Below are positions 1 through 64,000 of a DNA stretch of 64,000 bases, one piece after another. Made by a program: the position numbers and the translations under genes. This DNA comes from Roseovarius salinarum (lineage in GTDB: Bacteria; Pseudomonadota; Alphaproteobacteria; Rhodobacterales; Rhodobacteraceae), in NCBI RefSeq assembly GCF_002834145.1, contig NZ_PHNT01000011.1, forward strand, positions 1-64,000. Reading direction: 5' to 3'. The notes beneath the pieces are model-generated. The model did no database searches. It saw only the letters and a list, made by a program, of their open reading frames with translations, and had not been told where the DNA came from. The number at the start of each line of letters is the position of its first letter. Within the stretch, counting starts at the first letter, position 1.

Positions 1-215
1 CCGCGGGCGCGGCGGGCGCCTGCGCGGGGGCGGCCGCCGGGGCTGCCGGTGCCGCGACGGGTGCCGGGTCCTGCCGGCGGCTGACGCGCACGTTGAGGCT
101 GTCGTCGGTGCCGTAGTCGCGCTTGACCTGCAGTTCGGTCAGGTCGTTGTCGTTGAGAAGCTCGGCCAGCGCACGGATGAAGGCGACGTCGTCGTCGTGG
201 GTCTTGTTGGGCATG
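1..215 (-). CDS. accB: Biotin carboxyl carrier protein of acetyl-CoA carboxylase (partial, 5' part)
   Basis: The first 71 or so codons are present and the gene runs off the left edge. The N-terminus carries the typical AccB helix (FIRALAELLNDNDLTELQV) followed by VKRDYG and an Ala/Pro-rich linker, which in this family leads to the C-terminal biotinyl domain outside the window. AccB carries the biotin of acetyl-CoA carboxylase, the first committed step of fatty acid synthesis, and accC usually follows. The ATG at 215 to 213 is the natural start. The 190 bp to the divergent acyl-CoA synthetase should hold both promoters. Confidence 0.88.
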
Positions 216-405
216 CGGTTCCTCGGCTGTTGCGGCGCCGCGGCCCTGGCGGGCCAGAACGGACGGTCCCGCCGCTTATAGGACAAGGCGCCGCGGTAGA
301 AAAGCAGCCATTTGGTGCCGTGCGCCGCCACGCGGCGGCGCACAGTTGATTGCCGGACCGGTTGGTGCTTGTCTGTTTCCTGCACCGTGCGCAGGGAGGG
401 CGGAC

Positions 406-1929
406 ATGAACATCGCGCAATGGCTGGCACGCGTGGCCGCGGTCTCGCCGCGGAGGCCCGCGGTCTTTCTCGGGCGCGAGCGGGCCTGCGACTATGCCGG
501 CCTGCACGGCCGCGCGGCGCGCCTGGCCGGCTGGCTGAGCGCGCAGGGCGTTGCCCCGGGCGATCGCGTCGCGATCTTCATGACCAACGTGCCGGACTAC
601 CTGACCGCGCTTTTCGGCATCTGGTATGCCGGTGGCGCGGCGGTGCCGATCAACGCGAAGCTGCACGGGCGCGAGGCCGCCTGGATCATCGGCGACGCGG
701 GCGCGGCGGTGACGCTGGCGTCGCCGGAGCAGGCCGCCGCGCTGCGCGCCGCCGCCGCAACCGGCCGCCTGGTCGAGACGGACGGCGCGGACTGGGCCGT
801 GGCGATGGACCACGCCCCCAGCGACGGCCCCGCCGCGCGTGCGCCGGGCGACCTGGCCTGGCTGTTCTACACATCCGGCACGACGGGCACGCCCAAGGGG
901 GTGATGATCACGCACCGGATGCTGCAGGGCATGACGCTGAGCTACCTGTCGGACGTCGACACGGTGACGGCCGGGGACGCGACGCTCTATGCCGCGCCGA
1001 TGAGCCATGGCGCCGGCCTTTACAGCCTGCCGCATGTCCTGATGGGGGCGCGGCACGTCTGCCCGCCCTCGGGCGGTTTCGACCCGGCCGAGATCCTCGA
1101 CCTGGCCCGCCGGCACGAGCGGCTGCACATGTTCGCCGCGCCCACGATGGTCAACCGGCTGACCGCGCATGCGCGGGATGCCGGCGAGACGGGCGCGGGG
1201 CTCAGGACAATTGTCTATGGCGGCGGGCCGATGTATCTGGCCGACATCGAGGCGGCGGTGGACCGTTTCGGGCCCGTGTTCGTCCAGATCTTCGGGCAGG
1301 GCGAATGCCCGATGTGCATCACCGCCCTGTCGCGTCACGACGTGGCCGACCGCACCCACCCGCGCTGGCGAGAGCGCCTCGGCTCGGTCGGGCGGGCGCA
1401 GAGCCTTGTCGAGGTGGCGATCGGCGACGAGGCGGGCCGTGTCCTGCCGCCCGGCGAGACCGGAGAGATCATGGTGCGCGGCGACCCGGTGATGCCGGGC
1501 TACTGGCAGAACCCGCAGGCCACGCGCAAGGCGCTCAGGGACGGCTGGCTGATGACCGGCGACGTGGGCCGGATCGACGCCGACGGCTACGTCACGTTGC
1601 ACGACCGTTCCAAGGACGTGATCATCTCGGGCGGCACGAACGTCTACCCGCGCGAGGTCGAGGAGGCGCTGCTGTCGCACCCGTCGGTCGCCGAGGTGTC
1701 GGTGGTGGGCCGCCCGGACGCGGAGTGGGGCGAGGTCGTTGTCGCCTTCGTCGTCCCCGCAAGCGGCTCGAAGCTGGACGAGGCGGCGCTCGACGCCCAT
1801 TGCCTTGACCGGATCGCGCGCTTCAAGCGGCCGAAGGCCTATGTCGCGCTGGGCGCGCTGCCCAAGAACAACTACGGCAAGGTACTCAAGACGGAACTGC
1901 GCAAGATACTGGAGGGCGCGAATGGTTGA
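406..1929 (+). CDS. Acyl-CoA synthetase (AMP-forming, ANL superfamily)
   Basis: A 507-residue AMP-binding enzyme. The phosphate-binding motif YTSGTTGTPKGV lies near residues 155-166, IFGQGECPM supplies the adenine-binding region, GDVGRIDADGYV the hinge aspartate and PKNNYGKVLK the C-terminal catalytic lysine. It activates a carboxylic acid to acyl-AMP and then acyl-CoA; the chain length cannot be read from the sequence. The ATG at 406 follows a GGGAGG ribosome-binding site; an upstream in-frame ATG at 346 lacks one. Its end overlaps the next gene by 8 bp, so the two are translationally coupled. That pairing suggests activation of a fatty or hydroxy acid followed by oxidation. Confidence 0.9.
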   Translation: MNIAQWLARVAAVSPRRPAVFLGRERACDYAGLHGRAARLAGWLSAQGVAPGDRVAIFMTNVPDYLTALFGIWYAGGAAVPINAKLHGREAAWIIGDAGAAVTLASPEQAAALRAAAATGRLVETDGADWAVAMDHAPSDGPAARAPGDLAWLFYTSGTTGTPKGVMITHRMLQGMTLSYLSDVDTVTAGDATLYAAPMSHGAGLYSLPHVLMGARHVCPPSGGFDPAEILDLARRHERLHMFAAPTMVNRLTAHARDAGETGAGLRTIVYGGGPMYLADIEAAVDRFGPVFVQIFGQGECPMCITALSRHDVADRTHPRWRERLGSVGRAQSLVEVAIGDEAGRVLPPGETGEIMVRGDPVMPGYWQNPQATRKALRDGWLMTGDVGRIDADGYVTLHDRSKDVIISGGTNVYPREVEEALLSHPSVAEVSVVGRPDAEWGEVVVAFVVPASGSKLDEAALDAHCLDRIARFKRPKAYVALGALPKNNYGKVLKTELRKILEGANG

Positions 1930-2725
1930 TCTGACGGGAAAGACGGCGCTGGTGACCGGTTCGGTGCAGGGCATCGGGCTGGCCGTGGCCGAGGCGCTGG
2001 CCGGCGCGGGGGCGCGTATCGCGGTGCACGGCCTCGCCGGCGATCACCAGATCCACGAGGCCTGCACGCATCTGCGCGCGAAGGGCGCGCCGCAGGCCGA
2101 GTTCTTCCACGGCGATCTGCGCCAGCCCGAGCGCATCGACGAGCTGATGGCGGCGGTCGCGGCCTGGGGCGGGGCGGACATCCTCGTCAACAACGCGGGG
2201 ATCCAGCACACCGCGCCGCTGGCGCGGATGCCGCGCGAGACATGGGACACGATCCTGCAGGTCAACCTTTCGGCGGCCTTCGAGACGATGCAGGCCGCGC
2301 TGCCGGGCATGGCCGAGCGCGGCTACGGCCGGGTCATCAACATCGCCAGCGTGCACGGGCTGGTGGCCAGCAAGGACAAGGCCCCCTATGTCGCCGCCAA
2401 GCACGGTCTGGTCGGCCTGAGCCGCGTGGCCGCGCTGGAATACGCCGGGACGGGCAGCAAGGCGGACGGTGGCGTGACCGTCAACTGCATCTGCCCCGGC
2501 TGGACCGAGACCGAGATCCTTGCGCCCCAGATCGCCGAACGCGCGGAGGCGCACGGCGGCGACCGCGCGGCCGGCATCGCCGAGCTTCTGGCCGAGAAAC
2601 AGCCCAGCCGCCGGACGTCGGACCCGGCGGAGATCGGCGCGCTGGCGCTTTGGCTTTGCGATCCGATCGCCCACAACGTGACCGGCACCGCGATCCCGGT
2701 GGACGGCGGCTGGACGGCACAGTAA
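1922..2725 (+). CDS. Short-chain dehydrogenase, probably 3-hydroxybutyrate dehydrogenase
   Basis: A 267-residue classical SDR. The nucleotide-binding motif TGSVQGIG is at residues 12-19 and NNAG at 90-93. The catalytic tetrad is N115, S143, Y156 and K160. The segment INIASVHGLVAS followed by PYVAAKHGLVGL closely resembles bacterial D-3-hydroxybutyrate dehydrogenases, which interconvert 3-hydroxybutyrate and acetoacetate with NAD in polyhydroxybutyrate and ketone-body metabolism. It overlaps the acyl-CoA synthetase stop and is probably in the same transcript. Another 3-oxoacyl or sugar specificity cannot be excluded. Confidence 0.85.
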   Translation: MVDLTGKTALVTGSVQGIGLAVAEALAGAGARIAVHGLAGDHQIHEACTHLRAKGAPQAEFFHGDLRQPERIDELMAAVAAWGGADILVNNAGIQHTAPLARMPRETWDTILQVNLSAAFETMQAALPGMAERGYGRVINIASVHGLVASKDKAPYVAAKHGLVGLSRVAALEYAGTGSKADGGVTVNCICPGWTETEILAPQIAERAEAHGGDRAAGIAELLAEKQPSRRTSDPAEIGALALWLCDPIAHNVTGTAIPVDGGWTAQ

Positions 2726-2746
2726 CCGCCGCCACCACGCCGGTTT

Positions 2747-3061
2747 TCAGGAGCCGCCGCGCGGGCCGGTCTCGCCGGCATGGAAGTCCGCGGCGATGCG
2801 CATCTCGCGCAGCGGGCGGACCCGCGCGATGGCCGACGCGTAGAGCGGATGCGCCTTGTAGGCGGCCAGGTCTTCCTCGCTGTCGAACTCGGCATAGACC
2901 ACGAGATCGACATGCGGGCCGCTGATCGTGTCGGCACCGAGGTTGCCGCCCACCTCGAAATGCCGCGCGTGCGGAATGTCCGCCAGGGTCATGAGCCCGT
3001 CGCGGATGGCGTCCAGATCGGCGTGGTCGCGCGCGGAAAAGAACACGATGTGGCGGATCAT
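2747..3061 (-). CDS. Dabb-family (stress-responsive alpha/beta barrel) protein
   Basis: A 104-residue single-domain protein starting [22 protein letters not shown], with the Dabb signatures [20 protein letters not shown] and [11 protein letters not shown]. Members form dimeric ferredoxin-like barrels; most have no assigned reaction. Its ATG overlaps the hisE stop codon (ATGA), placing it last in the hisF-hisE transcript. Whether it has any role in histidine synthesis is unknown; the coupling may only reflect operon packing. Confidence 0.85.
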
Positions 3062-3369
3062 TCGCTGCGCGCCGCCTTCTCGGCCAGCCCGGACCGGCCC
3101 TGCCGGCGGGCCAGTTCATCCATCACATCCGAAAGCGCCACGCCGCGCGACTGCAGCATCACAAGCAGGTGGAACAGCACGTCCGCGGCCTCGGCCGTCA
3201 GGCCCGCGCGGTCGTCCTTCACGGCCTCGATCACCGCCTCGACGGCCTCTTCGCCGAACTTCTCGGCGGTTTTCTCGGGCCCCTTCGCCAGCAGCCGGGC
3301 GGTCCAGCTGTCCTCGGGGTTCGCCGCGGCGCGGGTGGCCACGATCTCTGCAAGTTCCTCGAGCGTCAT
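3058..3369 (-). CDS. hisE: Phosphoribosyl-ATP pyrophosphatase
   Basis: 103 residues, the normal length for stand-alone HisE of the MazG/all-alpha NTP pyrophosphatase fold. The metal-binding EExxE-type helix is visible in [13 protein letters not shown], followed by [13 protein letters not shown]. It hydrolyses phosphoribosyl-ATP to phosphoribosyl-AMP, the second step of histidine synthesis. The start ATG overlaps the hisF stop (ATGA) and its own stop overlaps the Dabb gene, so the three are coupled. HisI is not fused to it and is not in this window. Confidence 0.95.
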
Positions 3370-4130
3370 GCCTGCGTCCTCACGGGTATGCCGGCGCGGG
3401 CCATGTGCGCCTTGGCCTGCCGGATGGAGAATTCGCCGAAGTGGAAGATCGAGGCGGCCAGAACCGCGCTGGCGCCGCCCTCGGTGACGCCGCGCGCCAG
3501 GTGGTCGAGCGTGCCCACCCCGCCCGAGGCGATGACGGGCACCTCCACCGCGTCCACGATGGCGCGGGTGAGCGCGATGTCGAAGCCTTCGCGCGTGCCG
3601 TCGCGGTCCATGCTGGTCAGCAGGATCTCGCCCGCGCCCTTGGCCGCGACCGTGCGCGCGAATTCGACGGCGTCCACGCCCGTCGCGCGGCGGCCGCCGT
3701 GGGTGAAGATCTCCCAACGGTCCGGGGCAACCCGCTTGGCGTCGATGGCGACGACGATGCACTGGCTGCCGAAGCGGTCGGCGGCGCGGCGCACGACATC
3801 GGGGTCGGCCACGGCCGCGGAATTGAAACTGACTTTGTCGGCGCCGGCCAGCAGCAGGGCGCGAACATCGTCGGGCGTGCGCACGCCGCCGCCCACGGTC
3901 AGCGGGATGAAGCAGTGCTCGGCGGTGCGGCGCACCACGTCGAGCATCACGCCGCGGTTCTCGTGCGTGGCGTTTATGTCGAGAAAGCACAGCTCGTCGG
4001 CGCCGGCGGCATCGTAGGCGCGCGCGGCATCCACCGGGTCGCCCGCGTCGCGCAGGTCGACGAAGTTCACGCCCTTGACCACGCGGCCGTCGGCGACGTC
4101 GAGGCAGGGAATGATGCGGGTCTTGAGCAT
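3366..4130 (-). CDS. hisF: Imidazole glycerol phosphate synthase, cyclase subunit
   Basis: A 254-residue (beta/alpha)8 barrel. The catalytic aspartates are D11 (PCLDV) and D130 (VAIDAKR); the phosphate-binding loops are TVGGGVRT and ASGGVGT. HisF uses ammonia delivered by HisH to convert PRFAR into imidazole glycerol phosphate and AICAR. It is separated from hisA by an oppositely oriented DUF302 gene and coupled to hisE downstream. The ATG at 4130 gives the canonical [12 protein letters not shown] start. Confidence 0.97.
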
Positions 4131-4230
4131 GCGGCAGGCCCCTTTCGCGTTCACGGCATTGTTTATGGGCATTGGCGGCGACATGCCAGAGGGTGGGGCC
4201 GATTGCCACTGCCATTCAGGGAGTTTCGCG

Positions 4231-4689
4231 ATGAACAGGATCTTCGCCGCCGCCACGCTCATGCTCGCCCCGCTGCTGACCGCGCCCGCGGCCGCGGCCG
4301 ACCTGACGCGCGTGGAGTCCGCGCGCGGGGTCGCGGCCACCGCCGACGCGCTGGAGGCCGCGGTGGAGGGCGCGGGCGCCACCGTTTTCGCGCGCGTCGA
4401 TCACGCCGCCGGCGCCCGATCGGCCGGCATGGACCTGCGCCCCGCGCAGCTTCTGGTGTTCGGCAACCCCAGGCTGGGCACGCCGGCGATGCAGGATGCG
4501 CCCGAGGCCGGGCTTTTCCTGCCGATGCGCGTGCTGGTCCACGAGGATGCCGACGGACAGACCCTGCTGGTCTACGAGGATCCCGCGGCGATGCTGGGCG
4601 ATCTCGACGGTGTCGCGGCCGGCGCGGGATACATCGAGAAGATGACCGGCGCGCTTGCCAAGCTGACGGCAAAGGCCGCCGGCGGTTAA
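4231..4689 (+). CDS. Secreted DUF302-domain protein
   Basis: 152 residues with a cleavable signal peptide ([23 protein letters not shown]). The DUF302 core follows: [30 protein letters not shown] and [23 protein letters not shown]302 proteins are small alpha/beta proteins of unknown reaction, often periplasmic. The gene lies on the opposite strand between hisF and hisA. Its TAA and the hisA stop share the bases TTAA (4686-4689), so the two are convergent with a 4-bp overlap. It is divergent from hisF with about 100 bp between starts. Confidence 0.88.
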
Positions 4690-5408
4690 CCGGCCAGCGC
4701 GGCCAGGGCCTGCCGCAGGTCGATCGCCCCGTCGTAGAGCGCGCGCCCCGAGATCGCGCCGTTCAAAGGTGCCCCGCAGTCGCGCAACGCGATCAGGTCG
4801 TCGATGGAACTGACGCCACCCGAGGCGATGACGGGGATCGACACGGCCCGCGCGAGCGCGGCCGTGGCGGCGACGTTGGGCCCGCCCATCGCGCCGTCGC
4901 GGTCGATGTCGGTATAGATGATCGCGGCCACGCCCGCGTCCTCGTAGGATCTGGCAAGCTCGGTGGCGTCCACGTCGGTCTCGTGGGCCCAGCCCTGGGT
5001 GGCCACGCGGCCGTCGCGCGCGTCGATGCCCACGGCGACCTGCCCCGGAAAGGTGCGCGCGGCCTCGCGCACCAGCGCCGGGGTCTCCACCGCCACGGTG
5101 CCCAGGATCACGCGGGCCAGCCCCTTGTCCAGCCAACGTTCGATCGTGGCCATGTCGCGGATGCCGCCGCCCAGTTGCGCCGGCACGCCGGCCCGGGCGA
5201 GGATCGCCTCGACCGCGGCGCCGTTGACCGGCTCGCCCGCGAAGGCGCCGTTGAGGTCGACCAGGTGCAGCCATTCGCAGCCGGCCGCGACGAAGGCCTC
5301 GGCCTGCGCGGCGGGGTCGTCGTTGAACACCGTCGCCTGGTCCATCTCGCCCTTGTAAAGGCGCACGGCCTGACCGTCCTTCAGGTCGATGGCGGGATAA
5401 AGGATCAT
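4686..5408 (-). CDS. hisA: ProFAR isomerase (HisA)
   Basis: A 240-residue (beta/alpha)8 barrel related to HisF. The catalytic aspartates are D8 (PAIDLKDG) and D129 (VGIDARDG); the phosphate loops are QLGGGIRD and ASGGVSS. It performs the Amadori isomerisation of ProFAR to PRFAR. The ATG at 5408 begins the family-typical [12 protein letters not shown]; longer upstream reading is not supported by a ribosome-binding site. It stands alone between plus-strand genes, so it probably has its own promoter between 5409 and 5542. Confidence 0.97.
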
Positions 5409-5542
5409 GGTGCCTGCACTCCCCCGTGTGGCTGACTGGACCCGTCCTAAATCACGCGCACGGGGGATTTGCAACGCGACCCCACGTCAGGCTTGATCGC
5501 GGCCCGGCGGCGCGCACACTGGGCCGAAAAGGGAGGAGACGG

Positions 5543-5938
5543 ATGAAACACATCGCAACCGCCGTCGCGTTGCTGCTGGCCGGCGCCGGGGCCGCCCTGG
5601 CGGAGCCGCTCGAGGGCATGTGGCAGACCTCGCCCGACGACAACGGCCACGTCGGCTGGGTCGAGGTCACGACCTGCGGCGCCACGCTGTGCGGCAAGCT
5701 GGTCAAGGCATTCGATTCGGACGGTCGGCCCATCGAGTCGGACAACATCGGCCGCAAGATCATCTCGCGGACGGAGCCCGCGGGCGACGGCCGCTACACC
5801 GGCCGGGTGTATTCGCCGGACCGCGACAAGACCTACCGCTCCAAGCTGGAGCTTTCGGGGGACCGGCTTTCGGTGTCGGGTTGCGTCATGGGCGGGCTGA
5901 TCTGCCGCGACGGTGGCACCTGGGTGCGCGTCGAATAA
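5543..5938 (+). CDS. Secreted DUF2147 protein, copy 1
   Basis: 131 residues with a signal peptide (MKHIATAVALLLAGAGAALA) preceded by a good GGGAGGAG ribosome-binding site. The DUF2147 pattern is clear: EGMWQTSPDDNGHVGWVEV, the pair TTCGATLCGKLV and the C-terminal GCVMGGLICRDGGTWVRV. The cysteines suggest disulfides in the periplasm. DUF2147 proteins are lipocalin-like small proteins of unknown function. It is followed 138 bp downstream by a second, diverged copy; both interrupt the his gene set. Confidence 0.88.
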   Translation: MKHIATAVALLLAGAGAALAEPLEGMWQTSPDDNGHVGWVEVTTCGATLCGKLVKAFDSDGRPIESDNIGRKIISRTEPAGDGRYTGRVYSPDRDKTYRSKLELSGDRLSVSGCVMGGLICRDGGTWVRVE

Positions 5939-6076
5939 CGCGGGCCGCGCGGCGGGTTAGCCACGCGTCACTGGAAAGGGCGCCCGTTTGCCCCATATGT
6001 ATCGCATGTAACCGGGGCCGGCGGCGCCCGGGAAACGCGTCTCGGCGCCGCGGGCTCGCCATGCAGGGGCCAAGCC

Positions 6077-6466
6077 ATGTGGCGCGTCGTTCTTCTGACT
6101 GCCCTCGTTTCCGCCGGGTCCGGCTGGGCGGGCCCGTCCGACGCCATTCTCGGGCTCTGGCGCACCGGCCCGGACAGCAAGGGACAGGTCGCGCACGTCA
6201 AGGTGCAGGAATGCGATCGCCGGATTTGCGGCCGGATCGTCGCGGCCTTTTCCGCCGAGGGCGAGCCGGTGACGTCGCCCAACGAGGGCAAGCTGGTGTT
6301 CTGGAACATGTCGCGCACCGCGCCTTCGCGGTATTCGGGCCGGGCCTGGGTGCCCGCGCACGACCGGGTCTATGATGCCGGTGCGCGCATCGCCGGGGAC
6401 CGGATGAAGGTATTCGGCTGCCTTGGCCCGTTCTGCCGCAGCCAGGTCTGGACCCGGGTGGAGTAG
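6077..6466 (+). CDS. Secreted DUF2147 protein, copy 2
   Basis: 129 residues: a short signal peptide (MWRVVLLTALVSAGSGWA), then ILGLWRTGPDSKGQVAHVKV, the cysteine pair ECDRRICGRIV and the ending GCLGPFCRSQVWTRVE. It keeps the same four-cysteine layout as copy 1 but differs through the middle, so the duplication is old. It is convergent with hisH, which ends 17 bp away. Function unknown. Confidence 0.87.
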   Translation: MWRVVLLTALVSAGSGWAGPSDAILGLWRTGPDSKGQVAHVKVQECDRRICGRIVAAFSAEGEPVTSPNEGKLVFWNMSRTAPSRYSGRAWVPAHDRVYDAGARIAGDRMKVFGCLGPFCRSQVWTRVE

Positions 6467-6483
6467 GGCGCGCAGCACCCCCC

Positions 6484-7122
6484 TCAGGGCCGCCACGTCA
6501 GGAAATTGCCGATCAGCCGCAGGCCGGTGGCCTGGCTTTTCTCGGGGTGGAACTGCGTGCCGACGATGTTGTCGCGCCCCACCACTGCCGTGATCGGCAC
6601 GCCGTAGTCGGCATGGGCCAGCAAGTGCGCGGTGTCGTCCACCACGTAGTGGTAGGAATGCACGAAATAGGCATGATCGCCCGTCGCGATCCCGTCGAAC
6701 ACGGGGTGGGCGCGGTCGATCACCAGGTCGTTCCAGCCCATGTGCGGCACCTTGAGCGCCGGGTCGGCGGGGGCGATGCGCGCCACCGTGCCGCCGATCC
6801 AGTCGAAGCCCGGCGTTTCCTCGTATTCCATCCCGCGCGTGGCCATCATCTGCATGCCGATGCAGATCCCGAGGAACGGGGCGCCTTGACCGATCACGCG
6901 CTCCTCGATCGCCTCGAAGACGCCGCGGTGGTCGAACAGCGCCTGCCGGCAGGCCGGAAAGGCGCCGTCACCGGGCAGCACGATGCGGTCGGCGCGCGCG
7001 ATGACCTCCGGCGAATCGGTGACGGTGACGGGGCCGGCGCCCGCCTCGGCGGCCATGCGCTGGAACGCCTTCTCGGCGGAGTGCAGGTTGCCGCTTTCGT
7101 AATCGACGATGACGGTGGACAT
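6484..7122 (-). CDS. hisH: Imidazole glycerol phosphate synthase, glutamine amidotransferase subunit
   Basis: A 212-residue class I glutamine amidotransferase. The nucleophile is C87 in FLGICIGMQ and the other triad members are H192 and E194 in QFHPEKS. It releases ammonia from glutamine and channels it to HisF. It starts 4 bp after the hisB stop, so hisB and hisH form a tight pair. Its partner hisF lies 2.4 kb further on the same strand, beyond the DUF2147 and hisA segment. Confidence 0.97.
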   Translation of the reverse strand: MSTVIVDYESGNLHSAEKAFQRMAAEAGAGPVTVTDSPEVIARADRIVLPGDGAFPACRQALFDHRGVFEAIEERVIGQGAPFLGICIGMQMMATRGMEYEETPGFDWIGGTVARIAPADPALKVPHMGWNDLVIDRAHPVFDGIATGDHAYFVHSYHYVVDDTAHLLAHADYGVPITAVVGRDNIVGTQFHPEKSQATGLRLIGNFLTWRP

Positions 7123-7126
7123 GGCG

Positions 7127-7714
7127 CTACAGCGCCCCCTTGGTCGACGGGATGGCGTCGCCCTTGCGCGGGTCGGCCTCGATCGCGTCGCGCAGCGCGC
7201 GCGCCACCGCCTTGAACGCCGCCTCGGCGATGTGGTGGCTGTTGATCCCGCGCAGCGCGTCAACGTGCAGTGTGATCCCGCCGTGGGTCGAGAGGGCCTG
7301 GAAGAACTCGCGCACCAGTTCGGTATCGAATGCGCCGATCTTCTGGGTCGGCATCTCGACGGACCAGGCCAGGTAGGGCCGCCCCGAGAGGTCGAGCGCG
7401 GCGCGGACCAGCGCGTCGTCCATCGGCAGCAGGCACGCGCCGTAGCGGCGGATGCCGCGCTTGTCGCCAAGCGCCCGCGCCAGCGCCTGCCCGAGCGCGA
7501 TGCCGATGTCCTCGACGCTGTGATGGTCGTCGATGTGGGTGTCGCCCGAACACCGTACCGTCATGTCGATCAGCGAATGGCGGGCCAGCTGGTCGAGCAT
7601 GTGATCGAGGAACCCCACGCCGGTCGCCATGTCGTGGGCGCCGGAGCCGTCGAGATCGACCTCGACGCGGATGTCGGTTTCGGCCGTCTTGCGGGTGATC
7701 TCGGCGCGGCGCAT
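7127..7714 (-). CDS. hisB: Imidazoleglycerol-phosphate dehydratase
   Basis: 195 residues, the length of monofunctional bacterial HisB dehydratase; there is no fused histidinol phosphatase. The metal-binding histidine motifs are [28 protein letters not shown] and [13 protein letters not shown]. It dehydrates imidazole glycerol phosphate to imidazole acetol phosphate. It is the first gene of the minus-strand hisB-hisH pair; the region between 7715 and the tRNA should contain the promoter. Confidence 0.97.
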
Positions 7715-7800
7715 GGGCGGTGGTGTCCTTTCGGCTGTGCGCCGCCCTTATAGGGCCGCCCGGCGTCGGCGCCAAGGGTTTGCGGCGCCGGCGAAAGACG

Positions 7801-7828
7801 AAAGGGCGCGGCCTGTGCCGCGCCCTTT
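7801..7828 (-). terminator. Terminator hairpin after tRNA-Gly
   Basis: Perfect inverted repeat: AAAGGGCGCGGC (7801-7812) and GCCGCGCCCTTT (7817-7828) with a CTGT loop. On the minus strand it comes about 27 bp after the tRNA-Gly CCA end and is followed by CGTCTTTCG. It is a plausible Rho-independent terminator for the tRNA transcript, though the T run is weak. Confidence 0.65.
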
Positions 7829-7854
7829 TCGATGGCCTCCCGCGAGGGGAGAAA

Positions 7855-7929
7855 TGGAGCGGGTGATGAGATTCGAACTCACGACATCAACCTTGGCAAG
7901 GTTGCGCTCTACCCCTGAGCTACACCCGC
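7855..7929 (-). tRNA. tRNA-Gly (anticodon GCC)
   Basis: On the minus strand the sequence begins GCGGGTGTAGCTCAG with an intact D arm. The anticodon stem-loop AACCTTGCCAAGGTT carries GCC, the T arm contains GAGTTCGAATCTC, and the acceptor 3' side CACCCGC pairs with the 5' GCGGGTG, followed by discriminator T and an encoded CCA. All four arms fold. It decodes GGC and GGU, by far the main glycine codons in this GC-rich genome. Confidence 0.96.
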
Positions 7930-7975
7930 GCCCTTGGGTGAGGCGTGAGATATAAATTCTCGCGCGGGGCTGCAA

Positions 7976-8007
7976 GAGGAAAATTGCGGCGCCCCGCAAT
8001 TTTCCTC
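7976..8007. repeat. AT-core palindrome, probable terminator of terC
   Basis: Perfect 14-bp inverted repeat GAGGAAAATTGCGG and CCGCAATTTTCCTC with a 4-base loop. It sits 15 bp beyond the stop codon of the minus-strand TerC gene, so it may act as its terminator. The AAAATT core flanked by G/C resembles the palindromes at 14836-14890 and 42285-42333. Confidence 0.6.
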
Positions 8008-8022
8008 GGGGGGCGGCGGGGC

Positions 8023-8760
8023 TCAGTTCGTCGCGCCGGCCCGTTCGCGGCGGCGCTTCTGTCGCAGCAGGTTCAGCCCTTCCACCGCGCCGGAAAACAC
8101 CATCGCCGCGTAGATGAACCCGCGTTCGATATGGAAGTGGAAGCCGTCGGCGACCAGCGCCATGCCGACCATGACCAGGAACGCCAGCGCCAGCATCTTG
8201 GTTGAGGGGTGCGCCTCGATGAACTCGGCGATCGGGTTGGCGGCCACCATCATCACGACGATGGCCACGACCACCGCGGCGATCATCACCTCGATGTGGT
8301 CGGCGATCCCCACGGCCGTCAGCACGCTGTCGACCGAGAACACGAGATCCAGAACCATGATCTGCGCGATCACCGTCATGAAGACCGCCTTGACGACGGC
8401 TTCCTCGGAGGTCTGGAAATCCTCGCCCTCGACCTCGTCGAAGATCTCGGTCGCGGCCTTGTAAAGCAGGAACAGCCCGCCGGCGACGAGGATCACGTCG
8501 CGCCACGACACCGGGAAGTCCATGACCGTGATCACCGGCTCCGACAGACCCACGATCCAGGTTATGGAAAACAGAAGGCCGATGCGCAGCACCAGCGCGC
8601 CGGCCAGCCCCAGAACGCGCGCGCGCGGGCGCTGGGCCTCGGGCAGCTTCGACGCGACGATCGAGATGAAGATCACGTTGTCCACGCCGAGGATGATTTC
8701 CAGCACGGTGAGCGTGAAGAACGACGCCCAGACCGCCGGGTCGTTGAGCAATTCCAGCAT
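8023..8760 (-). CDS. TerC-family integral membrane protein
   Basis: 245 residues with about seven hydrophobic segments. The family's conserved acidic membrane motifs are LEIILGVDNVIFISI near the N-terminus and LVFSVDSVLTAVGI in the middle, with FHFHIERGFIY near the end. TerC proteins are linked to tellurite resistance and, in several bacteria, to manganese export or metal loading of exported enzymes; the role here is not shown. I saw no yybP-ykoY riboswitch in the 160 bp upstream. Confidence 0.9.
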   Translation of the reverse strand: MLELLNDPAVWASFFTLTVLEIILGVDNVIFISIVASKLPEAQRPRARVLGLAGALVLRIGLLFSITWIVGLSEPVITVMDFPVSWRDVILVAGGLFLLYKAATEIFDEVEGEDFQTSEEAVVKAVFMTVIAQIMVLDLVFSVDSVLTAVGIADHIEVMIAAVVVAIVVMMVAANPIAEFIEAHPSTKMLALAFLVMVGMALVADGFHFHIERGFIYAAMVFSGAVEGLNLLRQKRRRERAGATN

Positions 8761-8920
8761 GACACCTCCGCAAGCGGTTGGCCGGCCCGCCGGCCGGCGC
8801 GCCTTCGCCGCGGAGGATAAAGGATTCGCCCCGCCGGGCCAGCGCGAAACCGGCCGACCGGCAGGCGCTTGCAGACCCGTCTGGCGATTGTGCCCGCAAG
8901 GGGCCCAGGACGGCGCGGGC

Positions 8921-11900
8921 CTACTCCAGTTCGACCAGCAGGTCCTTGGCGTCGATCTGCCCGCCGGGCTGGACATGCACCGCCTTGACGGTGGCGTCGC
9001 GCTCGGCTTGCAGGCCGGTTTCCATCTTCATCGCCTCGATCGTCAGCAGCATGTCGCCTTCGTGCACCGTCTGGCCGGGCTGGACGGCCACGCTGGCCAC
9101 CACGCCGGGCATCGGCGCGCCCACGTGGTTGGTGTTGGTCGGGTCCGCCTTGGGCCGCGCGCCGGCCTGCGCCTTGACCTTGCGGTCGGGCACGCGGATG
9201 ACGCGGGGCTGGCCGTTGAGCTCGAAGAAGACCTTGACGTCGCCGTCCTCGCCCGTCTCGCCCACGGTCTGCAGCCGGATCTCGAGGATCTTGCCGGGGT
9301 CGATCTCGGCGCTGATCTCCTCGCCCGGTTCCATGCCGTAGAAGAAGGTGCGCGTCGGCAGGGTGCGCACCGGCCCGTACTGCCGGTGGCGGCCCATGTA
9401 GTCCAGGAACACCTTGGGATACATCAGGTAGCCGTTGAGATCCTCGTCGTCGACCGACTTGCCCTCGAGCTGGGCGCTGAGGTCGCGGCGCGTGGCCTCC
9501 AGGTCAACCGGCTCCAGGTGCTTGCCGGGCCGCTCGGTGTCGGGGGTTTCGTCCGTGAGCACCTTGCGCACGATGGCCGGCGGGAATCCGCCCGGCGGCT
9601 GGCCGAGGTTGCCGCGCATCATGTCGATCACCGAGTCGGGGAAGGAGACCTCGGTGTCCGGGTCCTCGACGTCGGCGCGCGTCAGCCCCTGGCTGACCAT
9701 CATCAGCGCCATGTCACCCACGACCTTGGAGCTCGGCGTGACCTTCACGATGTCGCCGAACATCCGGTTGACCTCGGCATAGGTCTGGGCGACCTCGTGC
9801 CAGCGGTCCTCGAGCCCGAGGCTGCGCGCCTGTGCCTTGAGGTTGGTGAACTGCCCGCCGGGCATCTCGTGCAGGTAGACTTCCGAGGCGGGTGCCTGAA
9901 GCCCCGCCTCGAAGGCGGCGTATTGCCCGCGGACCTGTTCCCAGTAGTCGCTGATCCCGCGCACGCGCGCGATGTCCAGGCCCGTCTCGCGGGGGCCGTG
10001 GCGCAGCGCCTCGACGATGGAGCCCAGGCACGGCTGGCTGGTCGCCCCGGAGAACGCGTCCATCGCCGCGTCCGCGGCATCCACGCCGGCCTCGGCCGCG
10101 GCCAGCACCGAAGCGCCCGAGATGCCCGAGGTGTCGTGCGTGTGCAGGTGCACGGGAATGTCGATCTCGTCCTTGAGGGCGCGCACCAGCAGCGTCGCGG
10201 CGGCCGGTTTCAGCAAGCCGGCCATGTCCTTGATGCCCAGGACGTGGGCGCCGGCGGCCTGAAGCTCCTTGGCCATGCCGACGTAGTATTTCAGGTCGTA
10301 TTTCGCGCGGTCGGGATCGAGGATGTCGCCGGTGTAGCACACCGCCGCCTCGCAGACGCGCCCGGTGTCCTGCACCGCGTCCATCGCCACCCGCATGTTC
10401 TCCACCCAGTTGAGGCTGTCGAAGACGCGGAAGATGTCGATGCCCGTCTCGGCGGCCTGCCGGACGAATTCCCGTACCACGTTATCGGGGTAGTTGGTGT
10501 AGCCGACACCGTTCGAGGCGCGCAGCAGCATCTGCGTCATCACGTTGGGCATCGCCGCGCGCAGGTCGCGCAGCCGCTGCCAGGGGCATTCCTGCAGGAA
10601 GCGGTAGGCCACGTCGAAGGTGGCGCCGCCCCAGCATTCAACGCTGAACAGCCCGGGCAGATGGGCGGCATAGGCCGGCGCCACGCGGATCATGTCGATC
10701 GAGCGCATGCGGGTCGCCAGCAGGCTCTGGTGGCCGTCGCGCATCGTCGTGTCGGTCAGCAGCAGCCGGTCCTGGTCGAGCATCCAGTCCGCGACGGCCT
10801 TCGGGCCCTCATTCTCCAGCAGGGTCCTGGTGCCCGGGGGCGGGGCATCGTGGCCCACCCGCGGCGCCTTGGGCGTTCTGGCCTGCGCCGGCGGACCGGC
10901 GCGGCCCTGCGTCTCGGGGTGGCCGTTGACGGTGATGTCGGCGATGTAGGTCAGCACCTTGGTGCCCCGGTCGCGCCGCTTGCTGAACCGGAACAGCTCG
11001 GGCGTCGTGTCGATGAAAGTCGTGGTGTATTCGTTCGACAGGAACGTGGGGTGCTTGAGAAGGTTCTCGACGAAGGCGATGTTGGTCGACACGCCCCTGA
11101 TGCGGAACTCGCGCAGGGCGCGATCCATCCGCGCGATCGCGGCCTCGGGCGTGGGCGCCCAGGCGGTCACCTTCACCAGCAGGCTGTCGTAGAACCGGGT
11201 GATGATCCCGCCGGCGTAGGCGGTGCCGCCGTCGAGACGGATGCCCATGCCCGTGGCGCTGCGGTAGGCGGTGATGCGCCCGTAGTCCGGAATGAAGTTG
11301 TTCTGCGGGTCCTCGGTGGTGATCCGGGTCTGCAGCGCGTGGCCGTGCAGGGTGATCGACGCCTGGTCGGGCTTGCCGGTGGCCTCGGCCAGCGTCCGGC
11401 CCTCGGCGATCTTGATCTGCGCCTGCACGATGTCGATGCCGGTCACCTCCTCGGTGACCGTGTGCTCGACCTGCACGCGCGGGTTCACCTCGATGAAGTA
11501 GAAGGCGCCGGTCTCCATGTCCATCAGGAACTCGACGGTGCCGGCGCACTCGTAGTTGACGTGCTTGCAGATCTTCACGCCCAGTTCGCACAGTTCGGCG
11601 CGCTGCGCCTCGGTCAGGTAGGGGGCGGGCGCGCGTTCGACGACCTTCTGGTTGCGCCGCTGGACCGAGCAATCCCGCTCGTAGAGGTGATAGATCTCGC
11701 CGTGACCGTCGCCGAGGATCTGCACCTCGACGTGGCGGGCGCGGGTGATCATCTTTTCCAGGTAGCCCTCGCCGTTGCCGAAGGCGGCCTCGGCCTCGCG
11801 CCGGCCCTCGCGCACCTTCTCCTCCAGCTCGTCGGGGCCGTTGATGGGGCGCATGCCGCGCCCGCCGCCGCCCCAGCTGGCCTTGAGCATCATCGGGTAG

Positions 11901-12364
11901 CCGATTTCCTCGGCTGCCTCGCGGGTGCGCGCCATGTCGTCGTCCAGCACGTGACTGGCCGGGATCACCGGCACGCCCGCCTCGACGGCGACGCGCCGGG
12001 CGCTGGCCTTGTCGCCCAGCGCGCGCATGGTCTCGGCCTTGGGGCCGATGAAGGTGATGCCGGCCTCGCGGCAGGCATCGACGAAATCCGGGTTTTCCGA
12101 CAGCAGGCCGTACCCGGGGTGGATCGCGTCCGCACCCGACTGCTGGGCCACCCGGATGATCTCGTCGATCGACAGGTAGGCCTGCACGGGGCCCAGCCCC
12201 TCGCCGATGTGATAGGCCTCGTCGGCCTTGAACCGGTGCAGGCCCAGCTTGTCCTCCTCGGCGAAAACGGCGACCGTGCGCTTGCCCAGCTCGTTGGCCG
12301 CGCGCATCACGCGGATCGCGATCTCGCCGCGGTTGGCGATCAGGATTTTCTTGAATTCGCTCAC
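8921..12364 (-). CDS. pyc: Pyruvate carboxylase
   Basis: 1147 residues, the full length of single-chain pyruvate carboxylase. The domains in order are biotin carboxylase (KKILIANRGEIAIR at the start, ATP-grasp loop SWGGGGRGMR, EVNPRVQVEHTVTEE), the carboxyltransferase barrel (TDTTMRDGHQSLLATR, VHLHTHDTSG) and the C-terminal biotinyl domain with EAMKMET, biotinylated at K1113. It makes oxaloacetate from pyruvate and bicarbonate. The start is a GTG at 12364 (MSEFKKIL); no ATG fits the family N-terminus. It is divergent from the first BLUF gene. Confidence 0.97.
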   Translation of the reverse strand: MSEFKKILIANRGEIAIRVMRAANELGKRTVAVFAEEDKLGLHRFKADEAYHIGEGLGPVQAYLSIDEIIRVAQQSGADAIHPGYGLLSENPDFVDACREAGITFIGPKAETMRALGDKASARRVAVEAGVPVIPASHVLDDDMARTREAAEEIGYPMMLKASWGGGGRGMRPINGPDELEEKVREGRREAEAAFGNGEGYLEKMITRARHVEVQILGDGHGEIYHLYERDCSVQRRNQKVVERAPAPYLTEAQRAELCELGVKICKHVNYECAGTVEFLMDMETGAFYFIEVNPRVQVEHTVTEEVTGIDIVQAQIKIAEGRTLAEATGKPDQASITLHGHALQTRITTEDPQNNFIPDYGRITAYRSATGMGIRLDGGTAYAGGIITRFYDSLLVKVTAWAPTPEAAIARMDRALREFRIRGVSTNIAFVENLLKHPTFLSNEYTTTFIDTTPELFRFSKRRDRGTKVLTYIADITVNGHPETQGRAGPPAQARTPKAPRVGHDAPPPGTRTLLENEGPKAVADWMLDQDRLLLTDTTMRDGHQSLLATRMRSIDMIRVAPAYAAHLPGLFSVECWGGATFDVAYRFLQECPWQRLRDLRAAMPNVMTQMLLRASNGVGYTNYPDNVVREFVRQAAETGIDIFRVFDSLNWVENMRVAMDAVQDTGRVCEAAVCYTGDILDPDRAKYDLKYYVGMAKELQAAGAHVLGIKDMAGLLKPAAATLLVRALKDEIDIPVHLHTHDTSGISGASVLAAAEAGVDAADAAMDAFSGATSQPCLGSIVEALRHGPRETGLDIARVRGISDYWEQVRGQYAAFEAGLQAPASEVYLHEMPGGQFTNLKAQARSLGLEDRWHEVAQTYAEVNRMFGDIVKVTPSSKVVGDMALMMVSQGLTRADVEDPDTEVSFPDSVIDMMRGNLGQPPGGFPPAIVRKVLTDETPDTERPGKHLEPVDLEATRRDLSAQLEGKSVDDEDLNGYLMYPKVFLDYMGRHRQYGPVRTLPTRTFFYGMEPGEEISAEIDPGKILEIRLQTVGETGEDGDVKVFFELNGQPRVIRVPDRKVKAQAGARPKADPTNTNHVGAPMPGVVASVAVQPGQTVHEGDMLLTIEAMKMETGLQAERDATVKAVHVQPGGQIDAKDLLVELE

Positions 12365-12607
12365 GTCTGCGTCCCCCTGTCCGTCGTTGCGGGCGGCGTC
12401 GCCCGGTGGCGTGCTGCAGCGCAGCGCCGTTGACCGGATGTTGTAGGCGGTGTGACGGTTTCTCGCAATCCGGCACCGACCACTTTCACCCGTTCGCGAC
12501 ATTTCCCACCCGCGCGGGCGATGCCGGCGCGGCCCCCGGCCCGGCGAAAGCTCCGGTCAACCTTCTCGCGCTAAGGTAAGAGGGGATACAGGAGCATAGG
12601 GGATGCC

Positions 12608-13063
12608 ATGCTGTTTCGCCGCATCTACGTCAGCCAGGCCGCCCCGGGCGTGGGCGAACAATGCATCGCACGGATCCTCGCACAGTCGCGGCGCAACAAC
12701 CAGGCCGCGGGGCTGACCGGGTTGCTGATCTTCCACGAGGGGCGATTCTTCCAGGTGCTCGAGGGGCGCGCCCCGGATGTTCTGGCCTGCTGTGCCCGGA
12801 TCGCCGAGGATCCGCGACACACCGACATGCAGATCCTGCAGGAAGGCCGGGTCACCACCCGGGCCTTCGCCGGCTGGAAGATGGGGTATGGCTGGCCGCA
12901 GGCGTTGCCGGATGCCCGTTGCGACGGCGTCATCCCGCTGCATGACCTCGTGCCGCCAGACAGCCCCGCGCGCGGCGCCGACGGGCAGGTGCGCCGCGCG
13001 GTGCGCGATTTCCTTGCCGGGTTCCGGCACCTGCCGGATGCGGGCGGCCGGGTGCGCGCCTGA
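12608..13063 (+). CDS. BLUF-domain blue-light sensor, copy 1
   Basis: 151 residues, essentially a single BLUF domain plus a short C-terminal helix. All key flavin-site residues are present: Y7 (RRIYVS), N31 (SRRNN), Q49 (FFQVLEG), W90 and M92 (GWKMGY). BLUF domains bind FAD and change hydrogen bonding at the Tyr/Gln pair on blue light. There is no output domain, so it presumably acts by protein contact, as PixD-type short BLUF proteins do. A GGGGATACAGGAG leader precedes the ATG. A second copy follows 111 bp downstream. Confidence 0.93.
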   Translation: MLFRRIYVSQAAPGVGEQCIARILAQSRRNNQAAGLTGLLIFHEGRFFQVLEGRAPDVLACCARIAEDPRHTDMQILQEGRVTTRAFAGWKMGYGWPQALPDARCDGVIPLHDLVPPDSPARGADGQVRRAVRDFLAGFRHLPDAGGRVRA

Positions 13064-13174
13064 CCGCCCGGAACGGGTGGACAGCAGGGCAGCGCGCAAG
13101 CTCCCGGCAACCATTTTCGCCTGTCAGACGGGAACGCCCCGTCGTCCACCCCGTCAACCAAGGGGAAGGCCGCC

Positions 13175-13624
13175 ATGTTTTTCCGCCGAATCTACACCAG
13201 CACCGCCGCCCCCGGCACGGGGGAGCACGCCGTTGGCGACATCCTGCGCCGGTCGCGGCGCAACAATGCCGCTGCGGGGCTCACCGGGTTGCTCGTCTTC
13301 CACCAGGGTCGGTTCTTCCAGGTGCTCGAGGGGCCGCGACCGGCCGTGCTGGCGTGTTATGGCCGGATTTCCGGCGATCCGCGCCACGGCAAGATGCGCC
13401 TGCTCGACGAAGGCCCGGCGCAACAGCGTGCCTTCGGCGACTGGCAGATGGGGTACGGCCGCCCGCAGGATCTTCCGGCGGCGCAACGCGACGGGGTGAT
13501 CGCCATCCTCGATCTCGTGCCGCCCGACAGCGCCGCGCGCGGCGCCGACGTCCAGGTCCGCCGCGCCGTGCGCGATTTCCTCTCCGGGTTCAGGCATCTT
13601 CCGGCCGGGCGCCGCACGGCGTGA
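13175..13624 (+). CDS. BLUF-domain blue-light sensor, copy 2
   Basis: 149 residues, closely related to the upstream copy: 36 of the first 50 residues are identical by eye, and the C-terminal LVPPDS..ARGAD.QVRRAVRDFL segment is shared. The flavin-site residues Y7, N31, Q49, W90 and M92 are retained, so both copies should be photoactive. It has its own AAGGGGAAGG ribosome-binding site before the ATG. The two copies could form homo- or hetero-oligomers; the partner is unknown. Confidence 0.93.
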   Translation: MFFRRIYTSTAAPGTGEHAVGDILRRSRRNNAAAGLTGLLVFHQGRFFQVLEGPRPAVLACYGRISGDPRHGKMRLLDEGPAQQRAFGDWQMGYGRPQDLPAAQRDGVIAILDLVPPDSAARGADVQVRRAVRDFLSGFRHLPAGRRTA

Positions 13625-13659
13625 GGTGACGCGCGCGGGCGGGTGCCCCGGCGCCCATG

Positions 13660-14805
13660 TCAGGGGGCGATGAGCCGCGCCCGTGCCTGCGCGGGGTGGG
13701 CCAGCCCCAACTGCCCCATGTTTGCCACCAGATCCGCGCGCAGGACGTCAGCCAGATGCGCGGGCCCTGCCGGCCCCAGCGCGGCCAGCGCGTAGTGCCA
13801 CGCGCGCCCCAGCATCACGAAATCCGCGCCCAGCGCGAAGGCGCGCAGGATGTCGAGCCCGCCCGCGATGCCACCGTCTAGGATCACCGGCAGCGCGGTG
13901 GCCCCGCGGATCCCGCGCAGCGACTCCAGCGTCGCGGGGGCGGCGTCGAACTGCCGGCCGGCATGGTTCGACACCCACACGGCATCGACCCCTTCGGCCT
14001 CGAGCCGCGCGGCGGTTTCGGCCTCCAGCACCCCCTTGACCACCAGCGGGCCGCCCCACGCGTCGCGCAGCCAGCGCAGGTAATCCCAGTCGGGCGCCGT
14101 GCGCAGCAGGTAGCCCGCGTGCGCGGTGGACGACAGCCCGCTGGTCCGCCCCGCGTAATCGTCGATCAGCCGCATCCGGGGCATGCCGTGGCGCGCCATG
14201 CCCGCCGCCCAGGCCGGCCGCGCGGCCACCTGCGCCAGAAGCCGCGGCGTCAGCCGGGGCGGCTGCGTCAGCCCCGACCGCAACTGCCGTTCGCGCCGGC
14301 TGGCCACCGGCACGTCGACCGTCAGTACCAGCGTGTCGAACCCCGCGTCCCGCGCGCGCGCCAGCATGTCGGCGCGGATCTCCGGGTCGCGCGGCGGGTA
14401 CATCTGGAACCACGCGGGCTTGCCCAGGTCGTCACCCAGATCCTCGGGCGTGCGGCTGGCCACCGTGGACAGGGTGTAGGGGATGCCAAGTTCGGCCGCC
14501 GCGCGGGCCAGGTGGTGTTCGGCCCGCGGCCAGACCAGCCCCGACATGCCCACCGGCGCGATACCCACCGGCAGCGCGGGACGCGCGCCCAGCAGCGGCA
14601 CCGACAGATCCGGCACCACCTCGCCATGCAGCACCGAAGGGCGCAACAGCACCGCATCCAGCGCGGCGCGGTTGCGTGCCTGCGTGGCGCCCGTGCCGGT
14701 CGCGCTGTCGAGGTAGTCCCACACGAAGCGCGGCACGCGGGCGCGGGCCCGGGCGCGCAGGTCGGCGATGGCGGGAAAGCGGGCGTGCAGGTCCATGCCG
14801 CGCAT
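13660..14805 (-). CDS. FMN-dependent alpha-hydroxyacid dehydrogenase (L-lactate dehydrogenase family)
   Basis: A 381-residue TIM barrel of the LldD/glycolate oxidase/mandelate dehydrogenase family. The active-site set is visible: K257 (VVKGVL), H281 and R284 (VSNHAGRQFD), the early Y/W pair FVWDYLDSA, and the flavin phosphate segment LDGGIAGG. It oxidises an L-2-hydroxyacid; the exact substrate cannot be assigned. Two starts are possible, ATG 14805 (preceded by GGTGGGGA) and ATG 14796; I chose the first for its ribosome-binding site. It is divergent from the helicase gene, with an unusual palindrome pair between them. Confidence 0.88.
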   Translation of the reverse strand: MRGMDLHARFPAIADLRARARARVPRFVWDYLDSATGTGATQARNRAALDAVLLRPSVLHGEVVPDLSVPLLGARPALPVGIAPVGMSGLVWPRAEHHLARAAAELGIPYTLSTVASRTPEDLGDDLGKPAWFQMYPPRDPEIRADMLARARDAGFDTLVLTVDVPVASRRERQLRSGLTQPPRLTPRLLAQVAARPAWAAGMARHGMPRMRLIDDYAGRTSGLSSTAHAGYLLRTAPDWDYLRWLRDAWGGPLVVKGVLEAETAARLEAEGVDAVWVSNHAGRQFDAAPATLESLRGIRGATALPVILDGGIAGGLDILRAFALGADFVMLGRAWHYALAALGPAGPAHLADVLRADLVANMGQLGLAHPAQARARLIAP

Positions 14806-14835
14806 TTGTCCCCACCGCCGTGCCCGCGTCCAGTG

Positions 14836-14890
14836 CCGGGCCGGAAAATTAAATAATTTTCCGGCCCGGAATTTTATTTAAAATTCCGGG
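14836..14890. repeat. Two overlapping AT-core palindromes between divergent genes
   Basis: The first hairpin is a perfect 15-bp repeat (14836-14850 with 14855-14869, loop AAAT) and contains CCGGAAAATT. The second is a perfect 12-bp repeat (14865-14876 with 14879-14890, loop TT). They share bases 14865-14869, so both cannot form fully at once. They lie between two divergent genes, not downstream of any gene, so an ordinary terminator role is unlikely. Confidence 0.7.
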
Positions 14891-14966
14891 CGGCCGCTGC
14901 GGCGACCTCGGGAACATCCTGCGAACAAACCTTTAACTCCGGCGACGCGCACGCTAACCTCGGGTC

Positions 14967-17318
14967 ATGAGCCATTTCGACGAATCCGCCGCCTTCGAAC
15001 AGGCCGCCCTGTCCACCCGCGCGATGGCCGCGCGGCCCGCGCCCTATCTTGACGGGCTCAACCCCGAACAGCGCCGTGCCGTCGAGGCGCTGGACGGGCC
15101 GGTGCTGATGCTCGCCGGCGCGGGCACCGGCAAGACCAAGGCGCTGACCACGCGGCTGGTGCACCTGCTGAACACGGGGCGCGCGCGGCCCGACCAGATC
15201 CTTGCCGTGACCTTCACCAACAAGGCCGCGCGCGAGATGAAGGACCGGGTGGGCCAGCTCATGGGCCACCAGATCGAGGGGATGCCGTGGCTGGGCACCT
15301 TCCACGCGATCTGCGTCAAGCTGCTGCGCCGGCACGCCGAACTGGCCGGGCTGAAGGCGAACTTCACCATCCTCGATACGGACGACCAGCTGCGCCTGCT
15401 CAAGCAGCTGGTGCAGGCCGCCGGCATCGACGACAAGCGCTGGCCGGCCCGCCAGCTGGCCGGGATCATCGACCGCTGGAAGAACCGCGCGTGGACGCCC
15501 GCGAATCTGCCGGCGTCCGAACACGCGGCCTACGACGGGCACGGCCCCGCGCTCTTTGCGCAATACCAGGCGCGGCTGAAGGAGCTCAACGCGGTCGATT
15601 TCGGCGACCTGCTGCTGCACGTGCTGACCATCTTCCGCGCGCATCCGGACGTGCTGGAGCAGTACCAGCGCCGCTTCGCCTATATCCTCGTGGACGAGTA
15701 CCAGGACACCAACGTGGCGCAGTACATGTGGCTGCGGCTGCTGGCGCAGCGCCACCGCAACATCTGCTGCGTGGGCGACGACGACCAGTCGATCTATGGC
15801 TGGCGCGGCGCCGAGGTGGGCAACATCCTGAAATTCGAGACGGATTTTCCCGGCGCGACGGTGATCCGGCTGGAGCAGAACTACCGCTCCACCCCGCATA
15901 TCCTGGGCGCCGCGGGCGGGGTGATCGCCGCCAACGAGGGCCGGCTGGGCAAGGAGCTTTGGACCGAGGCCGACGCGGGCGAGAAGGTGCGCCTGATCGG
16001 GCACTGGGACGGCGAGGAGGAAGCGCGCTGGATCGGCGAGGAGATCGAGGCGATGCAGACCGGCACCCGCGGGATGCGGCCCTTCTCGCCGGACGAAATC
16101 GCGATACTCGTGCGCGCCAGCCACCAGATGCGCGCCTTCGAGGATCGTTTCCTGACCATCGGGCTGCCCTACCGCGTGATCGGCGGCCCGCGTTTCTACG
16201 AGCGGATGGAGATCCGCGACGCGATGGCCTATTTCCGCCTCGTCGTGAGCCCCGCCGACGACCTGGCGTTCGAGCGGATCGTGAACACGCCCAAGCGCGG
16301 GCTGGGCGACAAGGCGCAGCAGAAGATCCAGACCACCGCGCGCGCCAACGGCGTGCCGCTGGTCGACGGCGCGCGGCTGCTGCTGGAACAGAAGGGGCTG
16401 ACGGGCAAGGGCGCGGCGGCGCTGGGCCGGTTGCTTGACGATCTCGCGCGATGGGGACGCATGGCCGGCAGCGGCGAGGTCGGCCACGTCGAGCTGGCCG
16501 GGATGATCCTCGATGAATCCGGCTACACCGCGATGTGGCAGAACGACAAGACGCCCGAGGCACCGGGCCGGCTGGAAAACCTCAAGGAGCTGGTCAAGGC
16601 GCTGGAGGAGTTCGAGAACCTCTCGGGGTTCCTCGAGCACGTCAGCCTCGTGATGGACAACGAGCAGGGCGAGCAGGGCGAGAAGGTGTCGATCATGACG
16701 CTTCACGCGGCCAAGGGGCTGGAGTTCCCGGCCATCTTCCTGCCGGGCTGGGAGGACGGGCTGTTTCCCAGCCAGAGGTCGATGGACGAGACCGGCCTGA
16801 AGGGGCTGGAGGAGGAACGCCGGCTGGCCTACGTCGGCATCACGCGCGCCGGCGAGGTCTGCACGATCTCGTTCGCCGGCAACCGCCGCGTCTTCGGCCA
16901 ATGGCAGAGCCAGCTGCCCTCGCGCTTCGTCGACGAGCTGCCCGAGGCGCACGTCGAGGTTCTCACGCCGCCGGGGCTTTACGGCGGCGGCTACGGTGCC
17001 GCCGCGCCGGGTGCGGGGGCCGCCGGGATCGAGACGCGCGCGGCCGAGGCCAACGTCTACAACTCGCCCGGATGGCGGCGGATGCAGGCGCGCGCGGGCG
17101 AGCGACCGCTGTCGCAGCCGCGCGAGTCGCGCGCGCCGGTGATCGACGCGCAGGCGGTGTCCAGCCACACCGTGGGCGAGCGGGTGTTCCACCAGAAGTT
17201 CGGCTACGGCCGGATCACCGGGATCGAGGGCGACAAGCTGGAGATCGATTTCGAGAAGGCGGGGCCGAAGAAGGTCGTGGCCAAGTTCGTCTCGGGCGCC
17301 GACGACGTGCCGTTCTGA
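14967..17318 (+). CDS. uvrD: UvrD/PcrA-type ATP-dependent DNA helicase
   Basis: 783 residues of superfamily 1A. Motifs in order: NPEQRRAVEA (Q motif), AGAGTGKTKALTTR (Walker A), AVTFTNKAAREM, GTFHAI, VDEYQDTN (motif II), DDQSIYGWRGA (motif III), EQNYRST (motif IV), MTLHAAKGLEFP (motif V) and VGITRA (motif VI). The C-terminal GERVFHQKFGYGRITGIEG is the PcrA/UvrD tail domain. It unwinds DNA 3' to 5' in nucleotide excision and mismatch repair. The ATG at 14967 was chosen because the reading frame begins there with a normal N-terminus. Confidence 0.95.
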   Translation: MSHFDESAAFEQAALSTRAMAARPAPYLDGLNPEQRRAVEALDGPVLMLAGAGTGKTKALTTRLVHLLNTGRARPDQILAVTFTNKAAREMKDRVGQLMGHQIEGMPWLGTFHAICVKLLRRHAELAGLKANFTILDTDDQLRLLKQLVQAAGIDDKRWPARQLAGIIDRWKNRAWTPANLPASEHAAYDGHGPALFAQYQARLKELNAVDFGDLLLHVLTIFRAHPDVLEQYQRRFAYILVDEYQDTNVAQYMWLRLLAQRHRNICCVGDDDQSIYGWRGAEVGNILKFETDFPGATVIRLEQNYRSTPHILGAAGGVIAANEGRLGKELWTEADAGEKVRLIGHWDGEEEARWIGEEIEAMQTGTRGMRPFSPDEIAILVRASHQMRAFEDRFLTIGLPYRVIGGPRFYERMEIRDAMAYFRLVVSPADDLAFERIVNTPKRGLGDKAQQKIQTTARANGVPLVDGARLLLEQKGLTGKGAAALGRLLDDLARWGRMAGSGEVGHVELAGMILDESGYTAMWQNDKTPEAPGRLENLKELVKALEEFENLSGFLEHVSLVMDNEQGEQGEKVSIMTLHAAKGLEFPAIFLPGWEDGLFPSQRSMDETGLKGLEEERRLAYVGITRAGEVCTISFAGNRRVFGQWQSQLPSRFVDELPEAHVEVLTPPGLYGGGYGAAAPGAGAAGIETRAAEANVYNSPGWRRMQARAGERPLSQPRESRAPVIDAQAVSSHTVGERVFHQKFGYGRITGIEGDKLEIDFEKAGPKKVVAKFVSGADDVPF

Positions 17319-17330
17319 GCCGGGGGGCGC

Positions 17331-17383
17331 GGGGGCGCTGCCCCCGTCGCCCTGCGGGCGACTCCCCCGGAGTATTTCGGGCA
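17331..17383. repeat. GC-rich intergenic hairpin element with GGAGTATTT tail
   Basis: GGGGGC and GCCCCC form one hairpin (17331-17345) and GTCGCCC and GGGCGAC a second (17346-17362), followed by CCCCCGGAGTATTTCGGGC. This arrangement, two small G/C stems followed by CCCCGGAGTATTT and then AAGATGAAG, resembles an extragenic sequence that I recall as common in Rhodobacterales genomes. It sits just after the helicase gene in a convergent interval and may help end transcription. Confidence 0.5.
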
Positions 17384-17405
17384 AGATGAAGAACGCCGGT
17401 GCGCC

Positions 17406-17678
17406 TCAGCGCTCCAGCCGCTGGCGCCAGTAGCCCAGCGGGTAGAAGACGAGCGCGGCGGCCATGCCGATCACCACGATCCGTGCGGCCAGTTGCGTGC
17501 CGCCGTCGGGAAACGCGTCGCGCAGCACCAGCAGCGCCGGCAGGCCCACGGCGTTGGGCACGGCCAGCACCGCCAGCGCGTAGAAGGCCGCGAAGCCGGC
17601 CCAGCCGGTGAAGCGCCGCGCCGCCGCCCGTGCGCAAAGCCAGACCCCGGCCAGGATCGCGACGAGGGAGACGAGCAT
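17406..17678 (-). CDS. Small membrane protein of the ABC exporter operon
   Basis: About 90 residues and strongly hydrophobic, with segments near residues 2-20, 27-46 and 65-82 and a basic C-terminus (YWRQRLER). I do not recognise a family. It starts 6 bp or less after the adaptor stop codon and is the last gene of the ATPase-permease-adaptor operon. A GTG at 17681 or the ATG at 17678 could start it. Confidence 0.6.
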   Translation of the reverse strand: MLVSLVAILAGVWLCARAAARRFTGWAGFAAFYALAVLAVPNAVGLPALLVLRDAFPDGGTQLAARIVVIGMAAALVFYPLGYWRQRLER

Positions 17679-17684
17679 CACCGT

Positions 17685-18911
17685 TCAGCCCGCCGTTTCC
17701 AGCGTCGCGCGGTCGATGATCGCGACGCCGTCGCCGACGCGGTCGGAGGGGTGGGTGACCACCCGCGCGCCGGCCTCGAGCCCGGCCGTGACCTGTGCCG
17801 CGCGGTCATTGCGCCGCCCGATCCCGACCGTGCGCAAGCGGGCGACGCCGTCACCACCGACCGCGAACACCGCCCAGTCGTCGCCGCGGCGAAAAAGGGC
17901 ACTCAACGGCACCTGCAGGACGTTGTCGGCCTGCCATTCGACGATGCGCAGGTAGACCGCGTAGCCGTCGCCCAGGCCCGCGCGCGCGGCGGGGGGCGAG
18001 ACGAAGTCGAAGACGACGTCGACGCGCTGTTCCTCGATGCCCAGCGCGGAGACCTCGGTGCGTGCGGATGGCTCGACCCGGCGCAGTTCCGCCTCCAGGG
18101 GCTCCGGGCCGCCCCAGCGCTCCACGATGGCGCGCGCCCCCGGTGCAAGACCGATGGCATCGGACGACAACAGCTCGGCGACGATCTCGAGATCCTGCGG
18201 CTGGCCTACCGACAGAAGCCGCGTGCCCGCGGTGACGGGCCGTTCGCTGAGCACGTCGATCGACAGGACCTGGCCGTCGATCGGCGCCGTGAGCCGCACG
18301 CAGCAGCCCTGGTCGCCGGCCGCCGGGTCGTCGGGTTCGATCAGCGCCGCGCGGGCACGGTCGAGCGCGCCGCGCGCCCGGTCGAGCTCGGCGCGCGCGG
18401 CCTCCAGCGCGGCCTTCCTGATCTCGAGCTGCTGGGTGACGTCCTCGAGCCGGGTGAGCGAGGCGACGCCGCGTTCCACCAGTGTCTGGACCCGTTCGAA
18501 CTGGCTGCGGGCATGGGCCAGTTCCTCCTCGGCCACGCGCGCGCGGCTCTCGGCGGCGTGCAGCGCGGCGCGTGCCTCGCGCACGGCGGCCTCGGCCTGC
18601 ACCCGGCTGCGGGTGTCCAGCAGCGCGGGGCTGGCCGGCTCCACCACCGCGACGACGGTCTCGCCCGCGGTCACGTCGTCGCCCACACGAACCGGCGAGC
18701 GCTGCGCCGTCCCGGTGATCGGGGCGGCGACCTCGTAGACCTCGCGGATGCGCGTGCGCCCCTCTGCGCCGATGGTCACCTGCATCGGCCCGCGCGTGAC
18801 GGTGGCAAGGTCGACCGGCACGGGGTCCGGCCGGAACGCCACGACGGCCAGTGCGGCGACGGCGGCCAGCCCGAGGCCACCCAGGATCAGCGTGCGGGGT
18901 CTAGTGGCCAT
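17685..18911 (-). CDS. HlyD/RND-type periplasmic adaptor (membrane fusion protein)
   Basis: 408 residues. One N-terminal membrane anchor (LILGGLGLAAVAALAVVAF) is followed by a barrel-sandwich half (VYEVAAPITGTAQRSPVRVGD), a long alanine/arginine-rich coiled coil (about 100-200) and the second half of the sandwich (VRLTAPIDGQVLSIDVLSERPV), then beta-barrel and membrane-proximal domains. Such adaptors link an inner-membrane transporter to the outer membrane. It lies 3 bp after the permease gene, so it is the adaptor of this ABC system. Confidence 0.88.
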   Translation of the reverse strand: MATRPRTLILGGLGLAAVAALAVVAFRPDPVPVDLATVTRGPMQVTIGAEGRTRIREVYEVAAPITGTAQRSPVRVGDDVTAGETVVAVVEPASPALLDTRSRVQAEAAVREARAALHAAESRARVAEEELAHARSQFERVQTLVERGVASLTRLEDVTQQLEIRKAALEAARAELDRARGALDRARAALIEPDDPAAGDQGCCVRLTAPIDGQVLSIDVLSERPVTAGTRLLSVGQPQDLEIVAELLSSDAIGLAPGARAIVERWGGPEPLEAELRRVEPSARTEVSALGIEEQRVDVVFDFVSPPAARAGLGDGYAVYLRIVEWQADNVLQVPLSALFRRGDDWAVFAVGGDGVARLRTVGIGRRNDRAAQVTAGLEAGARVVTHPSDRVGDGVAIIDRATLETAG

Positions 18912-18914
18912 GGG

Positions 18915-21278
18915 TCATTCCCTCGTTTTCATGACGTCGACAAGATCGAGCCGGTCGAGCCGGCGGCGCACGATCAGCGCCGAGGCCAGCGCGGCCCCCA
19001 GCACGACCAGGCTTGCGCGCGCGAAACCGGCGGGTTCCAGCACCAGCGGGATCGCGTAGAGATCGCTGCTCGAGCCCTCGGCCAGCGCCTTCGAGATGGC
19101 CGCGCCCAGCAACCAGCCCAGCGGTTGCGCCAGCACCGCGATCAGCATGCTTTCGCCCACGAGGATGAACGAGACCTCGCCGCGGGTGAAGCCCAGGATG
19201 CGCAGGCTGGCCAGTTCGCGGGCGCGCTCCGACAGCTGGATCCGCGCCCCGTTGTAGGCGACGCCGACGGTGATCATGACCGCGATGGCGATGTAGACCG
19301 TGGTCATGATGGTCACGTTCTCGCGGATCGTGTCGCGGAACGCGCGGCGCATCCGGTCGATCATCACCAGCCCGCTGAGCTTCGGCGTGCGCTTGAGTTC
19401 CGCGTGCAGCGCGGGCAGCTTCGTGTCGTCGAGCAACAGGTTGGCGGTGGTGATGCGCGGCGCCTGGCCCAGCAGGCGGTTGAGCGTGCCGAGGTCCATG
19501 TAGGCGCCCAGCCCGAAGTACTGCGTTACCAGCCCGGCCACCCGGACCGCGTGCGTTTCGTTGTGCGCGCCCATGAACTCGACCTCGATCACGTCGCCGG
19601 GGCGCGCTTCCAGCTGGTCGGCCAGCCGCCGCGACAGCAGCAGCCCGCCGGGCGGCGCGGTGACCACGCGACCGGCACCGTCGATGATGCGCGACAGGTC
19701 GGTGCCGGGGCGGCGCGCCTCGATCGGCGTGTCCTTTTCCAGGTGGCCGTGGCGCAGGATCGCGGCGTGGAACTGCTGGCCCTCGGCGCGCAGCACGCCC
19801 GGCAGGTCCGCGACCCGCGCCAGCGCGGTTTCCGGCACGTCGGGTGTGAACATCAGCATCGCGTCCTGACGGTTGGCCTGGTGGAAGGCGGTATCCAGGA
19901 TCTCGTCGAGCGCATCCGAGAAGAAGCTCGAGGCCACGAGGACCGCGACTGCCAGCGACAGCCCCAGCGTCGTCAGGGCCGAGCGCACCGGCCAGCGCAT
20001 CAGGCTGCGCAGGATCATCATCACCGGCTGCGACAGGCGCATCGCGGCCAGCGCCCGGTCCAGCACGGTGCGCTTGAACCGCGGGGGTGCCGGCGGGGCC
20101 ATGGCGACCGCGGGCGCCATCCGCGCCGCCCGCAGCGCGCTGCGCGTGGCCCCCGCCGCGGCGCTGAGCAGGGCCAGCGCCCCCGACACGGCGTAAGCGG
20201 TGTAGGACACGCTGTAGATCAGGTAGGGAAAGTCGAAGAACCGCGCGTAAAGCTGCGCCAGTTCGCGCGACAGCCACGTTCCCGCGGTCCAGCCGATCAG
20301 CGTGCCGGCCACGGCGATGAGCCCGGCCAGCATCAGGTAGTGGATGCAGATCTCGACGTCGGAATAGCCGATCGCCTTGAGCAGGCCGATCTCGGAGCGT
20401 TCCAGCGCGATGATGCGGCCGAGAACCATGCCCACGAGGAAGGCGGTGATGCCGAAGAACACCGGCGGAAGGATCATCGCGGTGGTGCGCAGCTGCGTGA
20501 TCTCGGCGTCGACGAAACTGTGCGACACCTGCTTGTCGCGCCCGTAGGCCCCCAGCCCGCCGTAGGGATCGAGCAGGTCGTTCAGCCGGTCGATCACCGC
20601 CCGCTCGTTGGAGTGCGGCCCCAGGTCCAGCGCCACGTTGTTGAACGCGCCCTCCATGTCGAAGGCCGCCGCCAGCGCCGCCCGCGGCATCCAGAGGATA
20701 CCGAAGGTCTCGTTGTCGGGCATCATGCCGCCCGGGCCGATGGTATAGATGAATTCCGGCGACAGCAGCGTGCCAGTCAGCGTGAGGCTGCGCTTGCGCC
20801 CGTTCAGGTTGGCCGCGAAGCTGTCCCCCGGTTGCAGGCCGTTGGCCCGCGCGAAGGGTTCGTTGACGGCGACCTCGTCTGCCGCCCCCGGCGCCGGCAG
20901 GCGCCCGGAGCGGACCACCGGCACGTTCAGCCCGCCGCCGCCTTCCCCGGGCAGCGACAGCAGGCGCCCCGTCACCGTTTCCATCCGGCCGGGGATGTCG
21001 AGGACGGCATGTTCGGACACCCGCGCCTGGGCCGCGCGCACGCCGGGAATCTCGCGGATGTCGCGCATCAGCGACAGCGGCGCGCGCCGGGCGTCGCCGA
21101 AGACGTCGGCGAAGCGGTTGCGCTCGTAGTAGGCCGCGCGCGTCTCCTCCAGCGCGGTCTGCATCCCGAAGGACGTCATCAGGATCGCCACGCCGCAGCC
21201 CAGCACCAGCGCGATGGCCAGCGCCTGGGCCCAGAGGCGGCGGAAATCGCGCAGAAGCTTGCGGTCGAGCGCGTCCAT
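18915..21278 (-). CDS. FtsX-like ABC transporter permease (duplicated, about 8-10 TM)
   Basis: 787 residues with two MacB/FtsX-type units. Each has an N-terminal membrane helix (ALAIALVLGCGVAILMT and LTTLGLSLAVAVLVASSFF), a periplasmic domain and a three-helix bundle containing the FtsX signature (ERSEIGLLKAIGYSDVEI and ERARELASLRILGFTRGEV). This layout matches large LolC/MacB-like permeases of uncharacterised exporters. It probably extrudes a hydrophobic or envelope compound together with the ATPase encoded upstream. The substrate is unknown. Confidence 0.9.
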   Translation of the reverse strand: MDALDRKLLRDFRRLWAQALAIALVLGCGVAILMTSFGMQTALEETRAAYYERNRFADVFGDARRAPLSLMRDIREIPGVRAAQARVSEHAVLDIPGRMETVTGRLLSLPGEGGGGLNVPVVRSGRLPAPGAADEVAVNEPFARANGLQPGDSFAANLNGRKRSLTLTGTLLSPEFIYTIGPGGMMPDNETFGILWMPRAALAAAFDMEGAFNNVALDLGPHSNERAVIDRLNDLLDPYGGLGAYGRDKQVSHSFVDAEITQLRTTAMILPPVFFGITAFLVGMVLGRIIALERSEIGLLKAIGYSDVEICIHYLMLAGLIAVAGTLIGWTAGTWLSRELAQLYARFFDFPYLIYSVSYTAYAVSGALALLSAAAGATRSALRAARMAPAVAMAPPAPPRFKRTVLDRALAAMRLSQPVMMILRSLMRWPVRSALTTLGLSLAVAVLVASSFFSDALDEILDTAFHQANRQDAMLMFTPDVPETALARVADLPGVLRAEGQQFHAAILRHGHLEKDTPIEARRPGTDLSRIIDGAGRVVTAPPGGLLLSRRLADQLEARPGDVIEVEFMGAHNETHAVRVAGLVTQYFGLGAYMDLGTLNRLLGQAPRITTANLLLDDTKLPALHAELKRTPKLSGLVMIDRMRRAFRDTIRENVTIMTTVYIAIAVMITVGVAYNGARIQLSERARELASLRILGFTRGEVSFILVGESMLIAVLAQPLGWLLGAAISKALAEGSSSDLYAIPLVLEPAGFARASLVVLGAALASALIVRRRLDRLDLVDVMKTRE

Positions 21279-21291
21279 CGCCCCGCGTCCC

Positions 21292-21999
21292 CTACCAGCT
21301 GATCTCGGACGGGGCGACCCGGGTGGCGTTTTCCTCCACCCGTTCGATGCGCCCGTCGCGGAACCGGATCACCCTGTGGGCCATCTTGCGGATTGCCGCG
21401 TTGTGGGTGATCACCGCCGTCGTGGTGCCCAGCCGGTCGTTGACCGATTTCAGCGCCTCCAGCACCTGGATGCCGGTCTGGCTGTCCAGCGCGCCGGTGG
21501 GTTCGTCGCACAGCAGCACCTCGGGGCGTTTCGCGATGGCCCGCGCGATGGCGACACGCTGCTGTTCGCCGCCGGACATCTCGGCGGGGAAATGGTCCAT
21601 CCGGTGGTCCAGCCCGACCTCGGCCAGCGCCGCTTCTGGCGTCATCGGGTCGCGGGCCACGTCGGTGACAAGCTGGACGTTCTCGCGCGCGGTCAGGCTG
21701 GCCACCAGGTTGTAGAACTGGAAGACGAAGCCCACGTGATCGCGCCGGTAGCGGGTCAGGCCCCGGTCGCCCAGCCCGGTGAGTTCAAGGTCGCGGAACC
21801 AGACCCGGCCCTCGGTCGCGTGATCCAGCCCGCCCAGGATATTGAGCAGGGTGGACTTGCCACTGCCCGAGGGGCCCAGCAGGACGGCCAGTTCGCCCGC
21901 GAAAAGTTCCAGATCGACGCCGGCCAGCGCCGTCACCTTCACCTCGCCGGTGTCGTAGACCTTGGTCACCCCTTCGGTTCTGAAAACCGTTTCAGGCAT
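21292..21999 (-). CDS. ABC transporter ATP-binding protein (MacB/LolD type)
   Basis: 235 residues: Walker [16 protein letters not shown]-loop [18 protein letters not shown], signature [14 protein letters not shown], Walker [15 protein letters not shown] and H-loop ITHNA. The sequence is typical of the MacB/LolD subfamily that energises FtsX-like permeases. It is the first gene of a four-gene minus-strand operon and is divergent from the nitroreductase gene. The ATG at 21999 is chosen because [15 protein letters not shown] is the usual N-terminus. Confidence 0.93.
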
Positions 22000-22152
22000 C
22001 TGCGCGATTCCCTTCGCGGCGGACAATGCGCCGGCACGGTGCCGCGGGCCTTGATCTGACGCAACTGCGCCGGATCGGGGTTGAGCGCGATCAAGGCGGG
22101 CGCGGGCCATGCCTGTCAAGCTCTCGGCACATGCAACCGCAAGGAGGCCGAA

Positions 22153-23103
22153 ATGACCGCCGATGCCGAGATCCGGGATCTCGTGAACGCCGCCCACATG
22201 GCGCCGTCGAGCCACAACACACAGCCCTGGGTGTTCGAGGTGGAGGGGCGCCGCGTGCGCCTGCTGGCCGACCGCACGCGCGCGTTGCCCGCCAACGACC
22301 CCGATGACCGCGAGCTGACGATCAGCTGCGGCGCCGCCCTGCTGAACCTGCGGGCTGCCGCGGCCGCGCAGGGGCATGGCGCGCAGGTGGCTCTGTTGCC
22401 CGACGCGGACGATCCGGACCTGCTGGCCGAGGTCGAGATCGGGCCGGGCACGCCCGAGACCGCGCTTGCCCCGCTGGCCCCGGCCATCGCGGCGCGGCGC
22501 ACCTGGCGCAAACCCTTCGACGGCACGCCCGTGCCCGCCGACCGGGTGGCGCAGCTGCAGCGCGCCGCGCAGGAGGAGGGTGCGTGGCTGGCCCCGCTGG
22601 AGGACCCGCAGCTGCGGGAGTCAGCCGCCGAGCTGGTCTCCGAGGGCGACGCGGCGCAATGGGCCGATCCGCGCTGGCGCCGCGAACTGGCCGCCTGGAT
22701 GCACCCGCGCCGCGACGGCGAGGGGCTGAGCCTGCCGTGGCTCGCGGTGCCGGTGGCGCAGCTGGTCGTGCGCAGCTTCGACATGGGCGGCGGTGTCGCG
22801 GCCCATGACGCGAAGCTGGCCGAGGGGTCGCCGTTGCTGGCGGTTCTGGGCACGGGGGCCGACGGCACCGCCGACTGGCTGCGCGCGGGGCAGGCGCTGG
22901 AGCGGGTGCTGCTGGCCGGTGCCGCCGACGGGGTGCAGGCGTCCTATCTCAACCAGCCGGTGCAGGTGGCGCACCTCCGCCCCAAGCTTCAGGCGCTTGC
23001 CGCGCAGCCGGGTCAGCCGCAGATCCTGCTGCGCATGGGGTTCCCCGAGGATGAGGTCCCGGCGGCCCCGCGCCGCCCGCTCGACGCCGTCCTGCAGGGC
23101 TGA
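22153..23103 (+). CDS. Acg-like nitroreductase-family FMN oxidoreductase
   Basis: 316 residues. The N-terminal [18 protein letters not shown] is the signature of the Acg/nitroreductase-like family, followed by [30 protein letters not shown] and, near the C-terminus, [26 protein letters not shown]. These proteins have a duplicated nitroreductase fold and bind FMN; their substrates are mostly unknown. A strong AAGGAGG lies 5 bp before the ATG. It is divergent from the ABC operon, with about 150 bp between. Confidence 0.85.
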
Positions 23104-23539
23104 GCGCGCCACGCGCCTGCCGGCCATCGGCGCGGGCGCGGTGGCGTCCTGAACGGCACGAAAAGCGAATCAACCGTGCGGTCCCGCCGGGTGCGGGGCC
23201 GCCGTGCAGCGCGCGCATGCCCATTTGAAAAGGCGGGTCCGCGCGCGGGGTGTGCCCTGCCGGCAACGGGCCCGGGTTCCCGCGATGCCGCAGCTTCGGG
23301 CAACACCGCATCAATGATTGGCAGGAGACGTTCGCGCAGGCGAGTCGGACTTCGGGGCATGCTCAAAAATTACTGCAATTGCGCAAGTTTAGATCACTTT
23401 CTTAGCTTGCAAATTCTGCATAGCAGCATTGAGAAACCCGGGGATTGTGCAGGTGCAGCATCCGCCTATGTTGGAGGTCAACGAGACACGGCACGGCGTC
23501 CAGGCCGCCGCACCGACCGACCACGACGGAGCACGAAGA
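23104..23539 (+). other. 436-bp intergenic leader of the DUF1127-sRNA unit
   Basis: I see no convincing gene here; the in-frame readings have neither ribosome-binding site nor recognisable protein features. The first half is GC-rich. The part from about 23360 to 23440 is markedly AT-richer than its surroundings (GCTCAAAAATTACTGCAATT and TTTAGATCACTTTCTTAGC), as expected of a regulatory region. A candidate promoter lies at 23445-23472. Confidence 0.5.
23445..23472 (+). promoter_or_regulatory. Candidate heat-shock-sigma (RpoH-like) promoter
   Basis: TTG at 23445-23447 and CCTATGTT at 23465-23472 are 17 bp apart and about 70 bp upstream of the DUF1127 start. In Rhodobacter sphaeroides the homologous DUF1127-CcsR unit is transcribed from an RpoHI/RpoHII promoter with a similar -10 element. 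The match here is by eye only. Confidence 0.35.
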
Positions 23540-23767
23540 ATGGCATTCGATGTCAACACCCGCCCGGCCCACTCGACACTCGCGCTTGAAATCAGCGCGC
23601 TTGTCGACCGCTTGGGGCAGCGGGCTGCACACTACGCCGCCTTCCGCCGCACGCGCAACGAACTCGCGGCTCTGAGCGACCGCGAACTCGCGGATCTCGG
23701 CGTGCACCGCAGCGAAATCACGCGCTGCGCCTACGAATCCGTCTACGGCCCCCGCGACCGGGGCTGA
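23540..23767 (+). CDS. DUF1127 protein (CcaF1-like)
   Basis: 75 residues, with the DUF1127 core YAAFRRTRNELAALSDRELADLGVHRSEI near the C-terminus. Small arginine-rich DUF1127 proteins in alphaproteobacteria affect RNA turnover and stress responses. In Rhodobacter sphaeroides the gene immediately upstream of the CcsR sRNAs (RSP_6037, CcaF1) is a DUF1127 protein cotranscribed with them, and this locus has the same arrangement. The first sRNA stem begins 7 bp after the stop codon, so mRNA and sRNAs are very likely one precursor. Confidence 0.92.
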   Translation: MAFDVNTRPAHSTLALEISALVDRLGQRAAHYAAFRRTRNELAALSDRELADLGVHRSEITRCAYESVYGPRDRG

Positions 23768-23773
23768 CAGAAA

Positions 23774-23851
23774 TCAGGCGCTCTTTCTCCTCCTCCCTTG
23801 GAGCGCCTGAGACCGGCGGCGGCACCCTTCCTCCTCCCTGGTGCCGCCGCC
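23774..23851 (+). ncRNA. CcsR/cuckoo-type sRNA, unit 1
   Basis: Two adjacent stem-loops, each exposing CCTCCTCCC. Hairpin 1 has arms TCAGGCGCTC (23774-23783) and GAGCGCCTGA (23801-23810) with the motif at 23789-23797. Hairpin 2 has arms GGCGGCGGCACC (23815-23826) and GGTGCCGCCGCC (23840-23851) with the motif at 23830-23838. Two loops with this anti-Shine-Dalgarno-like motif define the CcsR family, described in Rhodobacter sphaeroides as stress-induced regulators of C1 metabolism and pyruvate dehydrogenase. It is probably processed from the DUF1127 transcript. Confidence 0.9.
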
Positions 23852-23861
23852 CGTAAGACCG

Positions 23862-23989
23862 GGGATCCTCGGATCCCGACAGCATACGCGGGGTTCCCTC
23901 CTCCTCCCTGAACCCGCGCGTTGTATGGCGGTGGCACCTCTCCTCCTCCCGGGTGCCACCGCCGCAAGACACTGGGATCCTCGGATCCC
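23862..23989 (+). repeat. Inter-unit palindromes GGGATCCTCGGATCCC, 112 bp apart
   Basis: The same 16-base palindrome occurs at 23862-23877 and 23974-23989, each time between two sRNA units and followed by GACAG(C/G)ATACG. The exact 112-bp period shows that units 2 and 3 arose by tandem duplication of spacer plus sRNA. With a 2-base loop the spacer can form a short hairpin that may mark a processing site between units. Confidence 0.75.
23886..23963 (+). ncRNA. CcsR/cuckoo-type sRNA, unit 2
   Basis: Hairpin 1 pairs ACGCGGGGTTC (23886-23896) with GAACCCGCGCGT (23910-23921) with one bulged base; its loop holds the motif at 23900-23908. Hairpin 2 pairs GGCGGTGGCACC (23927-23938) with GGTGCCACCGCC (23952-23963), motif at 23942-23950. 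Compared with the other units the stems carry compensating changes while the CCTCCTCCC loops stay fixed, which is strong evidence for a selected RNA structure. Confidence 0.9.
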
Positions 23990-23997
23990 GACAGGAT

Positions 23998-24084
23998 ACG
24001 TGGGGTTCTCTCCTCCTCCCTGAACCCACACGTTGATCGACGGCGGCGCCTCTCCTCCTCCCGGGCGCCGCCGTCATTCTTTTT
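23998..24084 (+). ncRNA. CcsR/cuckoo-type sRNA, unit 3 (with terminator)
   Basis: Hairpin 1 pairs ACGTGGGGTTC (23998-24008) with GAACCCACACGT (24022-24033), motif at 24012-24020. Hairpin 2 pairs GACGGCGGCGCC (24039-24050) with GGCGCCGCCGTC (24064-24075), motif at 24054-24062. Unit 2 has ACGCG and CGCGT where unit 3 has ACGTG and CACGT, a covariation. The second hairpin is followed by ATTCTTTTTC and so doubles as the terminator of the whole DUF1127-sRNA transcript. Confidence 0.9.
24039..24084 (+). terminator. Rho-independent terminator of the DUF1127-sRNA transcript
   Basis: A perfect 12-bp GC-rich stem (24039-24050 with 24064-24075) is followed by ATTCTTTTT. The units before it lack such a T run after their second hairpin, so termination is expected only after the third unit. 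Confidence 0.8.
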
Positions 24085-24152
24085 CTGGCCACATCCTTGA
24101 CCCGCGTCGCAACTTGGCGATCCTTCGGCCGTGATGCCGCCAAGGGGGGAAG

Positions 24153-25457
24153 ATGACCCGACACGCAACCGATGCCGCCACCTGCCGCGCCATTCGCGAC
24201 GCCGTGGCAGAGGCCATGCCCGCCCAGACCGAGTTCCTGGCCGATCTCACGCGCGTGCCCAGCGTGCGCGGCCAGGAAGGGCCGGCACTGGACCTGGTGG
24301 CCGGGGCACTGGGCGCCCACGGCATGGCCGTGGACGACTGGACCGTGCCGGTCGATGAGTTGGCGGGCCAGCCCGGGTTCTGCCGGGCGGCGGGCGAGGT
24401 GCCGTCGGTGCGCAGCGTCGTGGGCACGCACAGGCCCGCGCAGGCGCGCGGGCGGTCGTTGATCCTGCAGGGGCACCTGGACGTCGTGCCGCCGGGGCCG
24501 GAGGGCATGTGGACCACGCCGCCATTCGAGCCCGTGCTTCGCGACGGCTGGATGCACGGCCGTGGCGCCGGTGACATGAAGGCGGGGGTCTCGGCCAATC
24601 TCTTCGCCCTGGCCGCGCTGGCGCGCGCGGGGGTGGCGCCGGCGGCGCAGGTGCATCTTCAGGCGGTGGTCGAGGAGGAAAGCACCGGCCTTGGCGCGCT
24701 GGCCACGCTCGCGCGCGGGTATCGTGCGGACTGCGCGCTGATACCCGAACCCACGGCGCACGGGCTGGTGCGCGCGCAGGTGGGCGTGCTGTGGTTCCGG
24801 CTCGAGGTGGCAGGCCGGCCCGTGCACGCGGCCGAGGCCGGGCAGGGCGCCAACGCCATCGACGCCGCCTGGCACGTCATCGGGGCCCTTCGCGAGATGG
24901 AGGCGCGCTGGAACGCCGCCGCCGCCGCCGACCCGCTCTATGGCGGCGTGGCCCACCCGCTGAACTTCAACCCGGGCCGGATCTCGGGTGGCGACTGGGC
25001 CTCGAGCGTACCGGCGTGGTGCCACGCCGATTGCCGGATGGGCCTTTTGCCCGGCGCCGACGTGGACGAGGCGAAGGCCGAGATCGAGGCCACGGTGGCC
25101 GAGGCGGCGCGCGGCCATCCCTTCCTGTCTGCGCATCCGCCGCGCGTGGTCTGGAACGGGTTCGAGGCCGAAGGATACGTGCTGGACCATGCAGGCCCGG
25201 CCGAAGCGGCGCTGGCCGGTGCCTACCGGCAGGTTTTCGGCGAGGACGGCCCCGAAGACCGGATCTGGACGGCGCTGACCGACACGCGGTTCTACGGTCT
25301 CTATCACGGTATTCCGGGGGTGTGTTTCGGCCCGCGTGCCGAGGGCATTCACGGCTTCGACGAGCGCGTCGACCTCGGGTCGTTGCAGCAATGCACCGAA
25401 ACCATCGCGCTTTTCGTGGCGGCGTGGTGCGGGCTGGAGCCGGCGGGCGATGCCTGA
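24153..25457 (+). CDS. M20-family metallopeptidase/deacylase (ArgE/DapE type)
   Basis: 434 residues. The metal-ligand motifs of the M20 family are GHLDVVPPG, GRGAGDMKAG, VEEESTG and the later EP of LIPEPTAHG, with the dimerisation domain between (HAAEAGQGANAIDAAW). The C-terminal GVCFGPRAEGIHGFDERVDLG provides the last histidine. Related enzymes hydrolyse N-acyl amino acids such as acetylornithine or succinyl-diaminopimelate; the substrate is not assigned. The ATG at 24153 follows AGGGGGGAAG. It overlaps the acetyltransferase gene by 8 bp. Confidence 0.9.
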   Translation: MTRHATDAATCRAIRDAVAEAMPAQTEFLADLTRVPSVRGQEGPALDLVAGALGAHGMAVDDWTVPVDELAGQPGFCRAAGEVPSVRSVVGTHRPAQARGRSLILQGHLDVVPPGPEGMWTTPPFEPVLRDGWMHGRGAGDMKAGVSANLFALAALARAGVAPAAQVHLQAVVEEESTGLGALATLARGYRADCALIPEPTAHGLVRAQVGVLWFRLEVAGRPVHAAEAGQGANAIDAAWHVIGALREMEARWNAAAAADPLYGGVAHPLNFNPGRISGGDWASSVPAWCHADCRMGLLPGADVDEAKAEIEATVAEAARGHPFLSAHPPRVVWNGFEAEGYVLDHAGPAEAALAGAYRQVFGEDGPEDRIWTALTDTRFYGLYHGIPGVCFGPRAEGIHGFDERVDLGSLQQCTETIALFVAAWCGLEPAGDA

Positions 25458-25953
25458 CGTCGAAATCCGGCCGGCGACGGCCGGCGACTGGCCGGCGCTC
25501 TGGCCGATCCTGCGCGACATCTTCCGTTCGGGCGACACCTACGCCGTGGACCATGACATTTCGCAGACGGACGCGCGCGCCATGTGGCTGGAGGCCCCCG
25601 CGGCCAGCTTCGTCGCGCTGGCGGACGGCGCCGTGCGGGGCGGCTACTACATCAAGCGCAACCAGGCGGGGGGCGGGGCGCATGTGTGCAACTGCGGCTA
25701 CGTGGTCGCCCCGGCGGCGCGCGGGCAGGGGCTGGCCGAGGCGATGTGCCGCCATTCGCAGGCGCAGGCGCGCGCCCTGGGGTTCGAGGCGATGCAGTTC
25801 AATTTCGTGGTGACCACCAACACCGGCGCGATCCGCCTGTGGGAGCGGCTGGGCTTCGAGACCGTGGGCCGGTTGCCGGGCGCCTTCGAACATCCCGCCG
25901 CCGGCCGGGTGGACGCGCTGGTGATGATGAAGTGGCTGGCGCCCGCCGGCTGA
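25450..25953 (+). CDS. GNAT-family N-acetyltransferase
   Basis: 167 residues of the GNAT fold. The acetyl-CoA pyrophosphate loop is VVAPAARGQGLAEAM, preceded by the NCGYVV strand, and the C-terminal motif is NTGAIRLWERLGFETVGRLPGAF. It is translationally coupled to the upstream M20 deacylase, so the two may work on related amino-group substrates in opposite directions; this is inference from position only. Confidence 0.9.
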   Translation: MPDVEIRPATAGDWPALWPILRDIFRSGDTYAVDHDISQTDARAMWLEAPAASFVALADGAVRGGYYIKRNQAGGGAHVCNCGYVVAPAARGQGLAEAMCRHSQAQARALGFEAMQFNFVVTTNTGAIRLWERLGFETVGRLPGAFEHPAAGRVDALVMMKWLAPAG

Positions 25954-26592
25954 CGCCGCCCCGGGAAAGCATGGGACATGGGAAACCGTGGGACACCGGC
26001 GCGGGAAACCGTGGGAACCGCGCCTGCCCAGGCCGAATCATGCATGGGAAAGCCGCGGGTCGGCCCGTGATTCACGCTTGAATCGCGCGGATTCCATGGT
26101 ATCTCGCCCCTCGTTCCCCGGTCTGGCGCGGAATTTCTGGGAATTCGCGGGAAATTTTTGCCGTTCCATTTCAGCACCACATATTGTGCTCATCAAATGG
26201 TATTCCGCAACTTCGTGGGAAAAATTGCCCGAAATTGCCACATCATATTGTCTCGGAGGGGGTGTCTGAACAAGATGATGTGGGTTCTTCGGGCAGAATT
26301 CTATTGATTTCCATGAATTCCCATGGCATCCCTGTATTCACGATGAGGACGGGACGAAGGGGCACGAAGAACCCCGCAACACAATCTCCCAAGTCAGGTT
26401 TCATACAGGCACCCGCTTCATCGCAAGAAGTTCCGGCGCGCGGGCGAGCAGACATCCCCCCAGGTGGCGCGCGCAGCCGGATACCCGCGCAGCGGGACGA
26501 GGGCGGCGGATTGGGCAGTGGCAGCAGCTCAATCCGCCGTTTCGTTTCCGGGGCGCGAAACAGCGGGGGCCGAGGAAAGGACCAGCTGGACA
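25954..26592 (+). other. 639-bp AT-rich leader region of the dcw cluster
   Basis: I see no gene here. The GC content falls clearly below that of the flanking genes, especially from about 26120 to 26350. The region holds repeated TGGGA/CGGGA words (see the entry at 25963-26153), the near-palindrome CACATATTGTG (26180-26190) and several A/T tracts. It must contain the mraZ promoter, whose exact position I cannot assign. Confidence 0.6.
25963..26153 (+). promoter_or_regulatory. Array of (T/C)GGGA repeats, candidate MraZ-binding boxes
   Basis: GGGA words begin at 25963/25973, 25980/25990, 26003/26013 and 26139/26149, each pair exactly 10 bp apart; a looser pair is at 26046/26057. The first three pairs share the form GGGAAA(G/C)C(A/G)TGGGA. 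In Escherichia coli MraZ binds direct TGGGN repeats separated by 5 bases (10-bp period) in front of its own operon, which matches this spacing. The upstream cluster begins 10 bp after the acetyltransferase gene, about 600 bp from mraZ. Confidence 0.65.
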
Positions 26593-27093
26593 GTGGTTCG
26601 ACGGTTCAGAGGCGAGAGCCACCACAAGGTGGACAGCAAGGGCAGGGTGTCGATCCCGGCCTCCTTTCGCCGAGTCCTCGAAGCGGGTGATCCCAACTGG
26701 ACCGACGGCCTCAACCCCGAGCTGGTGATCGTCTACGGCGACCACCGGCGCGACTACCTGGAATGCTACACGATGGAAGCGATCGGCGAGGTCGACGCCA
26801 AGATCGACCGGCTGCCGCGCGGCTCGATGGAACGCAAGATGCTTCAGCGCCTGTTCCACGGTCAGTCCTACCCCACCAACGTGGACGACACCGGCCGGCT
26901 GGTGCTGCCGGCCAAGCTGCGCCAGAAGATCGGGTTGGAGGACGAGGCGTTCTTCATCGCCGCCGGCGACACCTTCCAGATCTGGAAGCCAGAGACCTAC
27001 GAGGCCGAACAGGCCCGCACCGAGGCCTGGCTCGAGGACCTGCCCGACGACGTCGACCCGCTGGTCTTTCTCGACAAGGCGGAGGGGGAGTGA
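26593..27093 (+). CDS. mraZ: MraZ, transcriptional regulator of the dcw cluster
   Basis: 166 residues with two AbrB-like MraZ repeats: FRGESHHKVDSKGRVSIPASFR near the N-terminus and SYPTNVDDTGRLVLPAKLRQKIG in the middle. The paired DxxGR motifs are DSKGR and DDTGR. MraZ forms ring oligomers and binds the leader of its own operon, usually repressing it. I place the start at a GTG (26593) that gives MVRRFRGESHHKVD, preceded by GAGGAAAGGA; upstream in-frame starts would add residues unlike the family. Confidence 0.95.
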   Translation: MVRRFRGESHHKVDSKGRVSIPASFRRVLEAGDPNWTDGLNPELVIVYGDHRRDYLECYTMEAIGEVDAKIDRLPRGSMERKMLQRLFHGQSYPTNVDDTGRLVLPAKLRQKIGLEDEAFFIAAGDTFQIWKPETYEAEQARTEAWLEDLPDDVDPLVFLDKAEGE

Positions 27094-27096
27094 TCC

Positions 27097-28089
27097 ATGT
27101 CCGCCGCGGCCCGGACCGGTGACACCACGCCCCATGTTCCGGTTCTGCTGCGCCCGCTTCTGGACGCGGTGGCGCCGGTTGAGGGCACCTGGATCGACGG
27201 GACGATGGGCGCGGGCGGCTATACCCGCGGGCTGCTCGAATCCGGGGCGGCGCATGTCGTGGCGATCGACCGCGACCCGCAGGCGCTGGAGATGGCGCGC
27301 GGCTGGGCCGCGGCCTGGGGCAGCCGGCTGACGCTGGTGCGCGACGTGTTCTCGAACATGGACGCGCACGCGCAGGACGTGGCCGGCGTGGTGCTCGATC
27401 TCGGGGTGTCGTCGATGCAGCTCGACGCGGCCGCGCGCGGCTTTTCCTTCACCCGCGACGGGCCGCTCGACATGCGCATGAGCCAGCAGGGCGAAAGTGC
27501 CGCCGAGTTGGTCGCGCGGCTGGGCGAATCCGCGCTGGCCGACCTGCTGTTTCTCTATGGCGAGGAACGCGCGAGCCGCCGGATCGCGCGCGCGATCGTG
27601 CGCGCCCGTGCCGAGGCGCCGATCGAGACCACAGGTCAATTGGCGGAGATCATCGAGAAATGCCTGCCACGCCCGAAGCCGGGGCAGGCGCACCCCGCCA
27701 CCCGCAGTTTCCAGGCGATCCGCATCGCCGTGAACGACGAGTACCGCGAACTGGTGGGCGGGCTCGAGGCCGCCGAGCGCGCGCTGGCACCGACGGGCCG
27801 GCTGGCCGTCGTCACCTTCCATTCCATCGAGGACCGTATCGTCAAGCGGTTCCTGCAGGCGCGCTCGGGCGGGGGCGGCCGGGGAAGCCGCCATGCCCCC
27901 GAGATCGCCCGGGACGCGCCGCGCTTCACGCTGCCGCGGCGCAAGCCGATCGAACCCGACGCCGCCGAACTGGACGTCAACCCGCGTGCCCGCAGCGCGC
28001 GCCTGCGCGTCGCCGTGCGCACCGACGCGCCGGCCGGTCCGGTGGACCGCGACGCGCTGGGCATGCCCAGTCTGGAAGGAAAGAGATGA
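27097..28089 (+). CDS. rsmH: 16S rRNA (cytosine1402-N4)-methyltransferase
   Basis: 330 residues of the MraW/RsmH family. The family signatures are [13 protein letters not shown], the SAM site [61 protein letters not shown] and [13 protein letters not shown]. It methylates C1402 in the decoding centre of 16S rRNA. It starts 3 bp after the mraZ stop and its end overlaps ftsL (ATGA). Confidence 0.97.
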
Positions 28090-28460
28090 TGCGCAGCCTG
28101 TTCTACATCACCTCAGCGCTCGCGGTGATCGCGCTGGCCTTCTGGGCCTACCGCGAGAACTACCGCACGCAACAGGTGCTCGCCGAAACCGAGGACCTGC
28201 AGCAGCAGATTTCCCGCGCGCGCCAGAGGCTGCGCGTGCTCAACGCCGAGTGGGCCTATCTGAACCGGCCCGACCGTCTGCGCGCGCTGGCCGAGATGAA
28301 CTTCGACAAGCTGGGGCTGTTGCCCTTGCAGCCGTCGCAGTTCGGCATGGCCGACCAGGTGGCTTTCCCCCGCCGCGACCGTCTGCCGGTGCGGCAGCGC
28401 CTGCCGATCAGCCAGCCGGTGGACGTCTCGAACATGGACCGGGCGGAGGCACAGGAATGA
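28086..28460 (+). CDS. ftsL: Cell division protein FtsL
   Basis: 124 residues with one N-terminal membrane helix ([19 protein letters not shown]), a periplasmic leucine-zipper-like coiled coil ([31 protein letters not shown]) and a proline-rich tail. FtsL, with FtsB and FtsQ, activates FtsW-FtsI for septal peptidoglycan synthesis. The sequence itself is poorly conserved; the call rests on topology and the position between rsmH and ftsI. Both ends overlap neighbouring genes by 4 bp. Confidence 0.9.
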
Positions 28461-30244
28461 CCCGCGTCCCGCTGCGCCCGCTGCCCCGCGTTCTGGAGGC
28501 CCGAGAGAAGGGCGAGAACCCCGACTCCATCGAACGCGAGAACATCCGCCGCCGCAACGAGGCCACGCGCGACCGTGCCCGCGCCCGGGCCGAAAGCCGG
28601 CTGCTGGTGCTGGCCGGGCTGTTCGTCTGCGCCTTCGCCGTGATCGGCGGGCGGATGAGCGTGCTGGCCAGCTCCGAGCCGGCCGAACCGCGCGCCAGCG
28701 CCGCCGGCGCCGGTATCCTCGCGCAGCGTGCCGACATCGTCGACCGCAAGGGCCGCATCCTGGCCACGAACTTCGAGACCCACAGCCTCTACGCGCGGCC
28801 GCAGGACATGATCGAGCCGGCCCACGCCGCGCAGGAACTGGCCCGGATCTTCCCCGATCTGGAAGCCGCCCGGCTGACCGAGGCCTTCACAGGCAAGCGC
28901 CGCTTCATCTGGATCAAGCGCAAGATCAGCCCCGAGCAGAAGCAGGCCGTCCACGACATCGGAGAGCCGGGGCTGCTGTTCGGCCCGCGCGAGATGCGGC
29001 TGTATCCCAACGGGAAGCTGGCCGCGCACGTTCTGGGCGGGGCCAGCTTCGGCCGCGAGGGCGTGCATGCCGCGGAAGTGGTCGGCGCCGCCGGGGTGGA
29101 AAAGCATTTCGACGCCCGCCTGCGCGATCCCGCCCGCGGGCACGAGCCGCTGCGCCTGTCGCTCGACCTGTCGGTGCAGGCCGCCGTGGAACGCGTGCTG
29201 CAGGGCGGCATGGGCCTGATGAACGCGAAGGGTGCGGCAAGCGTCCTGATGGACGTGCACACCGGCGAGATCATCTCGATCGCGTCTCTGCCCGATTTCG
29301 ACCCAAACCGTCCGCCGCCGGCGACATCGGACGCCAAACCGGGCGACAGCCCGCTGTTCAACCGTGCGGTGCAGGGGCTTTACGAACTGGGCTCGACCTT
29401 CAAGATCTTCGCCGCCGCGCAGGCGCTGGAACTGGGAGTCGTGGAGCCGGGGACCATGATCGACACCTCCGGCCGGATCAGGTGGGGCGATTTCACCATC
29501 TCGGACATGTACGACCACGGAGAGGCGCTGTCGGTGGCCGACGTGATCGTCGAGTCATCGAATGTCGGCACCGCGCGCATCGCCAAGAAGATCGGCGCGG
29601 ACCGGCAACAGGATTTCATGCGCGCGCTCGGCCTGACCGAGCCGACGCCGTTCGAGATCGTCGAGGCCCGCGGGGCCAAGCCGTTGCTGCCCGCGCGCTG
29701 GTCCGAGCTTTCGGCGATGACGATCTCCTTCGGGCACGGCATCTCGGTCAGCCCGCTGCACCTTGCGGCGGCCTATGCCACCATTGCCAACGGCGGCCGG
29801 CAGATCACGCCGACGCTGCTGCGCCGCGACACGGCCCAGCAGGGCACGCGCGTGCTGTCGCCCGAAACCGCAAGGGCCGCGCGCAGGATGCTGCGCCGCG
29901 TGGTGGCCGACAAGGCGGGCACGGCGAACATGGCCGAGGTCGCGGGCTATGCCGTGGGCGGCAAGACCGGCACCGCCGACAAGCCCAAGCCCACCGGCGG
30001 CTATTACGAGGACCGGGTGATCGCCACCTTCGCGTCGATGTTCCCGGCGCACGACCCGCGCTTCGTGCTGGTGGTGATGCTCGACGAGCCGGTGGAAACC
30101 TCGGGCGAGGAGCCGCGCCGCACCGCCGGCTGGACGGCGGTGCCCGTGGCGGCCGAGATCATCCGCCGCGTCGCGCCGCTGCTGGGCCTGAGACCCGAGA
30201 TTGAACCCCGGGCAGCGACTGATATAACGCTCACGTCGAACTAG
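28457..30244 (+). CDS. ftsI: Peptidoglycan D,D-transpeptidase FtsI (PBP3)
   Basis: 595 residues: a basic cytoplasmic tail, one membrane helix (LLVLAGLFVCAFAVIGG), the pedestal domain with RADIVDRKGRILA, and the transpeptidase domain. The active-site motifs are S313-T-F-K316 (LGSTFK), S367-S-N369 (SSNVG) and K503-T-G505 (GKTGTAD). It cross-links septal peptidoglycan during division and is a beta-lactam target. Overlaps ftsL by 4 bp. Confidence 0.97.
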   Translation: MTRVPLRPLPRVLEAREKGENPDSIERENIRRRNEATRDRARARAESRLLVLAGLFVCAFAVIGGRMSVLASSEPAEPRASAAGAGILAQRADIVDRKGRILATNFETHSLYARPQDMIEPAHAAQELARIFPDLEAARLTEAFTGKRRFIWIKRKISPEQKQAVHDIGEPGLLFGPREMRLYPNGKLAAHVLGGASFGREGVHAAEVVGAAGVEKHFDARLRDPARGHEPLRLSLDLSVQAAVERVLQGGMGLMNAKGAASVLMDVHTGEIISIASLPDFDPNRPPPATSDAKPGDSPLFNRAVQGLYELGSTFKIFAAAQALELGVVEPGTMIDTSGRIRWGDFTISDMYDHGEALSVADVIVESSNVGTARIAKKIGADRQQDFMRALGLTEPTPFEIVEARGAKPLLPARWSELSAMTISFGHGISVSPLHLAAAYATIANGGRQITPTLLRRDTAQQGTRVLSPETARAARRMLRRVVADKAGTANMAEVAGYAVGGKTGTADKPKPTGGYYEDRVIATFASMFPAHDPRFVLVVMLDEPVETSGEEPRRTAGWTAVPVAAEIIRRVAPLLGLRPEIEPRAATDITLTSN

Positions 30245-30262
30245 CGGCCCGGGGGGCGGACA

Positions 30263-31750
30263 TTGGCGGCGGGGCAATCGAAATCACTGGCGGACCTGGG
30301 GCTGACGGCCCAGGGCGGGCGCCGCGCCGAGATCACCGGCCTGGCGGTGGACAGCCGCAACGTCAAGCCGGGCTTCCTGTTCGCCGCGCTGCCGGGCACG
30401 CGCGTGCACGGCGGCGAATTCATCCAGTACGCCCTGCGGATGGGCGCGGCGGCCGTGCTGACGGATGCCGAGGGCGCGCGCGTGGCCGCGGAGGTGCTTT
30501 CCGACAGCGACGCCGCGCTGGTCCTGGCCGAGGATCCGCGCCAGGCGCTGGCTTATGCCGCGGCGCTGTGGTTCGCCGAGCAACCCGACACCGTCGTGGC
30601 GGTGACCGGCACCAACGGCAAGACCTCGGTGGCGCATTTCACCCGCAGGATCTGGGCGGCGCTGGGCCTGTCGGCGATCAGCGTCGGCACCACCGGCATC
30701 GAGGGCGCCTTCGAGGCGCCATTGTCGCACACCACGCCCGAACCGATCACGCTGCACCGTTTCCTGTCCGCCGCGGCGGCCGCCGGGGTGACCCATGCGG
30801 CGCTGGAGGCCTCCAGCCACGGGCTGGAACAGCGGCGCGTGGACGGGGTGCACCTGGCCGCCGCGGCGTTCACCAACATCAGCCAGGACCACCTGGATTA
30901 CCATCCGAGCTTCGAGGCCTATTTCACCGCCAAGGCCGGCCTGTTCGCCCGCGTTCTTCCCGACGATGGCGTCGCGGTGGTCAACACCGACGATCCCAAG
31001 GGCGATGACGTGGCCAGCATCGCCCGTGCCCGCGGGCAAACGCTCATCACCGTCGGTCGGGATGCCGACGCCAGCCTGCATCTGCAGGCGCAGCGGTTCG
31101 AGCCGGCAGGACAGACGCTGCGCTTTGCCTGGAAGGGCTGCACGCACCAGGTCGCGCTGCCGCTGATCGGCGGCTTCCAGGCCGAGAACGTGCTGCTGGC
31201 GGCGGGGCTGGCCATCGGCGCGGGTGCGGATGCCGAGCGGGTGTTCGAGGTCCTGCCCGACATGCAGACGGTGCGCGGCCGCATGCAGCTGGCCGGGCGG
31301 CGCGAGAACGGCGCGGCGGTCTTCGTCGACTACGCCCACACCCCGGCGGCGGTGGCCACTGCGCTCGGGGCGCTGCGCCCGCACGTGATGGGCAGCATCG
31401 TCGCCGTGGTGGGCGCGGGCGGCGACCGCGACCGCGACAAGCGTCCGCTGATGGGCCGCGCGGCGGCCGAGAATGCCGACGTGGTGATCGTGACCGACGA
31501 CAACCCCCGCTCGGAGGACCCGGCGGCGATCCGTGCCGCGGTGATGGAAGGCTGCCCCGACGCCCGCGACGTCGGCGACCGGGCCGAGGCGATCCTGCGC
31601 GCGGTCGACGCGCTGGGGCCGGGCGATGCGCTGCTGATCTGTGGCAAGGGCCACGAGACGGGGCAGGTCGTGGGCGACGACGTGCTGCCCTTCGACGATG
31701 CCGAGCAGGCCAGCGTGGCGATCGCGGCGCTCGACGGGGGCAGGGCATGA
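30263..31750 (+). CDS. murE: UDP-MurNAc-L-Ala-D-Glu:meso-diaminopimelate ligase
   Basis: 495 residues of the Mur ligase family: ATP site VTGTNGKTSVAHF, TTPEPITLHRFL, the carbamylated-lysine region YFTAKAGLF and DYAHTPAAV. The DNPRSEDP motif in the C-terminal domain is the one associated with meso-diaminopimelate rather than lysine specificity. The start appears to be a TTG at 30263 (MAAGQSKSLADLGL) with GGGGGGCGGA upstream. Overlaps murF by 4 bp. Confidence 0.96.
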   Translation: MAAGQSKSLADLGLTAQGGRRAEITGLAVDSRNVKPGFLFAALPGTRVHGGEFIQYALRMGAAAVLTDAEGARVAAEVLSDSDAALVLAEDPRQALAYAAALWFAEQPDTVVAVTGTNGKTSVAHFTRRIWAALGLSAISVGTTGIEGAFEAPLSHTTPEPITLHRFLSAAAAAGVTHAALEASSHGLEQRRVDGVHLAAAAFTNISQDHLDYHPSFEAYFTAKAGLFARVLPDDGVAVVNTDDPKGDDVASIARARGQTLITVGRDADASLHLQAQRFEPAGQTLRFAWKGCTHQVALPLIGGFQAENVLLAAGLAIGAGADAERVFEVLPDMQTVRGRMQLAGRRENGAAVFVDYAHTPAAVATALGALRPHVMGSIVAVVGAGGDRDRDKRPLMGRAAAENADVVIVTDDNPRSEDPAAIRAAVMEGCPDARDVGDRAEAILRAVDALGPGDALLICGKGHETGQVVGDDVLPFDDAEQASVAIAALDGGRA

Positions 31751-33189
31751 CGCTGTGGACCGCGACCGACGCGGCGGCGGCCACGGGCGGGCGCGCCACC
31801 GGCGACTGGCAGGCCACGGGCGTGTCCATCGACACCCGCACGCTGGCCCCGGGCGAACTGTTCGTCGCGCTGACCGCGGCACGCGACGGGCATGACTTCG
31901 TGGCCGATGCGCTGGCGCGGGGCGCGGCGGCGGCGATGGTCTCGCGCGTGCCCGAGGGGGTGGCGCCGGACGCCCCCCTGCTGATGGTCGATGACGTTCT
32001 GGCCGGGTTGACGGCGCTGGGCGCGGCAGGCCGCGCCCGCAGCGCCGCGCGGGTCGTGGCCGTGACCGGCTCGGTCGGCAAGACCTCGACCAAGGAAATG
32101 CTGCGCGCGGCGCTGCACCGGCAGGGCCGGACCCACGCGGCCGAGGCCAGCCACAACAATCACTGGGGCGTGCCGCTGACGCTGGCGCGGCTGCCCGCCG
32201 ACGCCGAGTATGCCGTCGTCGAGATCGGCATGAACCACCCCGGCGAGATCGCGCCGTTGTCGCGGCTGGCGCGCCCGCACGTGGCGATCGTGACCAGCGT
32301 GGCCGCCGCCCATCTGGAGGCCTTCGACGACCTCGCGGGGATCGCCCGCGAGAAGGCATCGATCTTCGAGGGGCTGGAGCCCGGTGGGGCGGCCGTCCTC
32401 AACGGTGATCTCGAGACCACGCCGATCCTGCGGGCGAAGGCCGCCGCCCACGCCGACCGGGTGATCGACTTCGGCGCGGCACCGGGCAATCACCACCGGC
32501 TGACGCGGGTGGACATCCACGATGCCGTCACGGTGGGGCACGCGCTGGCCTGGCGCACGCCGCTGGTCTACAAGGTCGGGGCGCCGGGGCGGCACCTTGC
32601 CGTCAACGCGCTGGCGGTGCTGGCGGCGGTGTGGTGGCTGGGCGCGGACCGGGCGCTGGCGATCGCGGAGCTGGGCCGCTGGCAGCCGCCCGGCGGGCGC
32701 GGCACGCGCGAAACCGTCGCGCTGGACCCGTCGGACGAGGCCATGAGCTTCGACCTGATCGACGACGCCTTCAACGCCAACCCCGCGTCGATGGCCGCCG
32801 CGCTGGAGGTGCTGGCCGCCGCGCGCCCGCGCGACGACGTGGGCCACGTCGCCCGCGGCCGGCGCATCGCCATCCTTGGCGACATGCTGGAGCTGGGCGA
32901 GACCGAGGCGGCGCTGCACGCCGCGCTGGCCGAGCTGCCGGAGATGGACCGGCTGAGCGTCGTGCATTGCGTCGGCCCGCGCATGAAGGCCCTGTGGGAC
33001 GCCCTGCCCGAGGCGCGGCGGGGCCGCTGGGTGGAACATGCCGACGATCTGGCCGGCCGCCTGCACGGTATGGTAGACGCGGGCGACGTCGTGCTGGTCA
33101 AGGGCTCGAAGGCGAGCCTGGTCAGCCGGCTGGTCGATGAACTGCGCCGCACGGACCGCGCCGCGCGCCGCGCCCAAGGGGGACGCTGA
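31747..33189 (+). CDS. murF: UDP-MurNAc-tripeptide:D-Ala-D-Ala ligase
   Basis: 480 residues: N-terminal substrate domain (GVSIDTRTLAPGELFVAL), ATP site VTGSVGKTSTKEML, EASHNNHWGVPLTLAR, IGMNHPGEI and the C-terminal DDAFNANPASM and LGDMLELG motifs. It adds D-Ala-D-Ala, completing the UDP-MurNAc-pentapeptide. Its TGA is directly followed by the mraY ATG. Confidence 0.97.
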   Translation: MTLWTATDAAAATGGRATGDWQATGVSIDTRTLAPGELFVALTAARDGHDFVADALARGAAAAMVSRVPEGVAPDAPLLMVDDVLAGLTALGAAGRARSAARVVAVTGSVGKTSTKEMLRAALHRQGRTHAAEASHNNHWGVPLTLARLPADAEYAVVEIGMNHPGEIAPLSRLARPHVAIVTSVAAAHLEAFDDLAGIAREKASIFEGLEPGGAAVLNGDLETTPILRAKAAAHADRVIDFGAAPGNHHRLTRVDIHDAVTVGHALAWRTPLVYKVGAPGRHLAVNALAVLAAVWWLGADRALAIAELGRWQPPGGRGTRETVALDPSDEAMSFDLIDDAFNANPASMAAALEVLAAARPRDDVGHVARGRRIAILGDMLELGETEAALHAALAELPEMDRLSVVHCVGPRMKALWDALPEARRGRWVEHADDLAGRLHGMVDAGDVVLVKGSKASLVSRLVDELRRTDRAARRAQGGR

Positions 33190-34272
33190 ATGCTCTACTG
33201 GTTGACCCTGCTGTCGGACGGCGGCGACGTCTTCAACCTGTTCCGTTACATCACCTTCCGCGCCGGGGGCGCGTTCCTGACGGCGCTGCTGTTCGGCTTC
33301 CTGTTCGGCCCGCCGCTGATCAACGTGCTGCGCCGCCGGCAGGGCAAGGGCCAGCCCATCCGCCATGACGGCCCCGAGACGCATCTGACCAAGACGGGCA
33401 CGCCCACCATGGGCGGGCTGCTGATCGTGGGCGCGCTGGTGACCTCGACGCTGCTCTGGGCGCGGCTCGACAACCCCTTCGTCTGGCTGGTGCTCTTCGT
33501 CACCGTGGCCTTCGGCGCCATCGGCTTCGCCGACGACTACGCCAAGGTGTCCAAGCAGACGGCCTCGGGCGTGCCGGGCAAGCTGCGGCTGCTGCTGGGC
33601 TTCGCGATCTCGGCGGTGGCGGGCTACTGGGCGACGGCCTACCACCCCGAGGCGCTGCAGGACCGGCTGGCGCTGCCGGTGTTCAAGGACACGCTGATCT
33701 ACATGGGCTATCTCTTCGTGCCCTTCGCCACCATCGTCATCGTCGGCGCGGCCAACGCCGTGAACCTCACCGACGGGCTGGACGGGCTGGCGATCATGCC
33801 GGTGATGATCGCCGCGGCCACGCTGGGCATCATCGCCTACACCGTGGGGCGGGTGGACTTCACCGACTACCTCGACCTGCACTACGTCCCCGGCACGGGG
33901 GAGCTTCTGATCTTCACCGCCGCGCTGTTCGGCGGCGGGCTGGGGTTCCTGTGGTACAACGCCCCGCCCGCGGCGGTGTTCATGGGCGACACCGGCAGCC
34001 TCGCGCTGGGCGGCTCGCTGGGCGCGATCGCCGTGGCCGCCAAGCACGAGATCGTGCTGGCCATCGTCGGCGGGCTGTTCGTGGCCGAGGCGCTGAGCGT
34101 GATCGTGCAGGTGCTCTACTTCAAGCGCACCGGCAAGCGGGTGTTCCTGATGGCCCCCATCCACCACCACTACGAGAAGAAGGGCTGGGCCGAACCCCAG
34201 ATCGTCATCCGCTTCTGGATCATCGCCCTGATCCTCGCGATGATCGGGCTGGCGACGCTCAAGGTGCGGTGA
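33190..34272 (+). CDS. mraY: Phospho-MurNAc-pentapeptide transferase
   Basis: 360 residues with ten predicted membrane helices. The catalytic loops are [45 protein letters not shown] and the C-terminal [13 protein letters not shown]. It transfers phospho-MurNAc-pentapeptide to undecaprenyl phosphate to make lipid I. It is the last contiguous gene of this dcw segment; murD follows only after a 1.5-kb interval. Confidence 0.98.
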
Positions 34273-34476
34273 GGGGGCCTGAGTTTGCTAGGAGTGCGGG
34301 AAAGCGATCGGCAAAGCCGATTGCGGCCGCACAGGCCGGACCCCTGCCACCCCCTTACAAAATCGCGTTAAACGGGTATGGTCGAGACAAATGACCAGTG
34401 ATATGGAGATCACGGATTGGACGGGCCGGAAAACCCCGACCGGGTCAGGCGTTTCGCGCGCCGGTATAAGCAATGC

Positions 34477-35112
34477 ATGGGGGGGGCAAAAATTAGGTCA
34501 TTCGTTATTGTCGCGGCTGCTGCGGCAACCTTGGCTGGCTGCAAGGCCGACGAGGTCGAAATCGACTTGACCGGAAGCGCCGTCGCCGCCGCCGCATCGG
34601 GCGACCACCGCATGGTCGACTTTGAAGCCGAGTTTTCCAATTTCGGTGAAATTGACGACGAGCAGCGCGCCGACATGAAGACGGTCGAGAACATCATAGC
34701 TAAACATGTTAGTGTCGACGATTTCGAGGTCGAGCAGACGGATATGGGCTTCGAGGTTGCCGTCGAAGGGCAAATCCCAATGACCTCGGACCCCGACACA
34801 GCGGACCCGTGGTTCATACTCGTGCAGCCTTCTGACGTGTTTCCCGAAACCCTGCGCGTGCAAGTGGTAAACGGCAGCGATTTCGACGTCCTCGGCGACG
34901 AAGTGCAGCAGGTCAATTTCATGCTCGCGCCCGATGCATCCCAGCCCACACAGATTCGGCTGGAGGCCGACGGCATGGATGTCCTGGCGCCGGCGGCGCA
35001 GGTCGATGGCCGTTATCACCTGCTGTGGCGCGGCACCGTGACCGACAGGATTCGCATGACCTTCAAGGGCGGCGCCTACGACTCCATCGGAGCAGGTTTC
35101 TTCGTTCGTTAA
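34477..35112 (+). CDS. Predicted lipoprotein of unknown function, inserted between mraY and murD
   Basis: 211 residues from the ATG at 34477 (MGGAKIRSFVIVAAAAATLAGC), which gives a lipoprotein signal peptide with lipobox LAGC. The mature part is acidic and beta-rich (DEVEIDLTGSAVAAAASGDH, GFEVAVEGQIPMTS, YHLLWRGTVTDRIRMTFKGG) with no family I recognise. An upstream in-frame TTG at 34417 would hide the signal peptide. Base composition is lower in GC than its neighbours, and it interrupts the conserved mraY-murD order, suggesting later acquisition. Confidence 0.65.
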   Translation: MGGAKIRSFVIVAAAAATLAGCKADEVEIDLTGSAVAAAASGDHRMVDFEAEFSNFGEIDDEQRADMKTVENIIAKHVSVDDFEVEQTDMGFEVAVEGQIPMTSDPDTADPWFILVQPSDVFPETLRVQVVNGSDFDVLGDEVQQVNFMLAPDASQPTQIRLEADGMDVLAPAAQVDGRYHLLWRGTVTDRIRMTFKGGAYDSIGAGFFVR

Positions 35113-35739
35113 GCCGGTAGAAATACGCTGATCCACGGCACCCAAGCCCGGCCCGGTGCCGCGCTTTGTCATGTGTCCGGCCAAGCCTGCGGTGAGTGCG
35201 CCAGACCGACACGCGGCGGACCGGCATCTGGTGCGCATCGGCGATTTCCAGCGCCGGATCGTCTCGCGAGGGATCGGGCCTCGCGGCCATCCGCGCCGCG
35301 CTCCAGCCCCGCAACTGGACAAGCTTGCCATGCCCGCCGCCATTGCCCTGAAGGCGCGGGGGGCGGTATGCGGAGGCCGAGGGGCTTTTCCGGCAGGCGC
35401 TGGAGGTCACCCGCGCGACCCTCGGGGAGGGGCACCCGGAGTATGCCAAGAACCTCGGCAATCTCGGGCGGTTGCTGGGGCAGACCGGGCGCGTGGCCGA
35501 GGGGCGCGGGATGCTGGAGCAGGCGCTGGAGATCTTCCGCGCCGCGCTGCCCGCCGATCATCCGCATATCGCCGAAACGCAGCGCCGCCTCGCCGATCTG
35601 CCCGGCGACTGATCCCTGCGCGGCACCGGCGCGGGGCCGACACGAGACCGACGCGATACCGACGCCGCCCCCGCCCTCTGGCCAAGGCGCGCGCGATGGG
35701 CTAGCGAAGGGGCGGAGGGGCAGGACAAGGGGCCAGGCG
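35113..35739 (+). other. 627-bp interval between the lipoprotein gene and murD
   Basis: Apart from the TPR remnant at 35315-35612 I find nothing translatable. The first 200 bp show high-GC sequence in which no frame has a plausible start and protein-like composition; it may be further debris of the TPR gene. A GGCGGAGGGGCAGGACAAGG stretch before murD includes its ribosome-binding site. Confidence 0.5.
35315..35612 (+). pseudogene. Remnant of a TPR (kinesin-light-chain-like) protein with a frameshift
   Basis: Reading [16 protein letters not shown] (35315-35362) and then, after skipping one G of the six-G run at 35358-35363, [20 protein letters not shown] and onward to LADLPGD and TGA (35610-35612) reconstructs two or more TPR units of the kinesin-light-chain type ([38 protein letters not shown]). 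Without the shift the first frame loses all TPR character. There is no start codon with a signal sequence or ribosome-binding site. It looks like the 3' end of a decayed gene; a base-calling error in the G run is possible. Confidence 0.7.
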
Positions 35740-37143
35740 ATGATACCGGTCAGGGGCGTTCAGGGCAGCCGCGTCGCGGTGCTGGGGCTGGGCCGCTCGG
35801 GGATGTCGGCGGCGCGGGCGCTGCGCGCGGGCGGCGCGCATGTCCTGGCGTGGGATGACAACCCCGCCGCGCGCGAGATGGCCGCCGAGGACGGCTTCGA
35901 GGTGGCCGACCTGACCCGGCAGGGCGCCGTCGAGGCGGTGGCGCGCCTCGTCGTCAGCCCGGGCATTCCGCATCTCTATCCCGCGCCCAACCGCGTGGTC
36001 GCCGCCGCGCTCGACGCGGGCATCCCGGTGGACAACGACGTCGGGCTGTTCTTCCGCTCGCTGGCCACCGCCGACTGGGACGGCTTCGACCGGCCGCCGC
36101 GGGTCATCGCGGTGACGGGAAGCAACGGCAAGTCCACCACCGCCGCGCTGATCCACCACGTGCTGGAGGAGGCCGGGACGCCCGTTCAGCTGGCCGGCAA
36201 CATCGGCCGCGGCGTGCTGGACATCGACCCGCCCGGCGACGGCGGCGTGGTGGTGCTGGAGCTGTCGAGCTACCAGACCGAGCTGGCGCGCGCGCTGACC
36301 CCCGACGTGGCGGTCTTCACCAACCTCAGCCCCGATCACCTTGACCGCCACGCCGGCCACGGCGGCTATTTCGCGGCCAAGCGCCGGCTGTTCGCCGAGG
36401 GCGGGCCGGACCGCGCCGTGGTGGGCGTGGACGAGGACGAGGGGCTGTTCCTGGCCAACCAGATGGCCGAGGGGCCGGGTGACGACCGGGTGATCCGCGT
36501 CTCGGCGGGCCGGAAGCTCGACGGGCCGGGATGGTCGGTCTTCGCGCGCAAGGGCTTCCTGTCGGAATACCGCAAGGCCAGGCAGATCGGCTCCATCGAC
36601 CTGCGACCCATCGCCGGGCTGCCGGGCGCGCACAACCACCAGAACGCCTGCGCGGCCTATGCCGCCTGCCGCACGCTGGGGCTGGCGCCCCGGGTGATCG
36701 CGCGGGCGTTCGAAAGCTTCTCGGGCCTGCCGCACCGCAGCCAGATCGTGGCGCGCGCGGGCGGCGTGACCTTCGTCAACGATTCCAAGGCCACCAACGT
36801 GGACAGCGCGCGGCGCGCGCTCGATGCCTTCCCGGCGGTGCGCTGGATCTGCGGCGGGCTTGCGAAGGACGGTGGCCTTGATGCGCTCAAGCCCGCGCTG
36901 CACCGGGTCGTCAAGGCCTATGTCATCGGGCGCGAGGCCGCGCAGTTCGCGATGCAGCTCGACCGCGTCGAGACCGAGGTCTGCACGACCATGGAGCGCG
37001 CCGTCGCGCGCGCGGCGGCCGAGGCGGAGGCGGGCGAGACGGTGCTGCTGGCCCCCGCGGCGGCGAGCTTCGACCAGTACGACAATTTCGAGATGCGCGG
37101 CGAGGATTTCATCGCCCGCGTGCACGAGGCGCTGGGCAGCTGA
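35740..37143 (+). CDS. murD: UDP-MurNAc-L-alanine:D-glutamate ligase
   Basis: 467 residues: Rossmann-like N-terminal domain ([17 protein letters not shown]), ATP site [36 protein letters not shown], the Mur-family [25 protein letters not shown] and [19 protein letters not shown]. It adds D-glutamate to UDP-MurNAc-L-Ala. Unlike the usual order it is separated from mraY by 1.5 kb and is not followed by ftsW or murG. Confidence 0.97.
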
Positions 37144-37213
37144 GCACGCCTTGCCGCTTTCCCTCGCGCGCGCGGCGGTGTACCCCTGCCGACGGTAACT
37201 TCGCGGAGGCCCC

Positions 37214-38038
37214 ATGCCAGACACCATGCTCCTCTTGCAAATGCTGGCCATGTTGTTGGCGATCGGCGCCTTCGCGGGCGTTCTTGCCGGGCTGCTGGGC
37301 GTGGGAGGCGGCATCGTCCTGGTGCCGTCGTTCTTCTATGCCTTCCAGACGCTGGGGTATGCCGGCCCGCAGCTGATGCAGATCTGCCTGGCCACCTCGC
37401 TGGCCACGATCATCGTGACCTCGGTGCGCTCGGTGCTCAGCCACCACAGGAAGGGCGCGGTGGACTGGAGCATCCTCAGGCGATGGGCGCCGGGCATCGC
37501 GGCGGGGGCCCTGCTGGGCGTGATGGTGGCGGCCTCGCTGAAATCCTCGTCCTTGCAGGGCATCTTCGGCGCGCTGGGGTTGGTGATCGGCGCCTACCTC
37601 GGGTTGGGCCGCGTCGAATGGCGCCTCGGGCCGGTCATGCCCACGGGGCTGGCCCGCGGGGCCATGGCGCCGGTGCTGGGGTTCCTGTCGGTGCTGATGG
37701 GCATCGGCGGCGGCAGCTTCGGCGTGCCGCTGATGAGCCTTTACAGCGTGCCGATCCACCGCGCCGTTGCCACCGCGGCGGGCTTCGGCGTGACCATCGC
37801 GGTGCCCTCGGTCGCTGGGTTCCTGTTCCTCGAGATCGCGGCGGAAAACCGGCCGCCGCTGACGGTCGGGGCGGTCAACCTCGTGGCCTTCGGTATCGTG
37901 ATCGCGATGACCTTGCTGACGGCGCCGCTGGGTGTCAGGCTGGCGCACGCGATGGATCCCAAGCCGCTGCGCCGGGTCTTCGCCGTGTTCCTGACGATCG
38001 TGGCGCTCAACATGCTCAGGAAATCGCTGGGATGGTAG
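37214..38038 (+). CDS. TauE/SafE-family sulfite exporter-like permease
   Basis: 274 residues with about eight hydrophobic helices in two repeats. The family's glycine-rich motif appears as AGLLGVGGGIVLVP in the first half and LMGIGGGSFGVPLM in the second. Members move sulfite, sulfoacetate or other small organosulfur anions across the inner membrane; the substrate here is not evident. Its stop codon overlaps the ATG of the next gene. Confidence 0.88.
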   Translation: MPDTMLLLQMLAMLLAIGAFAGVLAGLLGVGGGIVLVPSFFYAFQTLGYAGPQLMQICLATSLATIIVTSVRSVLSHHRKGAVDWSILRRWAPGIAAGALLGVMVAASLKSSSLQGIFGALGLVIGAYLGLGRVEWRLGPVMPTGLARGAMAPVLGFLSVLMGIGGGSFGVPLMSLYSVPIHRAVATAAGFGVTIAVPSVAGFLFLEIAAENRPPLTVGAVNLVAFGIVIAMTLLTAPLGVRLAHAMDPKPLRRVFAVFLTIVALNMLRKSLGW

Positions 38039-38820
38039 AGGCGTTCGTCGGCCAGGGCTGGGCGCGGTTCCCTTTCGAGCGGGCCGTCGCGGACTGGGCC
38101 GCGGCCGCGCGCGCGGCCGCGCTGCCGCGGATCGCTGACCCGGAGGCACGCGCGAGGTGGCTGGCCTGCGAGGGCACGTGGTTCGTCGGCGTGGACGCGC
38201 TGCCCAACGGCCCCGACGGGGCCGTGGAGGGCGCCGGGCCGCCCGGGGGCGCGGCGTTGTGCGCGGCGCGTGCGTTGTACGGTGCGCTGCCGCTCCACCC
38301 GGCGCAGGTGTCGGTCGTCTATCCCGGCTACCCCCGCCCGCGTGCAGGCGAGGGCGAGGCCGCCTTCCGCTACCGTCTGCGGCGCGACGCGGCCCATGTT
38401 GACGGGCTCAAGCCGGTCGGCCCCGACCGCCGGCGCAACCTGGAGGAGCAGCACGCCTACATCCTGGGGCTGCCGCTGACCGCCTGCGACGCGGGCGCGA
38501 GCCCGATGGTCGTATGGGAGGGCAGCCACGAGATCATGCGCGCGGCCTTCCGCCGCGCGTTGGGCGGGTTGCCGGAGGCGCAGTGGGCCGGGGCGGACCT
38601 GACCGAGATCTACAAGGCGGCCCGCCGCGAGGTCTTCGAAACCTGCCGCCGCGTGCCGATCCCGGCGCAGCCCGGCGAGGCCTACCTCGTGCACCGGCTG
38701 GCGCTGCACGGCGTCGCGCCCTGGGACGAGGGCGCACAGGCGTCGCAAGAGGGCCGCATGATCGCCTATTTCCGCCCGGAACTGCCCCCGGGCACGCGCG
38801 GCTGGCTGGAGTTGCCCTGA
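38032..38820 (+). CDS. Unassigned protein with 2-oxoglutarate/Fe(II) dioxygenase-like residues
   Basis: 262 residues. I do not recognise a named family, but the sequence contains an H-x-D motif (H122, D124 in AAHVDGLKP), a later WEGSHEIMRAAF, a distal histidine (H221 or H226 in VHRLALHGVAPW) and a following arginine in GRMIAYFRPEL. That is the order of iron and 2-oxoglutarate ligands in the PhyH/cupin dioxygenase superfamily. It overlaps the TauE-like gene by 7 bp and is presumably cotranscribed, so it may act on the same class of compound. The enzyme call is tentative. Confidence 0.5.
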   Translation: MVEAFVGQGWARFPFERAVADWAAAARAAALPRIADPEARARWLACEGTWFVGVDALPNGPDGAVEGAGPPGGAALCAARALYGALPLHPAQVSVVYPGYPRPRAGEGEAAFRYRLRRDAAHVDGLKPVGPDRRRNLEEQHAYILGLPLTACDAGASPMVVWEGSHEIMRAAFRRALGGLPEAQWAGADLTEIYKAARREVFETCRRVPIPAQPGEAYLVHRLALHGVAPWDEGAQASQEGRMIAYFRPELPPGTRGWLELP

Positions 38821-38851
38821 CGCGCGCGCCCGGCCCCGGACGGTTGCCCGG

Positions 38852-39091
38852 TCAGCCCGATCGCGCCAGGCGTGCGCTGCGTCCGCCGCGGCGCTTTTGC
38901 AGCAGGGGGGCGCGGCCGGGCAGGGCCTCCATGATCTCGCGGCGCTCGTCGGCGGTCATGCGCGACCAGCGCGCGATCTCGTCGGTGGTGCGGTAGCAGC
39001 CGGTGCAGATCCGCGCCTCGGGGTGAACGACGCAGATGCGGATGCAGGGCGATGCGATCTCGTCGCGCTTCCAGACGTCGTTTTCGCTCAT
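38852..39091 (-). CDS. DUF1289 protein (cysteine-rich, possible Fe-S)
   Basis: 79 residues with the DUF1289 signature SPCIRICVVHPEARICTGCYRTTDEIARWSRM, here split over residues 14-45. Its four cysteines (in PCIRIC and CTGC) resemble a metal or Fe-S site. The C-terminus is basic. It overlaps the ruvX stop by 4 bp and is the last gene of the ccmI-ruvX-DUF1289 transcript. Confidence 0.9.
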   Translation of the reverse strand: MSENDVWKRDEIASPCIRICVVHPEARICTGCYRTTDEIARWSRMTADERREIMEALPGRAPLLQKRRGGRSARLARSG

Positions 39092-39564
39092 GGCGTCGTC
39101 CTCAGGTTGGCCAGCCTGTCCAGCAGTCCCTGCAGGATATAGGCCGCCGCGACGGCGTCGATAACCTCGGCGCGACGTTTTCGTGTCGCATCCGCCTCAA
39201 GAAGCGCGCGCTCGGCGGCCACCGTCGACAGGCGCTCGTCCCAGAAGGTGACCGGCAGGTCGGTGCGGCCCGCGAGGTTGCGGGCGAAGGCCCGGGTGGA
39301 CTGGCACCGCGGTCCTTCCGAGCCGTCCATGTTGCGCGGCAGCCCCAGGACGATGCCGCCCAGGTCGCGTGCCTGCGCGATGCCAAGAAGATGCTCGGCG
39401 TCGGTCGTGAACTTGCGCCGCTTGACCGTCTCCAGCGCCGAGGCCGCCGACAGCATCGGGTCGGAGACCGCCACGCCGATGGTCCTGGTGCCGAGGTCGA
39501 GCCCCAAGAGCGCCCGGCCCGGCGCCAGCGCGGCAGCGAACTCCGCCACGTCCTCGTGAATCAT
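39088..39564 (-). CDS. ruvX: YqgF/RuvX-family Holliday-junction-resolvase-like nuclease
   Basis: 158 residues of the RNase H-like YqgF family: LLGLDLGTRTIGVAVSDP, GIVLGLPRNMDGSEGPR, VTFWDERLSTVAAERAL and the C-terminal RRAEVIDAVAAAYILQ. In bacteria this protein matures the 5' end of pre-16S rRNA; a Holliday-junction role was proposed earlier. The ATG at 39564 overlaps the ccmI stop by 4 bp. Confidence 0.93.
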   Translation of the reverse strand: MIHEDVAEFAAALAPGRALLGLDLGTRTIGVAVSDPMLSAASALETVKRRKFTTDAEHLLGIAQARDLGGIVLGLPRNMDGSEGPRCQSTRAFARNLAGRTDLPVTFWDERLSTVAAERALLEADATRKRRAEVIDAVAAAYILQGLLDRLANLRTTP

Positions 39565-40811
39565 TCGACCAGTCCGGCACGGCGCGCGCCCTGGCGCACC
39601 CGGTCCAGCGCCTCGGGCTTGTCGGCGAAGACCTCCTGGGCCTCGGTCCAGATCGCGCGCGCGCGATCGGTTTCGCCCAGCACGCCGTAGGCGCCGATCA
39701 GCCGCGCCCACTCGGCGGGGTTGCCGCCCTCGTTGGCCAGCCGCTCGGACAGCTGCCGGACCATGCCGCGGATCATCTGCTGGCGCTGCTCGGGCGTCAT
39801 GTCCTGCGCGGCGTCCATGTCGGCCGCGTCCGGCCCGCGGGGGGTGTCCTCGGCTGCCGGGGCGCCCGGTGTCTCGGGCGGCTGGTAATCGGTCACCCCG
39901 GCGCGCATGGCGATCTCGCCGATACGCTCGCGGATGGGCGCGATCCAGCGCGCGCTGGCCGGTCCTTCGCGCAGCAGCTGGTCCCACAGGCGGAAGGCGC
40001 CGTCGGGACGGTCCACCTGAAGCAGGTAGAGCCCGAGGTAGTAGCGGGCGAGCTTGTGATCGGGATCACGCTGGAGCGCCTTGCGCAGGGCATCCTCGGC
40101 CTCGCGCGAGACATAGCCGCCCGCGGCGCCGATCATCAGTTCGGCGTGCGCGGCGAAGTCGTCCGCCGTGGCCTCCGCACCCTTGGCCGCGATCAGCCTG
40201 GCCTGTGCCTCGTGCGCGGCCGAAAGGTTGCCCAGCCGCGCCTCGTTGCGCGCCAGCAGCATCAGCCCGCGCAGGTCGTCGGGGCGCTGGCGCACGGTTT
40301 CGCGCAGCCGTTCCATCAGCTGCAGGAATTCCTCGGGCGCGTCGGGGCGGGGGGCATCGGCGGGCATTCGCTCCTCGGCCTCGGCCTGTGTCATGCGCGA
40401 CTGGCGCGCCGCGTCCGAGGCGGCGATGCGTCCCTGCAGCGGCAGGTCGCGGTAACCGGGTGCGCCCAGCCGATCATAAAGCCAGAGCGATCCGCCCACC
40501 AGAACCACCGCCGCGACACCGGCCAGAACCCGGCCGGCGATCCGCGGTTGCCCGCCCGTTTCGCCTTGCTCGCGCAGCTGCGCGTCAGCGGACAGAATGC
40601 GGCGCGAGATCTCGTTGCGGACGCGCGCGGCCTCCTCGGTGCCGATCAAGCCGCGCGCCGCGTCGCGGTCCACTTCCTTGAGTTGGTCGCGATAGACCTG
40701 CAGGTCGTAGGCCGCCGGCGGGGCGTCGCCCACGCGTCCGCGCAGCAGCACGCCCACCAGGATCCCGCTGACCGCGATCGCGAGCGCCGCGATGACAATC
40801 CAGAAAACCAT
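39561..40811 (-). CDS. ccmI: Cytochrome c biogenesis protein CcmI
   Basis: 416 residues: an N-terminal membrane helix (MVFWIVIAALAIAVSGILVG), a cytoplasmic segment with the CcmI signature YDLQVYRDQLKEVDRD, a second helix (VLAGVAAVVLVGGSLWLY) and a periplasmic TPR region with LQRDPDHKLARYYLGLYLLQ. CcmI presents apocytochrome c to the CcmFH haem lyase. It is the first gene of a three-gene operon and is divergent from soxB. The other ccm genes are not in the window. Confidence 0.93.
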   Translation of the reverse strand: MVFWIVIAALAIAVSGILVGVLLRGRVGDAPPAAYDLQVYRDQLKEVDRDAARGLIGTEEAARVRNEISRRILSADAQLREQGETGGQPRIAGRVLAGVAAVVLVGGSLWLYDRLGAPGYRDLPLQGRIAASDAARQSRMTQAEAEERMPADAPRPDAPEEFLQLMERLRETVRQRPDDLRGLMLLARNEARLGNLSAAHEAQARLIAAKGAEATADDFAAHAELMIGAAGGYVSREAEDALRKALQRDPDHKLARYYLGLYLLQVDRPDGAFRLWDQLLREGPASARWIAPIRERIGEIAMRAGVTDYQPPETPGAPAAEDTPRGPDAADMDAAQDMTPEQRQQMIRGMVRQLSERLANEGGNPAEWARLIGAYGVLGETDRARAIWTEAQEVFADKPEALDRVRQGARRAGLVE

Positions 40812-41025
40812 CGTCTCTCCCTAGGTTCTTTCTTCATTTAGACGTGCCGCGGCGGGGGCGAAAGGGGCAACCGGCGCCGTATCCGGGGCGCGGCCCCCGG
40901 CACAATGTCGCAATGTCGCTTCTCGTCCCCGATTTGCCGCGCGGGGTATCCTGTGCCGCCGTCAGCTGTCGCATTACGATCGCCAAGCAGAACCGTCTGC
41001 GAATCCAACAGAACCCGGAGCGCGT

Positions 41026-42270
41026 ATGAAACGGTATTCCGCCTTCGCCATCGCCCGCGAGGCCCTTCGCCACCACACCGGGTGGGAGCGCGCCTGGACC
41101 TCGCCCGAGCCGCGCCAGCGCTACGACGTCGTCATCATCGGCGGCGGGGGGCACGGGCTGGCCACGGCCTATTACCTGGGCAAGAATTTCGGCATCACCA
41201 ACGTGGCGGTGCTGGAAAAGGGCTGGATCGGCGGCGGCAACACCGGGCGCAACACGACGATCATCCGCTCCAACTACCTGCAGGATCCGTCGGCCGCGAT
41301 CTACGAGAAATCGCGCGGCCTGTTCGAGACCCTCAGCCAGGACATCAACTTCAACCTGATGTTCAGCCCGCGCGGCGTGATGATGCTGGCCCAGACCCAG
41401 CACGAGGTGCGCGGCTACACCCGCACGGCACACGCCAACGCGCTTCAGGGCGTGGACACCGAGTTCATCGGTCCCCAGCGCGTCAAGGAACTGTGCCCGA
41501 TCATGAACATCGAGGGCCCGCGCTATCCCGTGCTGGGCGCGCTGTGGCAGCCGCGCGCGGGCACGGGGCGGCACGACGCGCTGGTCTGGGGCTTCGCGCG
41601 GGCGTGCTCGGACATGGGTATGGACATCATCCAGAACTGCGAGGTCACCGGCATCCACAGCGAGGACGGCGAGGTTTCGGGCGTGAGCACCACCCGCGGC
41701 GACATCGCCTGCGACAAGCTGGGCATCGTGGTGGCCGGACACTCGGGCCGCCTGGCCGAGATGGCCGGATTCCGCCTGCCGATCGAGAGCGTGGCGCTGC
41801 AGGCCCTGGTCAGCGAGCCCATCAAGCCCTGCATGGACGTCGTGGTGATGGCCAACACCGTGCACGGCTACATGAGCCAGTCGGACAAGGGCGAGATGGT
41901 GATCGGCGGCGGCGCGGACGGGTTCAACAACTACACCCAGCGCGGCAGCTTCCACCACATCGAGGAGACGGTGCGCGCGCTGTGCGAGACCTTCCCCGTC
42001 ATCAACCGGCTGAAGATGCTGCGCCAGTGGGGCGGCATCGTCGACATGACCGGCGACCGCTCGCCCATCCTGTCGAAGACGCCGCTGGGCAACTGCTTCA
42101 TCAACTGCGGCTGGGGCACCGGCGGCTGGAAGGCCACGCCCGGCTCGGGCTGGGGGTTCGCCGAACTGATGGTCAGGGGCTATTCGCCGCTGACCGCCGC
42201 CTTCGGGCTGGAGCGCTTCCGCGAGGGCCGCTTCATCGACGAAAGCGTCGCCGCGGGGGTGGCGCACTGA
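41026..42270 (+). CDS. soxB: Sarcosine oxidase, beta subunit
   Basis: 414 residues. FAD-binding motif DVVIIGGGGHGLATAYYLG near residues 34-52 and the GNTGRNTTIIRSNYL loop after it. H183 in GTGRHDALVWGF matches the covalent FMN attachment histidine of heterotetrameric sarcosine oxidase. The subunit demethylates sarcosine to glycine, passing the one-carbon unit to tetrahydrofolate on the alpha subunit. First of soxB-D-A-G, but separated from soxD by a palindrome pair. Confidence 0.96.
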   Translation: MKRYSAFAIAREALRHHTGWERAWTSPEPRQRYDVVIIGGGGHGLATAYYLGKNFGITNVAVLEKGWIGGGNTGRNTTIIRSNYLQDPSAAIYEKSRGLFETLSQDINFNLMFSPRGVMMLAQTQHEVRGYTRTAHANALQGVDTEFIGPQRVKELCPIMNIEGPRYPVLGALWQPRAGTGRHDALVWGFARACSDMGMDIIQNCEVTGIHSEDGEVSGVSTTRGDIACDKLGIVVAGHSGRLAEMAGFRLPIESVALQALVSEPIKPCMDVVVMANTVHGYMSQSDKGEMVIGGGADGFNNYTQRGSFHHIEETVRALCETFPVINRLKMLRQWGGIVDMTGDRSPILSKTPLGNCFINCGWGTGGWKATPGSGWGFAELMVRGYSPLTAAFGLERFREGRFIDESVAAGVAH

Positions 42271-42284
42271 TGACTGCCACAGGC

Positions 42285-42333
42285 CAAAATCTTTCACAAA
42301 GATTTTGCCAGAAGTTTTCGGAAAACTTCTGGC
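42285..42333 (+). repeat. Two adjacent AT-core palindromes between soxB and soxD
   Basis: CAAAATCTTT (42285-42294) pairs with AAAGATTTTG (42298-42307) over a CAC loop. GCCAGAAGTTTTC (42307-42319) pairs with GAAAACTTCTGGC (42321-42333) with one base between. Both lie in the 96-bp gap inside the sox operon. They could attenuate transcription or set different soxB and soxD/A/G levels. Confidence 0.65.
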
Positions 42334-42366
42334 GCGCAACTTCTCCGATCCGGAAAGGACGCACCG

Positions 42367-42696
42367 ATGCTTCAGCTTGAGTGTCCCAACTGCGGCGTCA
42401 CCGCCGAGGAAACCGAGTTCGCCCAGGGTGGCGAGGCGCACCTGACCCGTCGGGGGCCGGAGGCGTCGGAGCAGGAGTTCCACGACTACCTCTTTGCCAA
42501 GGAGAACCCGCGCGGCGTGCATTTCGAGCGCTGGCGCCATGTCAACGGCTGCGGCAAGTGGTTCCATGTCGCCCGCTGCACCGCCACGCTGGAGATCTTC
42601 GGCACCTACAGCGCGCAGACGCTGGAGCCGCCCAGGGAAATCCGCGACCGGATCAGCAAGAAACGTCCCGGCTGGAGCTGGAGGGAGTTCGCATGA
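42367..42696 (+). CDS. soxD: Sarcosine oxidase, delta subunit
   Basis: 109 residues, the usual size. The zinc site is complete: C6 and C9 (LECPNCGV) with H58 and C62 (HVNGCGKW). The FERWRHVNGCGKWFHVARC segment is typical of the family. The delta subunit is structural in the alpha-beta-gamma-delta tetramer. The ATG follows GGAAAGGA and its stop overlaps soxA (ATGA). Confidence 0.96.
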   Translation: MLQLECPNCGVTAEETEFAQGGEAHLTRRGPEASEQEFHDYLFAKENPRGVHFERWRHVNGCGKWFHVARCTATLEIFGTYSAQTLEPPREIRDRISKKRPGWSWREFA

Positions 42697-45600
42697 GCAC
42701 ACGTCTGGCCAAGGGCGGCCGCCGTCTCGACCGGTCCCGCAAGATCGAGTTCACCTTCAACGGCAAGCGCCTGGCGGGTCACGCGGGCGACACGCTGGCC
42801 TCGGCGCTGCTGGCCAACGACCAGGTCATGGTGGGCCGCTCGTTCAAGTATCACCGCCCGCGCGGCATCGTGGCCAGCGGCGCGGAGGAGCCCAACGCGC
42901 TCGTCGGGCTGGGCGAGGGGCCGCGCTTCGAGCCCAACCAGCGCACGACGACGACCGAGCTGTTCGACGGGCTGACCTGCGTCAGCCAGAACCACTGGCC
43001 GAGCCTCGAGTTCGACGTCGGCGCGCTCAACGACAGCCTCGCGCGGTTCTTCCCGGCGGGCTTCTACTACAAGACCTTCCTGTTCCCGCGGCCGTTCTGG
43101 AAGCATGTCTACGAGCCTGTCATCCGCCAGTCGGCCGGGTTGGGCAAGGCACCGAAGGATCTGGACCCCGACCGCTACGAACACTTCCATGCCTATGTCG
43201 ACGTGCTGGTCGTGGGGGGCGGCTTGGCCGGCTTGCAGGCCGCGCGCGCGGCCGGTCAGGCGGGGGCGCGCGTGCTGGTGCTGGAACAGACGCCGCACTG
43301 GGGTGGCCGCGCGCCGGTCGACGGCGGCACCGTGGATGGCAAGCCGGTCGAGGACTTCATCGCAGACACGCTGTCCGAGCTCGAGGCGATGGACAACGTG
43401 ACCCTGCGCGCCCGCACCATGGGCGCGGCCGTCTACGACCACGGCTACGCGCTGGGCTACGAACGGGTGGCCGACCATGCCCCCGGCGCCGAGGGGCCGC
43501 GCCACCGGCTGTGGCGCATCCGTGCCGGGCGCATCGTCACCGCCACCGGTGCCATCGAGCGGCCGCTGAGTTTCGCCGGCAACGACCTGCCGGGGGTGAT
43601 GCTGGCCTCGGCCGTGCGCGACTACGTGGTGGACTACGGCGTCTCGGCGGGCGACCGTACCGTGGTGGTGACCAACAACGACGATGCCTACCGCACGGCG
43701 ATCACGCTCAAGCAGGCGGGGCTGGAGGTGCCGCTCATCCTCGACGCGCGCGCCGGTGGCGGCGGTCCGCTGGCCGAGGCGGCGCGCGGGATGGGCATCC
43801 GCGTGGAAAACGGCAAGGGCATCGCCAAGGTCAAGGGCCGCAAGCGCGTCGAGGGCGTGGCGATTTGTGCGCAGGCGGGCGAGGGCGCGGTGCTGGAAGA
43901 GGTCGCCTGCGATGCCGTGGCGATGTCGGGCGGCTGGTCGCCGGTCGTGCACCTGTGGTCGCACTGCGGCGGCAAGCTGACATGGGACACGGGGCAGGCC
44001 CTGTTCCGTCCCGACCCCGAGCGCGCACCGACGGGTGCCGACGGTGCTGGCTTCGTCCTGGCCGCGGGCGCGGCCAACGGCGCGCTGGACCTTGCCGGCG
44101 GGCTGGCCGACGCGGACGCGGCCGGCAAGGCGGCGGCCAAGCAGGCGGGCCACGCGCCGGGGCGCAAGGCCGCGCCCAAGGCCGAGACCGAGGAGGCCGC
44201 GCCGATCGAACCCGTCTGGCTGATGCCGCAGGGCGCGGGGCCCGCGCTGCGCATGAAGGCGTGGCTGGATTACCAGAACGACGTGAAGGTCTCGGACGTG
44301 CAGCTCGCCGCGCGCGAGGGCTATACCAGCGTGGAGCACACCAAGCGCTACACCACGCTGGGCATGGCCACCGACCAGGGCAAGCTGAGCAACATCAACG
44401 GGCTGGCCACGCTGGCGGGCGCGCTGGGCGAGGAGATCCCGAATGTCGGCACCACGACCTTCCGCCCGCCCTACACGCCCATTTCCATGGCCTCGATCGC
44501 CGGCGACGCGCGCGGGCGCACCTTCCAGCCGATCCGGCGCACGCCGATGCACGACCGGCACGAGGCGAACGGCGCCTACTGGGAACCGGTGGGCCACTGG
44601 CGGCGGCCCTACTGCTACCTGCGCGACGGCGAGAGCGTCGAGGACGCGCTGACTCGCGAGATCAATCAGACACGCGCCAGCCTCGGGCTGCTCGATGCTT
44701 CCACGCTGGGCAAGATCATCGTGAAGGGGCCGGACGCCGGGCGCTTCATGGACATGATGTACACCAACATGATGTCCACGCTGAAGCCGGGGCGCTGCCG
44801 CTACGGGCTGATGTGTTCGGAAAACGGGTTCCTGATGGACGACGGCGTGGTCGCGCGGCTCGACGAGGACACCTTCCTGTGCCACACGACCTCGGGCGGG
44901 GCCGACCGGGTGCACGGCCACATGGAGGAATGGCTCCAGACCGAGTGGTGGGACTGGCAGGTCTACACCGCCAACCTGACCGAGCAGTACGCGCAGGTGG
45001 GCGTCGTCGGGCCGAAATCGCGCGAAACCCTGCAGAAGCTCACGGATGACGACATCAGCGCCGAGGCGCTGACCTTCATGGGCTGGACCGAGATCGACCT
45101 GCGCGGCATCCCCGCGCGCGTGTTCCGCATCGCCTTCGCCGGGGAGCTATCGTTCGAGCTCGCGGTCCCCGCGAACCAAGGTCGCGCGCTGTGGGACATG
45201 CTGATGGAGGCGGGTGCCGAGTTCAACGTCATGCCCTACGGCACCGAGGCGATGCACGTGATGCGCGCGGAGAAGGGTTTCATCATGATCGGCGACGAAA
45301 CCGACGGCACGGTGATCCCGCAGGATCTGAACCTGCACTGGGCGATCTCGAAGAAGAAGGACGACTACATCGGCAAGCGCGCACAGGCCCGCAGCCACAT
45401 GACCAGCCCCGACCGCTGGCGGCTTGTGGGGCTCGAGACGCTGGACGGCAGCGTGCTGCCCGACGGCATCTACGCCGTGGGCGAGGGCACCAACGCCAAC
45501 GGCCAGCGCAACATGATCGGGCGCGTGACATCGACCTACCATTCGCCGACGCTGGGCCGCGGCATCGCGATGGGCCTGGTCAAGCACGGCCCCGAGCGCA

Positions 45601-45704
45601 TGGGCGAGGTGCTGGAATTCGGCAAGACCGACGGCACCTTCGTGAAGGCCAGGATCGTCGAGCCGGTGTTCTACGACAAGGACGGGGAAAAGCAGAATGG
45701 CTAA
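42693..45704 (+). CDS. soxA: Sarcosine oxidase, alpha subunit
   Basis: 1003 residues. The N-terminal domain holds RPRGIVASGAEEPNALV, the dinucleotide fold is DVLVVGGGLAGLQAARAAG (about 169-187), and the C-terminal half is the aminomethyltransferase (GCV_T) domain that binds tetrahydrofolate (ASTLGKIIVKGPDAGRFMDM, RIAFAGELSFELAVP, EKGFIMIGDETDGTVIPQDL). It binds NAD and folate and completes formation of 5,10-methylene-tetrahydrofolate. Coupled to soxD and overlapping soxG by 8 bp. An Ala/Lys-rich linker near 470-500 is a local variation. Confidence 0.97.
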   Translation: MSTRLAKGGRRLDRSRKIEFTFNGKRLAGHAGDTLASALLANDQVMVGRSFKYHRPRGIVASGAEEPNALVGLGEGPRFEPNQRTTTTELFDGLTCVSQNHWPSLEFDVGALNDSLARFFPAGFYYKTFLFPRPFWKHVYEPVIRQSAGLGKAPKDLDPDRYEHFHAYVDVLVVGGGLAGLQAARAAGQAGARVLVLEQTPHWGGRAPVDGGTVDGKPVEDFIADTLSELEAMDNVTLRARTMGAAVYDHGYALGYERVADHAPGAEGPRHRLWRIRAGRIVTATGAIERPLSFAGNDLPGVMLASAVRDYVVDYGVSAGDRTVVVTNNDDAYRTAITLKQAGLEVPLILDARAGGGGPLAEAARGMGIRVENGKGIAKVKGRKRVEGVAICAQAGEGAVLEEVACDAVAMSGGWSPVVHLWSHCGGKLTWDTGQALFRPDPERAPTGADGAGFVLAAGAANGALDLAGGLADADAAGKAAAKQAGHAPGRKAAPKAETEEAAPIEPVWLMPQGAGPALRMKAWLDYQNDVKVSDVQLAAREGYTSVEHTKRYTTLGMATDQGKLSNINGLATLAGALGEEIPNVGTTTFRPPYTPISMASIAGDARGRTFQPIRRTPMHDRHEANGAYWEPVGHWRRPYCYLRDGESVEDALTREINQTRASLGLLDASTLGKIIVKGPDAGRFMDMMYTNMMSTLKPGRCRYGLMCSENGFLMDDGVVARLDEDTFLCHTTSGGADRVHGHMEEWLQTEWWDWQVYTANLTEQYAQVGVVGPKSRETLQKLTDDDISAEALTFMGWTEIDLRGIPARVFRIAFAGELSFELAVPANQGRALWDMLMEAGAEFNVMPYGTEAMHVMRAEKGFIMIGDETDGTVIPQDLNLHWAISKKKDDYIGKRAQARSHMTSPDRWRLVGLETLDGSVLPDGIYAVGEGTNANGQRNMIGRVTSTYHSPTLGRGIAMGLVKHGPERMGEVLEFGKTDGTFVKARIVEPVFYDKDGEKQNG

Positions 45705-46269
45705 GGCAGTCAGCGCGCTGGACGGCGCCAGCCACGACGGGTACGTCAGGGTCGAGGAGGCCGGTCTGCAGGGCATGATCACCCTGCGCGGCGACCTTTC
45801 GCTGGATGCGGTCAGGGCCGCGGCCACAACCGCCTCGGGCACCGAGATGCCCGGCACGCGCGAGATCCGGGCGGCCGAGGACCGCGCGCTGGCGTGGATG
45901 TCACCCGACGAACTGTTGCTGATGCTGCCCTACGAGGAGGCGCCGGAGACGGTGCAACAGCTGCAGGACGCCCTGGCGGGGACGCACCACCTTGCCGTCA
46001 ACGTCTCGGACGCGCGCGCGATGTTCCGCCTGTCGGGCGGACCGCCGGTGCGCGAGGTGGCGGCCAAGCTGTGCCCGGTGGATTTGGCCCCCGGGCGCTT
46101 CGAGCCCGGGGAGTTCCGCCGTACGCGGCTGGCACAGGTGGCGGCCGCGATCTGGATGCCCGACGCGCAGAGCCTTCAGGTCATCTGTTTCCGCTCCGTG
46201 GCCGGGTATGTCCACGACCTGCTGTGCGACGCGGCCGCGCCGGGCGGCGAGGTCGGCTACCTCGTCTGA
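45697..46269 (+). CDS. soxG: Sarcosine oxidase, gamma subunit
   Basis: 190 residues of the SoxG/YgfZ-like fold: GMITLRGDLSLDAV, DELLLMLPYEEAPE, VSDARAMFRLSGGPPVREV and the C-terminal CFRSVAGYVHDLL. It is the structural fourth subunit. It is the last gene of the operon; no folate-metabolism genes such as purU or glyA follow, unlike in many sox loci. Confidence 0.95.
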   Translation: MAKAVSALDGASHDGYVRVEEAGLQGMITLRGDLSLDAVRAAATTASGTEMPGTREIRAAEDRALAWMSPDELLLMLPYEEAPETVQQLQDALAGTHHLAVNVSDARAMFRLSGGPPVREVAAKLCPVDLAPGRFEPGEFRRTRLAQVAAAIWMPDAQSLQVICFRSVAGYVHDLLCDAAAPGGEVGYLV

Positions 46270-46385
46270 CCCGCGCGCGTGTCAGGGCCGGGGCGGAATG
46301 TCGCGGATCGGCCTTGACCTCCCCCCACGGTCGGACACATGTAGACGGCACGTCAAAACAGATTTCAAGGACAGGGGGCCAACCC

Positions 46386-46985
46386 ATGAGCTTCGAACTT
46401 CCCGATCTGCCATACTCGCACGATGCGCTGGCCGACAGCGGCATGTCGCGCGAGACGCTGGAATACCACCACGACATTCACCACAAGGCTTACGTCGACA
46501 ACGGCAACAAGGCGATTGCCGGCACCGAGTGGGAAGGCAAGCCCGTCGAGGAGATCATCAAGGGCACCTATGACCCCAAGGCGATCGCCCAGAGCGGCAT
46601 CTTCAACAACGCCAGCCAGCACTGGAACCACACCCAGTTCTGGCAGATGATGGCGCCCGGCGGCACCGGCATGCCCGGCGAGCTGGAAAAGGCGCTGACC
46701 GAGGCCTTCGGTTCGGTCGACGACTTCAAGCAGAAATTCGCGGCCGCCGGCGCCGGTCAGTTCGGATCGGGCTGGGCATGGCTTGTCAAGGATACCGATG
46801 GCAGCCTCAAGATCACCAGCACCGAGAACGGCGTGAACCCGCTGTGCTTCGGCCAGACGGCGCTGCTGGGCTGCGACGTGTGGGAGCATTCCTACTACAT
46901 CGACTTCCGCAACAAGCGCCCCGCGTACCTGCAGAACTTCCTGGACAACCTGGTGAACTGGGAAGACGTGGCCAGCCGGATGTGA
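46386..46985 (+). CDS. sodB: Superoxide dismutase, Fe type
   Basis: 199 residues without signal peptide. The metal ligands are H28 (LEYHHD), H82 (WNHTQFW), D164 and H168 (DVWEHSYY). Q78 upstream of WNH, in place of the later glutamine of Mn enzymes, favours iron. It dismutates superoxide in the cytoplasm. A strong hairpin terminator follows. Confidence 0.95.
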   Translation: MSFELPDLPYSHDALADSGMSRETLEYHHDIHHKAYVDNGNKAIAGTEWEGKPVEEIIKGTYDPKAIAQSGIFNNASQHWNHTQFWQMMAPGGTGMPGELEKALTEAFGSVDDFKQKFAAAGAGQFGSGWAWLVKDTDGSLKITSTENGVNPLCFGQTALLGCDVWEHSYYIDFRNKRPAYLQNFLDNLVNWEDVASRM

Positions 46986-47007
46986 TGGCCGGGACCGTCT
47001 GAAACAC

Positions 47008-47045
47008 CGCGGCCCGCGCCATCCCGGCGCGGGCCGTGTCGTTTT
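47008..47045 (+). terminator. Rho-independent terminator after sodB
   Basis: GGCCCGCGCC (47011-47020) pairs with GGCGCGGGCC (47026-47035) over a 5-base loop, with extra pairing outside, followed by GTGTCGTTTTG. It begins about 25 bp after the sodB stop. Confidence 0.75.
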
Positions 47046-47132
47046 GATTTGTGTCATCGCCCTTCGGCCGGCGATGGGCTTTCATGCAAGGATCCGATGC
47101 GCCAGATTGCGCACGACAGAAGGAGGACAATA

Positions 47133-47591
47133 ATGATCGAGTTGCGCCAAGGCACCTGGGTTCTCGTGGCGGACGGGGAAAAGGCGATGTTCCTCGAAAA
47201 CCTCACGGACGGCGAAGACCCCTACCTGCGGGTCCTTCGGCACGAGGAACAGGAAAACCCCCGCCACGGCGAGCAGACCAGCGACCGGCCCGGGCGCATG
47301 CCGGATGCCGGCGTCGGCCAGCGATCCTCGATGCAGGAGGCCGACTGGCACAAGCTGGCGAAGGACCGTTTCGCCTCGGAAATGGCCGACCTGCTGTACC
47401 GGTACGCCCACATGAACGCGTTCAGCCGCATCGTCCTTGTGGCCCCGTCCAAGGTTCTCGGCGCGCTGCGCGACCAACTCCACAAGGAGGTCAGCCAACG
47501 CGTCATCGCCGAGGTGTCAAAGGACATGACCAACCACCCCGTCAACGAGGTGGAAAGGCTGCTCAAGACCGAGCTGGCGGCGCGACGCTAG
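47133..47591 (+). CDS. Host-attachment-family protein (AtsE-like)
   Basis: 152 residues: GTWVLVADGEKAMFLEN, the acidic/His segment with DRPGRMPDAG, FASEMADLLYRYAHMNAFSRIVLVAP and the family motif VPSK-like APSKVLGALRDQLHKEV, then EVSKDMTNHPVNEVERLL. The family is named for an Agrobacterium protein linked to plant-surface attachment, but most members are free-living and their molecular role is unknown. A strong AAGGAGG precedes the ATG at 47133, which decides the start. Confidence 0.85.
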   Translation: MIELRQGTWVLVADGEKAMFLENLTDGEDPYLRVLRHEEQENPRHGEQTSDRPGRMPDAGVGQRSSMQEADWHKLAKDRFASEMADLLYRYAHMNAFSRIVLVAPSKVLGALRDQLHKEVSQRVIAEVSKDMTNHPVNEVERLLKTELAARR

Positions 47592-47697
47592 GCGCCCACG
47601 CCATCCGCGGCGCCCCGGCGCGGGGGATGCTGCCTTCCCCGATCCGGGCTTTCGTGCGATACTGTGATCGCACGTTGGCCGGGTCGGGGGAATTTTC

Positions 47698-48645
47698 ATG
47701 AAAAACGCCGTTCTGGCGAGCGTGATGCTGCTCGCCGCGTGCGATCTTGCCAAGCAGGACATTTACAGTTCCGGCGGGTTCGTCGAGGCGAGCTATTTCT
47801 CGCATCTGTTTCCCGCCACGACCCATCAGCAACGATTTGATCGCTACCTGCTGTCCTTTTCCGTCCTGGCGCCGCTGGCGCTGGAAACGGCCGTGGATGG
47901 ACAACAGGCCTCTGCCGCGATCGGGCGGGTGAACGCGACGTACCGGTCGCTCGCGGTGCTGCAGACGGCGGCGGCGAGCTGCACCATCGGCCCGGCGACA
48001 GACGACCTGCCGTCGGAGATCCCCGCACCGTGTCGCGAGGATGTGCCGAAGGACGGCCAGCCCAACGCCTATGCGTTCGAAACCGCTGCCTATGACGTGC
48101 AGTCCGACCTGTATTTCCTGTCCAAGACGCTGATCGTGAACCTCGATCTTGACGGCACGGCGCGCGATCTGGCCGCGCTCGACATCGACGGGCTGCTGGC
48201 GGTGTCCGGGCGGATGGATGACCTCTTTCCCGTCGTGCGCCGCGGTGCGGCAACCTACCGCGACAGCATCGTGCTGCTGGCCGACGCGGTGCAAACGTCC
48301 TGCGCGGCTTCGGGATACACGAGGGAGGAATACCCCGACTCGGAGTGCGCTCGGCTCGAAACGCGGCTCAGGGACACCTTCCATCGCGGCGATCCGCCGG
48401 ACGCGGTGTTCGACATCGAAGAGCTGCTCGAACTCGCCAGCGCCGCCAGCCGCACGCATCGCTGGTCGATGACCCCCCAGCAGCGCCGCGCGGTCATCCA
48501 TCACGTCGACCGCGCCTGTGACCATGCCTTCGCTTTCCAGTCAATCGGCCGTGGCGCATCCGCGCAGAAGCGGAGTTGCGGAGTTGCGGATGGCGATGGC
48601 ATCGACTCGGCGCGCAGGGAATTGCTCGGCCGCCTCGCGGGGTGA
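47698..48645 (+). CDS. Predicted lipoprotein of unknown function
   Basis: 315 residues. The N-terminus MKNAVLASVMLLAACDLAKQ is a lipoprotein signal with lipobox LAAC (C15). The mature part is mostly helical with several cysteines (SCTIG, PCRED, SCAAS, ECARLE, ACDHA) and no family that I recognise. It stands alone between the host-attachment-family gene and rarD, with about 100 bp upstream. The basic C-terminal 40 residues differ in composition and could reflect a recent extension. Confidence 0.6.
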   Translation: MKNAVLASVMLLAACDLAKQDIYSSGGFVEASYFSHLFPATTHQQRFDRYLLSFSVLAPLALETAVDGQQASAAIGRVNATYRSLAVLQTAAASCTIGPATDDLPSEIPAPCREDVPKDGQPNAYAFETAAYDVQSDLYFLSKTLIVNLDLDGTARDLAALDIDGLLAVSGRMDDLFPVVRRGAATYRDSIVLLADAVQTSCAASGYTREEYPDSECARLETRLRDTFHRGDPPDAVFDIEELLELASAASRTHRWSMTPQQRRAVIHHVDRACDHAFAFQSIGRGASAQKRSCGVADGDGIDSARRELLGRLAG

Positions 48646-48776
48646 CACGGGCGGCGCCCGCAGCCGGCAACGGACCCGGCTTCGCGACAAGAACAGCACC
48701 ACCCGGCGCCCCCCGGGGCTTGCCATTCCTGCCCGATCGGGGCAGCACGGGCGGCAGGCAGCGATGGGGCAAGGCG

Positions 48777-49697
48777 ATGCGCGAGGCGGTCAAGGGTGTT
48801 GCGGCGATGGTGCTGGCCTGTACCATCTGGGGCCTCTCGCCCCTGTTCTACAAGCTGCTCACCCACATCCCGCCCATCGAGATCCTTGCGCACCGCACGC
48901 TGTGGTCGCTGGCCTTCTTCGCCGGCGTTCTGGCGGTGCAGGGGCGGCTGGCATGGCTGGCCCGGGCCGTGGGCACCCTGCGGTCGGCGCGGGTGATCGG
49001 CTTTGCCGCGCTCATGATCTCGACGAACTGGTTCGTCTTCATCACCTCGATCCAGATCGGGAAGGCGCTCGAGGCCTCGATGGGCTACTACACGTTCCCG
49101 CTGGTGGCGGTGCTGCTCGGCGCGGTGGTGTTCCGCGAACGGCTGGGGCGCGCGCAGCGCTGGGCGGTGGCGCTGGCCGCCGCGGCCGTGATCACGCTCA
49201 CGGCTGGTCTGGGCGTGGCGCCGTGGATCGCGCTGGTCCTGGCCACCACCTTCGGGCTTTACGGCGTGGCCAAGAAACACCTGGAGGTCGGGCCGGTCGT
49301 GTCGGTCACGGGCGAGGTGCTGCTGCTTTCGCCGATCGCGCTGGCAGTGCTGGCGGTCGCGCACGCCGATGGCGGCGGGGCCTTCGGCGCGGCATGGGGC
49401 GACAGCCTGCTGCTGGCGGCCTCGGGCGTGATCACGGCGACGCCGCTGATCCTGTTCAGCTACGCCACCCGCCGGGTCACGCTGGCCTCGGTGGGTTTGA
49501 TCCAGTACCTCAACCCCACGCTTCAGTTCCTGGTGGCCACGCTGGTGTTCCGCGAGCTTTTCACGCCGTGGCACGCGCTGGCCTTCGGCATGATCTGGAC
49601 GGCCCTGGCGATCTACACGGTCGCCGCGCTGCGTCAGGACAGGGCGGCGCGCAGGGCCGCCGCCAGCGCCTCGGGCGTGTCGATGACCTCGAGATAG
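48777..49697 (+). CDS. rarD: RarD-type EamA (DMT) transporter
   Basis: 306 residues with ten predicted membrane helices in two EamA repeats. The opening GVAAMVLACTIWGLSPLFYKLL, then PIEILAHRTLWSL and NWFVFITSIQIGKALEASMGYY, matches RarD (named for chloramphenicol sensitivity) closely. The transported compound is unknown. The ATG at 48777 follows GGGGCAAGG. Its last 64 bp overlap the end of the convergent LOG gene. Confidence 0.88.
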   Translation: MREAVKGVAAMVLACTIWGLSPLFYKLLTHIPPIEILAHRTLWSLAFFAGVLAVQGRLAWLARAVGTLRSARVIGFAALMISTNWFVFITSIQIGKALEASMGYYTFPLVAVLLGAVVFRERLGRAQRWAVALAAAAVITLTAGLGVAPWIALVLATTFGLYGVAKKHLEVGPVVSVTGEVLLLSPIALAVLAVAHADGGGAFGAAWGDSLLLAASGVITATPLILFSYATRRVTLASVGLIQYLNPTLQFLVATLVFRELFTPWHALAFGMIWTALAIYTVAALRQDRAARRAAASASGVSMTSR

Positions 49698-50185
49698 CCG
49701 AGAAGCGAGGTATCCGCGAAACCCTGTTCGATCACGTGGTCCAGGACCGCCGTCAAGGGCGCCCAGTAGTCCCGAGTGTTGAGCAGGAAGATCGGCTTGG
49801 TATGCAGCCCCAGCTGGCGCCAGGTCAGCACCTCGAAGAACTCGTCGAGCGAACCGGCCCCGCCCGGAAGAACCACGATGGCGTCCGAGTTCATGAACAT
49901 GACCTTCTTGCGCTCGTGCATGTTCTCGGTGACCACGAAACTCGTCAGGTCGGCGTTGCGGCGTTCGGCGTGCATCAGGTGCATGGGGATCACGCCGAAG
50001 GTTTCGCCGCCGGCCGTCTGCGCGGCGCGCGCGGTGGCGCCCATCAGCCCGATATCGCCCGCCCCGTAGACCAGCCGCCAGCCGTTCTCGGCCAGAAGGC
50101 GGCCCAGTCGGGTGGCCTCCGCCTCGTAGGCGGGATCGCCCCCCGAGCGTGAGCCGCAAAAGACACAGATCGACCGCTGTGGCAC
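49634..50185 (-). CDS. LOG-family (TIGR00730) nucleotide phosphoribohydrolase
   Basis: 183 residues: SICVFCGSRSGGDPAY, LVYGAGDIGLMGATARAA, the catalytic ERKKVMFMNSDAIVVLPGG and GAGSLDEFFEVLTWRQLG. Enzymes of this family cleave cytokinin riboside 5'-monophosphates or purine nucleotides to base plus ribose phosphate. The start is a GTG at 50185 (MPQRSICVFCGS) with AGGGGTG upstream; the frame remains open far beyond it, but only antisense to the LysM gene. Its end overlaps rarD by 64 bp, tail to tail. Confidence 0.9.
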   Translation of the reverse strand: MPQRSICVFCGSRSGGDPAYEAEATRLGRLLAENGWRLVYGAGDIGLMGATARAAQTAGGETFGVIPMHLMHAERRNADLTSFVVTENMHERKKVMFMNSDAIVVLPGGAGSLDEFFEVLTWRQLGLHTKPIFLLNTRDYWAPLTAVLDHVIEQGFADTSLLGYLEVIDTPEALAAALRAALS

Positions 50186-50287
50186 TGGTTCACCCCTGTA
50201 TCGCGGTGTGTTGTTTTGACCCCTGATAGCCTTGTTGATATTGTCCGGCAACCGCGGGGTCGCGCGCCCCGCCGACGAGGAGAAACC

Positions 50288-51868
50288 ATGAGCAAACTGA
50301 CAGGGTTGGCAAGCGGTCCGGTCCTCGGCGCGGCCGGGGTGGCGGCCGCTGCCGGCGTGGTCGGCACGGCCCTGTATTTCTCCGGGGCGTTCACGCCGGA
50401 AACCCCGACGCCGGACGCGGCCGCGATCAGCCAGCCCGAGGCCCCAGAGGCCGAGGCCCCCGAGGCCGGAACACCACCCCCCGCCCCGGAACCGCAGGCG
50501 CCCGCGCCCGAGGAAGCGCCGAGCCCGGCGCCACCGTCCTTCGACGTCGTGCGCCTCGAACCCGACGGCGAGTTGCTGGTCGCGGGCACCACGCAGGCCG
50601 ACTGGACCACCAAGCTCGTGATGGATGGCGAGGACCTGGGCCGCGTCACGCCGGACAACAGCGGGAAGTTCGTGAAGTTCGTGGACGTGGAGACCAGCGG
50701 CGAGCCGCGTGTCCTGTCGCTGGTGATGCGCGAACCGGAGACCGGCGAGGAGATCGTTTCGAAGTCGGAGGTCATCCTCGCGCCCACGCCGCAGGAGCCC
50801 GAGACGCCGGAGCCCGAGGTCGCCGAGGCGGAGCCACCGTCGGACCCGCAGGTCTCGGTTTCCGAGCCCGAAGGCGGCGAGGCGGCTCTGCCCGGGGCCG
50901 CGCCCGATGTCGCGGCCGTGGAGCCGCAGCCCGACACGCCCGAGGTTTCCGGCACGCCGGACGCGGCGCCCGAGGCGACGGCGCCCCCGGCCGCCGAGAC
51001 CGGCACGGCCGCCCCCGCGCCCGAGGCCGACCCGAAGGTCGCCGTCGCGCAACCCGAGGGCGGGACCGAGGAAGCCGTTGCACCGGCGCCCGACGTTGCT
51101 GTCGTCGACCCGGCCCCGGAAACGGACGGGACCGCGCCGGACGCCGGCGAGGAGCCCGCGCCCGGCGGGGCCGCCGACCCCGAAACCGATGCCGCCCCGC
51201 AGCCCGACGCCCAACAGGAGGTCGTGCGCGCCGCCGCGCCCGAGACGGATGGCGGGCCGGTCGACGTGACAGGGGCGACACCGCCGCCCACGCCGTCCGC
51301 GGAAACGCCCGCTGCTCCGGCCGCCACGACCGCGGTTCTGCTCAGTGACGAGGAAGGCGTGCGCGTCGTCCAGCCCCCCGAGCCGCGGGAAAGCTCGCCC
51401 GAGGTGATGTCGGCCGTCGCGCTCGACGCGATCAGTTATTCCGAAACCGGTGAAGTGGAGTTGTCCGGGCGTGGCGGCAGCGGTCGCTACGTGCGGGTCT
51501 ACCTCGACAACCGGCCCATCAAGACATCGCGCATTGCCGCCAGCGGCCAGTGGCGCACCGGGCTGCCGCAGGTCGATACCGGTGTCTATACCCTGCGCAT
51601 CGACGAGGTCGACGAGAGGGGCGAGGTGGTTTCGCGTGTCGAGACGCCGTTCAAGCGCGAGGATCCGGAGAACATCGAATTCCTGCGCGATGCGCAGGGC
51701 AAGATCGAGGCCGTGACCGTCCAGCCCGGAAACACGCTGTGGGCGATTTCGCGCGAGGCCTACGGCGAGCCCACGGCCTACATGCGGCTTTACCGGGCCA
51801 ACCGCGACCTGATCCGCGATCCCGACCTGATCTATCCCGGGCAGGTGTTTTCCGTCCCCGAAGACTGA
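50288..51868 (+). CDS. LysM-domain protein with long Pro/Ala/Glu-rich linker
   Basis: 526 residues. One N-terminal membrane helix (PVLGAAGVAAAAGVVGTALYF) is followed by an acidic Pro-rich stretch (about 35-80), a small domain (FDVVRLEPDGELLVAG ... LVMREPETGEEIVSKSE), a second Pro/Ala/Glu linker of about 190 residues, another such beta domain (VELSGRGGSGRYVRVYLDNR) and a C-terminal LysM (VTVQPGNTLWAISREAYGEP ... IYPGQVFSVPED). The LysM should bind peptidoglycan glycan, so the protein spans the periplasm from inner membrane to wall. It is divergent from the LOG gene. Confidence 0.88.
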   Translation: MSKLTGLASGPVLGAAGVAAAAGVVGTALYFSGAFTPETPTPDAAAISQPEAPEAEAPEAGTPPPAPEPQAPAPEEAPSPAPPSFDVVRLEPDGELLVAGTTQADWTTKLVMDGEDLGRVTPDNSGKFVKFVDVETSGEPRVLSLVMREPETGEEIVSKSEVILAPTPQEPETPEPEVAEAEPPSDPQVSVSEPEGGEAALPGAAPDVAAVEPQPDTPEVSGTPDAAPEATAPPAAETGTAAPAPEADPKVAVAQPEGGTEEAVAPAPDVAVVDPAPETDGTAPDAGEEPAPGGAADPETDAAPQPDAQQEVVRAAAPETDGGPVDVTGATPPPTPSAETPAAPAATTAVLLSDEEGVRVVQPPEPRESSPEVMSAVALDAISYSETGEVELSGRGGSGRYVRVYLDNRPIKTSRIAASGQWRTGLPQVDTGVYTLRIDEVDERGEVVSRVETPFKREDPENIEFLRDAQGKIEAVTVQPGNTLWAISREAYGEPTAYMRLYRANRDLIRDPDLIYPGQVFSVPED

Positions 51869-51946
51869 CGCGCCGCCCGGCGCTATGGCCTTTGCCGGCG
51901 CGCGGCGCTATCTCGTGGGCTGTTGTTTCCGCTTGGGGAGCGCGCG

Positions 51947-53761
51947 ATGCGCCGCAGACACCTGACCACCACCGAGGCGCCGCAGAACGGCTGGCAGGTG
52001 ATCGCGCGCGTTGCCCCCTATCTCTGGCCCGCCGACAAGCCCTGGGTGAAGCGCCGTGTCGTCCTGGCGCTGCTGGCGCTTTTCCTGGCCAAGCTGGTGG
52101 CGGTGGGCACGCCCTATCTTTACAAGGCCGCGGTCGACGCGCTGGGGGGCGAGGGCGACGCCGCGGGCTGGATGCTGGCCATCGGCGCCATCGGGCTGAC
52201 GGTGGGCTACGGCATGGCGCGGCTGATGAACACGGGCTTCCAGCAATTGCGGGACGTCATTTTCGCGCGCGTGGCCCAGCGGGCGCTGCGCCAGCTCGCG
52301 CTGGAGACGTTCCGCCACATCCACCGGCTGTCGCTGCGCTATCACATCACCCGGCGCACGGGCGGGCTGAGCCGGATCATCGAGCGCGGGGTCAAGGGCG
52401 TCGAGTTCCTGTTGCGGTTCCTGCTGTTTTCCATCGGGCCGCTGGTGCTGGAGCTTCTGATGATCGGCATCGTCCTGTGGACGCTGTTCGATTTCTGGTA
52501 TCTCGCTGTCGTGGTGGGCGTGATCGCGGCCTATGTCGCCTTCACCTTCAAGGTCACCGAATGGCGCGTGAAGTTGCGCAAGCAGATGAACGACCAGGAC
52601 ACCGACGCCAACCAGAAGGCGATCGACAGCCTGCTGAACTTCGAGACGGTCAAGTATTTCGGCGCCGAGGGCCGCGAGGCCGCGCGCTACGACGCGGCGA
52701 TGGCCGGGTACGAGGAGGCCGCGCTGCGCACCAGCTATTCGCTGGCCTTTCTCAACTTCGGGCAGGCGTTCCTGATCACCGGCGGCCTGGTGGCGGTGAT
52801 GGTGATGGCCGCCGTGGGCGTGCAGGACGGCACGCTCACGGTGGGTGATTTCGTGATGGTCAATTCCTACATGATCCAGATCACCATGCCGCTGAATTTC
52901 CTCGGCACCGTCTACCGCGAGATCCGGCAGAGCCTCGTGGACATGGCCGAGATGTTCGACCTGCTCGAACAGCCCCCCGATGTGACCGACAAGCCCGACG
53001 CGCGACCGCTGGAGGTTTCGGGCGGCGCGGTGCGTTTCGACGAGGTCGTGTTCGGCTACGACCCCGACCGGCCGATCCTGAAGGGCGTGACGCTCGACGT
53101 GCCGGCCGGGCAGACGGTGGCCGTCGTCGGGCCGTCGGGGTCGGGCAAGTCCACGATCGGCCGGCTGCTGTTCCGGTTCTACGACGTGGCAAGCGGCGCG
53201 GTCACGATCGACGGCCAGGACGTGCGCGACGTGACGCAGGACAGCCTTCACGCCGCCATCGGCGTGGTTCCGCAGGACACGGTGCTGTTCAACGACACGA
53301 TCCGCTACAACATCGCCTACGGCCGCGATGATGCCACCCCGGCCGAGATCGAGGCCGCGGCGCGCGCGGCCCAGATCCACGACTTCATCGAGCGCCTGCC
53401 GCAGGGGTATGACACGACGGTGGGCGAACGGGGCCTGAAATTGTCGGGCGGCGAGAAACAGCGCGTCGGCATCGCGCGCACGCTGCTCAAGGACCCGCCG
53501 ATCCTGCTGCTGGACGAGGCCACGAGCGCGCTTGACACCGAGACCGAGCAGGACATCCAGGGGGCGCTTGCGCGGGCCGGACAGGGGCGCACCGTCATGA
53601 CCATCGCGCACCGGTTGTCCACGGTCGCCGATGCCGATCGCATCGTCGTGCTGGAAGACGGCCGGATCGTCGAACAGGGCACCCACGCCGAGCTTCTGGC
53701 GCGCAACGGGCGCTATGCCGGGCTGTGGCGGCGCCAGCAGGCAGAGTCCGAGGCCGCCTGA
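51947..53761 (+). CDS. Atm1-type ABC exporter (fused membrane and ATPase domains)
   Basis: 604 residues. Six membrane helices in the first 330 residues include the Atm1/HMT-type segments TRRTGGLSRIIERGVKG and NFETVKYFGAEGREAARY. The ATPase domain has Walker [13 protein letters not shown]-loop GVVPQDTVLFND, signature KLSGGEKQRVGIART and Walker B ILLLDEATSALD. Bacterial Atm1 proteins export glutathione conjugates or metal-thiol compounds. The ATG at 51947 follows TTGGGGAG; the adjacent exosortase gene begins 72 bp after the stop. Confidence 0.92.
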   Translation: MRRRHLTTTEAPQNGWQVIARVAPYLWPADKPWVKRRVVLALLALFLAKLVAVGTPYLYKAAVDALGGEGDAAGWMLAIGAIGLTVGYGMARLMNTGFQQLRDVIFARVAQRALRQLALETFRHIHRLSLRYHITRRTGGLSRIIERGVKGVEFLLRFLLFSIGPLVLELLMIGIVLWTLFDFWYLAVVVGVIAAYVAFTFKVTEWRVKLRKQMNDQDTDANQKAIDSLLNFETVKYFGAEGREAARYDAAMAGYEEAALRTSYSLAFLNFGQAFLITGGLVAVMVMAAVGVQDGTLTVGDFVMVNSYMIQITMPLNFLGTVYREIRQSLVDMAEMFDLLEQPPDVTDKPDARPLEVSGGAVRFDEVVFGYDPDRPILKGVTLDVPAGQTVAVVGPSGSGKSTIGRLLFRFYDVASGAVTIDGQDVRDVTQDSLHAAIGVVPQDTVLFNDTIRYNIAYGRDDATPAEIEAAARAAQIHDFIERLPQGYDTTVGERGLKLSGGEKQRVGIARTLLKDPPILLLDEATSALDTETEQDIQGALARAGQGRTVMTIAHRLSTVADADRIVVLEDGRIVEQGTHAELLARNGRYAGLWRRQQAESEAA

Positions 53762-53833
53762 TGGGGAGAGGAACACGCTTTTTGCCCGACCCGTGCCATG
53801 ATTCCGGCAGGTTGGTCCTTTAGGGCGAACGGC

Positions 53834-55432
53834 ATGGACACGACGCCCCGATACCCTCTGCCGCCGCGCGCCCTGTGGATCGGTGTGGTTCTCGTGCTGG
53901 AACTCGTGGCCGTCGTGCTGGCGTTTCAGGTTCTCACTTCGGTCGAATGCCGCGCGACGGGGCTCGAAAGCGCCTGTCGCGCGCTCCGCGGTGTCGTGGT
54001 GCGTGCCTTTTGCCTTGCCCTGATCCTCGGCGTCTACCTGTGGGCCCGAAGGGACGCGCGGCAGGGATTTGCCGACATGACCACGCGCGGGGGCGGGGCT
54101 GTGTGGGCGGCGGTGCACCTGGGCGGGCTCGCGCTGATCTTTCTGCCGCTCGGCATCGTCCCGGCCGACCGGATGAACGCGGCATTCGGGGGCATCTTCC
54201 CTGCCCTGGTGATGGGCGCCGTTCTGGCAGGGGCGGGCGGGCTGTTCTGGCTGGCGAGGCCCGTCGCCTGGGCCCGCTGGCTGCGCGGGCGGTGGGCCGT
54301 GCTGCTGGCGCTGGCGGCAATTGCCATGCTGCTGCCCGAGGCGGTCGGCCTGCTGGGGCCCCTGTGGTACTGGGACGCGCTGACGCGGGCGACCTTCCTC
54401 GCCGTCGCCCTTCTGCTGGCGCTGGTGTCGGGGCGGCCGCATGTCCAGCCCGATGTGCAGATCATCGGGGTCGATGGCTTCCGCGTCGCGGTGGCCGATT
54501 CCTGTTCGGGGATCGAGGGATTCGTGCTGATCACCGCGTTTCTCGCGCTGTACGCGTGGCTGTTCCGCGACACGCTGCGCGCCGGGCGGTTCTGGCTTGC
54601 GGTGTTGCCGGTGGCGCTGGCGCTGAGCTGGACGCTCAACGTGCTGCGCATCGCCGTGTTGATCCTGATCGGCGCGCATGTGTCACCGGAGCTGGCGGTG
54701 AACGGCTTTCACAGTTTTGCGGGCTGGCTGTTTTTCGCCGCGCTGTCCATCGGCGTGCTCGTCGCGGTGAGCCGCAGTCGCTGGCTTCACGCCGGTGCGG
54801 CGTCGGGGCCGCGGGGGGCGGGCCCGCGGTTGGGCGACGATGACATGGCCGCGCGGATCCTGCCATTTATCGTTTTCATGCTCTCCGGGGTGGTCGCGCA
54901 GGCATTCTGGCGCGCGCCCGAACTGGCCTACCCGCTCCAGGCGGCCGCGATGGTCGCGGCGCTGTGGTACGTGCGCCGTCCCCTGGCGCAATACCTGCAA
55001 CCTCCGGGCGGGATCGCCGTGCCCGCCGGGCTTGCGGTGGGCGCGGCATGGGTTGTGCTGGCGCCCGCGCCGGACGCGCCGTCGGCCGCCCTGGCGCAGC
55101 TGCCGGCCGCGGCCCTTGTCGCGTGGGCCGCCGTGCGCATCCTGGGCACCGTGGCCCTGGTGCCGCTGATCGAGGAACTGTTCTTTCGCGGCTATGTTCA
55201 GGCGCGGATCGACACGGGCGGTTGGCCGCGCCGCGTTGCGGCGGTGGGGGTTTCCGCCGGGCTGTTCGCCCTGCTGCACGGCCGCTGGCTGGAAGCCGGC
55301 CTTGCCGGCACCGTCTTCTCTCTGCTCTACATCAAGCATGGGCGACTGGCCGATGCCATTGCCGCCCATGCAATCGCCAATGCCGTTATTGCCGGTTTCG
55401 CCGCGTGGCGCGGCGACTGGTCACTCGTCTGA
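53834..55432 (+). CDS. xrtE: Exosortase E/protease (VPEID-CTERM system)
   Basis: A 532-residue fusion of two membrane enzymes. The N-terminal half is an exosortase with the catalytic C224 (ADSCSGIEGF), R272 (LNVLRIAVLI) and H293 (NGFHSFAGW). The C-terminal half is a CPBP/Rce1-type protease with E447, E448 and R452 (IEELFFRGYVQAR), H482 (FALLHGRW) and the AHAIANA motif. This domain pair is the hallmark of XrtE, which acts on proteins ending in VPEID plus a membrane anchor; one such gene lies 8 bp away. I prefer ATG 53834, which has AGGGCG upstream, over ATG 53798. Confidence 0.93.
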   Translation: MDTTPRYPLPPRALWIGVVLVLELVAVVLAFQVLTSVECRATGLESACRALRGVVVRAFCLALILGVYLWARRDARQGFADMTTRGGGAVWAAVHLGGLALIFLPLGIVPADRMNAAFGGIFPALVMGAVLAGAGGLFWLARPVAWARWLRGRWAVLLALAAIAMLLPEAVGLLGPLWYWDALTRATFLAVALLLALVSGRPHVQPDVQIIGVDGFRVAVADSCSGIEGFVLITAFLALYAWLFRDTLRAGRFWLAVLPVALALSWTLNVLRIAVLILIGAHVSPELAVNGFHSFAGWLFFAALSIGVLVAVSRSRWLHAGAASGPRGAGPRLGDDDMAARILPFIVFMLSGVVAQAFWRAPELAYPLQAAAMVAALWYVRRPLAQYLQPPGGIAVPAGLAVGAAWVVLAPAPDAPSAALAQLPAAALVAWAAVRILGTVALVPLIEELFFRGYVQARIDTGGWPRRVAAVGVSAGLFALLHGRWLEAGLAGTVFSLLYIKHGRLADAIAAHAIANAVIAGFAAWRGDWSLV

Positions 55433-55440
55433 GCGCAGGA

Positions 55441-55602
55441 TCATCCCCGCTGGCGGCGGCGTTTGAGTTCCCACGCGAGCGCGACGGCCGCAAGCACCGC
55501 CGCGACGGCAAGCAGACCGCTCGACGCGTCGATCTCGGGCACCGCGTGCGTGGCGCCGCCGGTCTGACCCCCACCGAAGAAATAGTCGAAAATCCATCCC
55601 AT
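55441..55602 (-). CDS. VPEID-CTERM sorting-domain protein (exosortase E substrate)
   Basis: 53 residues. After MGWIFDYFFGGGQTGGATHA comes VPEID (21-25), a hydrophobic helix (GLLAVAAVLAAVALAW) and a basic end (ELKRRRQRG): the complete tripartite exosortase sorting signal. The gene is convergent with xrtE. There is hardly any mature protein before the signal and no classical signal peptide. The ATG at 55602 has CAGGGA upstream; a longer form from 55665 (74 residues) would still lack a signal peptide. Confidence 0.88.
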   Translation of the reverse strand: MGWIFDYFFGGGQTGGATHAVPEIDASSGLLAVAAVLAAVALAWELKRRRQRG

Positions 55603-55850
55603 GGAACCGGTTCCCTGTTGGTCTATGGCATGCCATACAATCGCCACAAACCCACGGACTGACAAGTTTTTTCTCTTTGCTGGCAGTGAAATGGGGACAG
55701 TGCGCTGGAGCCCCGCTTTCTGTTTCCGGGGCGGCTACAATGTCCCTGTTTCCGGGCTTGCGGATTGGTTGTTCATGCCTGCCTTGCCCACGGGAACCGC
55801 CGGCCGAGTCGTCGCCGGGGTGCCGGCGGCAGCGTCGTCGCAGGCGGCAG

Positions 55851-58800
55851 TCACTCGGCCGCGCGCAGCGGCTTGTGCGGCCCCCCGGGGGCACTGTCGC
55901 GCGTCTCCAACACCTTCTGGAAGTCGGTGAAGGCCAGTTCGCCGCCGGTTTCCTCGTCCTGGTCCTGCGCGGCCGTGCGCATGTCCGGCCAGATGACCTC
56001 CGGCGCGCGCAGGCGACTTGCCGCCCGGTTGAGCGCCCAGTCCCGCGCGGCCCGGCTGGTGCGGCCCGTCGACAGCCTGGCCGCCAGCCGCGCGGCCCAG
56101 ACCACGTAGGTGCCCGCCCAGACGCGCAGCGCCAGCATCGACGGCGTGAACACGAGCGTGAGCAGCGTCGCGATCCCCAGGCCGAACACCACCGCCGTGG
56201 CCAGCTGTTTCCACCACAGCGCGGTGGGCGAGTTGAAGGAATAGCCACCCTCGACGAAGTTCAGGCTCAGTCCGAACATCATGGGCGCGAGACCGGCCAT
56301 CGTGGTTATCGTGGTCAGAAGCACGGGGCGGATGCGCGCTTCGGCCGTGCGCGTGATCGCCTCGACCTGCGGCATGTAGCGGCTGTAGTCCTGGTAGGTG
56401 TCGATCAGCACGATGTTGTTGTTCACCACGATCCCCGCCAGCGCGACGATCCCGGTGCCCGTCATGATGATCGAGAACGGCTGGTTCATCACCAGCATGC
56501 CGATCAGGACGCCGGTCGTCGACAACACCACCGCCAGCAGCACCAGCGCGGCGTTGTAGAGGCTGTTGAACTGCGCCAGCAGGATGATGAACATCAGCCC
56601 CAGCGCCCCGGCAAAGGCCTTCTGCAGGAAGGCCTGGCTTTCGGCCTGGTCCTCCTGGTCGCCGGTCCATTCGTAATCCACTGCCGCGGGCAGCGCGCCG
56701 GACTCCAGCCACTCGGTCAGTTCGCCGATCCGTTCGTTGGCGGTGATCGGCACCTCCTGCTCGGCGCCGTCCGCGGTGGTGACTGTCTTGGTCAGCCCCG
56801 GCTCCACACCCGCCTTCACGTCGAAATAGCGGGTCTGGTCCACGCGGTCGATCTGGGCGAGCTTCTGCACCGGTTCGCGGGTTATGAAGTTCGCAAGCGG
56901 CACCAGACCGTCGGCGGTGCGCACCTTCAGCGTGTCGAGGGTGGACAGCACGCGGTCGTCCTCGGGCAGGCGCACGCGGATGTCGATCTCCTCGTCCGAA
57001 CTGTCGACGCGCATGGTGTCCAGCAGGATGCCGCGGGTGACGAGCTGCACCATCGCGCCCACGGTCGCCACGTCGGCGCCGTAGCGGCCGGCCTTTTCCA
57101 CGTCCACGTCGATCTTCCAGTCGATGCCGGGCAGGGGCAGGGTGTCCTCGACCTGGTCGAGGCCGCGCGTCTGGTCGAACTTCTCGCGCGCAAGCCGCGT
57201 GGCCGTCTTGAGCGCGCCCCAGTCGTCGCTTTTCAGGCGCAGGTGCACCGGCTTGGCCGACGCCGGGCCGCGCGCCTGTTCGCGGATCTCGATCTTGATT
57301 CCGGGCACCTGCGAGAGCCGTGCGCGCAGCTCGGAAATGACCCGGTCGCCATCGAAGGCCGGGTCGCGGACCTGGCGTTCGATCAGGCCGAAGGCCCAGG
57401 GCTCGGTGGTGGTGGGCCGCTCTTCCCACGGGATGGTTTCCAGCTGCACCTGTCCGATGGTGTCCAGCGGTGGCTGCGCCCCGCCGGTGTTGTTGTTCAG
57501 ACCGCCGTCGCCCGCAAAGGCAAAGGCCGTTTCCACGCCCGGATGGTCGAGCACGATACGCTCGACTTCGGAAACGAGCTCATCCTTCTGGCCGATGGAC
57601 AGGTTTCCTCGGGCGCGGACGTAGACAATGGCCTGCTCGGGCTCGGTCTCGACGAAGAATTCGGTGCCGTTGTTGTTGTTGACGTAGAACGTCAGCACCG
57701 AACCGACGAAAACGAAGATCGCGCAGAAGGTCACAAGCGGCATCACCGGGTTGGCGGCGATCAGGTGGATCACCTGTCCGAAGCCGCTGCGGCGGTATCC
57801 CGCCTGAACGCGGGCGCGCCGATGGGGCAGAAGCCACGCGCGGATCCAGCCCAGAAGGTTGCGCACCCGCCGGACCAGCGCCATCAGACCCAGCAGCGTG
57901 GCCACCACGCCGGCGATCGCCGCCGCCGCAAGAACGACGATCCCGAGGACGAGCGCGAACACCTTGGCCAGCGTGGGCGCGACCGAACCGATGATGCGGC
58001 TGGTGTCCATCGCCGAGAACTGCGCGTTCACCTGTTCCAGAAGCTGCGGCGCGGCCCAACCGGCCGCCGCCACGGCGCCGCCGGCGATCGGGAACAGCAC
58101 GAGGTGCCACAACCAGAAGCCGCCGGCGATCCGGGTGATGCGGGTGTTGAACCACCGCTCCAGGCGCCCCGTCACACCCCCCATAACCGGCAGGTAGACC
58201 AGCGCCACCAGCAGCGAGGCCGAGAGCACGAAGATCAGCGTCACCGGCAGCATCCCCATGAACTCGCCCGGTACGCCGGGCCAGAACAGCATCGGCAGGA
58301 AGGCACAGAGCGTCGTCGCGGTGGAGCTGGCCACCGGCCAGAACATCCGCTTGGCGGCGGCGACATAGGCGTGCATCGGGCCCTCGCCGTCGGAGATCCG
58401 CTTGTCGGCGTATTCGACCACCACGATGGCGCCGTCCACCAGCATCCCCACCGCGAGGATCAGCCCGAACATCACGATGTTGGAAACCGCCACCCCCATC
58501 AGCGCCAGCAGCGCGAAGCACAGCAGGAACGACGTTGGGATCGCGAAACCCACCAGCAGCGACGGGCGGATGCCCAGTGCCGCCAGCGTGACGATCATCA
58601 CCAGCGCGACGGCGGTCAGCACCGAGCTTTCCAGCTGGCCGACCATCGAGGCCACGGTGCGCGACTGGTCGTTCGACGTGCCCACGAGAACGGCGGTGCG
58701 CAGTTCCCGCGGCCAGCTCGCCTCCGCCTTGTCGATGGTTTCGCGGACAAGATCGGCGGTGTCGATGATGTTGAAGCCCTTGCGCTTGACCACCTGCAGG

Positions 58801-59639
58801 GCGACCGTGTTCTCGCCGTTGAACCGGGCGGTGCCCTTGCGGTCCTCGAAGGTCAGGTTGATGCGCGCCAGGTCGCCCAGCGTGACCACGCGGTCGCCGT
58901 TGGTCTTGACCGGCAGGTCGTAGATGTCGCGGGCCTCGTCGAAGCTCGACGGGATCTTGACGGAAAACGCGCCCTCTTCGGTTTCCACCTCGCCGGCGGC
59001 GATCAGCTGGTTGTTGTTGCGCACCACGTTGATGAGCTCGGCCGCCGTGACGTTGTAGGATTCCAGGCGCAGGGGGTCGATGACCACCTCGACCATCTCG
59101 TCGCGGTTGCCCGCGATCCCGGCTTCCAGCACCGGTTCCAGCCCCTCCAGCCGGTCCTGAAGATCCTTGGCCAGCCGCGCCATGGTGCGTTCGGGCACGT
59201 CGCCGGACATGTTCACGACGATGATCGGGAACTCGCTGAAATTGATCTCGTTGAGCGAGTATTTCTCGGCGCCGTCGGGAAACTCGGCCTCGGCGGCGTC
59301 CATCGCGTCGCGCACGTCGGCCATGATCTTGCTCTTGTCCCAGCCGAACTCGAACTCCATCGCGACGCCGGCGTAGTTCTCGGCGGCGGTGCCCGTCATC
59401 TCCTTGAGGCCGTCGAGGTCCGACAGCTCGGTCTCCATCGGCTTGACCAGCAGCTTCTCGCTGTCCTCCGCCGAGATCCCCGGGAACTGGACCGAGACGA
59501 AAAGCGCCGGGATCTCGATGTCGGGTTCGCCCTCCTTGGGCAGGCCGACGTAGGCAAGGCTGCCGGCCAGAACCGACAGCACGATCAGCGCCAGGATCAT
59601 CCTGGCCCGGTTCGCGGCCCAGTCGACGATGCCGGTCAT
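55851..59639 (-). CDS. RND efflux transporter, inner-membrane permease (AcrB family, enlarged)
   Basis: 1262 residues, about 200 longer than typical AcrB. The N-terminal helix and KEGEPDIEIPALFVSVQFPG are typical of the family, and TM4 carries the proton-relay segment GMLVDGAIVVVEYADKR with only one of the two usual adjacent aspartates. The second half has the matching LAGIVVNNNIVLIDTYQ and RIRPVLLTTITTMAGLAPM. An extra segment of roughly 130 residues (about 500-630) with two or three hydrophobic stretches separates the two halves. Coupled to the adaptor gene upstream by a 4-bp overlap. Confidence 0.92.
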   Translation of the reverse strand: MTGIVDWAANRARMILALIVLSVLAGSLAYVGLPKEGEPDIEIPALFVSVQFPGISAEDSEKLLVKPMETELSDLDGLKEMTGTAAENYAGVAMEFEFGWDKSKIMADVRDAMDAAEAEFPDGAEKYSLNEINFSEFPIIVVNMSGDVPERTMARLAKDLQDRLEGLEPVLEAGIAGNRDEMVEVVIDPLRLESYNVTAAELINVVRNNNQLIAAGEVETEEGAFSVKIPSSFDEARDIYDLPVKTNGDRVVTLGDLARINLTFEDRKGTARFNGENTVALQVVKRKGFNIIDTADLVRETIDKAEASWPRELRTAVLVGTSNDQSRTVASMVGQLESSVLTAVALVMIVTLAALGIRPSLLVGFAIPTSFLLCFALLALMGVAVSNIVMFGLILAVGMLVDGAIVVVEYADKRISDGEGPMHAYVAAAKRMFWPVASSTATTLCAFLPMLFWPGVPGEFMGMLPVTLIFVLSASLLVALVYLPVMGGVTGRLERWFNTRITRIAGGFWLWHLVLFPIAGGAVAAAGWAAPQLLEQVNAQFSAMDTSRIIGSVAPTLAKVFALVLGIVVLAAAAIAGVVATLLGLMALVRRVRNLLGWIRAWLLPHRRARVQAGYRRSGFGQVIHLIAANPVMPLVTFCAIFVFVGSVLTFYVNNNNGTEFFVETEPEQAIVYVRARGNLSIGQKDELVSEVERIVLDHPGVETAFAFAGDGGLNNNTGGAQPPLDTIGQVQLETIPWEERPTTTEPWAFGLIERQVRDPAFDGDRVISELRARLSQVPGIKIEIREQARGPASAKPVHLRLKSDDWGALKTATRLAREKFDQTRGLDQVEDTLPLPGIDWKIDVDVEKAGRYGADVATVGAMVQLVTRGILLDTMRVDSSDEEIDIRVRLPEDDRVLSTLDTLKVRTADGLVPLANFITREPVQKLAQIDRVDQTRYFDVKAGVEPGLTKTVTTADGAEQEVPITANERIGELTEWLESGALPAAVDYEWTGDQEDQAESQAFLQKAFAGALGLMFIILLAQFNSLYNAALVLLAVVLSTTGVLIGMLVMNQPFSIIMTGTGIVALAGIVVNNNIVLIDTYQDYSRYMPQVEAITRTAEARIRPVLLTTITTMAGLAPMMFGLSLNFVEGGYSFNSPTALWWKQLATAVVFGLGIATLLTLVFTPSMLALRVWAGTYVVWAARLAARLSTGRTSRAARDWALNRAASRLRAPEVIWPDMRTAAQDQDEETGGELAFTDFQKVLETRDSAPGGPHKPLRAAE

Positions 59640-60961
59640 TGGCCGACCTCCCGGAAGGTCGCGGCGACGCGCACGCCATCGGTGACGTATTCCTGCCCGA
59701 TCACGATCACGTCCGCGCGCTCGGGCAGCCCGGACACCCAGACGCCGGTCGGCGCGTCGCGCAGCAGCGTCACCGGCGCGAACCGGGCGTCATCGTTTTC
59801 GGTGACAAGACGCACGCCCAGCGTACCCGCGTCATTGAGCGTCAGCGCCGACTGCGGAAGCAGGTGCGCCGCCTTGCCGTCGGCACTGACGCGGATCTCG
59901 GCAGTTTGCCCGTCACGCAACGCGAGATCGGGGTTGGGCACCTCGACCTCGACGCGGAAGGTGCGCGTCGTCGGGTCGGCGGCCCGCGACAGGAAGGTGA
60001 CCTCGCCCTCGACCTGCCGGCCCGAGGCCAGCTGGGCCGTCGCGGGTGCACCCAGAACGATCCGGTCGACTGCCGTTTCCGGCACGAAGCCCACCAGCGT
60101 GATCGGGTCGAGCTGGATGACGGTGGCGCACAGGCTGCCGGGTTGCAGAAGGCTGCCCACCTCGGCGGTGTCCGATTCCAGCAGCCCGGCGAAGGGTGCC
60201 GTGATGGTCAGCCGCTCGATCTCCTTTTCCGCCGCGGCCACGGCGGCACGCGCGCTTTGCACGGCGGCCTTTGCCGCCTCCTTGTTGGCCGCCACCGTCT
60301 CGAGGTTCGACCGCGCCGATTCCAGCCCGGCCTCGGCACTGACGACGCCGGCCTCGGCACCCCGGACCGACGCCTGCGTGCCGGCCACCCGGGTGCGCGA
60401 GGCGAAGCCTTCCTCGCTCAGCTTGGTGGCAGCGTTGGCGTTGATCTTCGCCTCCTCGAGCCGCGCTTTCGCTTCCTCGACCCGGGCCTTGGCTTCCCTC
60501 ACCCGCGCCCGGGCCTCGGGCAGCTTGGCCTCGGCCTCGGGCACGCGGGCCTTGGCCTCGGCCAGCCGCGCGCGGGCCTCGTCCAGCTGGGCCCGCCGGG
60601 TGCCGGCATCGATCTTGCACAGCACGTCGCCCTCTTCCACGAAGGCGCCCTTGCGTTGGGGGTCCGAGACGACCTTGCCGGAGGTCTCCGCGCGCACCTC
60701 CACCTGGCGATCCGCCTCGGTGTCGCCACGCAGGACGACCGCGCTGTCGAACTGCCGCGCCGTCGAGTGCACGGCGACCACGCCCACGGGGCCGCTGTCC
60801 TCGGCGGGCGTTTCGTCCGCCGCGGTGGCCGCGCCCTGCCGGGCGGTTTCGGTGCCGCCCGTGGCGTCTGCCAGCATTTCGGTGAGCCGGTCGCGTTCGA
60901 ACACGAAGATATAGATCAGCCCGCTCACGACGATGGCGGCAAGAATCGGAAACAGTCTCAT
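59636..60961 (-). CDS. RND efflux periplasmic adaptor
   Basis: 441 residues: membrane anchor (LFPILAAIVVSGLIYIFVF), an acidic linker, first lipoyl-like half (VEVRAETSGKVVSDPQRKGA), a long coiled coil of Ala/Glu/Arg/Lys repeats (about 120-240, with several ARxxEAKA-like units), second half (ITAPFAGLLESDTAEVGSLL) and beta-barrel domains. It links the RND permease to an outer-membrane channel; no TolC gene is nearby. First gene of the two-gene operon. Confidence 0.9.
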   Translation of the reverse strand: MRLFPILAAIVVSGLIYIFVFERDRLTEMLADATGGTETARQGAATAADETPAEDSGPVGVVAVHSTARQFDSAVVLRGDTEADRQVEVRAETSGKVVSDPQRKGAFVEEGDVLCKIDAGTRRAQLDEARARLAEAKARVPEAEAKLPEARARVREAKARVEEAKARLEEAKINANAATKLSEEGFASRTRVAGTQASVRGAEAGVVSAEAGLESARSNLETVAANKEAAKAAVQSARAAVAAAEKEIERLTITAPFAGLLESDTAEVGSLLQPGSLCATVIQLDPITLVGFVPETAVDRIVLGAPATAQLASGRQVEGEVTFLSRAADPTTRTFRVEVEVPNPDLALRDGQTAEIRVSADGKAAHLLPQSALTLNDAGTLGVRLVTENDDARFAPVTLLRDAPTGVWVSGLPERADVIVIGQEYVTDGVRVAATFREVGQ

Positions 60962-61039
60962 CGGTCAACCTGGCGCGTCTTGGACTTGCGAGCGATAAAT
61001 GGGCGTGTGAATCGCGGTTGCAATGCCCTATGTACTCTG

Positions 61040-61051
61040 AACTGACCAGTT
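61040..61051. promoter_or_regulatory. Palindrome AACTGACCAGTT, candidate repressor operator for the RND operon
   Basis: AACTG and CAGTT are exact inverted repeats around AC, in a short AT-rich stretch 79 bp upstream of the adaptor start. RND operons are often controlled by TetR-type repressors binding such sites. No regulator gene is present in the window, so the link is inferred from sequence and position only. Confidence 0.4.
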
Positions 61052-61169
61052 TAGATTAATCTTTCCCGAAAACGGCAGCAAGATGCGCCAATCGTGCAAC
61101 ACCGGTTGCCCTTGGCACGGCTCGGGCTTCGCGGTAAGAGGGGGCGGATTCACGGATCGGGGGCAGGGC

Positions 61170-61835
61170 GTGAGCGACCGCGACAGTTTCATCGACGAAG
61201 TCACCGAGGAGGTGCGCCGCGACCGGCTTTTCGCGCTGATGCGGCGCTATGGCTGGATCGCCATCCTGGCCGTGCTGCTGCTTGTGGGCGGTGCCGCCTG
61301 GAACGAATGGCGCAAGGCGCAGGACCGCGCCGAGGCCCAGGCCCTGGGCGACAGCATCCTCGCCGCGCTCGAGGCCGACAGCCGCACCGCCCGTGCCGAG
61401 GCGCTTGCCGCGGTCGAGGCCCCGAACCCCGGCGCCGGTGCCGTGGTCGACCTGCTGGCGGCGGCCGAACGCCAGGCCGAGGATCCGGCAGCGGCCGCGC
61501 AACGGTTGCTGGCGCTGGCCGACAACAACGCGGTCGAGCCGGTCTACCGCCAGGTCGCCACCCTCAAGGCCTTGGCACTGCCCGAAAGCGGGCTGACCGA
61601 CCAGGAACGGCGCAGCCGCCTCGACGGGCTGGCGCTGGCCGACGGGATCGTGGGCCTGCTTGCCGAGGAGAGGATCGCCCTGTTGCAGGCGCAAGCGGGC
61701 GAAACCGGCGCGGCGCTCGAGCGGCTCCGGCAAGTCGCCGCCGACGCGGGCGCCAGCACGGGCTTGCGCCGCCGTGCGGCGCAGGCGATTGTGGCGCTCG
61801 GCGGGGAGCCGCCGAAGATCGCGGAGCGACAGTGA
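61170..61835 (+). CDS. YfgM-like membrane-anchored tetratricopeptide protein
   Basis: 221 residues from a GTG at 61170 (MSDRDSFIDEVTEEVRRDRL), preceded by GGGGGCAGG. A single membrane helix (GWIAILAVLLLVGGAAWNEW, about 27-46) is followed by an alanine-rich helical periplasmic domain with TPR-like pairs, ending RRRAAQAIVALGGEPPKIAE. The order here (this gene, bamB, der) is the same as yfgM-bamB-der in Escherichia coli, where YfgM works with periplasmic chaperones. An upstream ATG at 61083 would add residues unlike the family. Confidence 0.85.
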   Translation: MSDRDSFIDEVTEEVRRDRLFALMRRYGWIAILAVLLLVGGAAWNEWRKAQDRAEAQALGDSILAALEADSRTARAEALAAVEAPNPGAGAVVDLLAAAERQAEDPAAAAQRLLALADNNAVEPVYRQVATLKALALPESGLTDQERRSRLDGLALADGIVGLLAEERIALLQAQAGETGAALERLRQVAADAGASTGLRRRAAQAIVALGGEPPKIAERQ

Positions 61836-61871
61836 CCCTGCCCGCGCCCGCGGCACGCAGATGAAGCGAGG

Positions 61872-63203
61872 ATGAGTGCATTGACACGGATCGGATTGGC
61901 CTTGGGACTGGCAGGCGCCGTCGCCGTCGCCGCCTGTTCCAAGCAGGAACAGGTGCTGACCGGCGAGCGCGAGGATATCCGCTCGGTCCTGAGCGAGGAT
62001 CAGGCCGCCGCCGACGATCCGTCGCGGGACGCCGAGAAACCCGTTTCGCTGCCGGGCGCGACCGCGAACGCCGAATGGCGCCAGCGGCCGGGCACCGAGG
62101 CCACGCGCACCGACCATCCCGCTCTGGCCGCCGGCTTCGGTCCGGCCTGGTCGGTGTCGATCGGCGCGGGTGACGAGCGCCGCGCCCGGGTGACGGCCGA
62201 CCCCGTGGTCGCGGGCGGGCGCATCTTCACGCTGGATTCGCAGGCCCAGGTGGCGGCGGTGTCCACCTCGGGCAAGATGCAGTGGACCCGCAGCCTGGTC
62301 CCGGCGACCGACAATCCCGGTGATGCCACCGGCGGCGGGCTGGCCTTCGGCGAGGGCAAGCTCTTCGTCTCCACGGGGTTTGGCGAGCTCACCGCGCTCG
62401 ATCCGGCCACGGGCAAGGAGATCTGGCAACAGGACCTGCAGGCCACCGGCAACGGCAACCCCACTGTCTATGACGGGCTGGTCTACCTCGTGGCGGGCGA
62501 CGAGATCGCCTGGGCCCTCGACGCCGACACCGGGCGCATCAAGTGGCAGCTTTCGGCGACGCCCGACATCAACAACGTCATGGGTGGGCCGGCGCCGGCG
62601 CTGTCGTCGAAATATGCCGTTTTCGCCTTCGGGTCCGGCGAGGTGCAGGGCGCCTTCCGCAAGGGTGGCCTGCGTCTGTGGGACACGCAGATCGCGGGCC
62701 AGCGTCTGGGCCGCGCGCGCAGCCGCATCGCCGACATCACCGGCGACCCGGTGATCGATGGCGGCCGCATCTACGTCGGCAGCCACTCGGGCCGCACGGT
62801 CGCGCTCAAGCTGGCCGATGGCGAGCGGCTGTGGACCGCCACCGACGGGCCGCTCAGCCCGGTCTGGCCGGCGGGCCGGTCGCTCTACATGATCACCGAC
62901 CGCAACGAACTGGTCCGGCTGAACGCGTCGGACGGCCGGCGCGTGTGGGGCACCCGGCTGCCGTTCTTCGTCAAGGACAAGCCGCGCCGCCAGAACGAGG
63001 TCTTCGCGCACTATGGTCCCGTCATGGCGGGCGGGCAGCTGATCGTTGCCTCCAACGACGGGCTGATCCGCGTCTTCGATCCGGTCTCGGGCAAGTTGGC
63101 CCGCACGGTCGAGATCCCGGGCGGCGCCACCACCAACCCAGTCGTGGCCGGGCGCACGCTCTACCTGGTGTCGGCCAAGGGGCAATTGCACGCTTTCCGC
63201 TGA
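61872..63203 (+). CDS. bamB: BamB-like PQQ-repeat outer-membrane lipoprotein
   Basis: 443 residues. A lipoprotein signal (LGLAGAVAVAACSKQ) with lipobox VAAC is followed by a beta-propeller with PQQ-type repeats: RIFTLDSQAQVAAVSTSGKM, FGELTALDPATGKEIWQQ, IAWALDADTGRIKWQ, TVALKLADGERLWTA, ELVRLNASDGRRVWGT and LIRVFDPVSGKLART. BamB is the propeller component of the outer-membrane protein assembly complex. Its position between the YfgM-like gene and der supports the call. Confidence 0.9.
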   Translation: MSALTRIGLALGLAGAVAVAACSKQEQVLTGEREDIRSVLSEDQAAADDPSRDAEKPVSLPGATANAEWRQRPGTEATRTDHPALAAGFGPAWSVSIGAGDERRARVTADPVVAGGRIFTLDSQAQVAAVSTSGKMQWTRSLVPATDNPGDATGGGLAFGEGKLFVSTGFGELTALDPATGKEIWQQDLQATGNGNPTVYDGLVYLVAGDEIAWALDADTGRIKWQLSATPDINNVMGGPAPALSSKYAVFAFGSGEVQGAFRKGGLRLWDTQIAGQRLGRARSRIADITGDPVIDGGRIYVGSHSGRTVALKLADGERLWTATDGPLSPVWPAGRSLYMITDRNELVRLNASDGRRVWGTRLPFFVKDKPRRQNEVFAHYGPVMAGGQLIVASNDGLIRVFDPVSGKLARTVEIPGGATTNPVVAGRTLYLVSAKGQLHAFR

Positions 63204-63252
63204 CGCGGAATTGCTGTAACGGGGCGGATCAATCCGAACCGGAGCCTGTGCG

Positions 63253-64000
63253 ATGAGCTTCACGCTTGCCATCGTGGGCCGCCCCAACGTGGGCAAGTCC
63301 ACCCTGTTCAACCGCCTCGTGGGCAAGCGCCTGGCGCTGGTGGACGACCAGCCCGGCGTCACCAGGGACCTGCGCGAGGGCGAAGGGCACCTCGGCGATC
63401 TGTCGTTCACCGTGATCGACACCGCCGGCCTGGAGCAGGCGACCGACGACTCGCTCGAGGGCCGGATGCGGCGGCTGACCGAGCGCGCGGTCGACATGGC
63501 CGACGTCTGCCTGTTCCTGGTGGACGCGCGCACCGGCATCACCCCCACAGACGAGGTCTTCGCCGAGATCCTGCGCAAGCGTGCCGAGCACGTGATCCTC
63601 GTGGCCAACAAGGCCGAGGGCGCGGCGGCCGAGGCCGGGGCCCTGGAGGCCTGGGGGCTGGGGCTGGACGCGCCGGTGGAGCTGTCGGCGGAACACGGCG
63701 AGGGGCTTGCCGATCTTTATGCCCGGCTGGTCCCGCTGGCCGAGGCGCATGCCGCCACCGACGCGGCCGTGCAGGCCGCGCCGGACACGGATGTCGCCGT
63801 CGAGGTCGACGACGCGGAGGCGGCGGATGCCGCGCAGGACAGTCATCGCCCCACACCCGACCGCCCGCTGCAGGTGGCCGTGATCGGGCGGCCCAACGCC
63901 GGCAAGTCGACGCTGATCAACACGATCCTGGGCGAGGACCGGCTTCTGACCGGCCCCGAGGCCGGCATCACGCGCGACTCGATCTCCTTGAGGCTGGACT
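63253..64000 (+). CDS. der: Ribosome-assembly GTPase Der (partial, 5' part)
   Basis: 249 codons are present before the window ends. There are two tandem GTPase domains, the hallmark of Der/EngA: G1 [14 protein letters not shown] at residues 9-22 and again [13 protein letters not shown] near 215, with G3 DTAGLE. The first G4 motif reads NKAEG rather than NKxD. An acidic, alanine-rich linker ([19 protein letters not shown]) joins the two. Der acts in 50S subunit maturation. The KH-like C-terminal domain is outside the window. Confidence 0.96.

Follow-up and report, generated by a model that had tools for sequence, protein, structure and literature searches.

The locus described here is very probably a DUF1127-CcsR (cuckoo, CIN1) operon, which would be transcribed from an RpoH-type promoter, probably with the help of an LsrB/VtlR-type regulator, and would give rise to processed anti-Shine-Dalgarno sRNAs. 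The array itself is an ordinary, well-formed three-unit array of a known RNA family. What was not expected is the control region, from which an activator of the LsrB/VtlR type is predicted in Rhodobacterales. In the proposed mechanism, a stress-type RpoH promoter, probably aided by a LysR activator of this type, would yield a single transcript for a small DUF1127 protein followed by three CcsR units. The 3' part of this transcript would be cut by RNase E, with participation of the DUF1127 protein, into two-hairpin sRNAs of about 80 nt, as is known in Rhodobacter sphaeroides. By their anti-Shine-Dalgarno core, the loops CCUCCUCCC would pair with GGGAGGAG-type ribosome-binding sites and, by analogy with Sinorhizobium meliloti NfeR1, would block translation of selected metabolic and transport mRNAs.

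The array, its DUF1127 gene and its RNA family

The 64-kb window, i.e., the whole stretch of DNA that was analysed, contains the motif CCTCCTCCC exactly six times, always on the + strand and spanning positions 23789-24062 (starts at 23789, 23830, 23900, 23942, 24012 and 24054), compared with a mean of 0.78 and a maximum of three copies in 100 shuffled windows. Every copy sits in the loop of a predicted hairpin (-15.8 to -29.0 kcal/mol), and the 323-nt stretch of the array folds with a z-score of -10.3 against 100 shuffles. According to the fold, the hairpins form three A+B units (23774-23854, 23886-23963 and 23998-24075). An earlier note on this DNA had proposed six such hairpins in three two-hairpin units, and both points are borne out. 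Its description of six hairpins in a row holds for the motif hairpins, but two more hairpins, which lack the motif and were absent from the note, lie between the units. The features of the locus are:

23408..23421, + strand: TGCA-N6-GCAT dyad (TGCAAATTCTGCAT), predicted LsrB/VtlR-type LysR site, about -72 to -59 of the inferred start
23417..23431, + strand: TGCATAGCAGCATTG, 13/15 identical to the reverse complement of the Brucella VtlR motif
23445..23472, + strand: RpoH-like promoter TTGTGC-N15-CTATGTT (sequence match)
23448-23461, + strand: second dyad TGCAGGTGCAGCAT inside the RpoH-like promoter, 40 nt after the first dyad
23540..23767, + strand: DUF1127 gene, 75 aa, ccaF1 counterpart (PF06568 50.9 bits, cut-off 23.3)
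23774..23810, + strand: unit 1 hairpin A, CCTCCTCCC loop (fold)
23812..23854, + strand: unit 1 hairpin B, CCTCCTCCC loop (fold); the unit matches CcsR1 with 45.1 bits at 23769-23855
23862..23877, + strand: inter-unit hairpin without motif, GGGATC CTCG GATCCC (fold)
23886..23921, + strand: unit 2 hairpin A (fold)
23927..23963, + strand: unit 2 hairpin B (fold); the unit matches CcsR1 with 46.1 bits at 23882-23967
23974..23989, + strand: second inter-unit hairpin, identical in sequence to the first (GGGATC CTCG GATCCC; fold)
23998..24033, + strand: unit 3 hairpin A (fold)
24039..24075, + strand: unit 3 hairpin B, likely also the terminator stem (fold); the unit matches CcsR1 with 46.5 bits at 23994-24079
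24080..24084, + strand: run of five T behind the last stem, with ATTC between (sequence)

The array had also been credited with its own terminator. The T run is there, yet the tail is weak (stem, ATTC, five T), and a terminator scan, which takes loops of 3-8 bases only, found none at the array. In most rows of the unit alignment the T run starts directly on the stem. About 2.4 kb downstream of the array lies an mraZ-like frame (26464-27093, identified by eye), the long leader of which (window 26100-26640) is partly A/T-rich; in R. sphaeroides, the leader of the division-and-cell-wall gene cluster is reported to be the source of the sRNA UpsM.

The DUF1127 gene stands directly upstream of the array, as previously noted, and runs in the same direction, its stop codon lying 6 nt before the first hairpin. 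A DUF1127-like frame occurs at most 700 nt upstream in 121 of the 174 arrays listed, and many of the 53 listed arrays that lack one carry rhizobial record titles. Published accounts of the DUF1127 protein diverge: R. sphaeroides CcaF1 is reported to bind RNA, to affect CcsR levels and to promote CcsR maturation, yet in surplus it is described as disturbing this maturation (PMC8307010). According to another group, DUF1127 proteins work through protein contacts.

Compensated stem changes around constant loops, another point of the earlier note, were found among 27 aligned units, consisting of the 25 last units of relatives and units 2 and 3 of the window (of 27 reference loci, L027 and L024, the latter being the window itself, were left out). 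With a two-helix structure read from one aligned unit, standard pairs make up 99.1% of the cells, 9 of the 16 stem pairs are altered on both sides and 31 cells show a double change. Not one of 500 shuffles reached the pairing share, the both-side changes or the double-change cells, and a fourth measure, further pair types, was equalled by 37 of the 500. Sliding the partners by 1-3 columns left a pairing of only 33-55%. Across the aligned units, the loop of hairpin A does not vary at all and that of hairpin B hardly does.

These patterns bear on an alternative reading, in which the hairpins chiefly work in cis, stabilising the DUF1127 mRNA at its 3' end and terminating it, and the anti-Shine-Dalgarno loops are incidental. 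Such a role would suit hairpins that begin so close behind a stop codon, the last of which can terminate. A stabiliser, however, needs stems and not a sixfold fixed 9-base loop, and here the loops stay constant while the stems change. Moreover, CcsR1-4 of R. sphaeroides are described as separate sRNAs and rhizobial NfeR1 as an independent one, and many of the listed arrays without a DUF1127-like frame are rhizobial. We therefore regard a mainly cis-acting role as highly improbable and retain the sRNA operon as the preferred reading.

All three units match the Rfam model CcsR1 (RF02791) over model positions 1-83, with 45.1-46.5 bits and E-values of 4.9e-10 to 1.3e-9 in a 1-kb search; the covariance-model check that had been suggested thus yields full-length matches for every unit, albeit under the gathering score of 65.3 bits. 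The search was run at E-value level, because at Rfam gathering scores nothing in the window but a tRNA passes. Since 271 of 292 genomes of the order match CcsR1 and only 9 of the 292 pass its gathering score, we regard the RF02791 cut-off as tuned to the near relatives of R. sphaeroides rather than as a criterion for the kind. Judged by layout, structure and model match, the locus is a member of the DUF1127-CcsR kind that scores below the curated threshold. The association of DUF1127 with CcsR is described as the CIN1 locus. As the earlier note surmised, the locus resembles CcsR1-4/ccaF1 of R. sphaeroides, which is supported by the model match, the layout, the DUF1127 partner and the RpoH-like promoter: the two have in common a DUF1127 gene directly upstream, two-hairpin units with CCUCCUCCC loops, a promoter of RpoH type (putative in the window) and the bacterial order, and differ in that R. 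sphaeroides has four units and the window three (comparison based on PMC8625941, PMC10253847, PMC7866481 and PMC8307010).

Two places in the array also match alpha-r14 (RF02344), with 49.4 and 45.5 bits and thus below its gathering score of 58.8. This family comprises NfeR1 of Sinorhizobium, whose hairpins bear the same loop as the window units and whose promoter is described as having a TGCA-N6-GCAT LsrB site in the same place as the window dyad. In contrast, NfeR1 is reported to be an independent three-hairpin sRNA with a sigma-70 promoter of its own and no need of Hfq, whereas the window has two-hairpin units placed right behind a DUF1127 gene. Two hairpins with C-rich loops are also typical of 6C RNA (RF01066) and Streptomyces Scr3202 (RF02833), families that belong to other phyla. 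Their models match the locus weakly, with 20.9-29.6 bits, far under the cut-offs of 47 and 52.

Unit number, inter-unit hairpins and proposed processing

Of 292 genomes sampled evenly across the order, the source genome included, 271 have CcsR1 matches, at 1 to 10 per genome; stricter search filters were used in this survey, by which weak matches are lost. Among the 270 other matching genomes, 65 have one match, 70 two, 56 three, 48 four, 18 five, 6 six and 5 seven, while nine and ten matches were found in one genome each. In a second set, 35 of 60 genomes match, namely the source genome, 32 of 35 congeners and 2 of 24 from other families. The third unit is a local gain inside the ordinary range, since no congener exceeds two CcsR1 matches. 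By direct motif count, one congener (L029) has six motifs, in a different arrangement with extra single hairpins behind a spacer. The genome_contigs set comprises at least 117 loci (exact motifs required; titles given for 80), and of the 117 listed at least 61 have six or more, and up to 17, consecutive motif hairpins. Accordingly, the stress that the earlier note laid on three units was unwarranted, and the order-wide counts together with the long arrays elsewhere rule out unit number as a novelty. Examples of such long arrays are found in Paracoccus kondratievae (12 motif hairpins), an uncultured Pseudoruegeria (15), Wenxinia marina (17) and a Tabrizicola bin (16; loci L045, L046, L134 and L150).

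Aligned together with the spacer in front of each, units 2 and 3 agree in 92 of 110 columns, and units 1 and 2 in no more than 63 of 93. Units 2 and 3 therefore have the look of a unit that was duplicated in tandem along with its spacer. This event would account for three units instead of two, and its main effect would be a higher dose.

Tandem CCTCCTCCC hairpins were also seen in IMG/VR viral contigs (L156-L275, among the matches listed). At least 146 double motifs are listed in at least 120 viral loci; both hairpin scores reach at least 17 in at least 73 of the double motifs and at least 22 in at least 61, two thresholds that correspond to the 95% and 99% levels of shuffled sequence with the composition of the window. 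In one contig (L235:1742-1789), the first motif lies 17 nt past a phage major-head-protein gene and ahead of head-tail genes. In view of these hairpins and this gene context, hairpin RNAs of the anti-Shine-Dalgarno type may also be encoded by phages or proviruses.

Across Rhodobacterales, neighbouring units are parted by a small motif-less hairpin. Long-class gaps, with 59-82 nt between motifs, fold better than their own shuffles: the mean z-score is -2.06 for 24 gaps of 23 loci in the genus (two of the gaps being those of the window) and -1.70 for 127 gaps of 72 loci among the genome_contigs matches listed, and 62.5% and 45% of these gaps, respectively, rank in the best 5 of 100. Taken alone, the two inter-unit gaps of the window are no stabler than shuffles (z-scores of -0.93 and -0.61). 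Spacers with a motif spacing of 59-77, a gap of 24-50 nt and no CTCCTCC inside numbered 188, of which 180 are distinct. Some hairpin forms in all 180, as GC-rich DNA often does; an uninterrupted helix of 5 or 6 pairs is found in 130 and a four-base loop, most frequently GCAA, in 74. Exchanging the 3' half between loci renders 166 of the 180 spacers less stable (mean of -10.8 kcal/mol for the native spacers versus -7.6). Positions -5 to -2 before the spacer stem are A/T-rich, and position -1 is mostly C.

In R. sphaeroides, RNase E is reported to release CcsR1-4 from the ccaF1 3' UTR, whereupon PNPase acts, and RNase E sites are described as AU-enriched (PMC6238624). From the spacer sequences we infer a cutting mark: each motif-less hairpin, together with the A/T-rich stretch on its 5' side, would show where the transcript is cut. 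The spacer hairpins suggest a specific way in which a polycistronic transcript of sRNAs would be divided into units.

The control region and a probable LsrB/VtlR-type regulator

The putative RpoH promoter TTGTGC-N15-CTATGTT, a sequence match, is present in the window and conserved upstream of DUF1127, and a sigma-70 promoter scan of positions 23300-24200 found none. The ccaF1 gene of R. sphaeroides is reported to have an RpoHI/RpoHII promoter, and in RpoH promoters a TTG near -35 and a T near -9 are said to matter (PMC3441632). The transcription start near 23480 is an estimate, on which the stated position of the first dyad depends.

The conservation of this region was assessed at 115 listed DUF1127-array loci. 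They derive from the 174 arrays with at least two hairpins, 121 of which have a DUF1127-like frame by a simple pattern; 6 of these with less than 200 nt upstream were dropped, and the window and four near-duplicates are included. TGCA-N6-GCAT is found at most 300 nt upstream in 98 of the 115 loci, against a letter-shuffled expectation of 0.52, which, like that for the VtlR motif, ignores the shared ancestry of the loci. By origin, the dyad occurs in 48 of 57 named Rhodobacterales, 23 of 23 congeners, 20 of 24 other family genomes, 4 of 8 Hyphomicrobiales, both unassigned loci and the source locus. It lies 36-37 nt before TTGTGC in 69 of the 115. The comparison pattern ATGC-N6-TGCA occurs in 87 of the 115 loci and TGCA-N5-GCAT in 72, the latter because it overlaps the same conserved block. 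At the 70 loci with the dyad 34-40 nt before TTGTGC, the consensus block before the DUF1127 start reads tATGCA.tTgCTGCAT.GCaGCAtTG, about 12 free bases and aTtgtgca...gcag, and is better conserved than the sequence around it. The second part of the block, TTGTGC-N14/16-(C)(C/G/T)AT.TT, resembles an RpoH promoter, and a second dyad, TTGTGCA-N6-GCA, is present in 57 of the 70.

In S. meliloti, LsrB is reported to bind TGCA-N6-GCAT at about -72 to -57 of the promoter of nfeR1, an anti-Shine-Dalgarno sRNA gene whose transcription requires LsrB (PMC10746234); relative to the inferred start, the window dyad falls where this site lies. The Brucella VtlR motif printed in PMC12595884 is matched, in reverse complement, at 13 of 15 bases in the window. 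Set against the VtlR consensus (GCAT-N3-TG-N3-T / CAATGCAGCCATGCA), the window site has AG in place of the TG of the short form. The best match among the 115 listed loci has one mismatch in 31, two in 50, three in 24 and more in 10, so that 81 of the 115 are within two mismatches. The respective controls for one, two and three mismatches are 0, 0.05 and 1.0 for shuffled sequences and 0.05, 0.05 and 1.35 for permuted motifs. Without the four near-duplicates, the dyad is found in 95 of 111 loci and the motif within two mismatches in 77 of 111. In Brucella, VtlR is reported to act mainly on the sRNA AbcR2 and on three DUF1127 genes; a fourth DUF1127 gene, which lacks the motif, rises in a VtlR mutant (PMC12595884). 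The VtlR/LsrB regulon of Brucella, Agrobacterium and Sinorhizobium resembles the present locus in joining a regulator to DUF1127 genes and sRNAs, with a DNA motif that is found here within two mismatches.

Within the source genome, an extended 24-base block has one exact match, at the array promoter, no match at one or two mismatches and six at three. The 15-base VtlR-like pattern has 2 exact and 11 two-mismatch sites, compared with 3 sites for the reversed pattern, and is not unique to the array promoter: the second exact site (TGCATGGCAGCATTG, L353, C34:106166-106180) lies upstream of a short-chain-dehydrogenase-like frame (identified by eye), away from any array or DUF1127 gene, and is possibly a further target or due to chance. 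The source genome has two further DUF1127 genes, and TGCA-N6-GCAT stands upstream of one only. This second gene (L337, C5:1339-1440) has the dyad (TGCAGGAACTGCAT) about 110 nt ahead of its start, as would be predicted were the DUF1127 genes under a single LysR regulator, and no sRNA array was seen beside it in the L337 stretch. The third has no TGCA-N6-GCAT within its 3-kb locus.

According to a 2025 paper (PMC11975290), LsrB, named VtlR in Brucella, appears unique to Rhizobiales, where lsrB shares an operon with trxB. With an LsrB query taken from beside trxB in a Rhizobium (L308), one clear match was found in each of five Rhodobacterales genomes, the source included (40-42% identity, 245-252 bits), while the next-best LysR proteins reach 103-133 bits. 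The best match in the source genome (G000:C2:11257-12159) scores 245 bits and the next 126. Back-searches with the source protein returned the LsrB beside trxB as best match in both rhizobial genomes, at 244 bits (next 152) in one and at 245 bits, as the sole match below 1e-40, in the other; the two proteins are thus reciprocal best matches. Each of 38 family genomes holds exactly one match with an E-value below 1e-40, the source protein itself included. In a 13-protein tree, which has long branches and includes no protein named OxyR, the source-type and rhizobial LsrB proteins form a group (100/100) that is separate from six other LysR proteins. Among the best 25 NCBIfam models for the source and rhizobial proteins, none reached its cut-off. 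In the DNA-binding end, 49 of 66 residues are identical; LHLSQSAVSRQ of the source protein corresponds to LHLSQSAISRQ of rhizobial LsrB, and HARGLILTEQGELL occurs in both.

In contrast to the reported arrangement in Rhizobiales, the source LsrB-like gene does not adjoin trxB. A location beside trxB in Rhodobacterales was rejected, as the neighbour of trxB is an Lrp-type gene (by eye) in the source and in the other complete family trxB loci examined. The LsrB-like gene was likewise rejected as a marker of the array: of the 21 genomes without a CcsR1 match in the order-wide set, 20 were tested and all 20 have the gene, which therefore does not track the array. The source protein has one cysteine and two rhizobial LsrB proteins have 3-4, so its signal may differ from that of rhizobial LsrB.

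It is conceivable, though we deem it the less probable case, that a regulator other than an LsrB-like protein binds the TGCA-N6-GCAT block. T-N11-A is a generic pattern of LysR sites, a search of the source genome with the LsrB query gives 21 matches, and both the cysteine count and the presence of the gene in array-less genomes fit this alternative. The same is true of the listed stand-alone, mostly rhizobial arrays, of which only 11 of 31 have the exact dyad at most 200 nt before the first hairpin (distance 68-73 nt). On the other hand, the commonest locus forms agree with the VtlR motif at 13 or 14 of 15 bases, the site shares its location with the reported LsrB site of nfeR1, the DNA-binding residues are largely those of rhizobial LsrB, and DUF1127 genes and an sRNA are the principal targets described for VtlR in Brucella. 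On balance we infer that LsrB-type plus RpoH control governs the DUF1127 protein and the processed anti-Shine-Dalgarno sRNAs.

A broader proposal combines these points, and we favour it by a narrow margin of belief. LsrB/VtlR would extend beyond Rhizobiales, and its Rhodobacterales orthologue would directly activate DUF1127-CcsR via the dyad at about -65. A module in which LsrB turns on a DUF1127 protein together with anti-Shine-Dalgarno sRNAs would predate the split of the two orders; in Rhodobacterales, protein and RNAs would have become fused into one RpoH-driven transcript, with dedicated spacer hairpins serving as cutting marks. Among the open-licence PMC papers listed, none was seen to link LsrB/VtlR with CcsR, CcaF1 or Rhodobacter.

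Candidate targets of the loops and meaning of the locus

The loops carry CCUCCU, the anti-Shine-Dalgarno core, and the earlier note suggested that the RNAs sponge or block many mRNAs. The 9-base complement GGGAGGAGG is not enriched in the source genome, since it occurs at 17 sites outside the array compared with 34 for the reversed control pattern; the count covers full 9-base complements and not shorter pairings. Eight of the 17 sites lie 3-9 nt before the start codon of a frame of more than 55 codons, a number that comes without a chance estimate. Six of the eight frames were compared with Pfam and five matched, which gives as candidate targets a pyridine-nucleotide-disulphide oxidoreductase, a cytochrome c, a sulphur-transport protein, a branched-chain amino acid permease and a proline dehydrogenase. 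The oxidoreductase, cytochrome c and sulphur-transport genes lie within 10 kb of each other (G000:C1:9100-19650, L365-L367), each with a full complement before its start.

Alternatively, the loops might titrate either the DUF1127 protein or a different RNA-binding regulator instead of pairing with ribosome-binding sites. Several consecutive loops would suit a decoy, and R. sphaeroides CcaF1 is reported to bind RNA and to affect CcsR levels. NfeR1, however, which has the same loop, is reported to repress ntrB at its ribosome-binding site only with intact loops, and the protein contacts invoked by another group for DUF1127 proteins also speak against a decoy. We consider titration improbable and ribosome-binding sites the preferred targets. 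CcsR1-4 are termed Hfq-dependent and NfeR1 Hfq-independent; therefore, the two need not work alike.

By itself, the array extends a known family by one species and points to tandem duplication as a way in which unit number changes. The promoter result would matter more than the array. LsrB/VtlR is a master regulator so far reported from another order than that of the host of the array, and the promoter reading opens the stated restriction of LsrB to Rhizobiales to a direct test in a laboratory strain. If true, it would join the CcaF1-CcsR system of phototrophs with the VtlR/LsrB, DUF1127 and AbcR/NfeR1 circuits of plant- and animal-associated bacteria.
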